In this document: positions 1 through 35,997 of the stretch, in pieces
Numbering within the stretch: position 1 is the stretch's first letter
How the letters are laid out: every line of letters begins with the position of its first letter
NCBI GenBank assembly: GCA_017540175.1
Contig: JAFYBN010000069.1
Span: forward strand, 1-35,997
DNA length: 35,997 nt
Direction of reading: 5' to 3'
Source of the DNA: Clostridia bacterium
GTDB taxonomy: Bacteria > Bacillota > Clostridia > Oscillospirales > CAG-272
Position numbers and translations under genes: made by a program
The notes under the pieces: model-generated
Seen by the model: the letters and a program-made list of their open reading frames with translations, nothing else
Told to the model about the DNA's origin: nothing
Databases searched by the model: none

Positions 1-163
1 ATCCCTTCAAAAACTGGGGTTCTCCGTCTCTCTGTCTTAAGTTTCTTTTATACTCTGTTTCCCGCAAGCCTTCTTTTGAAGACCTGCCCTTTTGTTCTGC
101 CTTTTTTCCTACGCTGCTTTGAGGGTTTTCAGAACAGCCCCATCTTTGTTCGTCTTGAATCTC
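1..163. other. AT-rich sequence downstream of ackA
   Basis: This is a pyrimidine-rich, relatively AT-rich stretch beyond the ackA stop codon. I see no convincing coding sequence and no clear GC-rich hairpin followed by a T-run, so the ackA terminator is either weak or beyond the window edge. A short CTTC-TTTT-GAAG inverted repeat is present near position 70-81 but is too small to interpret. Confidence 0.4.
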
Positions 164-1384
164 TTATTTCTTCAGCGAATTGACGATCTCCTCGGTATCG
201 GACGCGATCATCAGCTCCTCGTTCGTCGGCAGGACGTAGACCTTGACCTTCGAATCCGGCGTGGAGAGCTCCACGGTGTTGGGCTGATGGTGGGTCACGG
301 CGTTGAGCTCGCGATTGATCTTGATGCCGTAGTATTCCATATTCGCGCAGGCGCGGTCTCTCAGCTCGGGGTTGTTCTCGCCCATGCCCGCGGTCCAGAC
401 GACGGCGTCAAGCCCGTTCATCGCGGCGGCGTACGCGCCGATGAACTTCTTGCACTGATACGCGAGCGTGGAAGCGGCGATATACGCGCGCTCATTGCCC
501 TGAAGGATGGCGGCCTCGATATCGCGGCTGTCGGAGGAAATGCCGGAAATGCCGAGGAAGCCGCACTTCTTGTTCATATACTCGCTCATCTCGGCGGGGG
601 TGAAGCCCTCTTTTTCCATGATATAGGGCACGATGGCGGGGTCGATGGAGCCGCAGCGGGTGCCCATGATCACGCCGTCGAGGGGCGTGAAGCCCATGGA
701 GGTGTCGATGCACTTGCCGCCCTTGACCGCGGAGATCGAAGCGCCGTTGCCGATGTGGCAGGTCACGATCTTGGTCTCTTCGAGGGGCTTGTCAAGGAGC
801 TTCGCCATTTCACGCGCCACAAAGCGGTGGGAGGTGCCGTGCGCGCCGTAGCGGCGGATGTGGTACTTCTCGTACATATCCCAGGAAATGCCGTACATAT
901 ACGCCTGCGGGGGCATGGTCTGATGGAACGCGGTGTCGAAAACGAGGACCTGCGGCTTGTCCGGCATGACGGCGAGACAGCCCTTGATGCCCATGATGTG
1001 CGGACCGGTGTGAAGGGGAGCGAAGTCGCGGCAGAGCTCGAGCTTCGCGAGGACTTCGTCGTTCAGAAGCACGGATTCGAAGAAATAGGGACCGCCGTGA
1101 ACGATACGGTGACCGACGCCCTCGATCTCGTTCATGTCCTTGATGACGCCGATTTTCGGATCGGGGCAGGTCAGATATTTGATGACGACCTCGGTCGCGA
1201 CGGCGTGGTCCGCCATCGGGATATCGACCTTCAGCTTTTCGCCGTTTTCACCCTGACGGTGCTCGATGCGCCCGTCGATGCCGATGCGCTCGCAAATGCC
1301 CTTCGCAAGGACGGATTCGGTCGCGGTGTCGAAGAGCTGATACTTCAGGGACGAGGAACCGGCGTTGACAACTAAGACTTTCAT
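164..1384 (-). CDS. ackA: Acetate kinase
   Basis: Acetate kinase transfers the phosphate of acetyl phosphate to ADP, the last step of the fermentative Pta-AckA route, in the cytoplasm. The 406-residue product matches the usual length of about 400. It opens with the family signature VLVVNAGSSSLKYQLF and has DTAFHQTMP, GAHGTSHRFV, the nucleotide-binding stretch CHIGNGAS and the C-terminal GMGENNPELR region. The ATG is preceded by GGAGG about 10 nt upstream. The gene is transcribed alone, divergently from tmcAL, from a promoter whose -10 overlaps that of its neighbour. No pta gene lies beside it, so the phosphotransacetylase must be elsewhere. Confidence 0.97.
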   Translation of the reverse strand: MKVLVVNAGSSSLKYQLFDTATESVLAKGICERIGIDGRIEHRQGENGEKLKVDIPMADHAVATEVVIKYLTCPDPKIGVIKDMNEIEGVGHRIVHGGPYFFESVLLNDEVLAKLELCRDFAPLHTGPHIMGIKGCLAVMPDKPQVLVFDTAFHQTMPPQAYMYGISWDMYEKYHIRRYGAHGTSHRFVAREMAKLLDKPLEETKIVTCHIGNGASISAVKGGKCIDTSMGFTPLDGVIMGTRCGSIDPAIVPYIMEKEGFTPAEMSEYMNKKCGFLGISGISSDSRDIEAAILQGNERAYIAASTLAYQCKKFIGAYAAAMNGLDAVVWTAGMGENNPELRDRACANMEYYGIKINRELNAVTHHQPNTVELSTPDSKVKVYVLPTNEELMIASDTEEIVNSLKK

Positions 1385-1415
1385 GTGGGGTTTTCCTCCG
1401 ATTTTCAGTTATGGG

Positions 1416-1444
1416 TTGACAGTTTTTCAAAGACTGGATATAAT
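1416..1444 (+). promoter_or_regulatory. Sigma-A type promoter of tmcAL
   Basis: TTGACA at 1416-1421, a 17-nt spacer and TATAAT at 1439-1444 match the housekeeping consensus at every position. The expected start near 1451 gives a leader of about 55 nt. The -10 overlaps the -10 of the divergent ackA promoter. Confidence 0.85.
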
Positions 1445-1471
1445 TATATATGAAAAGAAGGCAAAAAACAA
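1443..1471 (-). promoter_or_regulatory. Sigma-A type promoter of ackA
   Basis: On the minus strand, TTGTTT (1466-1471), a 17-nt spacer and TATAAT (1443-1448) form a promoter with an expected start near 1436, about 50 nt before the ackA ATG. It shares two base pairs of its -10 with the opposite tmcAL promoter. Confidence 0.7.
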
Positions 1472-1505
1472 GAACTTTGCGGCACTTTGTAGGATAAAAT
1501 AAAAG

Positions 1506-2642
1506 ATGAGAAATTCCACAGCCATAATTTGTGAACTTAACCCAATCCACCCGGGGCACAGACACCTCTTAAAGCTCGCGAGCGCGACGTTTTCCCCCAT
1601 CATTGCCGTCGTGGGCGGCAATTTCACGCAGCGCGGGGAGGCGGCGCTCTGGGACGCGTACGTCCGGGCGCGCTCAGCCGTGCTCTGCGGAGCCGATCTC
1701 GCCCTGCTTCTCCCGTACCCCTGGTGCGCGGCGGGAGCGGAGGATTTCGCGCGGGGCGGCGCGGCGGTCGCGGCGGGGGTGGGCGCGGATTCGCTGACCT
1801 TCGGCTCGGAGTCCGGCGATCTGATCGGTCTCGAAAAAGCGGCGGCCCTTCGCGCCTCGGAGGCGTTCGGCGAACGCTACCGCGCGGCGGAGAGCAGCGG
1901 CAGGACCCGCGGAAGCGCGGCGGTTTATGAAGAAGTCATGCGCACGCTCGGCGGCCCGGACACGCTCGGTCCAAACGACAAGCTCGGGCTCGAATACATC
2001 CGCTTCGGCAGAGCGGCGGGGATCGGCGCTTTTCATCCGATCCGCAGGCTTGACGGACTGCCGTCCGCATCAGAGATCCGGGACGTTCTGCGCACAGCTC
2101 CGGACGGATGGGAGGCCGCTTCGGACCTTGTCGCCGCGGAGGCGCGGGAGCTCTTTGAAGCCGCGCCCCGCTGTGATCCCGCCCGGTATGAGGCGCTGCT
2201 CTACACCCACGCGCTTCTCTTCGTCGGCGGGGACGAGACCTCCTCCATCCTGCGCTATGCGGCGAAGGCGGCGCGGCAGACGATCGATCCGGGAGAGTTC
2301 ATGCGCGCCCTTCCGACGAAAAAGTACACGGCTGCGCGCATGCGGCGTGAACTGCTTCGATCCGTCATAGACGGGGGAACGTTTGAAAGCGAAGCCATGG
2401 CGAAGACCGATCCGCGCTGGACCGTTCTTCTCGCGGCAAACGCGCGGGGGCGCGCGTATCTCGCCGGGAACCGGGATCGTTTCCGCATCCCCGTCGTCGT
2501 GAAGCCCGCCGACCTGTCTGCGCTGGACGAGGAAGCGAAGCGGCAGAACGCGCTGAACCGGAGAGCGGACGAGGTGTACGCCTATCTCGCCGGTCTTCCG
2601 GTCGACACGTATGTGAAGATGAAACCCGCGATGGAAGACTGA
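1506..2642 (+). CDS. tmcAL: tRNA(Met) cytidine acetate ligase (TmcAL/YlbM family)
   Basis: Members of this family make N4-acetylcytidine at the wobble position of elongator tRNA(Met) using acetate and ATP; acetate is activated as acetyl-AMP. The 378-residue product begins with the nucleotidyltransferase signature: an ICELNPIHPGH motif with HxGH at residues 15-18, followed by VVGGNFTQRGE, both typical of the family. The C-terminal half is diverged but has the usual length (B. subtilis YlbM is about 415). The ATG has only a weak AGGAT ribosome site 12 nt upstream. Its head-to-head position with acetate kinase is notable because both enzymes handle acetate; a regulatory link is inference only. 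The reading frame is unusually GC-rich, giving many spurious antisense frames. Confidence 0.9.
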   Translation: MRNSTAIICELNPIHPGHRHLLKLASATFSPIIAVVGGNFTQRGEAALWDAYVRARSAVLCGADLALLLPYPWCAAGAEDFARGGAAVAAGVGADSLTFGSESGDLIGLEKAAALRASEAFGERYRAAESSGRTRGSAAVYEEVMRTLGGPDTLGPNDKLGLEYIRFGRAAGIGAFHPIRRLDGLPSASEIRDVLRTAPDGWEAASDLVAAEARELFEAAPRCDPARYEALLYTHALLFVGGDETSSILRYAAKAARQTIDPGEFMRALPTKKYTAARMRRELLRSVIDGGTFESEAMAKTDPRWTVLLAANARGRAYLAGNRDRFRIPVVVKPADLSALDEEAKRQNALNRRADEVYAYLAGLPVDTYVKMKPAMED

Positions 2643-2655
2643 CCGTTCAAAAAAC

Positions 2656-2698
2656 AAGGGCCTGCCGCGCTTTCGATGCTGATAGTCGGCAGACCCTT
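2656..2698. terminator. Bidirectional intrinsic terminator between tmcAL and the tatD-linked radical SAM gene
   Basis: AAGGG-C-CTGCCG (2656-2667) pairs with CGGCAG-A-CCCTT (2687-2698), with one internal mismatch. In the minus direction the stem is followed by TTGTTTTTT, a good terminator tail for the nagA-metG-tatD operon. In the plus direction the tail (TTGTATG) is weaker but would serve tmcAL. Confidence 0.75.
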
Positions 2699-2729
2699 TG
2701 TATGTATGATTGCGTCTAGCGTCGCTTCG

Positions 2730-3335
2730 TTATCCGTGAATCATTTCCCGGATCCGGAATTTCGCGCCGATGCTTTCCGCGATGGCGGCGCAGCGTTCGA
2801 TGTCGTCGTCCGGAATGGTCCCGCGCACCACGGTCAAAACGACCGTCGGCACGTATTTCACGACCTCCCGTGCAAATTTCACCACGCCGGAGAAGGTGTC
2901 CTCGCCGAAGCGGGGACGGCAGATCTTGTTGTAGGTCTCCGGGTCCGCGGCGTTGATGCTGATCGAGACGCAGTCCACAAGTCCCTTGAACATCGGCGCG
3001 GTATCCTCGGCGAGAATGAAGGAGGCGTGCCCGTTCGTGTTGACGCGGATCGGCACCGTCGTCTTTTCCCGGATGAATTTGCAGGTTTCAAGCATATCGT
3101 ACAGGCGGCAGGTCGGCTCGCCGTAGCCGCAGAAGACGATTTCCTTGAATTTGTTCAGCGTGTTATAGGAGGAGAGGTCCGCGAAAATCTCCGCGAGCGT
3201 GGGGTCCCGCTCCAGAAAGAGATCGGGATAGGGCTCGTTCGGGGCGATCTCGCGCACGCAGAACACGCACCGGTTGGTACAGTGCCCCGTGATATTCACA
3301 TACAGACTGTTTTTGATGACGTAGGTGATGACCAT
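2730..3335 (-). CDS. TatD-linked radical SAM protein
   Basis: A short (201-residue) radical S-adenosylmethionine protein. The cluster-binding motif C19-x3-C23-x2-C26 (GHCTNRCVFC) lies near the N-terminus. It is followed by FCGYGEPTCR, which resembles the GGEP-type SAM-binding strand, and a strand with VNTNGHA. It matches the small radical SAM family usually encoded next to tatD in Firmicutes; the substrate is unknown. Here it is the last gene of the nagA-metG-tatD operon, 38 bp after tatD, with AGGAGG 5 nt before the ATG. No extra Cys-rich SPASM domain is visible, so it is not a sulfatase maturase. Confidence 0.85.
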   Translation of the reverse strand: MVITYVIKNSLYVNITGHCTNRCVFCVREIAPNEPYPDLFLERDPTLAEIFADLSSYNTLNKFKEIVFCGYGEPTCRLYDMLETCKFIREKTTVPIRVNTNGHASFILAEDTAPMFKGLVDCVSISINAADPETYNKICRPRFGEDTFSGVVKFAREVVKYVPTVVLTVVRGTIPDDDIERCAAIAESIGAKFRIREMIHG

Positions 3336-3351
3336 GACATCCTCCTGATCG

Positions 3352-3371
3352 GGAGCCGCGGGTGCGGCTCC
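3352..3371 (-). other. Perfect hairpin between tatD and the radical SAM gene
   Basis: GGAGCCGC and GCGGCTCC form an 8-bp stem with a 4-nt loop in the intergenic RNA, directly upstream of the AGGAGG ribosome site. There is no T-run, so it is not a terminator. It may be an mRNA stabiliser or processing site. Confidence 0.5.
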
Positions 3372-3373
3372 GT

Positions 3374-4165
3374 TTATTTAGTCCGCCCGAAAAAGGCGGA
3401 GGCGTTCTGATAGGTTAGCTCGGCGGCGTCTTCCGGCGCGAGTCCCCTGATCGAAGCGACAGCTTCGAGCGTATGATGGAGATACCCGGAATAGTTGATC
3501 TCGCCGCGGTGAGGAACGGGCGGCAGATAGGGGCAGTCCGTCTCCACGAGCAGTTTGTCCGCGTCAACAGCTAAGGCGGCTTCCTTCAGCCGGTTCGCGT
3601 TCTTGTAAGTCACGGGACCGGAAAAGGAGATGTGCCAGCCCATGGCGCAGTACTGCCGCGCAAGCTCCGCGCCCCCCGAAAAGCTGTGCAGAACGCCGCA
3701 GTTTTCGCGGTGCGCCGCGATCAGATCGAAGGTGGGACCCGCCGCGTCGCGCGAATGGATGACGACGGGAAGGGAAAGCCTTGCCGCCATTTCCAGCTGC
3801 GCCGCGAAAACGTATTCCTGCCGCTCTCTGTTCGTGCCGTCGTAGTGGAAATCGTAACCGATCTCCCCGATCGCGCGGACCTTTTCGTGCGCCGCCATCG
3901 CCTCGATCCGGGCGAGCGCCGCGTCCAGCGAGATCGCGGGGATCTCCTGCGCGTCGCAGGGATGGATCCCCACGGCGGCGACGACAAAATCAAACTCCTC
4001 GGCGAGGGCTACGGATTCTTCCGAGGTCCCCACGGACGAGCCGACGTTGCAGATCATCTCCACGCCCTCGGCATGAGCTTTGAGCAGCGCGCCGCGTCCG
4101 CCGCCCTCGAATTCCTCTTCGAAGCGGCGGTCGTTGTAATGCGCGTGCGAATCGAACAGACGCAT
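3374..4165 (-). CDS. tatD: TatD family metal-dependent hydrolase / DNase
   Basis: A 263-residue TIM-barrel hydrolase of the TatD/YabD family, proteins with 3'-5' exonuclease or DNase activity in characterised members. Visible metal ligands and motifs are DSHAHYND with H7 and H9, GEIGYDFHYD, VIHSRDA, VLHSFSGG and the ETDCPYL strand carrying the late Asp. The frame stays open about 34 codons upstream, but that extension lies inside metG. The start chosen is the ATG at 4165, which shares its A with the metG stop codon (TGATG), so the two genes are translationally coupled. metG followed by tatD is the B. subtilis metS-yabD arrangement. Confidence 0.93.
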   Translation of the reverse strand: MRLFDSHAHYNDRRFEEEFEGGGRGALLKAHAEGVEMICNVGSSVGTSEESVALAEEFDFVVAAVGIHPCDAQEIPAISLDAALARIEAMAAHEKVRAIGEIGYDFHYDGTNRERQEYVFAAQLEMAARLSLPVVIHSRDAAGPTFDLIAAHRENCGVLHSFSGGAELARQYCAMGWHISFSGPVTYKNANRLKEAALAVDADKLLVETDCPYLPPVPHRGEINYSGYLHHTLEAVASIRGLAPEDAAELTYQNASAFFGRTK

Positions 4166-6123
4166 CAGCGGACTCTTTCTCCGAGCGGGGTCTCGGGATC
4201 GAGGAAGACGACCCGTACCACCTCTTCGCCGGACGCGAGGATCATGCCGTTCGATTCGATGCCGCACAGGACCGCGGGCTTCAGATTTGCGACGACAATG
4301 ATCTTTTTGCCGACGAGCGCTTCCGGCTCGTAGAATTTCGCGATGCCGGAGACCACGGTGCGCTGTTCGTATCCGAGATCGAGCGTCAGCTTTAAGAGCT
4401 TCTTCGCCCGCGGCACTCTTTCACACGCGGCGACCTGCGCCGTGCGCAGCTCCACGCCCATGAAATCGTCGATGGAGATCATGGCGACGCCCTCGGGCTT
4501 CTCCGGCTTTTCGGCGGCCTTCGCCTTTTCCTCTTCCGCTTTTTTCGCCGCGGCGCGCTCTTCTTCGATTTCGGCAAGCAGCTTCTGCTCGTCGATGCGC
4601 GCGAAGAGCGGGGATGCCTCGCCGGTCACGGAACCGGGCGCGAGCCCTCCGAACGATGAAAGGGATTCGAACGAACGGCAATCCGTGCCGATCTGCGCGA
4701 AAATGGAATCGGAGGTCCCGGGGGTGATCGGAGCGAGCATGACCGCGCCCTGACGGATGACCTCGAGCAGATTGTAAAGGACTGTGCCGAGCCGCGCCCT
4801 GTTCTCCTCGCTCTTTGCGAGCGTCCACGGCGTGGTCTCGTCGATATACTTGTTCGCCCGTCTCAGCATCGTGAAGACGTCCGCGCAGGCGTCGGCAAGG
4901 TGCAGGGAATCCATGTCGGCGGTGTAGCTTTCGAACGCCTTTTTGAGCGTGTCCTTCAGCTCGGCGTCCGTGCCCTCTTCGCCCGCGGGGGCGGGGACGA
5001 CGCCGTCGAAATACTTCTTCGTCATGGCGACGGTGCGGGACACGAGGTTGCCGAGGTTGTTCGCAAGGTCGGTGTTGTAGCGTCCGATCACGGACTCCAC
5101 GGTGATCGAGCCGTCCGTATTGTACGGCATTTCGGCGAGGCAGTAGTAGCGCACGCCGTCCGTCGTGAAGCGCTTCGCGAGATCGTCCGCGTAGACGACG
5201 TTGCCGCGGGATTTCGACATCTTATCGGTGCCGAAATTGAACCACGGGTGCCCGAATACCTTCTTCGGAAGGGGAACGTCGAGGGACATCAGGAAGATCG
5301 GCCAGTAGATCGAGTGGAAGCGCATGATGTCCTTGCCGATGACGTGGATGTCGCAGGGCCAGTATTTTTGGAAGAGCTCCGGCTGCTCGTCCCGCCCCGC
5401 GTCGTAGCCGAGCGCGGAAATATAGTTCGTCAGGGCGTCCAGCCAGACGTAGACGACGTGCTTCGGATCGGAGTCCACCGGGATGCCCCATTTGAAGCTC
5501 GTGCGGGAGACGCAGAGATCCTGAAGACCGGGGTTGATGAAATTGTTGAGCATCTCGCGCTTGAGGCTTTCGGGCGCGATGAAATCGGGGTTGTCTTCGT
5601 AATACTGCACGAGCCGGTCGACGTATTTGCTCATTTTGAAGAAATACGCCTCTTCCTTCGTGAGCTGGACCTCGCGGCCGCAGTCCGGGCATTTGCCGTC
5701 CTTCAGCTGGGTCTCCGTAAAGAAGGATTCGCAGGGCGTGCAGTACCAGCCCTCATAGTAGCCCTTGTAAATGTCGCCCTTGGCGAGCATTTTTTCGAAA
5801 ATATGCTTAACGTTCGCCTCGTGATCCGCGTCCGTAGTGCGGATGAAGCGGTCGTAGGAGACGTTCATCGAATCCCAGACGCTCTTGATGGAGGCGGCAT
5901 ACCGGTCGACGTATTCCTTCGGGGTGATTCCGGCTTCCTTCGCTTTGTTTTCGATTTTCTGGCCGTGCTCGTCGCTGCCCGTCACAAAATGCACGTCGTA
6001 CCCGCGCAGTCTCTTATACCGCGCGATCGTGTCGGCGCAGATGATGTCGTAGGTGTTGCCGATATGGGGCTTATACGAGGCGTAGGCGATCGCCGTCGTG
6101 ATATAAAACGTTTTCTTTTCCAT
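4165..6123 (-). CDS. metG: Methionyl-tRNA synthetase, long form with C-terminal tRNA-binding domain
   Basis: Charges tRNA(Met) with methionine in the cytoplasm. The 652-residue protein has the HIGH signature as HIGN (20-23), a zinc knuckle with C128, C131, C145 and C148, and KMSKS at 301-305. The alpha-helical anticodon-binding domain follows, then a charged linker, then a C-terminal EMAP/Trbp111-type OB fold (ISIDDFMGVELRTAQV through VSGIAKFY and the terminal PETPLGERVR). This dimerising domain is typical of the Firmicutes form. AAGGAG precedes the ATG. It lies 21 bp after nagA with no T-box or SAM riboswitch in the gap, so it depends on upstream transcription, most likely from the nagA promoter. 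Confidence 0.97.
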   Translation of the reverse strand: MEKKTFYITTAIAYASYKPHIGNTYDIICADTIARYKRLRGYDVHFVTGSDEHGQKIENKAKEAGITPKEYVDRYAASIKSVWDSMNVSYDRFIRTTDADHEANVKHIFEKMLAKGDIYKGYYEGWYCTPCESFFTETQLKDGKCPDCGREVQLTKEEAYFFKMSKYVDRLVQYYEDNPDFIAPESLKREMLNNFINPGLQDLCVSRTSFKWGIPVDSDPKHVVYVWLDALTNYISALGYDAGRDEQPELFQKYWPCDIHVIGKDIMRFHSIYWPIFLMSLDVPLPKKVFGHPWFNFGTDKMSKSRGNVVYADDLAKRFTTDGVRYYCLAEMPYNTDGSITVESVIGRYNTDLANNLGNLVSRTVAMTKKYFDGVVPAPAGEEGTDAELKDTLKKAFESYTADMDSLHLADACADVFTMLRRANKYIDETTPWTLAKSEENRARLGTVLYNLLEVIRQGAVMLAPITPGTSDSIFAQIGTDCRSFESLSSFGGLAPGSVTGEASPLFARIDEQKLLAEIEEERAAAKKAEEEKAKAAEKPEKPEGVAMISIDDFMGVELRTAQVAACERVPRAKKLLKLTLDLGYEQRTVVSGIAKFYEPEALVGKKIIVVANLKPAVLCGIESNGMILASGEEVVRVVFLDPETPLGERVR

Positions 6124-6144
6124 GAATATCTCCTTTATGAGAAC

Positions 6145-7296
6145 TCAGATCCGCTCGCCCATGATCCAGACGGACTGGAGCGAGGGCGCGGTTTTGTCTT
6201 CGATCATCAGAATGTCCGCGCGTTTCCCGACGGAGAGGGCACCGCATTCGCTTTCGATCCCGACCATGGCGGCGGGGTTCGCCGTCGCGCAGGGAAGGGC
6301 TTCTTCCAGCGGCTTGCCGGTGAATTTCATATAATTGACGAGCGCGCGGAAGAGATCGAGGGTGCTGCCGGCGAGCGCGCCGTCGGAGTTGACGGCCCTG
6401 CCGTTCTTCACGATGACGGGCAGTCCGGCAATCCCGTACACCCCGTCCGGCATGGCGGCGGCTTCCATCGAATCGGTGATGAGAACGAGCTTGTCCGAGG
6501 GCTTGACGCGGCTCGCGAGCGCGATCATGGCGGGGTGGATGTGCTCGCCGTCGCAGATCAGCTCGGTGTACGCCTCGTCGGAAAGCAGGGAAGCGATCGC
6601 GTTGCCCGGCTCGCGGTGATGCACGGGACGCATCGCGTTGAAGGTGTGGGTGAACGAGGTCGCGCCCCACTCCACCGCGCGGCGCGCTTCTTCAAAGGTC
6701 GCGTCGCTGTGGGCCATCCCGACGGTCGCGCCGAGCTTCAGCGCGGTTTTGACGAATTCCTCGCCGCCCTCCAGCTCGAGCGCGGCGGAAACGTGGATGG
6801 GCAGGGGCAGAAAATCCTTTAAGAACGACGCAAGCTCGTCAGCGTCGAGAGGAGCGAGCAGTTCTTCCGCGTGCGCGCCGCGGCGCTTCGGATTGAGATA
6901 GCGCCCTTCGAGGTGGATCCCGGCGATGTGCGCGAGACCCGTCTCCGGCATTCGGTTTTCGGCGACGGCGGCGGCGGAAGCGCGGAGGGACTCCGGCGTC
7001 GCGGAGGCGAAGGTCGCCATGAGGGTCGTGGTACCCGCTTTCGCGTAGGACGCGCGCATTTTGCGGCAGCCTTCCGCGTCCGCGGAATTGAAATCAAAGC
7101 CGGAGCGCCCGTGCGTGTGAACGTCCACGAGCCCGGGGAGAAGGTACTTGCCCGAGCAGTCGACGACCTTCGCGTCCCCGGCGTCGATGTGTTCTTCGAT
7201 GGCGGTCACGATCCCGTCCACGGCGTAAAGATCCGCCCGGACGAACCTGCGTTCGGCGGTCCGATAGACGAGACCGTTCTGAAACAGCGTGCGCAT
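6145..7296 (-). CDS. nagA: N-acetylglucosamine-6-phosphate deacetylase
   Basis: Converts N-acetylglucosamine-6-phosphate to glucosamine-6-phosphate and acetate, feeding amino sugars into glycolysis or cell-wall synthesis. The 383-residue amidohydrolase shows the family landmarks: LPGLVDVHTHGRSGFDF, the metal Glu in HLEGRYLNPKRRGAH, the metal His residues in MAHSDATFEEA and FTHTFNAM, and the catalytic Asp in LITDSMEAAAMPDGVYG. The frame is open eight codons further up, but the ATG at 7296 has GGGAGG at the right distance and is preferred. It heads the nagA-metG-tatD-radical SAM operon. Its promoter carries a long perfect inverted repeat, so a dedicated regulator is likely. Confidence 0.95.
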   Translation of the reverse strand: MRTLFQNGLVYRTAERRFVRADLYAVDGIVTAIEEHIDAGDAKVVDCSGKYLLPGLVDVHTHGRSGFDFNSADAEGCRKMRASYAKAGTTTLMATFASATPESLRASAAAVAENRMPETGLAHIAGIHLEGRYLNPKRRGAHAEELLAPLDADELASFLKDFLPLPIHVSAALELEGGEEFVKTALKLGATVGMAHSDATFEEARRAVEWGATSFTHTFNAMRPVHHREPGNAIASLLSDEAYTELICDGEHIHPAMIALASRVKPSDKLVLITDSMEAAAMPDGVYGIAGLPVIVKNGRAVNSDGALAGSTLDLFRALVNYMKFTGKPLEEALPCATANPAAMVGIESECGALSVGKRADILMIEDKTAPSLQSVWIMGERI

Positions 7297-7348
7297 GGGA
7301 TGCCTCCCGTAGTCTTCCATGAGATGGGATATTTAATACCATTGTGAT

Positions 7349-7377
7349 ATTATAACAGAAAAACGTCTTTTTGGCAA
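7349..7377 (-). promoter_or_regulatory. Promoter of the nagA-metG-tatD operon
   Basis: On the minus strand, TTGCCA (7372-7377), 17 nt and TATAAT (7349-7354), with an extended TG one base upstream of the -10. The expected start is about 45 nt before the nagA ATG. Confidence 0.8.
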
Positions 7378-7385
7378 GACGTTTT
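7360..7385. promoter_or_regulatory. Operator-like inverted repeat over the nagA -35
   Basis: AAAACGTCTT (7360-7369) and AAGACGTTTT (7376-7385) are perfect 10-bp inverted arms separated by 6 bp. They cover the -35 hexamer and most of the spacer of the nagA promoter, where a bound repressor would block RNA polymerase. The sequence does not look like the TGGTCTAGACCA-type sites of NagR/DasR regulators. The protein that binds it is unknown. Confidence 0.65.
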
Positions 7386-7490
7386 CGCTGTATAAATTGT
7401 ACGGGAATAAGGGGGAGAGCGTAACTGAAATTGCGCGGAATACACGAATCCGCGGGAGTGCGTTCAAAAAAATTCAAAAATACATGTTCG

Positions 7491-7510
7491 GATCGGGCAA
7501 AAATCCGATC
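7491..7510 (-). terminator. Possible weak terminator after the sulfatase gene
   Basis: GATCGG and CCGATC form a 6-bp stem overlapping the sulfatase stop codon. Two T-runs follow about 10 nt later on the minus strand (7466-7481). The spacing is poor for a classical terminator, so termination here is uncertain. Some read-through into nagA is possible. Confidence 0.35.
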
Positions 7511-8861
7511 ATTCGCCCCGTCCGCACTGCCACGCGACCCAGTCGGAGGCGAAGGGATCACGGCGGCGGCGCAGTTCGGCGAGCAGGAGCTTTCCGAGCT
7601 GTGCCATCACGTCCCGGTAAGCGGGATCGGACGCGCGGTTGACCTTCTCGCCGGGATCGAGGGTCAGATCGTAGAACTCGTCCCGATCGGTTAGGTTCCA
7701 GATGTATTTGTATTTTTCCGTCCGGATGCCGCGCTGGGTGAACAGACCGAACTGCTGACCGTTCGAGGTGAACACGGCGTAATCGGAGATGAAATCCTCT
7801 CTCAGATAATCCGGAGCCGCGTGCCCGTGCCGCGCGCTCTCCGCCTCCATCCCGAGCAGCGCTTCCACGGTCGGGGCGACGTCGAGCGAGCTGGACGCGA
7901 ATTTCTTCACGCGGGCGGCGGGGAGTCCGGGAGCCTTTACGAGGAAGGGCACGTGCGTCACGCAGTCGTAGAGGATGTAGTGCTTGTCCATCATCCCGTG
8001 GTCGCCGGAGGTGTCCCCGTGGTCCGAGAGCAGGATCACGACGGTGTTCTCCGCCTGATTCGTCTCGTCGAGCGCGACGAGAACGCGGCCGATGGCGGCG
8101 TCCGTCTGGGTGATCATGCCGTAGTAATACGCGGCGGTCGGCGCGAAATCCGCCCAGGTCTTACCGCAGAGCTTCCAGTTTTCAAGCTGCTTCTTCTGGA
8201 TGTAGGGCTTGTTCTCGAGTGTGTCGCCGAAACCGTCCCATGGCTCGATCTCAGCCGGGTCGTACATCGTGTCGTACGGCGCGGACGGGCGGCATGGGAG
8301 ATGCGGGTCGGTGATGTCCACCCAGATGTGCCACGGCGAGCCCGCGTTTCTGCGAATGAAATCCGCGGAGGCGTCGCAGATGCGGCAGGTCTTCGTGTCC
8401 TCGAATGCGATGGGATTCGAGCATCCGAACCAGGAGTTCGGGTAGTCGATCGGGCCGTATTTCTCCCCGATCTCCTTCGACCACGCCGCGGCGTCGAAAA
8501 CGGTTTCATACCCGAAGGCACCCTCGTCCCCGTTCGGCGAGGCGTCCCATTTGCCCGCGAAGCCGAGCTTATAGCCCCGCTTGCCGAGCTCCGAAACCCA
8601 GGTCGGAACAGCAGGGTCCGCCCCGTGCGTGTTTACGAAATTGTAATTGAACAAAGCGCCGATCGAATCCGGCTGAACGCCCGTGAGCATGGCCTGACGG
8701 GACGGCGCGCAGACGGGCAGGGGGGAATACGCGTTCTCAAACCACATGCCCTCCGCGGCGAGGCGGTCGATGTTCGGGGTCTTCACCGGACGGATGCCGG
8801 AGGCGCCCACGCAGTCGTACCGCATCTGATCGACGACGATGAAAAGAACATTGAGGTCCAT
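7509..8861 (-). CDS. Cytoplasmic sulfatase (arylsulfatase family, Cys-type)
   Basis: A type I sulfatase that hydrolyses sulfate esters with a formylglycine nucleophile. The 450-residue product opens NVLFIVVDQMRYD, the metal-binding strand, and carries C51-A-P-S-R55 followed by QAMLTG. This is the Cys form of the signature and must be oxidised by an anaerobic radical SAM maturase, which I do not see here. LLSDHGDTSGDHGMMDKH gives the second metal site. The open frame extends about 50 codons upstream into the previous gene, but the ATG at 8861, 14 bp after that gene with GGAGG in front, fits the family start. There is no signal peptide, so it should act on imported sulfated sugars. The substrate is unknown; the nagA neighbour makes sulfated amino sugars plausible. 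Confidence 0.88.
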   Translation of the reverse strand: MDLNVLFIVVDQMRYDCVGASGIRPVKTPNIDRLAAEGMWFENAYSPLPVCAPSRQAMLTGVQPDSIGALFNYNFVNTHGADPAVPTWVSELGKRGYKLGFAGKWDASPNGDEGAFGYETVFDAAAWSKEIGEKYGPIDYPNSWFGCSNPIAFEDTKTCRICDASADFIRRNAGSPWHIWVDITDPHLPCRPSAPYDTMYDPAEIEPWDGFGDTLENKPYIQKKQLENWKLCGKTWADFAPTAAYYYGMITQTDAAIGRVLVALDETNQAENTVVILLSDHGDTSGDHGMMDKHYILYDCVTHVPFLVKAPGLPAARVKKFASSSLDVAPTVEALLGMEAESARHGHAAPDYLREDFISDYAVFTSNGQQFGLFTQRGIRTEKYKYIWNLTDRDEFYDLTLDPGEKVNRASDPAYRDVMAQLGKLLLAELRRRRDPFASDWVAWQCGRGE

Positions 8862-8875
8862 ACCCCTGCCTCCGT

Positions 8876-9793
8876 TCAGCTGTTCGCGAGGATGTAGCGG
8901 GCGGCCGCCATGCCGACCTCGCTGCCGATCTTGCCGTCCTCCATGCCTTCGAATTCGACGGAGACATATCCGTCGTAGCCCGCGGAGCGGATGAAGCCGA
9001 GCGTGGACCACACGTCGAGGTCGCCCTGCGCGAGAATGGAGCCGCGGAGCATGTACTCGCCGGAATTGGATGAGAACCAGGAGCCGGAATCACAGCGGAA
9101 GAGCCCGCCGTTGCCCGTGAGCCGGTCCGCGCGGCGGATATAGAAATCCTTTAAGTGCACCATCTTCGCGATGGGAGCGCATTTCTTCACGGCGACGGTC
9201 GCGTCCTCGTCCACGCAGGTGAAATTACCCGTGTCCAGCAGCAGACCGAAATTGTCCCGACCCACCGCGTCGATCAGACGGATCACGCGGTCGGAGCCGT
9301 TGATGAAGAACCCGTGGTTTTCCACAAGCGTGGTGATCCCGTACTGCGCCGCGTAATCGGCGAGCGCCTGACAGGTTTCGACCGCGATGGGGAATTCGCG
9401 CTCAAAGGCGACGGGGGTGTTCGATTCGAGCGGGCGGCGGAAGGAGGAGACGTCGTGCCGCATCTGCTTCAGCCCGAGCTTGGCGGCGACGTCGATGTGC
9501 CGCTTCAGGCGTTCGACTTCCGCTTTCCTCGCGTCCGGATCGGGCTTCAGGAGGTCGCCGAGCACGGCGTAGTTCGAGAGCGGGAGTCCGATTTCCTCCG
9601 AAACCCGGCGGATCTCGGCGATCAGGGGCTCGTTGAATTCGCCCGTCTTGTCGTCGTGCAGGGTGAAGCCGAAGGGGACGAGCTCGATGTGCTCCGCGCC
9701 GAGGTCCTTCGCGAAGCGCATGACCTCGCAGACGGACATCAGGCCGCCGCAAATGTAGTTGTTCATGCTGTAGGAGGTGAGACCGATTTTCAT
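8876..9793 (-). CDS. Sugar phosphate isomerase/epimerase-like TIM barrel protein
   Basis: A 305-residue protein of the xylose-isomerase-like TIM barrel superfamily, which contains sugar isomerases, epimerases and dehydratases that use a divalent metal. Putative metal ligands are the Glu in TLVENHGFF, the Asp in LLLDTGNFTC, the His in KMVHLKDFY and the Glu in YVSVEFEGMED near the C-terminus. The substrate cannot be read from the sequence. It is followed 14 bp later by the sulfatase and preceded by rsmI 37 bp away, so it probably shares their transcript. Together with the sulfatase and nagA it forms a carbohydrate insert in an otherwise housekeeping block. Confidence 0.8.
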   Translation of the reverse strand: MKIGLTSYSMNNYICGGLMSVCEVMRFAKDLGAEHIELVPFGFTLHDDKTGEFNEPLIAEIRRVSEEIGLPLSNYAVLGDLLKPDPDARKAEVERLKRHIDVAAKLGLKQMRHDVSSFRRPLESNTPVAFEREFPIAVETCQALADYAAQYGITTLVENHGFFINGSDRVIRLIDAVGRDNFGLLLDTGNFTCVDEDATVAVKKCAPIAKMVHLKDFYIRRADRLTGNGGLFRCDSGSWFSSNSGEYMLRGSILAQGDLDVWSTLGFIRSAGYDGYVSVEFEGMEDGKIGSEVGMAAARYILANS

Positions 9794-9830
9794 AGGATCC
9801 GCCTTTCTGTATGTTCAGATGTTTTTGATT

Positions 9831-10691
9831 TTATTCTTCATCGCCGTCCCGCTTCGCGAGCAGGGCGTAGATTTCGTTCTTTTTGACGCCGCGGGCCTTC
9901 GCTGCCGCCTTGATGGCGTCCATGCGGGAGAGCCCCGCGGCCTCGAGCAGCTCGACGTGCTCCCGCGGGTCGGAGGGGTAGTCCTCCTCGTCCGCGTCCG
10001 AAGCGCCGCCGAGGATCAGGACGTATTCTCCCCGCGGCTCGCGTTCTTCATAGAGCGCGGCGGCTTTTTTCACCGTGGTGCGGCAGATCTCCTCGTTGAG
10101 CTTCGTCAGCTCGCGGCACAGCGCGAGGGGACGGTCGCCGACCGCCGCGCCGAGATCGTCCAGCGTGGCGCGGAGACGGTGGGGCGCTTCATAGAGGATC
10201 ACCGTGCGCTTTTCGGCGGCGATCTCGTCCAGCCGCGCGCCCCGTTCCTTTTTGTCCGTCGGGAGAAAGCCCTCGAAGACGAAGCGGGCCGTGGGCAGCC
10301 CTGAGAGGGCCAGAGCGGTGACCGCGGCGCAGCACCCCGGCACGGCGGTCACGGGCACGCCCTTTTCGGCGCAGAGACGCACGAGGTCTTCGCCGGGGTC
10401 GCTGATCGCGGGCGTCCCGGCGTCCGTCACGAGCGCGCAGGATTCCCCGTCGAGCAGGCGCTTGACGATGGCGGGACCCTTTTCGCGCTTGTTGTGCTCA
10501 AAATAGCTCACGAGAGGCTTCGAGACGCCCAGCCGCGAGAGCAGAAGGCCCGAGTTGCGCGTGTCCTCCGCGGCGACGAAATTCACCTCGGAGAGCACCT
10601 TCACGGCGCGGGAAGATAAATCGGCGAGATTGCCGATCGGGGTCGCGACAAGATACAGCGTGCCGCTTTGAATCACGTTTTTTTCATTCAT
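9831..10691 (-). CDS. rsmI: 16S rRNA (cytidine-1402-2'-O)-methyltransferase
   Basis: RsmI methylates the ribose of C1402 in the decoding centre of 16S rRNA. The 286-residue product has the tetrapyrrole-methylase fold signatures LYLVATPIGNLADLSSRAV, FVAAEDTRNSGLLLSRLG, ALVTDAGTPAISDPG and VPGCCAAVTALALSGLP. The C-terminal part, with a helical KKNEIYALL segment, is the small RsmI tail domain. It starts 25 bp after the trmN6-like gene, matching the B. subtilis yabB-yazA-yabC order but without the small GIY-YIG gene yazA. The ribosome site is weak. Confidence 0.96.
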   Translation of the reverse strand: MNEKNVIQSGTLYLVATPIGNLADLSSRAVKVLSEVNFVAAEDTRNSGLLLSRLGVSKPLVSYFEHNKREKGPAIVKRLLDGESCALVTDAGTPAISDPGEDLVRLCAEKGVPVTAVPGCCAAVTALALSGLPTARFVFEGFLPTDKKERGARLDEIAAEKRTVILYEAPHRLRATLDDLGAAVGDRPLALCRELTKLNEEICRTTVKKAAALYEEREPRGEYVLILGGASDADEEDYPSDPREHVELLEAAGLSRMDAIKAAAKARGVKKNEIYALLAKRDGDEE

Positions 10692-10716
10692 CGGAATCGT
10701 CCGTTCTGTTGAGGGA

Positions 10717-11469
10717 TCAGGTCAGGTGCGCGAGAGAAAAACGGTCGTAGACCTCGCGCATGTCGTCGGTATAGACGCCCTTTTTCTTGTCCGCGTAAAT
10801 GATGAGGGGGCGGGACAGCACAAGTCCCTCGCCCGCGTCCTTCTTTGCCTCGACAAGGACAAGACAGGGCTTGTCCGCAGCGGAGGGGTACACAAGGGTC
10901 ATTCGCTTCGGCTCGAGCCCGGCGTCCCGCAGCGCGGAGAACAGCCCCGCGAGCCGGTCCGGGCGATAGACGACCGAGAAGACGCCTCCCGAGCCGAGCA
11001 GCCGGGACGCGCAGCGGGCAAAATCCCCGATGTCCCCGTTTTCCTCCCGCCGCGCGGCATTTTTGCCGTCCGAGTCCGAGGTCTTCCCACACCCCGCCCG
11101 CAGATAGGGGGGGTTTGAAAAAACAACGCGGACGCCTCGCCCGGCCTCCTCGGCCGTGAGCGCGCGGATGTCGCCTTCCCACGCCTCGATCCGATCCGAA
11201 AGACCGTTCAGCGCGATGTTGCGGCGGATGAGATCGGCATAGTCCGGCTGAAGCTCCGCACAGAGGATTTTTTTGAATTTCGCGCGCGCGGCGCAGAGCA
11301 GGGAAACGACGCCCGTTCCGCCGCCGAGCTCCGCGGCGCGGCCGTTTGGGGCGGCGCGGACAAAGGCGGCGAGCAGATAGCTGTCGGTGCCGAACTGGAG
11401 CCCGTCCGTCCTTTGGATGAGGCGCAGGCTTTCGTTGATGTCGTCGACGCGTTCGGATGGTTTTGTCAT
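10717..11469 (-). CDS. tRNA1(Val) (adenine-37-N6)-methyltransferase-like protein
   Basis: A Rossmann-fold SAM-dependent N6-adenine methyltransferase of the TrmN6/YabB family. It has motif I AELGGGTGVVSLL at residues 46-58 and the amino-methylase motif NPPY at 119-122. The 250-residue length fits. A TTG 33 nt further upstream is in frame, but it lies inside the ferredoxin terminator hairpin, so the ATG at 11469 is preferred even though it has no good Shine-Dalgarno. It follows the ferredoxin gene and precedes rsmI, as yabB does in Bacillus. Transcription must come through the terminator or from an unseen promoter. The exact tRNA target is inferred from the family. Confidence 0.85.
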   Translation of the reverse strand: MTKPSERVDDINESLRLIQRTDGLQFGTDSYLLAAFVRAAPNGRAAELGGGTGVVSLLCAARAKFKKILCAELQPDYADLIRRNIALNGLSDRIEAWEGDIRALTAEEAGRGVRVVFSNPPYLRAGCGKTSDSDGKNAARREENGDIGDFARCASRLLGSGGVFSVVYRPDRLAGLFSALRDAGLEPKRMTLVYPSAADKPCLVLVEAKKDAGEGLVLSRPLIIYADKKKGVYTDDMREVYDRFSLAHLT

Positions 11470-11476
11470 GTCCGTG

Positions 11477-11517
11477 AAAAAGGAAGGGGGAGTCCGGGGC
11501 AATCCCCAAACTCCCCC
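11477..11517 (-). terminator. Intrinsic terminator after the ferredoxin gene
   Basis: On the minus strand, an outer stem GGGGGAGT/ACTCCCCC (11510-11517 with 11486-11493), a 2x2 internal loop and an inner GGGG/CCCC stem with a 4-nt loop are followed by TTCCTTTTT (11485-11477). It ends 8 nt before the ATG of the next gene, so it probably sets the ratio between ferredoxin and the methyltransferase. Confidence 0.8.
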
Positions 11518-11534
11518 CCGGTTGCGGTTCGGAA

Positions 11535-11711
11535 TTATTCTTCCGGCTTCGGAGCCTCAACGGGACATACGCCCGCGCAAGCGCCGCACTCGATGCATTC
11601 GTCCGGATTGATTACGTACTTGCCGTCCTTTTCGCTGATCGCCTCAACGGGGCATTCGCCAGCGCAGGTGCCGCAGCCGATGCAGTCGTCCGCAGAAATC
11701 TTGTAAGCCAT
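11535..11711 (-). CDS. Small 2[4Fe-4S] ferredoxin
   Basis: A 58-residue clostridial-type ferredoxin with two classical cluster motifs, CIGCGTCAGECP and CIECGACAGVCP, each CxxCxxCxxxCP. It carries single electrons in the cytoplasm, for example for radical SAM or reductase partners. The ATG at 11711 has GGAGG in front; the frame is open 14 codons further, but without support. It sits between ricT and the trmN6-like gene and has its own candidate promoter and a strong terminator, so it behaves as a monocistronic insert in the conserved holB-rsmI block. Its partner is not evident from sequence alone. Confidence 0.95.
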   Translation of the reverse strand: MAYKISADDCIGCGTCAGECPVEAISEKDGKYVINPDECIECGACAGVCPVEAPKPEE

Positions 11712-11734
11712 TTTATATCCTCCGTGTCTTTGAG

Positions 11735-11740
11735 ATTGAG
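11735..11740 (-). promoter_or_regulatory. Possible extended -10 promoter of the ferredoxin gene
   Basis: In the 105-bp gap after ricT the minus strand reads TGT-TAGAAT about 25-30 nt before the ferredoxin ATG, an extended -10 element. The matching -35 position is poor (TTCCCT). I place the hexamer at about 11735-11740; the position is approximate. Confidence 0.4.
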
Positions 11741-11792
11741 TACATTCTAACACAAACCCCCGCGAAAGGGAAGGGTTTTTCCCGAAATAGCA

Positions 11793-11821
11793 AAAAATTT
11801 ACAGTTGAATATTTATTCAAC
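11793..11821 (-). terminator. AT-rich terminator at the end of ricT
   Basis: GTTGAAT and ATTCAAC form a 7-bp stem with a 4-nt loop that overlaps the ricT stop codon. AATTTTTT follows a few bases later on the minus strand. The stem is AT-rich, so it is probably only a partial terminator. Confidence 0.5.
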
Positions 11822-12668
11822 TCTGGTTCTTGGTCTTGAGCTTCAAAACGGTCAGCACGTCCCGGTGATAGGGCTTGATATCGTCGCCCAGCCTCACCTT
11901 GACGTAGCCGGTCAGCGGGCTGATTTCCGTGACCGTCCCGATGCCGTCCGGGGTCTTCACCGTGGCGTCGATGGGGGGGGTGCGGGCGATCTCCTGCTCG
12001 TAGGTTTCGTGTTCGAAGCGCAGACAGCACATCAGCCGTCCGCACGCGCCGGAGATCTTCGAGGAATTGAGCGAGAGGTTCTGTTCCTTCGCCATCTTGA
12101 TGGAAACCTGCACGAAATCGCCGAGGAAGGAGCAGCAGCAGAAGGGCCTGCCGCACACGCCCAGTCCGCCGAGCATCTTCGCCTCGTCGCGGATGCCGAT
12201 CTGGCGGAGCTCGATGCGGGTGTGGAAGACGGACGCGAGGTCCTTTACGAGCTCGCGGAAGTCCACGCGCACCTCGGCGGAGAAGTAGAAGAGCAGCTTC
12301 GAGTTGTCGAAGGTGTATTCCGCCCGGATGAGCTTCATCGCGAGCTTGTGGTCCTCGATCTTCTTGCGGCAGATCTCGAACGCCTCGTCCTCAAGCGCCC
12401 GGTTGGTCTCGTAGCGCTCGGTGTCGCGCCGGTTCGCCACCCGGATGAGGGGGCGCAGGGGCGGCACGATCTTCGCCGCGGGGACAAATTCGTTCCCGTT
12501 CGGCGCGAAGCCGTATTCCAGTCCGCGCGCGGTCTCGACGATCACGGGATCGCCGGGATTCACCTTGTTCGAGCCGGGTGCGAAATAATAGACTTTTCCC
12601 CCGTCGCGGAAGCGGACGCCGACGATCTCGACGTCCCCGCTCTCGGGGATGACGGTATTGTTATCCAT
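11817..12668 (-). CDS. ricT: RicT/YaaT, PSP1-domain protein of the RicAFT complex
   Basis: RicT (YaaT) acts with RicA and RicF in an iron-sulfur complex that influences RNase Y-dependent mRNA processing, sporulation and biofilm formation in B. subtilis. The 283-residue product has the PSP1 C-terminal region with the cysteine-rich segments GVCGRPFCCCSF (C172, C177-C179) and GACGRLMCCLRFE (C209, C214, C215). These residues are conserved in the family and include cluster ligands. It lies 27 bp after holB, as in Bacillus (holB-yaaT). yabA, which follows in Bacillus, is absent here and a ferredoxin stands in its place. Confidence 0.95.
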   Translation of the reverse strand: MDNNTVIPESGDVEIVGVRFRDGGKVYYFAPGSNKVNPGDPVIVETARGLEYGFAPNGNEFVPAAKIVPPLRPLIRVANRRDTERYETNRALEDEAFEICRKKIEDHKLAMKLIRAEYTFDNSKLLFYFSAEVRVDFRELVKDLASVFHTRIELRQIGIRDEAKMLGGLGVCGRPFCCCSFLGDFVQVSIKMAKEQNLSLNSSKISGACGRLMCCLRFEHETYEQEIARTPPIDATVKTPDGIGTVTEISPLTGYVKVRLGDDIKPYHRDVLTVLKLKTKNQS

Positions 12669-12695
12669 ATCCTGAACTCCATTCTGCGCTGAAGC

Positions 12696-13697
12696 TCACG
12701 CTTTCAAAAGAAGCGCGGTCAGCACGACGTTCTGAGAGAGATTGGCCATGATATCAAGCTCCGCGTCTCCGAGCGCGCCGACGAGGTCCATGGCGCGGCG
12801 CGGAGAGGCTTTTTTGAGCTCCTGCGGGATCCCGTCCGACGGCGGGTAGAAGAGAAGCTCCCCGCCCTTGCCCGCGGCGACGACGTCCCGCACGGCGGCT
12901 CTTGTGAGCGAGAGAATGTCCGCAAGCGAGCGCCGGTCCTTCGGCAGGGTCGTGAGAAAGACCGCGGCATCCGATTTTCGGCCGGAAAGAAGATGCTTCG
13001 CGAGCTCCGCCGCCGCCCGGTACCGCTCGATCTCGCCGCCGTCGCCCGCGCAGTATTCGAGCGCGAGCCCGAGCGAACCCTTCGCCAGCCGCGCGGCCGC
13101 CTTGATCCGATCCGGCTCGGCATGTGCGGTCTCGTGTTGTCCGCGCAGCCATTTTTCCGTGTCCTCGGGGGAGAAGCGCTGCATTTTGAGCGTCGGGGCG
13201 CGGCTGCGGATGGTTTCGAGCAGGAGGGAGCTGTCCTCGCAGAGCAGGAAGAAGGTCACCCACGGCGGGGGTTCCTCGAGGGAGAGCAGAAGAGCGTTCT
13301 GCGCCTGCGCGGTCATGCGGTGCGCGTCCTCGATGAGATAGAACTTGCGGTCCCCGTCGTTCGGCGCGACCCAGAGCGATTCGCGCACCTCGCGGGCCGC
13401 CTCCACGCCGATGCTCGCCTTGTCCCCGCGCTGTACGGTGAGCACGTCCACGGACCGGCCGCCGAGCACCTTGCGGCAGCTGAGGCAGGTCCCGCAGGGA
13501 AGAGGAAGGCGGCTGTCCGCCCGATTTTCGCACAGCGCGGCGGCGGCGATCATGCGGGCGGCGGTGTGCCTGCCGGACCCGCGCGCGCCTTCGAGGATGT
13601 AAGCGTGGGCGGTCTTCTGCTCCGAGAGCTCGGAGCGAAACAGCTCGCGCAGCCGATCGTTTCCGATCAGACCCGGGAAAACAGCTCTCTCACCCAC
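12696..13697 (-). CDS. holB: DNA polymerase III subunit delta'
   Basis: Clamp-loader subunit delta' of the replicative polymerase. The 333-residue protein has an AAA+ fold with a degenerate Walker A, EGARGSGRHTAARM (37-50), a zinc module with C56, C68, C71 and C74, and the sensor-like QNALLLSLEEPPPWVTFFLLCE strand. The start is chosen as the GTG at 13697, preceded by GGAGG seven bases upstream. Upstream in-frame ATG and TTG codons fall at or before the predicted transcription start and inside the promoter, so they cannot be used from it. It heads the holB-ricT transcript. Confidence 0.92.
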   Translation of the reverse strand: MGERAVFPGLIGNDRLRELFRSELSEQKTAHAYILEGARGSGRHTAARMIAAAALCENRADSRLPLPCGTCLSCRKVLGGRSVDVLTVQRGDKASIGVEAAREVRESLWVAPNDGDRKFYLIEDAHRMTAQAQNALLLSLEEPPPWVTFFLLCEDSSLLLETIRSRAPTLKMQRFSPEDTEKWLRGQHETAHAEPDRIKAAARLAKGSLGLALEYCAGDGGEIERYRAAAELAKHLLSGRKSDAAVFLTTLPKDRRSLADILSLTRAAVRDVVAAGKGGELLFYPPSDGIPQELKKASPRRAMDLVGALGDAELDIMANLSQNVVLTALLLKA

Positions 13698-13739
13698 GCA
13701 CCCACCTCCGCAGAATTTACCGCATAGCTTGATCATGCT

Positions 13740-13769
13740 ATTATAACATAAAACTCTCCGCTTTGTCAA
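13740..13769 (-). promoter_or_regulatory. Promoter of holB-ricT
   Basis: On the minus strand, TTGACA (13764-13769), an 18-nt spacer and TATAAT (13740-13745), with TG one base before the -10 (extended -10). The start is expected near 13733, which rules out the upstream ATG at 13736 as the holB start. Confidence 0.8.
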
Positions 13770-13810
13770 ATCCTAATTCAAGCAAATTCGGATCAAACGG
13801 AGGGTTTCTC

Positions 13811-14326
13811 GTGAAAAACGGCATCTTTCTCTTTCTCGCGGCCGCGCTGCTCTCCTCCTTCGCCCTCTTGTTCCTCGCACAGAAGACGCTTCCGGCAGAC
13901 GTTCTGAAGACCGCGCTTCTTGAAGCGGAAGAAACGGACGTGATCGGATCGCTCTCGGGCGCGGTCGAAAAAGCGGGCAGGCGCGCGCGGGAGATCATCG
14001 GGGAGGCCGTGCCGCTGCGCGTCTCGGTGAATCCGAGCGGCGCTCGGGCGATCTTCTCCTGCCGCAACGGATATGTTCTCGCCGACCTCAAAACCGGGGA
14101 GACGCTTGAATTCTCCCTCTCGCTTCCGACCTCCGCGGGGAGGGGGGACGCGGGAGAGGCGGCGTGCGTCGAGGCGGCGCGCGCGTTTCTCGGCACGGAG
14201 GCTCGGGGGGAGCCCGCGCTCGAAGAAGACGCGCCGGGGTTTCTGCGCGTGCGGTTCGGGGAGACGGTGCTTGTCGTCAAGCGGGACACGGGCAGGGTCG
14301 TGATGTACGTCTCAAAAGGCGGATGA
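13811..14326 (+). CDS. Small membrane-anchored protein of unknown function
   Basis: I do not recognise this family. The start is the GTG at 13811, six bases after GGAGGG; the frame continues upstream only into the holB promoter. The 171-residue product begins with one hydrophobic segment (about residues 4-23, IFLFLAAALLSSFALLFLA), then a basic amphipathic helix. A small beta-rich domain follows, with two similar strand clusters (VPLRVSVNPSGARAIFSC, then GFLRVRFGETVLVVKRDTGRVV), a shape reminiscent of PepSY-like or similar extracytoplasmic sensor domains. It is probably a single-pass protein with its bulk outside the membrane. It is divergent from holB and convergent with the GtaA-like gene. 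Confidence 0.6.
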   Translation: MKNGIFLFLAAALLSSFALLFLAQKTLPADVLKTALLEAEETDVIGSLSGAVEKAGRRAREIIGEAVPLRVSVNPSGARAIFSCRNGYVLADLKTGETLEFSLSLPTSAGRGDAGEAACVEAARAFLGTEARGEPALEEDAPGFLRVRFGETVLVVKRDTGRVVMYVSKGG

Positions 14327-14395
14327 ATGCTCGGAATCCGGTGATTCCCCTGCGGTTTTCCGCCGCGGTTCCAGCGCTTCGGGCCTCCCGACGTC

Positions 14396-14436
14396 ATAAA
14401 AACCGGTCCGCGTCCCCGCGGGGAAGCGAACCGGTT
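14396..14436 (-). terminator. Terminator of the GtaA-like gene
   Basis: On the minus strand AACCGGTTCGC pairs with GCGGACCGGTT (11 bp, one G-U), with a second palindromic stem, TCCCCGCGGGGA, inside the loop. TTTTTATG follows. It lies just after the stop codon of the gene at 14447. Confidence 0.75.
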
Positions 14437-14446
14437 CGGAGAAGCC

Positions 14447-16417
14447 TTATTTCCAGCCCTTCATCTTGCCGGAGTATTCAAGCAGCTTGATGAAGTGCCC
14501 GCCAACCACCGTGCGGTGCTGGAAGCCCACCTGCTGCGCGCTGACGGTGCGGTACCAGTCCGTCATCGGAACGCGGCTGCCGGTGGCATTGTAGTTCATC
14601 CAGAGCGGCGCGACGTATTCCTCGAAATCGTCCCTTCTCTCGGCGAGCGTCGCCGTCCAGACGAGCCAGTCGGATTTCGTGTAGGTCTCGCGGTTGTCCA
14701 GCGGCATGCCGTAGGCGTTGATGTGGTGCTTGTACGACGCGAATTCCGTCGCCGTCACGCCCTTATCCATGATGCCCGTGCCCATGAGCTTGTCCCAGAC
14801 GATGTTGTACTTCATCGACCAGGTGCCGGGGCGGTCGAAGGCGAGACGGTAGCTTCCGTCACCGTTCGCGGCTCTCTCGGCCCAGCCCTTCGCCATCTTC
14901 CGGGCCTTTTCGGTCATCGCCTCGTAATCGGCGTCCCTGCCGAGCATCTTGTAGATCACGCCCAGCCCCGCAATGCCCATGACGGCCTTGAGGCTCAGGT
15001 TGCAGTTGTGCGCGAGGTGACCGGCGAAGTCGTCCGTGCAGAGCTGGTTCTCCGGGTCGTCGCCGTGCGCCTCGAGGTACTTGACCCACGCTTCGAGCAG
15101 ATCGAGGTTGTCCTCGGCGAACTTCGTTTCTTTGTCCGCGATGGCGACCGCCGCCGCCATGACGAGCATGTTGCCGCATTCCTCAACGGGCATCTGGAAC
15201 TGGAGTGCGTTTTCGCCGTACACCTGACCGCGCACGAGCGGGAACTGACCGCAGTCGTGGGGGGCGAAGTCGAAGATCCATTTGTCCGTGCGGGAGTACT
15301 TGTAGATCGGGCGCATCATGCCGCGCACGAGCTCGGGATTATACATCAGATAGAGAGGAATGGACGGATAGGACATGTCCACCGTAGCGGCGCATCCGTT
15401 CGAGAAGCATTCCTTCGAGATCCAGAGGATCTCCCCATCCTTGTCCACGGCGAGCTTGTGCGCCGCGATGGACTGCCGATAGGACAGCTCGCAGATCTCG
15501 GCGTACTTTTCGCCGCCCGCGCGCGTCGCGTCGAGGAAGAGCCGGTCGGAGAACGCCTTGCACTTTGCGGCGAGATCACCTTCGGTGATGTCCTCGAACG
15601 CCTCGCAGATCGCGGTCTCAATGGTCTTGCCGTCCTTGTTCCACCAGCTCGTGAGCTGATCGCCGAAATAGTCGATGGATTTGATGTCGTCATACGCGAA
15701 GAGGAAGAGCGCGCCGGAGCCGGTGCCGGTCGGGATTTTGGACTCGGCGAAGACAAAGGTCATCTCTTCCTTGAAGCCTTCGGGCTGTGTATCGCGGCGG
15801 TGTCTCGGCACAAAGGGAACGGAAAGCGTTTCGCATCCGGTCACGCCCGGTTCGACGGCGAGGTGGAAATACCCCCAGTCGATGCGGATGTCGTCGCCGG
15901 AGCAGTGAAGGACGTCCTGCTTTTTCGAGCCCATCTTGATCGCGGGGATCTCACCCGCGCGGTATTCGGTGACTTCGACTTCATCGTCGCCGCGGTTGTT
16001 GAGACAGATCTCCTCGGAAACCGCGATCTTCACCTTCACTTCACGGCGGACGCCGTCGGTCGAGAAGGCCTCTACCCGCAGATAGCTCACCGGACGGGTG
16101 AGAAGATCGTAATCGTCCATCAGAAGGGGCGTGAGGAAGGTCGCCTTGAGGCAGACGCCCGCGCCTTCAAACGTATAGGTCGTCGAGAGGGCGTCGCAGT
16201 CGCGGGAGGTCTGCTCGAGGGTGGGGGTATCGTCATTGCGGTTGAGCTTGCCCATAAAGCGGTAGGCAACTCCGTCGATTTCGGCAGTCCCGACGATGGT
16301 GTTCGGGTGACCGGTCCAGTGGACGGTCACGGTGTCGGTGAGACGGTCGGCGGGCGACCAGACGGAAAAATACGGGTCGACTGTGATAAGCGGTACGGAA
16401 GGCGGTCTGAGCTGCAT
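14447..16417 (-). CDS. GtaA-like 'glutaminase' family protein (DUF4964/5127/4965/1793 architecture)
   Basis: A 656-residue protein resembling the fungal GtaA glutaminase family, which is built of several domains of unknown function and found mainly in carbohydrate-active gene sets. The N-terminus LRPPSVPLITVDPYFSVWSPADRLTDT is very characteristic. A beta-sandwich region follows, then a C-terminal helical (alpha/alpha) barrel-like half with GEILWISKECFSNG, DVSYPS-like MSYPSIPLYL, DCGQFPLV and the EECGNMLVMAAA segment. No signal peptide is present, so it is cytoplasmic. Despite the name, the true activity in bacteria is not settled; a glycosidase-like role is equally possible. It is a single gene with its own promoter and terminator. 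GGAG precedes the ATG. Confidence 0.8.
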   Translation of the reverse strand: MQLRPPSVPLITVDPYFSVWSPADRLTDTVTVHWTGHPNTIVGTAEIDGVAYRFMGKLNRNDDTPTLEQTSRDCDALSTTYTFEGAGVCLKATFLTPLLMDDYDLLTRPVSYLRVEAFSTDGVRREVKVKIAVSEEICLNNRGDDEVEVTEYRAGEIPAIKMGSKKQDVLHCSGDDIRIDWGYFHLAVEPGVTGCETLSVPFVPRHRRDTQPEGFKEEMTFVFAESKIPTGTGSGALFLFAYDDIKSIDYFGDQLTSWWNKDGKTIETAICEAFEDITEGDLAAKCKAFSDRLFLDATRAGGEKYAEICELSYRQSIAAHKLAVDKDGEILWISKECFSNGCAATVDMSYPSIPLYLMYNPELVRGMMRPIYKYSRTDKWIFDFAPHDCGQFPLVRGQVYGENALQFQMPVEECGNMLVMAAAVAIADKETKFAEDNLDLLEAWVKYLEAHGDDPENQLCTDDFAGHLAHNCNLSLKAVMGIAGLGVIYKMLGRDADYEAMTEKARKMAKGWAERAANGDGSYRLAFDRPGTWSMKYNIVWDKLMGTGIMDKGVTATEFASYKHHINAYGMPLDNRETYTKSDWLVWTATLAERRDDFEEYVAPLWMNYNATGSRVPMTDWYRTVSAQQVGFQHRTVVGGHFIKLLEYSGKMKGWK

Positions 16418-16482
16418 GGCGTGATCTCCTTGTGTTTTTTTCTCATATCGGGACCCCGCGCGCGGCGATCCCTTCGGGTTTC

Positions 16483-16511
16483 AGCATACCATAAAAAACA
16501 GATAAAATCAA
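16483..16511 (-). promoter_or_regulatory. Promoter of the GtaA-like gene
   Basis: On the minus strand, TTGATT (16506-16511), 17 nt and TATGCT (16483-16488). The leader is about 60 nt and contains a GC-rich inverted region. Confidence 0.65.
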
Positions 16512-16538
16512 GTGTCAGTTATCAACAAAACGCGCTCT

Positions 16539-16567
16539 GCGGTGCAAAAAATCAACATTTGCGCCGC
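16539..16567. other. Hairpin downstream of the GNAT gene
   Basis: GCGGTGCAAA and TTTGCGCCGC form a 10-bp stem (one G-U) with a 9-nt loop in the gap between the GtaA-like promoter and the end of the acetyltransferase gene. There is no proper T-tail in the minus direction, so it may be a weak terminator or a 3' stabilising hairpin. Confidence 0.4.
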
Positions 16568-16578
16568 GGCAGAAAAAA

Positions 16579-17151
16579 TCAGATCACGATCCCCGTCGGC
16601 TCGCCCTCTTCGGTGAGCATTTCGCCGCCGCCCATCCCGAGCTTGGCGCAGACGGCGCGCCAGCGTTCCTCCATCCCCTCGTCGTAGAGCACGGGATGAA
16701 AGCCCCCTCTCAGATAGACGACAACGGCCGGCAGACGGAAATCGTCGGTGGTGAGTTCAACCAGCTGCCCGTCCCCGGGCAGGTCGGCTTTCAGCTTTTT
16801 CATGGCGTGGGAGAGCATGGCCTTGCCGATCCCGTGCCCGCGCGCGTCCTCCCGGCAGGCGACCATGTGGATGTCCCCTCTGCCGTCCGGACGGACGTAT
16901 CCGGTGATCGTCGCGACCGGCTCGTTCCCCCGGCAGACAAAGAACACGTCGCGGGAGGGGACGATGGTTTCGCGGTTCAGAATGGCGTCCCGCCACGCGT
17001 CGAGCGTCGCGTCGGGACCGCAGAGTCCGTGTTTGCAGATTTCGACCCATTTCACCTCGTCCCCCGGTTCATACGTGCGGATCGAAAACCCTTCCGGAAC
17101 GGGACAGTCCGGAATGAAGTCGAGCTTGTGGAGCATCATGAGCTGGCGCAT
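16579..17151 (-). CDS. GNAT family N-acetyltransferase
   Basis: A 190-residue acetyl-CoA-dependent acetyltransferase. The acetyl-CoA pyrophosphate-binding motif A is clear as R104-G-H-G-I-G-K110 (EDARGHGIGKAML), preceded by the strand GDIHMVACRE and followed by a helix and the LVELTTDDFRLPAVVVYLRGGFHPVL strand typical of the fold. The substrate is unknown. GGAGG stands 5 nt before the ATG. The gene is monocistronic, with a good promoter and an array of octamer repeats just upstream, and diverges from dpaA. Confidence 0.9.
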   Translation of the reverse strand: MRQLMMLHKLDFIPDCPVPEGFSIRTYEPGDEVKWVEICKHGLCGPDATLDAWRDAILNRETIVPSRDVFFVCRGNEPVATITGYVRPDGRGDIHMVACREDARGHGIGKAMLSHAMKKLKADLPGDGQLVELTTDDFRLPAVVVYLRGGFHPVLYDEGMEERWRAVCAKLGMGGGEMLTEEGEPTGIVI

Positions 17152-17185
17152 AAGTACCTCCGCTGTTGTTCATAGTGATGCTTTC

Positions 17186-17214
17186 ATTATACCACAGTTT
17201 TCGCCCGCTGTCCA
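17186..17214 (-). promoter_or_regulatory. Promoter of the GNAT gene
   Basis: On the minus strand, TGGACA (17209-17214), 17 nt and TATAAT (17186-17191). The leader is about 30 nt. Confidence 0.8.
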
Positions 17215-17254
17215 GCCGCTTCGCCGTTTCACCGTTTAAACGTTTCGCCGTTTC
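17215..17254. repeat. Five tandem octamers, consensus GCCGTTTC
   Basis: GCCGCTTC, GCCGTTTC, ACCGTTTA, AACGTTTC and GCCGTTTC follow each other without gaps, and the middle creates the palindrome CGTTTAAACG. The array begins immediately behind the -35 of the GNAT promoter and ends about 20 bp before the candidate sporulation promoter of dpaA. It may be a simple-sequence repeat or a cluster of regulator half-sites. Confidence 0.7.
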
Positions 17255-17274
17255 GCCCTGACGCGGGATTTTTT

Positions 17275-17303
17275 CACATCCGAGGACGCCCGGACATATC
17301 CTG
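17275..17303 (+). promoter_or_regulatory. Candidate mother-cell (sigma-K/E type) promoter of dpaAB
   Basis: CACA (17275-17278), a 16-nt spacer and CATATCCTG (17295-17303) resemble the sigma-K pattern (AC, N16, CATAnnnTA), with the last base differing. No good housekeeping promoter is visible before dpaA. In Bacillus the homologous spoVFA-spoVFB pair is made in the mother cell. Confidence 0.45.
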
Positions 17304-17351
17304 TGCGCGGAGAATCCTCTCCATGCAGTATGAAAGCACAGGTAAACGAAT

Positions 17352-18233
17352 ATGAAAGAAGAGAAGAAAATCGGAGTCCTCGGCGGCGACCGGCGGATGC
17401 TCGCGGCGGCGCGCAGGCTTGCGGAGCACGGCGAATGCGCGGTTTGGGGGCTGGACGGGGATTTCGCACAAGCGAAAAACATCGTCCGGTGCCTCGGGTG
17501 GGAGTCCGCCGTATCCGGCTCGGACGCGGTCGTGCTCCCCATGCCCGCCGCAAAGGACGGCGTGAAACTCCACGCGCCCCTCTCCGGTCACGACGATGCG
17601 CCCGAGCTGTGCGAGATCGCGCGGCGGCTCAAAATGGGTGCCGTCCTCTTCGGAGGCATGCTCCCGCCCCTTGTGCGGGCTGCCGCGGCGGAGGCGGGGG
17701 CACAGAGCGTCGACTATCAGGAAAACGAGACCTTTTTGATCTTAAACGCCGCCGCCACCGCGGAAGGAGCGCTCGCGGCGTGCATCCGGGAACTGCCGGT
17801 CACTCTATCCGAGACGCGCGCCGTCGTCACGGGGTACGGCAGGGTGGGCAGGACCCTCGCGGGAATGCTTGTGAAACACGGCGCGAAGGTCGCGGTCGCC
17901 GCGCGCTCCTCCCGCGATCTCGGCTGGGCGGAGGCGGACGGGTGCGTCCCCATACCGCTCTCGGTCTGGCGCGGCGCGCCCGTGTCGTGCGACGCCGTGT
18001 TCAACACCGTCCCCGCGCGGCTCCTTGACGAGGGAGCGCTCGAAAAGCTCTCGGGTGCCGTGTATTTCGAGCTCGCGTCCGCGCCCGGCGGTGCGGGCAG
18101 GGAAGAGGCGGAGAAGAAGGGCGTGAAATATGTTCCGCTCGGCGGGCTGCCGGGGCAGGTCGCGCCGAAGACCGCGGGTGAGCTCATCGCGCGGGTCGTG
18201 CTCGAAAAGCTGGGGGAGGCTGCCGATGGATAA
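17352..18233 (+). CDS. dpaA: Dipicolinate synthase subunit A
   Basis: DpaA and DpaB together oxidise dihydrodipicolinate to dipicolinic acid, the calcium chelator packed into the spore core. The 293-residue subunit has an N-terminal domain starting KIGVLGGDRRM and a C-terminal NAD(P)-binding Rossmann segment with VVTGYGRVGRTLA (dinucleotide motif at 161-168). FNTVPARLLDE and YVPLGGLPGQVAPKTAG are typical of the family. It overlaps dpaB by 8 bp, a coupled pair. The ribosome site is weak. The lysine-branch genes that follow it in Bacillus (asd, dapG, dapA) are absent here. Confidence 0.95.
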   Translation: MKEEKKIGVLGGDRRMLAAARRLAEHGECAVWGLDGDFAQAKNIVRCLGWESAVSGSDAVVLPMPAAKDGVKLHAPLSGHDDAPELCEIARRLKMGAVLFGGMLPPLVRAAAAEAGAQSVDYQENETFLILNAAATAEGALAACIRELPVTLSETRAVVTGYGRVGRTLAGMLVKHGAKVAVAARSSRDLGWAEADGCVPIPLSVWRGAPVSCDAVFNTVPARLLDEGALEKLSGAVYFELASAPGGAGREEAEKKGVKYVPLGGLPGQVAPKTAGELIARVVLEKLGEAADG

Positions 18234-18789
18234 GCTCGGATTTGCCCTCTGCGGCTCGTTCTGCAGCCACGTGAAGGCGCTCGACGTTCTGCGCGCGCTC
18301 GTCGGGGAATACGACGTCGTCCCCATCGTCTCCGAACGCGCGTCTTCCACCGCGACCCGGTTCGGGGAGCCCGGAGCCCTGCTCGCCGAGCTTGAGGCGA
18401 TCACCGGTCATAAGCCCGTAACCAGGGTGGAAGAAGCCGAGGAATTCGGACCCTCCCGCCCGCTCGACGCCCTCGTCGTCTGCCCGCTCACGGGCAATTC
18501 CGCGGCAAAGCTCGCGCACGGCATCACGGACACCGCGGTCACAATGGCGGCAAAGGCGCACCTGCGCTCGAACCGTCCCCTTCTGCTCGCGCTCGCCTCA
18601 AACGACGCGATGAGCGCGAACCTCTCGAACATCGGCGTCCTGCTCAACCGCAAGAACGTCTATTTTGTTCCGATGAAGCAGGACGATCCCGTGAAAAAGC
18701 CCCATTCCCTCGTCGCGGATTTCTCCCTCGTCCTCCCGGCTCTCGAAGCCATGAAGCGGGGAGAACAGCTCCGTCCGCTGTTCCTCTGA
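18226..18789 (+). CDS. dpaB: Dipicolinate synthase subunit B
   Basis: The flavoprotein-like partner of DpaA. The 187-residue product starts MDKLGFALCGSFCSHVKAL, a phosphopantothenoylcysteine decarboxylase/flavoprotein-type fold. It has VCPLTGNSAAKLAHGITDTAVTMAAKAHLR and the conserved NRKNVYFVPMKQDDPVKKPHSLVADF block. The start is the ATG at 18226, with GGGGGAGG six bases upstream and inside the end of dpaA. Its presence marks the organism as a likely endospore former. No terminator is obvious between it and the GH27 promoter. Confidence 0.95.
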   Translation: MDKLGFALCGSFCSHVKALDVLRALVGEYDVVPIVSERASSTATRFGEPGALLAELEAITGHKPVTRVEEAEEFGPSRPLDALVVCPLTGNSAAKLAHGITDTAVTMAAKAHLRSNRPLLLALASNDAMSANLSNIGVLLNRKNVYFVPMKQDDPVKKPHSLVADFSLVLPALEAMKRGEQLRPLFL

Positions 18790-18830
18790 CCGATACGGAG
18801 CGAAGGAATTCTCTCTTGTTTTTTTACATT

Positions 18831-18900
18831 CCGTCTTGACAAAACGACGAAACTTGTGTATGATAAAGACGTGAAATCCGCCGTTTTGACAAAACCGCGG
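18831..18900. repeat. Duplicated 19-bp site flanking the GH27 promoter
   Basis: Two near-identical copies, with cores GTCTTGACAAAAC (18833-18845) and GTTTTGACAAAAC (18883-18895), lie exactly 50 bp apart centre to centre, about five helical turns. Both are flanked by CC before and a GC-rich CG after. The second core is a perfect palindrome around its central A. The first overlaps the -35; the second lies about 10-30 bp after the predicted start. They look like paired operators. Confidence 0.6.
18836..18864 (+). promoter_or_regulatory. Promoter of the GH27 gene
   Basis: TTGACA (18836-18841), 17 nt and TATGAT (18859-18864). The expected start near 18871 gives a leader of about 60 nt that carries the second operator-like copy. 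Confidence 0.85.
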
Positions 18901-18930
18901 AAATAAATTCGCACACAAGGAGAATTCATT

Positions 18931-20058
18931 ATGTTAGCACAGAGACCTCCGATGGGGTGGAATTCCTGGAACACGTTCGGCGAAGCGATCAACGAACAGG
19001 TCGTGAAGGACACCGCGGACGCCATCGTGGCGAAGGGACTGAAGGATGCCGGCTACGAATATGTCGTTATCGACGACTGCTGGTCGCTGCGTGAGCGCGG
19101 CGCGGACAACCGCATCATCCCCGACCCGAAGAAATTCCCCTCCGGCATGAAGGCGCTCGCCGACTACGTCCACTCCAAGGGACTGAAATTCGGCATGTAC
19201 TCCTGCGCCGGCACGAGAACCTGCGCGGGCTATCCCGGCTCGTTCGACTATGAATTCATCGACGCAAAGACCTTTGCGGAGTGGGGCGTGGATTTCCTGA
19301 AGTATGACTTCTGCTTCAAGCCCCGCCTGATGAACGGTCCCATCCTCTACAACAGAATGGGCATGGCGCTCAAGGCCTCCGGACGCGAGATCCTCTTCTC
19401 CGCGTGCAACTGGGGCTCCGACGAGGTCGAAAAATGGATCCGCTCCGCCGGCGCGCACATGTACCGCTCCACCGGCGACATCAACGACTCCTTTGAAAGC
19501 TATAAGAACATCGCGATGAGCCAGGTGCAGAAGCTCGCGTACTCCGGTCCCGGCTGCTACAACGACATCGACATGCTCATCGTCGGCATGCGCGGCAAGG
19601 GCAACGTGGCGAACGGCGGCTGCTCCGACATCGAATACAAACAGCACTTCGCCCTCTGGTGCCTCTTCCAGTCCCCGCTCATGATCGGCGGCGACCTCTC
19701 GAAGATCGACGAGACGAACCTCGAGCTGCTCAAGAACAAGGAACTGATCGCCCTGAACCAGGATCCCGAAGCCAGACCGCCGATGATGGTGGTCGGCGGC
19801 GACCGCCCGATTTTCTTCAAGCACCTCGCGAACAACGAGTATGCCGTGGCGTTCTTCAACTTCACGGACCGCGATCACACCTGGGGCGGCGACACGCTCG
19901 AGTTCTACGACGTGGGTCTCTCCGTGTCCTCCGGTTACGGCTTCAAGTTCCGCGACATTTTCACGGGCGAGGACACCGGCGTTCTGACGGGCCGTCTCTC
20001 CGCCGGCGTGAAGGCTCACGACTGCCGCATCTTCCGCGGAACGCTCGTTGAGAAATAA
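18931..20058 (+). CDS. Alpha-galactosidase, glycoside hydrolase family 27
   Basis: A GH27 retaining enzyme that removes terminal alpha-linked galactose, or possibly N-acetylgalactosamine. The 375-residue product opens with RPPMGWNSWNTFG, has the substrate-pocket strand YVVIDDCW, the nucleophile D126 in FLKYDFC and the acid/base D183 in YRSTGDI. The late QSPLMIGGDL and LNQDPEARPP blocks are also typical. A short C-terminal beta domain completes it. There is no signal peptide, so it works on imported sugars. AAGGAG stands 8 nt before the ATG. The codon usage in this gene is noticeably C-rich at third positions, as in rpsO and pnp, suggesting high expression. Confidence 0.93.
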   Translation: MLAQRPPMGWNSWNTFGEAINEQVVKDTADAIVAKGLKDAGYEYVVIDDCWSLRERGADNRIIPDPKKFPSGMKALADYVHSKGLKFGMYSCAGTRTCAGYPGSFDYEFIDAKTFAEWGVDFLKYDFCFKPRLMNGPILYNRMGMALKASGREILFSACNWGSDEVEKWIRSAGAHMYRSTGDINDSFESYKNIAMSQVQKLAYSGPGCYNDIDMLIVGMRGKGNVANGGCSDIEYKQHFALWCLFQSPLMIGGDLSKIDETNLELLKNKELIALNQDPEARPPMMVVGGDRPIFFKHLANNEYAVAFFNFTDRDHTWGGDTLEFYDVGLSVSSGYGFKFRDIFTGEDTGVLTGRLSAGVKAHDCRIFRGTLVEK

Positions 20059-20063
20059 GAACC

Positions 20064-20273
20064 GTGAACGCCGCGTACGAACAGCCGAAGTGCATGAAAT
20101 GCGGCCGCGTTCTGACCTATGACGAGATCGGCATCCACAAGAAAATGATCAACCGCGGCGCGACGGAATTCTTCTGCCTCACCTGCCTCGCGAAGGAGAC
20201 GGGATCGACGGAGGAACGGCTCCGCGAACGCATCGAGCATTTCAGAAAACAGGGCTGTCTCCTGTTCCAGTAA
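20064..20273 (+). CDS. Small protein with two Cys pairs, likely zinc-binding
   Basis: A 69-residue protein starting at a GTG six bases after the GH27 stop. It has CMKCG near the N-terminus (C10, C13) and FCLTC about 25 residues later, a probable four-cysteine zinc site, and ends in a helical charged tail. The ribosome site is weak, so it may be translated by coupling to the GH27 gene, whose transcript it shares up to the terminator at 20287. I do not know its function; a regulatory or adaptor role is only a guess. Confidence 0.7.
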   Translation: MNAAYEQPKCMKCGRVLTYDEIGIHKKMINRGATEFFCLTCLAKETGSTEERLRERIEHFRKQGCLLFQ

Positions 20274-20286
20274 TCCACAAAAGCAT

Positions 20287-20342
20287 ATCGCCGCGCTCTT
20301 TCCCCGGTTTTCGCCGAAGGATGGAGCGCGGCGATTCTTTTT
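20287..20342 (+). terminator. Strong intrinsic terminator after the GH27 transcript
   Basis: ATCGCCGCGCTC (20287-20298) and GAGCGCGGCGAT (20324-20335) form a perfect 12-bp stem, followed by TCTTTTT. Confidence 0.9.
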
Positions 20343-20365
20343 CATGCCGAATGACGAAAGATGTC

Positions 20366-20394
20366 TTGTAATCCCCGGCGGTTCATGCTATAAT
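20366..20394 (+). promoter_or_regulatory. Promoter of the mannosidase operon
   Basis: TTGTAA (20366-20371), 17 nt and TATAAT (20389-20394), with the start expected near 20401 and only about 29 nt of leader. GGTTCA occurs twice around the -10 (20380-20385 and 20395-20400), and the second is part of an imperfect palindrome GGTT-CAA-AACC, a possible operator at the start site. Confidence 0.8.
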
Positions 20395-20429
20395 GGTTCA
20401 AAACCGTCTGAAATTACCCGGAGGAATAT

Positions 20430-22859
20430 ATGAAGACCTATCTGATCGGCAACGCGCATCTCGATCCCGTCTGGCTCTGGCAGTGGTACGAGGGCTACGC
20501 GGAGGTCAAGGCGACCTTCCGCTCCGCGCTCGACCGCATGAAGGAATTCCCCGATTTCAAATTCACCTCCGCCTGCGCCGCGTATTACGAATGGGTGCAG
20601 GACAGCGACCCCGCCATGTTCGAGGAGATCCGGGCGAGAGTGAAGGAAGGCCGCTGGGGCATCGCCGGCGGCTGGTACATCCAGCCCGACTGCAACATTC
20701 CCTCCGGCGAGTCCTTCGCCCGTCACGCGCTCGTCTCCCAGCGCTTCTTCCGCGCAGAATTCGGCAGAGTCGCGAAAACGGGCTACAACGTCGACTCCTT
20801 CGGTCACAACGGCTCGATCCCCCTGATGCTCCGTCAGTCCGGGATGGACGCGTACGTCTTCATGCGGCCCGGCCCGCACGAGAAGCCGGAGCTGCCCGAC
20901 TCCCTCTTCCTCTGGGAGAGCGCGGACGGCTCCGCGGTCCCGACCTACCGCATCCCGATCCAGTACAACCTCGGCAGCATCGAAACCATGGAAAAGGTCG
21001 CCGACATGGCCGAGCGGCACGACATGATGGCGTTCTACGGCGTCGGCAACCACGGCGGCGGACCCACCATCCGGCTGCTCTCCGAAATGGAAGAAAAGCT
21101 CGACGACCGCTTCGTTTACGCGACGCCGGACGAGTATTTCGACGCCGTGCGGGAAAACGAAATGCCCGTCGTGACGGATGATCTGCAGTTCCACGCGAAG
21201 GGCTGCTACAGCGCGTGCTCCCTCATCAAGCAAAACAACCGCAAGAGCGAATCCATGCTCGCCGAGGCCGAGGCGTTTTCCGTTCTCTCGGGAAAGCTTC
21301 ACGGCACGGCGTATCCCGCCCGGGAATTTGAGCGGGCGTGGAAAAACGTCCTGTTCAATCAGTTCCACGACATTCTCGGCGGCTGCTCCATCCGGGACGC
21401 CTATGACAACGCTCTGCAGCAGCACGGAGAGGCGCAGGCGATCGCGGACCGCGCGGTCAATTTCGCCTGCCAGCAGATCTCATGGAACATCAACACCGTC
21501 GGTTCCGTGGCTCTGAGACCGGATAAGCCCGGCTGGGGCGCGGGGTGGACGAACGAAGGCGTGGGCACGCCCGTCGTCGTCTTCAACTCCCTCCCGTGGG
21601 AGGTCGAAACCTTCCTGTCCGTCCACGATCTGCCGAAAAAGCTGACGGATGAGAAGGGAAACGTCCTCCCGAGCCAGCCCGTGCGCGCGCCGCGGACGAA
21701 CGGCTCGCGCGACAAGTGGGAAATCGGCTTTTCCGTCACGCTCCCCCCGCTCGGGTACCGCACGCTCCGTGCCTTCTATCAGAGCGACGAGGAGCCGGGT
21801 GAGAATCCCATGATCACGACGGAGACGAGCATCGAAAACGATCTGCTCCGCCTGAGCTTCGATCCGAAGACGGGCGAGCTCTGCTCCCTGTTTGACAAGA
21901 CGGCGGAGAGAGAACTGCTGTCCGAGCCGACCGCGACAGTCATGATCGACGAGGAAGACTCCGACACCTGGGCGCATAATATCAAAGAATTCAAAAAGGT
22001 CGCGGAAGTCTTTTCGGAGGGCTCGGTGAAGCTCATCGAAAAGGGTCCCGTCCGCGCGGCGATTCGGACGGTCTGCCGCGGCGAGCATACGACGATCCGG
22101 CGGGATTATTCTCTCGTCATGCACTCCCCCGTCGTGACCGTCAAAACGAAAATCGATTTTCACGAACGGCACCGCATGCTCAAATTCCGCGTTCCGGTCA
22201 AAGCCGAAAATCCCGCGGCGTATGCCGAGATCCCCTTCGGCTCCATCGAAAGACCGACGAACGGCACCGAGCAGGTCTGCCAGCGCTGGTTCGCCGTGAG
22301 AGGGGAGAGCGGGGAAGGGCTCGCCGTGCTGAACGACGGCAAATACAGTTTTTCCGCGGACGGCTCCACCCTCTCGCTGACCGTGCTCCGCGGCGCGATC
22401 TGGGCGGATCACTACGGCGCGCGGGACGAGTTCTGCGAATTCATGGAGCAGGGTGAGCACGCGTTTACCTACGCGCTCATGCCCCTGCCCGCGGACAGCA
22501 AGCCGGAAAAAACCGGGACGCTCGCCTGCTCTTCCGTTCTCACGAAGAGAGCGGCGGAGCTGAACATCCGCCCCTTCGCCGTGCTCGAGACCTTCCACGA
22601 AGGGAAATTGCCCGTCTCCTTCACGGGGATCGCGGCGGAGCCCTCGAACATCGTCGTCACGGCGGTGAAGAAGCACGAGGATTCGGACGCCACGATCGTG
22701 CGGGCCTATGAAGCGGACGGCAGACCGACGGAGGCGAAGATCTCCCTCTTCGGCAGGGAGTTCGCGGTCCGATTCGGTCCCCGCGAGGTCAAGACCCTGA
22801 TCTTCTCGGAAAACGGAACGGTTGAGACCGACTTTTTGGAGGACACGGCATGCGAGTGA
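20430..22859 (+). CDS. Alpha-mannosidase, glycoside hydrolase family 38
   Basis: A GH38 retaining, zinc-dependent alpha-mannosidase. The 809-residue protein starts YLIGNAHLDPVWLWQW, with the zinc ligands H10 and D12, and has the nucleophile D122 in YNVDSFGHNGS. GVGNHGGGPT, NQFHDILGGCSIRDAY (another metal/substrate strand) and a long C-terminal beta-sandwich half follow. There is no signal peptide, so it trims imported mannosides. GGAGG stands 5 nt before the ATG. It is the first gene of an operon with ROK kinase, SIS isomerase, transaldolase and MATE genes, and its last 10 bp overlap the kinase gene. Confidence 0.95.
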   Translation: MKTYLIGNAHLDPVWLWQWYEGYAEVKATFRSALDRMKEFPDFKFTSACAAYYEWVQDSDPAMFEEIRARVKEGRWGIAGGWYIQPDCNIPSGESFARHALVSQRFFRAEFGRVAKTGYNVDSFGHNGSIPLMLRQSGMDAYVFMRPGPHEKPELPDSLFLWESADGSAVPTYRIPIQYNLGSIETMEKVADMAERHDMMAFYGVGNHGGGPTIRLLSEMEEKLDDRFVYATPDEYFDAVRENEMPVVTDDLQFHAKGCYSACSLIKQNNRKSESMLAEAEAFSVLSGKLHGTAYPAREFERAWKNVLFNQFHDILGGCSIRDAYDNALQQHGEAQAIADRAVNFACQQISWNINTVGSVALRPDKPGWGAGWTNEGVGTPVVVFNSLPWEVETFLSVHDLPKKLTDEKGNVLPSQPVRAPRTNGSRDKWEIGFSVTLPPLGYRTLRAFYQSDEEPGENPMITTETSIENDLLRLSFDPKTGELCSLFDKTAERELLSEPTATVMIDEEDSDTWAHNIKEFKKVAEVFSEGSVKLIEKGPVRAAIRTVCRGEHTTIRRDYSLVMHSPVVTVKTKIDFHERHRMLKFRVPVKAENPAAYAEIPFGSIERPTNGTEQVCQRWFAVRGESGEGLAVLNDGKYSFSADGSTLSLTVLRGAIWADHYGARDEFCEFMEQGEHAFTYALMPLPADSKPEKTGTLACSSVLTKRAAELNIRPFAVLETFHEGKLPVSFTGIAAEPSNIVVTAVKKHEDSDATIVRAYEADGRPTEAKISLFGREFAVRFGPREVKTLIFSENGTVETDFLEDTACE

Positions 22860-23818
22860 TCGGATTTGATATCGGCGGCACGAAATGCGCCGTCGTTCTC
22901 GGGGACGAAAACGCGAAAATCCTTGATTCCGTGACCTTCCCCACCGCGGGACCGGAGGAGACGGTCGAACGTCTTCTCTCGGAGGCGGAGCGCATGACCG
23001 CGGAGTCGGACGAGAAGCCGCTCGCCGTCGGCGTATCCTGCGGAAGCCCGCTGGACAGCAAAACCGGCGTGATCCAGTCCCCGCCGAATCTCCCCGGCTG
23101 GGACAACGTCCCTATCACGGAAATCATCGAAAAGCGGCTCGGCTTTCCCGCAAAGCTCATGAACGACGCAAACGCCTGCGCGCTCGCCGAATGGCGCTTC
23201 GGGGCGGGCCGCGGATCGGACGACATGATCTTCCTCACCTTCGGAACGGGCATGGGCGCAGGGCTCATCCTCGGCGGCAGGCTCTACGAGGGCGCGAACG
23301 GAAACGCCGGGGAGGTCGGGCATATGCGGCTCGAACGCTTCGGTCCGGTTGGTTACGGCAAGCAGGGCTCGTTCGAGGGCTTTTCGAGCGGGGGCGGCAT
23401 CGCGATGGCGGCAAAGCTCGCGGCGACGGAAAAGCTCCAGCGGGGCGAGTCCGTCGGGTACTGCAAAAGCTGGGACGAGCTCGGCTCCGTGACGGCGAAA
23501 TCCGTCGCCCTCGCGGCGCAGGCGGGCGACCCGGACGCGCTCGCCGTCTACCGTCAAACGGGCGAGATGCTCGGACGGGGGCTTGCGGTTCTCATCGACC
23601 TCTTCAACCCTTCGCGGATCGTGATCGGAAGCATTTACGCGCGCTCTTCGGCTCTGCTCGAGGAGCCGATGCGCCGCATTCTCGAGGCGGAATGCCTGCC
23701 CTCGAACCTCTCGGTCGTCGAGATCGTGCCCGCCGCGCTCGGCGACAACATCGGAAACATCGCGGCGATCGTGCTCGGACTGATGCGCGCGGAGGAGGCG
23801 GAACATGGAAAAGCTTGA
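22850..23818 (+). CDS. ROK family sugar kinase lacking the usual zinc cysteines
   Basis: A 322-residue ROK kinase, presumably phosphorylating a hexose or amino sugar released by the mannosidase. It has the ATP phosphate loop FDIGGTK (6-12), the catalytic Asp in MNDANACALAEW (D106) and GTGMGAGLILGGRLYEGANGNAGEVGH with His158. ROK kinases normally continue with CxCGxxGCxE; here this segment reads VGYGKQGSFE (167-176), so all three cysteines are replaced (Val, Tyr, Ser) while the Glu remains. It should therefore lack the structural zinc. The gene overlaps both neighbours (10 and 14 bp), so its expression is tightly coupled. The exact sugar is unknown. Confidence 0.88.
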   Translation: MRVIGFDIGGTKCAVVLGDENAKILDSVTFPTAGPEETVERLLSEAERMTAESDEKPLAVGVSCGSPLDSKTGVIQSPPNLPGWDNVPITEIIEKRLGFPAKLMNDANACALAEWRFGAGRGSDDMIFLTFGTGMGAGLILGGRLYEGANGNAGEVGHMRLERFGPVGYGKQGSFEGFSSGGGIAMAAKLAATEKLQRGESVGYCKSWDELGSVTAKSVALAAQAGDPDALAVYRQTGEMLGRGLAVLIDLFNPSRIVIGSIYARSSALLEEPMRRILEAECLPSNLSVVEIVPAALGDNIGNIAAIVLGLMRAEEAEHGKA

Positions 23819-24434
23819 AGATCTGATCCTGCGCTGTCCGGCTCTTGCGCTCTGCTCGGAGGACATCCGCCGCGCCGCGGACATTCTGATCGATGCCTTC
23901 TCCCGCGGCGGTACGCTCTACACGGTCGGCAACGGAGGCTCTTCGGCGGACGCGGACCACATCGTCGGCGAGCTCGCGAAGGGGTTTCTGAAAAAGCGCC
24001 CCCTGCCGCCCGAACAAAAGGCAAAGCTCGTTCAGCTGGGCGAGCCGGGAAGGGCGCTCGCGGAAGGACTGCAGGCGGGGCTGCCCGCCGTGTCCCTGCA
24101 TTCCCAGAGCGCGCTGCTCACCGCTTTTCTGAACGACGCGGAACCGGGTCTTGTCTACGCGCAGGCGCTCTGCGCGCTCGCGAAGCCGGGGGACGTCCTG
24201 CTTGCCCTGAGCACGTCCGGGAATTCCGAAAACGTCGTGAACGCCGCGCTGTTTGCGAAGGCCGCGGGCGTGCGGGTGATCGCGCTGACCGGGAGCAGGC
24301 CCTCAAAGCTCGGCGATCTCGCGGACGCCGCCGTGCGCGTCGGCGCGGAGGAGACCTATCTCGTACAGGAACTGCACCTGCCCGTCTATCACTGGCTGTG
24401 CGCAGCCGTTGAAGAACACTTTTTTAAGGAGTGA
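23805..24434 (+). CDS. SIS-domain isomerase of the phosphoheptose isomerase (GmhA) type
   Basis: A 209-residue SIS-domain protein closest to GmhA, which interconverts sedoheptulose-7-phosphate and heptose-7-phosphate. Visible are the phosphate loop TVGNGGSSADADH (40-52) and LALSTSGNSENV (133-144). Residues matching the GmhA catalytic pair are E56 (GELAKG) and H191 (QELHLPVYH). The middle region is longer than in GmhA. A ketose/aldose phosphate isomerase role is well supported by the fold and catalytic residues; heptose as substrate is inference from family likeness and from the transaldolase that follows. The ATG lies within the end of the ROK gene. Confidence 0.82.
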   Translation: MEKLEDLILRCPALALCSEDIRRAADILIDAFSRGGTLYTVGNGGSSADADHIVGELAKGFLKKRPLPPEQKAKLVQLGEPGRALAEGLQAGLPAVSLHSQSALLTAFLNDAEPGLVYAQALCALAKPGDVLLALSTSGNSENVVNAALFAKAAGVRVIALTGSRPSKLGDLADAAVRVGAEETYLVQELHLPVYHWLCAAVEEHFFKE

Positions 24435-24439
24435 CTGCC

Positions 24440-25081
24440 GTGAAGCTGTTTCTCGATACCGCCAGTCTCGAAGACATCCGCAAATACTGCGCCCTCGGCG
24501 TGATCAAGGGCGTGACCACCAACCCGACCCTCATCGCGCGGGAGAACGGGGATTTCCACGCCATCATCCGCGAGATCGCCTCCGTAACGGACGGCCCGAT
24601 CAACGCGGAGGTCCTCGCCGAGGACTGGGAGGGAATGGTGCGCGAGGGCGAAGAACTCGCCGCCGTTCATCCGCGCGTTGTCGTGAAGATCCCCATGACC
24701 GCCGAAGGCCTGAGAGCCGTGTCGACCCTCGCTCCGCGCGGCGTGAAAACCAATATGACGCTCGTATTCAGCGCGGCGCAGGCGCTCCTTGCCGCGAACG
24801 CCGGCGCAAGCTATGTCGCGCCCTTCGTCGGACGGGTCGACGACATCGGCTACGACGGCATCGCCGTCATCCGCGACATCGCCGCGGTGCTCTCCGACGG
24901 CGATTTTGAGACGCAGATCGTCGCCGCGAGCGTCCGCTCCCCCCTGCACGTCGTGGAAGCGGCGAAGGCGGGCGCGCACATCGCGACCGTTCCACCGAAG
25001 GTCATCGCGCAGATGATCCCCCATCCCCTCACCGAAGCGGGACTCAAACGATTCATGGACGACTGGAAGAAGCGCGTTTGA
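24440..25081 (+). CDS. Transaldolase (small TalC/FSA-type)
   Basis: A 213-residue class I aldolase of the small transaldolase/fructose-6-phosphate aldolase family. The start is the GTG at 24440, eight bases after AAGGAG; a GTG nine bases earlier sits on top of the ribosome site. The Schiff-base lysine is K83 (VVKIPMTAEG). Two positions separate aldolase from transaldolase activity in this family: here E57 (NAEVLAED) and F129 (YVAPFVGR) match transaldolases, whereas FSA has Gln and Tyr. So it most likely moves dihydroxyacetone units between fructose-6-phosphate, sedoheptulose-7-phosphate and their partners. It lies 5 bp after the SIS gene. Confidence 0.88.
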   Translation: MKLFLDTASLEDIRKYCALGVIKGVTTNPTLIARENGDFHAIIREIASVTDGPINAEVLAEDWEGMVREGEELAAVHPRVVVKIPMTAEGLRAVSTLAPRGVKTNMTLVFSAAQALLAANAGASYVAPFVGRVDDIGYDGIAVIRDIAAVLSDGDFETQIVAASVRSPLHVVEAAKAGAHIATVPPKVIAQMIPHPLTEAGLKRFMDDWKKRV

Positions 25082-25103
25082 GAGCGCGCTCAAAATAGAA
25101 GAA

Positions 25104-26492
25104 ATGTCAGATTCGACACGCAAGTCAATCCTGTCCCGCCTCCGCCGGGGAGACGTGGACATGACGGAGGGGAACATCGTCCGCCACATTCTCACCTTTG
25201 CCTTTCCCCTTCTGATCGGGAATATTTTTCAGCAGCTCTACAACATGGTGGACACCTGGGTCGTCGGCAGATACGTAAGCGACGAAGCGTTTTCGGCGGT
25301 CGGGAGCATCGGTCCCATCACGAATCTTCTGATCGGGATCTTTCTCGGGCTTTCGAGCGGCGCGGGCGTTGTGATCTCTCAGTATTACGGCGCGAAGAAC
25401 GACGGAAAGGTCCGGGAAGCGGTGCATACCTCGCTGCTCATGACCCTCGGTCTCGCCGTTTTGTTCACAGGACTTGGGATCTTCCTCGCGCCCATCATGG
25501 TGGACTTCATGAAAACACCCGCCGACGTCCGCCCCGAGGCGATCGCCTACCTGACGATCTACTTTTCCGGCATCGCGGGACTCATGGTCTATAATATGGG
25601 CGCAGGCATCCTCCGCGCGGTCGGCGATTCGCAGAAGCCCTTCCTCTTTCTCGTGTTTTCCGCGCTGCTCAACATCGGGCTCGATCTGCTGTTCGTTCTC
25701 AAATTCGGAATGGGCGTCGAAGGGGTGGCGTATGCGACGATCCTTTCGCAGGGTCTGTCCGCTTTGCTGGTCGTCATCACCCTGCTCGCGTCCCGTTCCT
25801 GCATCCGGCTCGAGCTGAAATATCTGAAAATTTCATGGCGGATGCTCGGCACGATCTTCCGCATCGGTACACCCGCCGCGCTGCAGATGGCGGTGACGTC
25901 GTTCTCCAACGTCTTTGTTCAGTCCTATATCAATCATTTCGGGACCTTCTGCATGGGAGGATGGACGGCGTACAACAAGATCGACGCGCTCCTCTTCATG
26001 CCGATGCAGTCCATCGCGCTCGCCTCCACCACCTTCGTCGGACAGAATCTCGGCAAGAATCAGCCTGCGCGGGCGCGGAAGGGAGCCGACACCGCGCTCA
26101 TCATGGCTGCCGCGGGAACGGTCATCGCCATGATCCCCGTTCTGATCTTTGCGGAGGGTGCCGTCGCGTTCTTCAATCCGAATCCGGACGTCGTGCGGTA
26201 CGGATCGGAGTTTCTCAGGTACATCACGCCCTTCTACGTCCTCTGCTGCGTGAATCAGGTTTATTCCGGCGCGCTGAGAGGCGCGGGCGACACGAAAGCC
26301 CCGATGATCATCATGCTGCTTTCCTTTGTCGCCTTCCGGCAGGTCTATCTCTATATCATGGCGAATTTCATCATGAACGAGCACATCCCCATCGCGATGG
26401 GCTATCCCGCCGGATGGCTCGTCTGCTCGACGATCACCTTCATCTACTACCGCCGCGCGGATCTTGGGCGCACGCGGGTGGTGGAGGACTGA
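25104..26492 (+). CDS. MATE family transporter
   Basis: A 462-residue multidrug and toxin extrusion family membrane protein, normally a cation-driven exporter with 12 helices. The start of the first helix reads TEGNIVRHILTFAFPLLIGNIFQQLYNMVDTWVVGRYV, a hallmark of the family, and repeats of the MATE fold run to the end (ALRGAGDTKAPMIIMLLSFVAFRQVYLYIMA). The first ATG (25104) has a poor ribosome site; ATG 25161 has GGGGAG in front and would begin MTEGNIV, a common family start, so either is possible. It is the last gene of the mannosidase operon, 22 bp after the transaldolase gene and the only transporter in the operon. Whether it exports a sugar product or a toxin is unknown. Confidence 0.9.
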   Translation: MSDSTRKSILSRLRRGDVDMTEGNIVRHILTFAFPLLIGNIFQQLYNMVDTWVVGRYVSDEAFSAVGSIGPITNLLIGIFLGLSSGAGVVISQYYGAKNDGKVREAVHTSLLMTLGLAVLFTGLGIFLAPIMVDFMKTPADVRPEAIAYLTIYFSGIAGLMVYNMGAGILRAVGDSQKPFLFLVFSALLNIGLDLLFVLKFGMGVEGVAYATILSQGLSALLVVITLLASRSCIRLELKYLKISWRMLGTIFRIGTPAALQMAVTSFSNVFVQSYINHFGTFCMGGWTAYNKIDALLFMPMQSIALASTTFVGQNLGKNQPARARKGADTALIMAAAGTVIAMIPVLIFAEGAVAFFNPNPDVVRYGSEFLRYITPFYVLCCVNQVYSGALRGAGDTKAPMIIMLLSFVAFRQVYLYIMANFIMNEHIPIAMGYPAGWLVCSTITFIYYRRADLGRTRVVED

Positions 26493-26502
26493 CGGATAAC
26501 CG

Positions 26503-26550
26503 AAAAAAGGAAGAAGCCGTTTCCGCGTAAGAAACGACTCCTTCCTTTTT
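26503..26550. terminator. Bidirectional terminator between MATE and the lipoprotein gene
   Basis: A six-base A-run, then GGAAGAAGCCGTTTC (26509-26523) pairing with GAAACGACTCCTTCC (26531-26545) with two mismatches, then a T-run. It can end transcription in both directions. Confidence 0.85.
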
Positions 26551-27266
26551 CATCCGAGCACCGTTCTGGATTCTCCGATTTCGCCGTACACATCCCGCGC
26601 GGCGGTTTTCAGCGCGCTCACGACGGAATCCACCTGCTCTCCGTTCCCCATGACGAGCACGATATCGTCGTCAAGCGTCACGGAAACCGCTTTTTTGCCG
26701 TCGTCCGTTCCGTCGATCAGCTCCGGATCGACGAGATCGCGCAGCGCCGCGCGCAGAGTTTCCGTTTTGGTTCCGTCCGTCCGCAGCAGCATCAGCGAGA
26801 AGGGCGCCGCCCCCGCCGCGGATTCCGAAATGATCACGTCGTTCACCGTGTCCATGTCGTCCGCCTCAACGCCGAGTGGAAGGGATTTGATCTCGTCGTC
26901 GCGGAGCGCGCGCGTCTCCGTCAAAAGGGGCAGGGAATCGCGGCAGAGGGAATAGACGTTCGCGCTGATGAAATTCACGGCGTCATCCGCGCTTTTCACA
27001 TGCTTCACCGCGTTGGCAGCTTCCGTGTTCGCCATGGAGTCTTCATGCCCGACGACGCCGTCGCCGTCGAGATCGCCGAGGGTGGAGCCGTTTGTCACCT
27101 CGTCGTTCTGCATGCCGTCCGGCGCGTGAGAGGCATCGTTCGCCGTCCCGTTTTCCCGATCCGTCATTTCGTTTTCGATCCGATCCGCCGTCTGCTTCGG
27201 CGAGCAGGAGGACAGGCATAAGAGAGCCGCGAGAAGTGCGGCGGGAAGAGAATAGGTGCGCTTCAT
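26550..27266 (-). CDS. Lipoprotein with an EF-hand-like loop, possibly forespore-expressed (DUF4358-like)
   Basis: A 238-residue lipoprotein: signal peptide MKRTYSLPAALLAALLCLSSC, with the lipobox cysteine at C21. A long acidic, low-complexity linker includes DLDGDGVVGHED (65-76), which fits an EF-hand or dockerin-type calcium loop (Asp at 1, 3, 5 and 12, Gly at 6). The C-terminal domain (from about residue 95) has ALRDDEIKSLPLG, then SAAGAAPFSLMLLR and a final VTLDDDIVLVMGNGEQVDSVVSALK strand-helix, a pattern I associate with DUF4358-type lipoproteins; this assignment is tentative. The start at 27266 is chosen for the signal peptide. The upstream promoter matches the forespore sigma consensus, suggesting a role in sporulation. 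Confidence 0.65.
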   Translation of the reverse strand: MKRTYSLPAALLAALLCLSSCSPKQTADRIENEMTDRENGTANDASHAPDGMQNDEVTNGSTLGDLDGDGVVGHEDSMANTEAANAVKHVKSADDAVNFISANVYSLCRDSLPLLTETRALRDDEIKSLPLGVEADDMDTVNDVIISESAAGAAPFSLMLLRTDGTKTETLRAALRDLVDPELIDGTDDGKKAVSVTLDDDIVLVMGNGEQVDSVVSALKTAARDVYGEIGESRTVLG

Positions 27267-27299
27267 TGTTCTTTCATCCTTTCGTGTTTTCTCGCCGCT

Positions 27300-27328
27300 T
27301 AGTATGGACGGCGGCTCCGCTTTCATGC
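27300..27328 (-). promoter_or_regulatory. Candidate forespore (sigma-G/F type) promoter of the lipoprotein gene
   Basis: On the minus strand, GCATG (27324-27328), a 17-nt spacer and CATACTA (27300-27306) match the published sigma-G pattern (gHATR, N17-18, CATnHTA) at every defined position. A housekeeping alternative, TTGCAT-18-CATACT, overlaps it but is poor. Confidence 0.5.
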
Positions 27329-27417
27329 AAGGAAAAAAACGGAACCGAAACGCCCGCCGCCGTCGGATTTATTCACTTATTTTTCACGCAATCTCCTTAT
27401 TTCTTTTGAATTTCCTC

Positions 27418-27446
27418 TTTACAAAGAAGAAAAACTGTGTTATAAT
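27418..27446 (+). promoter_or_regulatory. Promoter of rpsO-pnp
   Basis: TTTACA (27418-27423), 17 nt and TATAAT (27441-27446), with an extended TG before the -10. The expected start near 27453 gives an unusually long leader of about 110 nt before rpsO. Confidence 0.85.
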
Positions 27447-27452
27447 ATCCCT

Positions 27453-27563
27453 CGGTTGCCCGTTTCACGGTTTCCGGAATACGGTCTCGGACGAGACGTT
27501 TCACCCGCCGGATGCTGAGGCTCGGGGACCTAAAACTATCTTGGTGAAAGGAACCACACAAGC
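27453..27563 (+). promoter_or_regulatory. Structured leader of rpsO, candidate S15 autoregulatory site
   Basis: The leader contains a GTCTC-GGAC-GAGAC hairpin (27484-27497). Directly after it, TTTCACC (27499-27505) is fully complementary to GGTGAAA (27543-27549), the segment that runs into the AAAGGA ribosome site. A second copy of CGTTTCAC (27461-27468) could compete for the same pairing. Ribosomal protein S15 represses its own mRNA through leader structures in several bacteria; that this leader does so is inferred from the pairing. Confidence 0.5.
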
Positions 27564-27830
27564 ATGATCACGAAGGAAAAGAAGCAGGAGCTCATCGAGC
27601 AGTACAAGATCCACGAAGGTGACACCGGTTCTCCGGAAGTCCAGATCGCGATCCTGACCTACCGCATCGTCACCCTCACCGAACACCTGAAGCTCAACAA
27701 GAAGGACAAGCACTCCCGCCGCGGCCTTGACAAAATGGTCGGCCACAGACGCTCCCTTCTCCGTTATCTCCAGGACAACGATATCGAGCGCTACCGCGCG
27801 ATTATCGCGAAGCTCGGCCTGAGAAGATAA
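27564..27830 (+). CDS. rpsO: 30S ribosomal protein S15
   Basis: S15 binds the central domain of 16S rRNA early in small-subunit assembly. The 88-residue product has the standard length and family sequence: [39 protein letters not shown], then [13 protein letters not shown] and a basic C-terminal end. AAAGGA lies before the ATG. It is followed by pnp, the most common gene order for this pair in bacteria. Confidence 0.98.
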
Positions 27831-27857
27831 GCTCCGGCCCCGAATCCCGACGCCATG

Positions 27858-27893
27858 TGCTGCGGCGGTCATCCGAAATGATCCGCCGCGGCA
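27858..27893 (+). other. GC-rich hairpin after rpsO
   Basis: TGCTGCGGCGG (27858-27868) pairs with CCGCCGCGGCA (27883-27893), and TCAT/ATGA extends the stem inward around a 5-nt loop with a single bulge. The following TATTGTTGTG is only moderately U-rich, so this is a partial terminator or a processing barrier separating rpsO from pnp. Confidence 0.55.
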
Positions 27894-27923
27894 TATTGTT
27901 GTGTCGACCATGTCCGCGCCGGA

Positions 27924-27993
27924 CCGTTCCGGTCAGCAGTTAAACAAACCGGCTGTTTTCCCGGCCAGCTTGTTTAGTTGCTGAACTGAACGG
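27924..27993 (+). promoter_or_regulatory. Long double-stranded stem in the pnp leader
   Basis: TCAGCAGTTAAACAA (27933-27947) pairs with TTGTTTAGTTGCTGA (27970-27984), 15 continuous pairs with two G-U. CCGTTC (27924-27929) and GAACGG (27988-27993) extend it beyond a small internal loop, and a CCGG/CCGG stem can form inside. In E. coli a comparable leader stem before pnp is cut by RNase III and controls PNPase autoregulation; a similar role here is inference. Confidence 0.55.
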
Positions 27994-28044
27994 TGCGGAA
28001 AACCGATTTGCTGATACTTTATATTTTACAGAAAGGCAGTTGTT

Positions 28045-30138
28045 ATGTTCGAGAAGTACAAGACTTTTTCCTATGACTTCGCCGGCAAGCCCCTCGTGAT
28101 CGAGACGGGCAAGATGGCGGGTCTCGCCAACGGTTCGGTTCTCGTCCGTTACGGCGACACGGCCATTCTCGCCTGCGCTACCGCTTCCGCGAAGCCCCGC
28201 GACGGCATCGATTTTCTTCCCCTGTCCATTGATTTCGAAGAGAGACTGTACGCGGTCGGCCGCATCCCCGGCTCCTACCTCAAGAGAGAGGGCAGACCGA
28301 CCGAAAAGGCGATCCTGACCGCCCGCGTCATCGACCGTCCCATCCGTCCCCTGTTCCCGAAGGATCTCCGCAACGACGTCGTGATCTCCCTCCTCGTCCT
28401 CGCGGTCGACCATGACGCTTCCCCGGAAATCGCCGGCATGATCGGCGCGTCCATCGCCCTTTCCATTTCCGATATTCCGTGGAACGGCCCGATCGGCGGC
28501 GTGTTCGTCGGACTGACCGAGGAAGAAGGACTCATCATCAACCCGACCGCCGAGCAGAGAGAGCGTTCCTCCCTCGAGCTCACTGTCGCCGGCACGAAGA
28601 AGAAGGTCGTCATGATCGAAGCGGGCGCCGCCGAAGTCAGCGACGACAAGATGTTCGAAGCGATCATGCTCGCGCATGAGGAAATCAAGAAGCTCACCGA
28701 TTTCATCGACTCCATCGTCGCCGAAGTCGGCAAGCCGAAGTTCGAATATCCCTCCTGCGAGCTCGACCACGACATGTTTGACGAGATCTTCGCGTACTGC
28801 GAGTCCGCCGTCATGGAAGCGCTCGACACGGACGACAAGACCGTGCGCGACGCGAAGATGAAGCCCATCGAAGACGACATCCTCGCGAAGTTCTCCGAAA
28901 AGTACGAAACGCTCGAGACCCAGCTTCCCGAGCTCATCTACAAGATCCAGAAGAAGATCGTCCGCCGCTGGCTCCTGAACGACAAGAAGCGCGTGGACGG
29001 CAGACGCATGGACCAGATCCGTCCCCTCGCCGCCGAAGTTCACCTCTTCGACCGCGACCACGGTTCCGGCATGTTCACCAGAGGTCAGACGCAGGTCCTC
29101 ACCATCGCGACCCTCGGCTCCATCGCGGACGTGCAGATGCTTGACGGCATTTCCGAAGAGGAAACCAAGCGCTATATGCACCACTACAACATGCCCGGCT
29201 ATTCCACGGGCGAAGCCAAGGCGTCCCGCAGCCCCGGACGGCGTGAGATCGGTCACGGCGCGCTCGCCGAGCGTTCCCTCATTCCGGTCCTTCCTTCCGT
29301 TGAGGAATTCCCCTACGCCATCCGCTGCGTCTCCGAGGTCATCAGCTCCAACGGCTCCACCTCCCAGGCTTCCGTCTGCGGCTCCACCCTCGCCCTCATG
29401 GACGCGGGCGTTCCGATCAAGGCTCCCGTCGCCGGTATCTCCTGCGGTCTGATCACCGCCGAGGACGGCACCTGGACGACCATGATCGACATTCAGGGTC
29501 TTGAAGACTTCTACGGCGACATGGACTTCAAGGTCGCGGGCACCCACAAGGGCATCACCGCCATCCAGATGGACCTCAAGATCGACGGCCTCACGCCCGA
29601 GATCATCCGCGAAGCGCTCGCCGTCACCCACAAGGGCCGCGATTATATCATCGACGAGGTTCTTCTGAAGGCCATCCCCGCGCCGCGTCCGGAGGTTTCC
29701 GAATACGCGCCGAAGATGATCTCCATGAAGATCCCGGTCGAGAAGATCTCCGAAGTCATCGGCACCAAGGGCAAGGTCATTCAGGGCATTCAGGCGGATA
29801 CCGGCACCAAGGTCGACATCGAGGACGACGGCTCGGTCTTCATCTCCGGCATCGAGAAAGCCGGGATCGAAGCTGCCCGCAAGATCATCGAGGGCATCAT
29901 TTTCGAGCCCGAAGTCGGCGCGATTTACGAAGGCGTCGTGACCCGCATCATTCCGATCGGCGCGTTCGTCGAGTTCGCCCCGAAGAAGGAAGGCATGGTC
30001 CACATCTCCAAGCTCGATAAGAAGCGCACGGAAAAGGTCGAGGACGTCTGCAACGTCGGCGACCGCATCCGCGTCAAATATCTCGGCACGGACGAGAAGG
30101 GCCGCATGAACCTCTCCCGCCGCGACGCGATGGATTGA
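28045..30138 (+). CDS. pnp: Polynucleotide phosphorylase
   Basis: PNPase degrades RNA 3' to 5' with phosphate, releasing nucleoside diphosphates, and can add tails in reverse. The 697-residue protein has two RNase PH domains (the first from residue 1, the second beginning near NDKKRVDGRRMDQIRPL) around a helical linker. A KH domain (ISEVIGTKGKVIQGIQADTGTKVDIEDDG) and a C-terminal S1 domain (YEGVVTRIIPIGAFVEFAPKKEGMVHISKL) follow. The catalytic-region motifs GRREIGHGALAERSL and SSNGSTSQASVCGSTLALMDAGV are intact. GAAAGGCAG precedes the ATG. The gene follows rpsO and ends in a good terminator. Confidence 0.98.
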   Translation: MFEKYKTFSYDFAGKPLVIETGKMAGLANGSVLVRYGDTAILACATASAKPRDGIDFLPLSIDFEERLYAVGRIPGSYLKREGRPTEKAILTARVIDRPIRPLFPKDLRNDVVISLLVLAVDHDASPEIAGMIGASIALSISDIPWNGPIGGVFVGLTEEEGLIINPTAEQRERSSLELTVAGTKKKVVMIEAGAAEVSDDKMFEAIMLAHEEIKKLTDFIDSIVAEVGKPKFEYPSCELDHDMFDEIFAYCESAVMEALDTDDKTVRDAKMKPIEDDILAKFSEKYETLETQLPELIYKIQKKIVRRWLLNDKKRVDGRRMDQIRPLAAEVHLFDRDHGSGMFTRGQTQVLTIATLGSIADVQMLDGISEEETKRYMHHYNMPGYSTGEAKASRSPGRREIGHGALAERSLIPVLPSVEEFPYAIRCVSEVISSNGSTSQASVCGSTLALMDAGVPIKAPVAGISCGLITAEDGTWTTMIDIQGLEDFYGDMDFKVAGTHKGITAIQMDLKIDGLTPEIIREALAVTHKGRDYIIDEVLLKAIPAPRPEVSEYAPKMISMKIPVEKISEVIGTKGKVIQGIQADTGTKVDIEDDGSVFISGIEKAGIEAARKIIEGIIFEPEVGAIYEGVVTRIIPIGAFVEFAPKKEGMVHISKLDKKRTEKVEDVCNVGDRIRVKYLGTDEKGRMNLSRRDAMD

Positions 30139-30166
30139 GCGAACGGAATCGAATAAACAAACGCAA

Positions 30167-30205
30167 AGCTCCGGCATATCAGTTTGCCGGAGCTCTTGTA
30201 TTTTT
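30167..30205 (+). terminator. Intrinsic terminator after pnp
   Basis: AGCTCCGGCA (30167-30176) and TGCCGGAGCT (30185-30194) form a perfect 10-bp stem with an 8-nt loop, followed by CTTGTATTTTT. Confidence 0.9.
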
Positions 30206-30207
30206 CT

Positions 30208-30245
30208 AAAAAAGAGAAGGGAGACCGGCGCTGAGCCGATCTCCC
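30208..30245 (-). terminator. Intrinsic terminator after the permease gene
   Basis: On the minus strand GGGAGATCGGC pairs with GCCGGTCTCCC (11 bp, one G-U) around a 5-nt loop, followed by TTCTCTTTTTT. It closes the mtmB-like/permease transcript. Confidence 0.88.
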
Positions 30246-30266
30246 GGGATGTTTTACGGAATGCGA

Positions 30267-31874
30267 TTATACGTATTCGAAATCGTCCGCCGCCTTGAAC
30301 CACTTGCCCTCGCCGAAGCTGAGACCGAAGAGGATGACCGCCACGATCAGCCAGCCGATCATGAAGGGAGAGGTGTAGTAGAAGCCGAGCGCCGCGTGAT
30401 GGATGAAGCCGAAGAGCGAAAGCACCGCGCCGGAAAACGCGATCAGCGACGCGCTCTTCAGCTTGCGGTCGATCATGAAGACGCACATCGAGCCGAGCAA
30501 AATGCCGATGATGATCGCTCCGGATTTGACGGCGGGAACGCCGTTCCACATCGCGCCGTTGTCGAGAAGGGTCTTGGAAACGTCGAAACCTTCAACAAGG
30601 AAACCTTTCATTCCCGTTTCGGGAATGATCGAAGAGAAGATCCCAGCTTCCGTTCCCCCGATTGCCATCGAACCGGTCGCGACGGCAGCTTCGATCTGTG
30701 TAAACAGATAGTCCGCAATCGAGGGGACCATGGCAATGGCGATCGCCGCGTAGTGCTTGGGTTTGCATTCCTTGAACGCCTGCGCAACCATGATGACCGC
30801 GCACCACAGGAAGGTGATCGCGACGACGGCCGGAGGAACAAGATCGTCTAAGACCGTGAAGAGGCCGAAGATACCCGCCAGCCCGAGCACGATGCCGGAA
30901 ATCCAGCTGTAAGCCGCGCCAGCGTTCGTCTTTTTCAGACCGGGATGACCGAGCCATACGGTGTTCGGCACGACGCCGCCGAAGAGGGAGGAAATCATCG
31001 TGCAGATACCGTCGGCAAACTGCGCCTCGCGGACATTGTAGCCGTCGCCCGCGGCATTCGCGGATTCCACGTTGTCCATCGTTTCGATGAAGTTGTAGAT
31101 CTCAACCGGGATGACGACCGTGAGGTATGGCGCGACATAGGCGAAACCGTTTATCAGGGACTGGACCGTGTTTACGGGGTTCGGGAAATAGAAGCCGACC
31201 TGCGTGAAGTCGAAGGTGGTGCGACCGAGGCAGATCGCGTACACGATGCCGCCCACGATGGCGATCATAAAGGGAGAAATCTTTTTCGGGAAGAGATAGC
31301 CGGCGAAGAGACCGAGCATGGCGACCGCCAGAATGGGCAGACCCACGACGGGATCGCTGAAGACGTCGAACACGCCTTCCGTCGCCATCCAGATGAAGCC
31401 GATGCCGGCGACGGTGCCGAGCAGGGCGGCGCGGGGCAGGTGCTTTTTGACCCAGGGTCCGATGAAGCCGCCGAGGAATTCAACAAAGCCGCCGATGAAG
31501 CACGCCGCCATCGCCGCGCCCCATTCGACCTCGGGATCGCCGATCGAATAGTGGATCGGACCGATGACGCCGAACAGGATGACGAACATCGCGGGTGTGG
31601 AGATGCCGGAGGGCAGCGCCGTGACGTCCGCGCGCTGGAGCTTGGCGGACAGCTTGTGCGCCATCCAGGCGTAATACAGACCTCCGCAGAGCAGACCGAT
31701 GGACAGACCGGGAATGACGCGCCCGAAGATGATTTCCGCGGGCCATTCATAGGAGTACTGCAGGGTTGCGATGATGATGATGTAGTTGACGATATTGTTG
31801 GTGATCATATACGTCAACCCGCCCACATCCCCTCTCGTAAAGAACGGGATCAGGCTCTTCTTCTTTGCTTCCAA
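30267..31874 (-). CDS. Nucleobase-type permease (NCS2/AzgA-like)
   Basis: A 535-residue polytopic membrane protein with roughly 12-14 hydrophobic segments. The order FTRGDVGGLTYMITNNIVNYIIIIATL, then PSGISTPAMFVILFGVIG, GVVPNTVWLGHPGLKKTNAGAAYSWISGIVLG and MVPSIADYLFTQIEAA resembles the purine/xanthine-uracil permease superfamily, especially the longer AzgA-like proteins. The cargo is not known. The start is a TTG with AGGGGGAA upstream, and the N-terminus fits the family. It lies 50 bp after the MtmB-like gene and shares its transcript up to the terminator at 30208. The pairing suggests it imports the substrate of that enzyme. Confidence 0.8.
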   Translation of the reverse strand: MEAKKKSLIPFFTRGDVGGLTYMITNNIVNYIIIIATLQYSYEWPAEIIFGRVIPGLSIGLLCGGLYYAWMAHKLSAKLQRADVTALPSGISTPAMFVILFGVIGPIHYSIGDPEVEWGAAMAACFIGGFVEFLGGFIGPWVKKHLPRAALLGTVAGIGFIWMATEGVFDVFSDPVVGLPILAVAMLGLFAGYLFPKKISPFMIAIVGGIVYAICLGRTTFDFTQVGFYFPNPVNTVQSLINGFAYVAPYLTVVIPVEIYNFIETMDNVESANAAGDGYNVREAQFADGICTMISSLFGGVVPNTVWLGHPGLKKTNAGAAYSWISGIVLGLAGIFGLFTVLDDLVPPAVVAITFLWCAVIMVAQAFKECKPKHYAAIAIAMVPSIADYLFTQIEAAVATGSMAIGGTEAGIFSSIIPETGMKGFLVEGFDVSKTLLDNGAMWNGVPAVKSGAIIIGILLGSMCVFMIDRKLKSASLIAFSGAVLSLFGFIHHAALGFYYTSPFMIGWLIVAVILFGLSFGEGKWFKAADDFEYV

Positions 31875-31906
31875 GATGATGTTCCCCCTTTAAAGATAAT
31901 ATATCT

Positions 31907-31921
31907 GCGCGGACTCCGCGC
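31907..31921 (-). other. Hairpin between the MtmB-like gene and the permease gene
   Basis: GCGCGGA and TCCGCGC flank a single base in the 50-bp gap, immediately next to the stop codon of the upstream gene. There is no T-run. As RNA it needs a larger loop than one base, so the usable stem is about 6 bp; it may protect the upstream message. Confidence 0.4.
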
Positions 31922-31924
31922 GGG

Positions 31925-33289
31925 TTACAGGTTCACACCGAGGGAGCGCAGCTCTTCACATACCTCGTTGTACAGTCCGAGCCAGAATTCCTTCGGTTCA
32001 CCGTCCTCGCCGTAGACCTCGTCGAAGGAGAAGCCCTCGTTGCCCGCGGCAAAGATGTGCTCGTACTCGCCGAGCAGCTTTCGGATGATCGGTTCCGCCT
32101 GTTCGCGGGTCATGCCCTGCGCGGCGGCGGCCTTTCCGACTTCTCCCATGAGACGCGCTTCCAGTCCGGAGCAGTTGGGCTTCAGACCGTCGCAGGAGCC
32201 GACGCCTTCAAGGTGACCGCCGGAAACCGTGATCGCAAGGGCGTTCGCCGCGACCTCGAGCAAAAGCTCCTTCGTGCCCGCGCCGCTCTTCGGATAGATA
32301 TCGCAGATGATGACGGCGGGAGCCGCTGAGCTGAACGCCTGACAGACGACGCTCGAGAGCCACATGCATTCGGGCGTCGAGGTGGCGATATGCTTGATGT
32401 GGATGGGGTGGCAGAGGTGGTAATCCGCGCGGCCGATCAGGGAATCGGCGAGCAGGGAAGCGATCATACAGACCGCCGCGCCCTCCGGACCGCCCGCAAG
32501 TCCTCCGACCATGACGCAGGCGAGGGAGGCGTTGAGCAGACGCACGGGCGTTTCCATGGCGTTCGCCACGCGGATGAGGTTGTCGTTCGTCATGATCAGC
32601 TCGTTGTTGAGCGCGATGAGATGCGCGTCGCCGTCCTGGAACCCGCCGGGCGTCATCGCCGCAAGGTCGCCGATCTCCGATACGCTGCTTTCCGCGGCGA
32701 GCCGCCCGATGCCGGGTCTTCCGACCTTTAAGCAGATCTCATTCAGGTATTTCATTTCGCGTCTGAGCGCGAGCACCTCCGAGGGGGAGGCGCGCACCAC
32801 GTCGAAGCCGTCGACTTCGACAATGGAGCCGCAGGTCACCATGTCCACGACGGGCTCCTTCGCCCATGAGGTCACGGTCTTCTGAAACAGTTCCTCGGTC
32901 ATGGGACAGCCGGGATTGCCTGCGACCACGCCGGGCAGAACGGAAGAGTCCGGCACGCGCGGCTCAAAGGTATAGGCGTCCGCGCCGCGCCCGACCGTCA
33001 CTGCTTTCGGCATATTCTTCGCGGCTTCAAGGATTTCCTCCCGCGTGAAGCGGATGACGCGTCCCGTCGACTGGTTGTACACGCCGGAGCGGACGAGGAG
33101 CTCGACGGCGGCGTCGAAATAGGCTTTTGCCTCATCGGCGTCATGAAGAAGCAGGGCGTCGTCGTCCCGTTCCAGCTCGAACTCCTCCACGACGTCCATG
33201 ATGGGCATGACCACATGATCCATGTCCCAGTTGTCCTTTGTCACCGCTTCCCCGGTATAGGAGCGGTTCACAAGCTCTAAAAAGTGCAC
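31925..33289 (-). CDS. MtmB-family methylamine:corrinoid methyltransferase homologue without pyrrolysine
   Basis: A 454-residue homologue of monomethylamine methyltransferase MtmB (458 residues in Methanosarcina), which moves a methyl group from methylamine to a corrinoid protein. Similarity is seen in EPVVDMVTCGSIVEVDG, VGRPGIGRLAAESSVSEIGDLAAMTPGGF, YHLCHPIHIKHIATSTPE and GLEARLMGEVGKAAA. MtmB has pyrrolysine (UAG codon) 16 residues after the start of GRPG. Here the ungapped equivalent is I206, an ATC codon (32674-32672), and the frame has no internal TAG. The start is the GTG at 33289, seven bases after GGAGG, which gives almost exactly the MtmB length. No corrinoid protein, RamA-like activator or pyl gene lies nearby. 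The substrate is unknown and probably not monomethylamine. Confidence 0.85.
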   Translation of the reverse strand: MHFLELVNRSYTGEAVTKDNWDMDHVVMPIMDVVEEFELERDDDALLLHDADEAKAYFDAAVELLVRSGVYNQSTGRVIRFTREEILEAAKNMPKAVTVGRGADAYTFEPRVPDSSVLPGVVAGNPGCPMTEELFQKTVTSWAKEPVVDMVTCGSIVEVDGFDVVRASPSEVLALRREMKYLNEICLKVGRPGIGRLAAESSVSEIGDLAAMTPGGFQDGDAHLIALNNELIMTNDNLIRVANAMETPVRLLNASLACVMVGGLAGGPEGAAVCMIASLLADSLIGRADYHLCHPIHIKHIATSTPECMWLSSVVCQAFSSAAPAVIICDIYPKSGAGTKELLLEVAANALAITVSGGHLEGVGSCDGLKPNCSGLEARLMGEVGKAAAAQGMTREQAEPIIRKLLGEYEHIFAAGNEGFSFDEVYGEDGEPKEFWLGLYNEVCEELRSLGVNL

Positions 33290-33351
33290 GGCAATACCTC
33301 CGTCATGCAGAATGATGCGCGGTTCGCGCGAACAGAGCGGACCGCAGACGC

Positions 33352-33372
33352 GCCGAACGATGGACGTTCGGC
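33352..33372 (-). other. Leader hairpin of the MtmB-like transcript
   Basis: GCCGAACG and CGTTCGGC form an 8-bp perfect stem with a 5-nt loop about 15-35 nt after the predicted start, in a leader of about 97 nt. A second 12-bp palindrome (33322-33333) follows. Function unknown. Confidence 0.5.
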
Positions 33373-33392
33373 ACGATCGGACTCCGATTTCC

Positions 33393-33421
33393 ATTATAGA
33401 CTTTTTTTCGCCTCCTGTCAA
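33393..33421 (-). promoter_or_regulatory. Consensus promoter of the MtmB-like/permease operon
   Basis: On the minus strand, TTGACA (33416-33421), 17 nt and TATAAT (33393-33398), a perfect housekeeping promoter. Two palindromes lie just upstream at 33434-33463. A promoter this strong usually needs repression, so those are operator candidates. Confidence 0.88.
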
Positions 33422-33545
33422 GGCTTGTCCGTACACGCGCGGGCGCGTGGAACAAAATTTTGTATTGTTCGGCACAGCGTCGGAGAAAAACGGAACCGGA
33501 AAGAACCGCACCCCGAGCGGCTGCGTTTCAATAAGAAGGTTATCC

Positions 33546-33574
33546 TTGACTTTTCGGCCGGTTTCCTGTATAAT
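33546..33574 (+). promoter_or_regulatory. Promoter of the SLH protein gene
   Basis: TTGACT (33546-33551), 17 nt and TATAAT (33569-33574). The expected start is near 33581, about 40 nt before the ATG, which has AAGGAG in front. Confidence 0.85.
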
Positions 33575-33621
33575 AACCCGGAAGTAATCTTTCGATCATC
33601 CATGCAAAGGAGAATATCATC

Positions 33622-35997
33622 ATGAAACGATTGATCACCGTCCTGCTGTCCCTCATGATGCTTGCGGGGCTCGTTCTGCCCGTCCCCGCCGGCGCGGCAG
33701 GCACCGCCCTGACGGAGCTCACCATCGCGGGGCTCGAATTCCCGATGGACGGCGCGAATCCGAAGCTTGACGGATTCAAGGCGTCGGCCGGAACGATCAC
33801 CGCGGTTTCCTGGAGCGGTCCGGAAAAGACGATGAATACGACCGATACCTTTGTTTTCGGGACGACGTACCGTCTCTATCTCGACATCGCCCCTTCGTCC
33901 GACGGCTACTGGCAGTACATGATTCTGAACAGCGGCGCGAAGCTGAAGTACATGCCCGACGTTGACGTCCGTCTGCTCGACGCGGCTGGCAATCAGTATT
34001 CGTTCTCCGAAGCCCGGATCGTGTACGGAGAGGAAGGCACCGTGGACGGGACGCTTCAGGTCGTCTTCAAATTCAGCGCGAAGCTTTCCGGCGGCATTCT
34101 GCTTCCCCAAATCCTGCACGAACTGACCGTATCGGGAATCGAACCCCCGCTGTCGGGCGCGCATCCTTCCATTTCGAAACTCAGCTTTTCGGACGGCGTG
34201 TTCGAATCCGCATTCTGGTTCGACGTGGACAACAACTGGATCTCCTCCGATCAGAAATTCGAGGGGGGCAAGATCTATAAGCTCGTTCTCTCGGTCGCTC
34301 CGTCCGAATCGTGCCGCTGGGCGTGCGCGTACAAGAACGGAAAGGCGCTGCCCACCGTCTCTGCCGTGAACATCACGCTCATCGGGGACGACAATATGGT
34401 TTACGGCTTTAACGACGTCGGGATCCTGAACGACGGAACGCTTGTCATCGTCGCCTATTTTGCCTGCGCGGAGGCGCCCGAAAAGGGAAAGATGGATTAC
34501 GTCGAGATCTGCCCGCTCGAGGATGTGATCCCCGTCGCCGGCGCAAAGCCGAATTTCCAGGAATACCTTGTGACCAACGGCGCTGCGCCGTGGACCGCGA
34601 CCTGGTACGACCAGACGGCGAGTAAGGACCTCGTCGCGGACGACGTTTTCATCGGCGGTCACAACTATCTGCTCTCCTTCTACATCATGCCCGATTTCGT
34701 GGCGGAATGGAAGGTCAAGCCGAACGGCCAGCCCGATGTTGAAGCGGTTTTGATCGTCGGAGAGGGCATGCAGTCCGAATATACGTCGTTCAGCTACGAA
34801 ACCTCCGGAACCAAACTGCTCGTGACTTATGTCTTTGCCTGCCCGCTTCCGCCGACCAAGGAACAGACCGTTGCCGCGGTCTTCGGCGTGACCGAACCGA
34901 GGGCGGGCGAGTATCCGTCCTTTGTCGGAGTCGGATCGATCGGCGGCACTGTGGACGCCATCGGCTGGTATGACATCACCGACGGGCGCGACATGCTTGT
35001 GCATGAGAAATTCGTCGACGGGCACGCTTACGACTGCACCGTATTCCTCCTTCCGCCCGAGGGATACGTCTGGGCGACGAACGGCACGGATTCCGCCGTC
35101 CTCGCCACCATGAACCTCACCGGCAAGAATTATTCCGAGCCCGCGTTTGCCCGGCGCGGCTATCTTGCAAACGGCGTCGAAACGCTCGGCGTGTCGCGGA
35201 CATGGGAACTGAAGGCCGCGGGCACGCCTGCCGGAACGGAACAGCCCGCGGAAACGATCCCCGCGCCCACGATCACGACCCATCCCTTCTCCGTCACGGC
35301 GAAGGAGGGCGACACGATCCAGTTCTCCGTCGGCGCGGAGGGAGAGGATCTGATGTATCAGTGGGCGGCGCAGCCCGCGAAGGGAGACGTCGCCTGGCTG
35401 ACCGACAGTTCGTCGGACTCCGCGGACGTGATCGTCGGCGCGAACACTCAGACGCTCACGATCAAGAACATCACGCAGAAGTATTCCGGCTGTTCCTTCT
35501 TCTGCCTCGTCGCGACGGCGAAGGGGTACGAAAAATTAGGCTATCAGGTGAGCACCAATTACGCCGTTCTCACCGTCTCGAAGCCCGTGACGACGCAGAA
35601 AATCGTCTTCAAGGACGTGCCCGAGAGCGAATGGTACTATTCGTGGGTTTATGACGCGGTCGATCTCGGACTGATCAACGGCAAGGGCAAGGACACGGAC
35701 GGCAAGGACTATTTCGACCCGAAGGGCGAGATGACGTTCGCGCAGGCGGCGAAGCTCGCCGCGTGCATGCACGAGCTCTCGACGACCGGAAAGATTACGC
35801 TTCAAAACGGTGAAAAGAACTGGTACGACAGCTACATCGAGTACTGCCGCGACAAAGGCATCCTTCTGAAGAGCGGAGAGCAGGGCGGCATCACATGGGA
35901 AGCCGCCTCGAAGCACGCAGACGACGCCGTGACCCGCAAGGAATTCGCGTGGATCTTCGCGCGCGCCCTCAAGCTCGAAAACCTCGCGGTCAAGAAC
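33622..35997 (+). CDS. Secreted SLH-domain surface protein, 3' end outside the window
   Basis: The frame stays open for 792 codons to the last base, so the protein is truncated by the window edge. It has a signal peptide (MKRLITVLLSLMMLAGLVLPVPAGAA) and then four related beta-rich repeats of about 115-135 residues, starting near residues 30, 165, 293 and 416. Each begins with a strand, a P..G..P turn, a W.D pair and F.GG/G..Y. An Ig-like segment follows (about 549-650, PTITTHPFSVTAKEGDTIQFSV with YQWAAQP). The first S-layer homology domain starts at about 663 (FKDVPESEWYYSWVYDAVDLGLING) and a second, incomplete one runs at the end. SLH domains anchor proteins to the cell-wall polysaccharide. 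Its ligand is unknown; the repeats suggest adhesion or substrate binding. Confidence 0.88.
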   Translation, partial: MKRLITVLLSLMMLAGLVLPVPAGAAGTALTELTIAGLEFPMDGANPKLDGFKASAGTITAVSWSGPEKTMNTTDTFVFGTTYRLYLDIAPSSDGYWQYMILNSGAKLKYMPDVDVRLLDAAGNQYSFSEARIVYGEEGTVDGTLQVVFKFSAKLSGGILLPQILHELTVSGIEPPLSGAHPSISKLSFSDGVFESAFWFDVDNNWISSDQKFEGGKIYKLVLSVAPSESCRWACAYKNGKALPTVSAVNITLIGDDNMVYGFNDVGILNDGTLVIVAYFACAEAPEKGKMDYVEICPLEDVIPVAGAKPNFQEYLVTNGAAPWTATWYDQTASKDLVADDVFIGGHNYLLSFYIMPDFVAEWKVKPNGQPDVEAVLIVGEGMQSEYTSFSYETSGTKLLVTYVFACPLPPTKEQTVAAVFGVTEPRAGEYPSFVGVGSIGGTVDAIGWYDITDGRDMLVHEKFVDGHAYDCTVFLLPPEGYVWATNGTDSAVLATMNLTGKNYSEPAFARRGYLANGVETLGVSRTWELKAAGTPAGTEQPAETIPAPTITTHPFSVTAKEGDTIQFSVGAEGEDLMYQWAAQPAKGDVAWLTDSSSDSADVIVGANTQTLTIKNITQKYSGCSFFCLVATAKGYEKLGYQVSTNYAVLTVSKPVTTQKIVFKDVPESEWYYSWVYDAVDLGLINGKGKDTDGKDYFDPKGEMTFAQAAKLAACMHELSTTGKITLQNGEKNWYDSYIEYCRDKGILLKSGEQGGITWEAASKHADDAVTRKEFAWIFARALKLENLAVKN

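Follow-up and report, generated by a model that had tools for sequence, protein, structure and literature searches.

A gene on the minus strand of the window (the whole 35,997-nucleotide stretch analysed here, from a Clostridia bacterium) encodes a pyrrolysine-free methyltransferase of the MtmB superfamily, and its most likely role, tentatively proposed from its gene neighbours, is that of a corrinoid-dependent demethylase of an N-methylated purine-like compound. This methylpurine reading is drawn because the gene is conserved as a pair with a permease, because kin of that permease lie in purine clusters and because purine-type genes neighbour other pyrrolysine-free MtmB genes. An earlier note on this DNA had recognised the family, had seen that pyrrolysine is lacking and had proposed a demethylase, points that are all supported here, and had erred in assigning isoleucine to the pyrrolysine site and in regarding such enzymes as scarcely described. 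The partner permease and the missing linked corrinoid gene, which we consider the informative features of the locus, went unmentioned in that account.

Gene model and family membership

The MtmB-like frame (31925–33289) is open on the minus strand over 454 codons, confirming the length and frame in the earlier note, and is interrupted by stops on the plus strand. It begins with GTG, preceded by GGAGG (33297–33301, minus strand), which reads as a likely ribosome-binding site, and contains no in-frame TAG, ruling out a read-through reading of the gene. Comparison with five relatives gave dN/dS values of about 0.10–0.12, so that the frame is not a chance ORF and appears to be under strong purifying selection.

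A search with PF05369 returned an E-value of 2.9e-83 and 280.6 bits, well over the cut-off of 25, with alignment to profile positions 4–449 of 450, and phmmer matched the protein to 1l2q and 1tv2 at E of about 1e-59. In the predicted structure the MtmB TIM-barrel fold is retained along the whole chain; the model is weak at residues 194–223, so a detailed reading of the pocket is unwarranted. Membership of the MtmB superfamily, as the earlier note had proposed, is secure.

No RNA regulator was recognised ahead of the operon: no Rfam model matched in the window at its gathering score, the two weak matches (E 0.14 and 0.61) being taken as chance, and the upstream regions of ten loci align poorly, with a mean column identity of 42%. 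Elsewhere in the window (7509–9793, minus strand), a sulfatase gene is followed by a xylose-isomerase-like TIM-barrel gene, a sugar-degradation setting.

The pyrrolysine column and surrounding residues

The alignment with MtmB from GRPG onwards, on which the earlier note relied, is real, and Ile206 is indeed encoded by ATC (32672–32674, minus strand). However, this residue lies in SEIGDL, nine residues past the column of MtmB pyrrolysine 202, which falls on Leu197 (codon CTC, 32699–32701, minus strand) in three alignments, among them the phmmer alignment to 1l2q and those with seven TAG-bearing genes; these alignments reject Ile206 as the pyrrolysine position. Leucine occupies the column in all 13 clade members examined.

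At the columns of MtmB Glu229, Glu259, Gln333 and Tyr335, residues that surround the pyrrolysine and whose letters were checked in 1l2q, 13/13 clade rows read Leu, Leu, Asp and Tyr. All seven TAG-bearing rows retain E, E, Q and Y, whereas the clade retains Tyr only. Opposite Glu259, the phmmer alignment to 1l2q places Ala254 and the multi-row alignment Leu. Judged from its sequence, the window protein is not a pyrrolysine-type monomethylamine methyltransferase.

The partner permease and its relatives

A permease of 535 residues (30267–31874, minus strand) begins 50 bases downstream of the MtmB-like gene on the same strand. The two genes are adjacent at 12 of the 13 clade loci (the window and L013–L024), the most divergent locus, L024, being without the permease. 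Within the genus, 7 of 25 genomes carry the MtmB-like gene, and the permease is present in 7/7 of these against 0/18 of those lacking it. Across the order the gene is patchy, as MtmB was found in 2 of 394 sampled genomes; on plasmids, the MtmB-like gene gave no match.

The window permease matched no Pfam family up to E 10 and no NCBIfam family. Seven relatives likewise drew no Pfam match at laxer or equal limits, 21 relatives gave no meaningful NCBIfam match, and a profile of the family found no match among solved structures. Its predicted model (pLDDT 43.6) is too poor to be used alone, the top Foldseek rows being BicA, SLC26, SVCT1 and UraA at E ≥ 2e-3. Its relatives nevertheless suggest a purine-type permease. 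In a tree of 26 permeases, the seven rows of the clade join those of L158, L160 and L159 at 100/100, with identities of 66%, 52% and 54%, respectively (the L159 sequence is cut by the contig end). At both L158 and L160 the permease gene is preceded by two adenine deaminase genes; all four carry PF13382, and the one tested against TIGR01178 scored 620.8 over a cut-off of 472.5. The L159 permease shares its locus with a different MtmB homologue, a corrinoid gene and a lipoprotein of the Bmp/PnrA type. Since the L159 MtmB is not close to the window protein in the MtmB tree, the link between this type of permease and MtmB appears twice. Searches for a purine riboswitch at nine related loci found none; a molybdenum/tungsten riboswitch lies downstream of the adenine deaminase–permease operon at L160 (10181–10297).

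Relatives of the permease, at E 1e-20, occur in 15 of 398 sampled genomes of the phylum, and plasmid relatives amount to 156 records, whose labels include NCS2 permease, xanthine permease, xanthine/uracil/vitamin C permease and hypothetical protein. Both Roseobacter plasmid relatives examined belong to xdhABC clusters, with a urate hydroxylase gene in the vicinity and, in one case, guanine deaminase as well. An E. coli relative is found beside fdrA and carbamate kinase genes, a cyanobacterial relative has no purine gene nearby, and other members of the family stand alone or with other genes. The transporter family is widespread, and its members often reside in purine or ureide clusters.

Neighbourhoods of other pyrrolysine-free MtmB genes

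Pyrrolysine-free MtmB enzymes, which the earlier note held to be scarcely described, are better represented than it supposed: an MtmB match occurs in 28 of 398 sampled genomes of the phylum, TAG-bearing in 8 of those, and the available text of PMC13044021 presents a tree of 1,061 MtmB sequences, in which enzymes outside the named clades (most of the tree) are pyrrolysine-free and of unknown function, as well as one assayed enzyme.

Among 28 pyrrolysine-free MtmB records of other clades, every one has a nearby corrinoid gene and 18 have at least one purine-type neighbour within about 10 kb; five of the remaining ten are covered by only 3–10 kb. The purine-type classes comprised a xanthine dehydrogenase subunit, a purine-deaminase-type amidohydrolase, PucR, Bmp/PnrA, a nucleoside-type ABC permease (our own label, the best NCBIfam model being a B6 permease, under cut-off), NCS1 and the present permease. 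Such neighbours were seen at none of eight pyrrolysine loci (two under 9 kb), at none of 12 loci with corrinoid or MeTr genes in relatives of the window, and in 4 of 20 arbitrary 16.5-kb regions, all chosen by hand on contigs that also bear an MtmB locus, with two of the four positives ~10–16 kb from it. Fisher's test gave P = 0.0029 against the pyrrolysine loci and P = 0.0034 against the arbitrary regions, values that are uncorrected for the relatedness of the rows and that rest on classes fixed after inspection and on query proteins drawn from some of the scored loci.

Pairs of pyrrolysine-free MtmB and corrinoid genes lie in purine-type clusters at L056, L058, L063, L064, L065, L067, L069, L070, L074, L159, L173, L174 and L177. 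An 8-oxoguanine deaminase model scored over its cut-off at L056 and L177 and slightly under it at L065, while at L064 SsnA exceeded its cut-off and a xanthine dehydrogenase subunit was recognised by Pfam, under NCBIfam cut-offs. PucR was found at L059, L060 and L069, Bmp at L056, L063, L159 and L173, and NCS1 at L174.

The nearest relatives of the window clade, L057 and L060, differ in their neighbours and do not settle the substrate. L057 holds a corrinoid gene, an MtrH/MtgA-like gene, a PocR-type regulator and ECF-type transporter genes, with no purine gene; the ECF-type genes stand directly before the corrinoid/MtmB pair (L057:3337–8982), with a putative substrate-binding membrane protein that has no convincing family. 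L060 holds a corrinoid gene, a PucR regulator and glycine-cleavage-like genes, labelled by eye except for a lipoate ligase. As a separate observation on pyrrolysine genes, two genomes each carry two equal-score mtmB copies ~4 kb apart (G519:C3, 177173–183987; G553:C11, 6228–13102), which look as if kept alike by gene conversion.

An unlinked corrinoid protein and its activator

None of the 13 clade loci has a linked corrinoid gene, against 28/28 of the other pyrrolysine-free records and 8/8 pyrrolysine loci. The genome of the window (G000) does encode a corrinoid system, consisting of a corrinoid protein, a RACo/RamA-type activator and a methyl-H4F:corrinoid methyltransferase, all unlinked to the MtmB-like gene. 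The lack of any corrinoid system, which the earlier note had named as grounds for rejecting its proposed demethylase, thus does not apply, and these proteins would be putative partners of the enzyme.

On G000:C49, the corrinoid protein, whose best NCBIfam models are MtgC-like but score under cut-off, is accompanied by DUF2284, RACo-like activator and URO-D genes; a homocysteine S-methyltransferase gene lies ~4 kb away from that for the corrinoid protein. Corrinoid protein, DUF2284 and RACo-like activator occur together, as a trio, in 8 of the 13 genomes with an MtmB-like gene. Within the 15.8 kb examined, G002 has the corrinoid gene only; G246 and G816 have a less similar corrinoid gene, and no trio was found there; no similar corrinoid gene was found in G011 and G820, both drafts, the former 78% complete. 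Of the 18 genus genomes that lack an MtmB-like gene, at least three also contain the trio (G006, G018 and G017, the last with a longer corrinoid frame). G009 has a corrinoid frame, DUF2284 and URO-D genes, the activator being absent from the stretch examined, and G008 has a 335-bit corrinoid match in a longer frame; for fourteen further corrinoid matches, nine loci were examined and the other five lie inside MetH-size frames. A corrinoid protein scoring >400 bits to that of G000 is found in 6/7 genus genomes with the MtmB-like gene and in 2/18 without it. The trio is thus statistically tied to the MtmB-like gene but not exclusive to it. In many relatives DUF2284 lies between the corrinoid protein and the activator, beside URO-D genes, as a recurrent unit (L004:9375–12961), and these usual neighbours may be the real clients of the trio.

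Methyl acceptor and methionine synthesis

The methyl acceptor may be folate, homocysteine or both. In G000 and G024, genes for an MTHFR-like protein, ETF beta, ETF alpha and the methyl-H4F:corrinoid methyltransferase form a cluster (L131:3412–6917, on G000:C38; L132:2928–6433), which looks like a methyl-H4F module linked to an electron-transfer flavoprotein. The methyltransferase is stand-alone in G000, G024 and G018, the last without an MtmB-like gene, and elsewhere among the 31 genomes was found only within 10 MetH-size frames. No MtrH/MtgA-type enzyme was found in 12 genomes with an MtmB-like gene.

It is possible, if somewhat unlikely, that the methyl group serves mainly for methionine synthesis, the MtmB-like enzyme, corrinoid protein and homocysteine S-methyltransferase together replacing MetH. 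This proposal concerns the acceptor, whatever the substrate, and is compatible with the methylpurine explanation. It is favoured by the lack of a MetE match in all 31 genomes, by the distribution of MetH-size frames (0/13 genomes with an MtmB-like gene against 10/18 without; within the genus only, 0/7 against 10/18, P = 0.02 among related genomes), by a homocysteine S-methyltransferase that adjoins the corrinoid gene or lies close to it in 4 of the 13 genomes and by a precedent in the available text of PMC12478193, where demethylation is connected with methionine synthesis. On the other hand, the methyl-H4F:corrinoid methyltransferase of G000 and G024, with its MTHFR-like and ETF genes, could complete a split methionine synthase that is fed by folate; MetH-size frames are also missing from eight genomes without an MtmB-like gene; and absence from draft genomes of related organisms carries little weight.

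Other substrates and other chemistry

Like MtqB, the window enzyme might instead demethylate a simple methylated amine, quaternary or otherwise, which the permease would carry. According to the available text of PMC13044021, MtqB, the sole assayed pyrrolysine-free MtmB that we found, acts on tetramethylammonium and choline. A BCCT carrier adjoins a pyrrolysine-free MtmB/corrinoid pair with no purine-type neighbour at L062 (5123–6721), which makes the locus a candidate for an MtqB-like quaternary-amine system. However, no BCCT-like gene was found at any of the 13 clade loci, and in the tree the window permease clusters with counterparts from adenine deaminase operons, so that we regard a simple amine as unlikely.

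A less probable alternative, and a doubtful one, is that corrinoid chemistry has been lost and that a repurposed MtmB-fold protein acts otherwise on the substrate of the permease. The lack of a linked corrinoid gene throughout the clade would fit such a loss, as would the changed Glu229, Glu259 and Gln333 columns and the lack of a similar corrinoid gene in G011 and G820. These two genomes are drafts, though, and loss of the chemistry is harder to reconcile with the predicted retention of the fold over the whole chain, with purifying selection and with the >400-bit corrinoid protein that, although unlinked, accompanies the gene in six of seven genus genomes. That the enzyme is a monomethylamine methyltransferase working without pyrrolysine is very improbable: MtqB has low monomethylamine activity without that residue (PMC13044021, available text), but the window protein has Leu at the pyrrolysine column, the three changed columns, no linked corrinoid gene and a purine-type permease.

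Proposed function and significance

For the window enzyme, substrate, transport, corrinoid partner and methyl acceptor are all inferred. In the methylpurine reading, the pyrrolysine-free protein would be the substrate-specific methyltransferase of a corrinoid system, and the partner permease would bring in an N-methylated purine or a closely related nucleobase. The TIM-barrel enzyme may hold this substrate at the pyrrolysine site of MtmB (columns Leu197, Leu224, Leu256, Asp330 and Tyr332). The methyl group would pass to cob(I)alamin on the separately encoded corrinoid protein, kept active by the RACo-type activator, and next to tetrahydrofolate or homocysteine, while the demethylated base would enter purine use.

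This reading is weakened because a linked corrinoid gene is missing at 13/13 clade loci and the trio is not specific. It is further weakened because ten of the 28 pyrrolysine-free loci lack a purine neighbour, L062 has a BCCT carrier, L057 and L060 differ, and L024 has no permease. A broader and still more tentative proposal is that much of the pyrrolysine-free MtmB superfamily of the phylum consists of anaerobic corrinoid-dependent methylpurine N-demethylases, the window clade being a streamlined form that has a permease of its own and draws on a shared corrinoid protein encoded elsewhere in the genome, perhaps as a source of methyl groups for methionine. As part of that same tentative proposal, substrates such as 7-methylguanine, 1- or 3-methyladenine, N6-methyladenine and methylxanthines would feed purine catabolism and one-carbon metabolism.

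Turnover of RNA and DNA yields methylated purines, and dietary methylxanthines are a further source. The locus suggests methylpurine demethylation by the MtmB relative of a rumen-type bacterium; if true, methylated purines could be demethylated by an oxygen-free route, and corrinoid demethylation would reach beyond amines and ethers to nucleobases. What is new here is the genomic context, namely a pyrrolysine-free MtmB beside a purine-type permease and purine genes around other pyrrolysine-free MtmBs, and this neighbourhood evidence offers a concrete, assayable substrate class for a part of the MtmB family that lacks an assigned function. In the open-access literature, within the texts available, no link of purines or methylxanthines to corrinoid or MtmB enzymes was found, and the available parts of PMC10418091 and PMC10653893 have no bearing on the question.

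Comparison with known systems

A functional parallel is the MttB superfamily (MttB, MtgB), whose TIM-barrel methyltransferases, some of them pyrrolysine-free, pass methyl groups to corrinoid proteins. The 13 pyrrolysine-free MtmBs in purine-type clusters share with the window protein the lack of pyrrolysine and the purine-type neighbours, but each has its own nearby corrinoid gene and they belong to other parts of the MtmB tree. As with NCS2-type purine permeases, relatives of the window permease bear NCS2 or xanthine labels and lie in purine clusters, yet no curated nucleobase-permease profile matches it.

Family and fold are shared with MtmB of Methanosarcina barkeri (PDB 1l2q, 1nth and 1tv2), the monomethylamine methyltransferase, from which the window protein differs in having Leu197 for pyrrolysine and Leu, Leu and Asp at the positions of Glu229, Glu259 and Gln333, and its gene differs in having a partner permease and no linked corrinoid gene. 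A further hint of varied substrates in the family comes from strain DCMF, in which, according to the available text of PMC9768040, a pyrrolysine-free protein of the MtmB superfamily showed the greatest rise on dichloromethane. According to the available text of PMC13044021, MtqB of Methanococcoides methylutens Q3c is the first pyrrolysine-free MtmB with a demonstrated function and has a conserved Met/Cys near its ligand. Compared by published description rather than by sequence, MtqB and the window protein are alike as pyrrolysine-free members of the MtmB superfamily, whereas an MtbC-like corrinoid protein is encoded next to MtqB, which takes tetramethylammonium and choline as its substrates.
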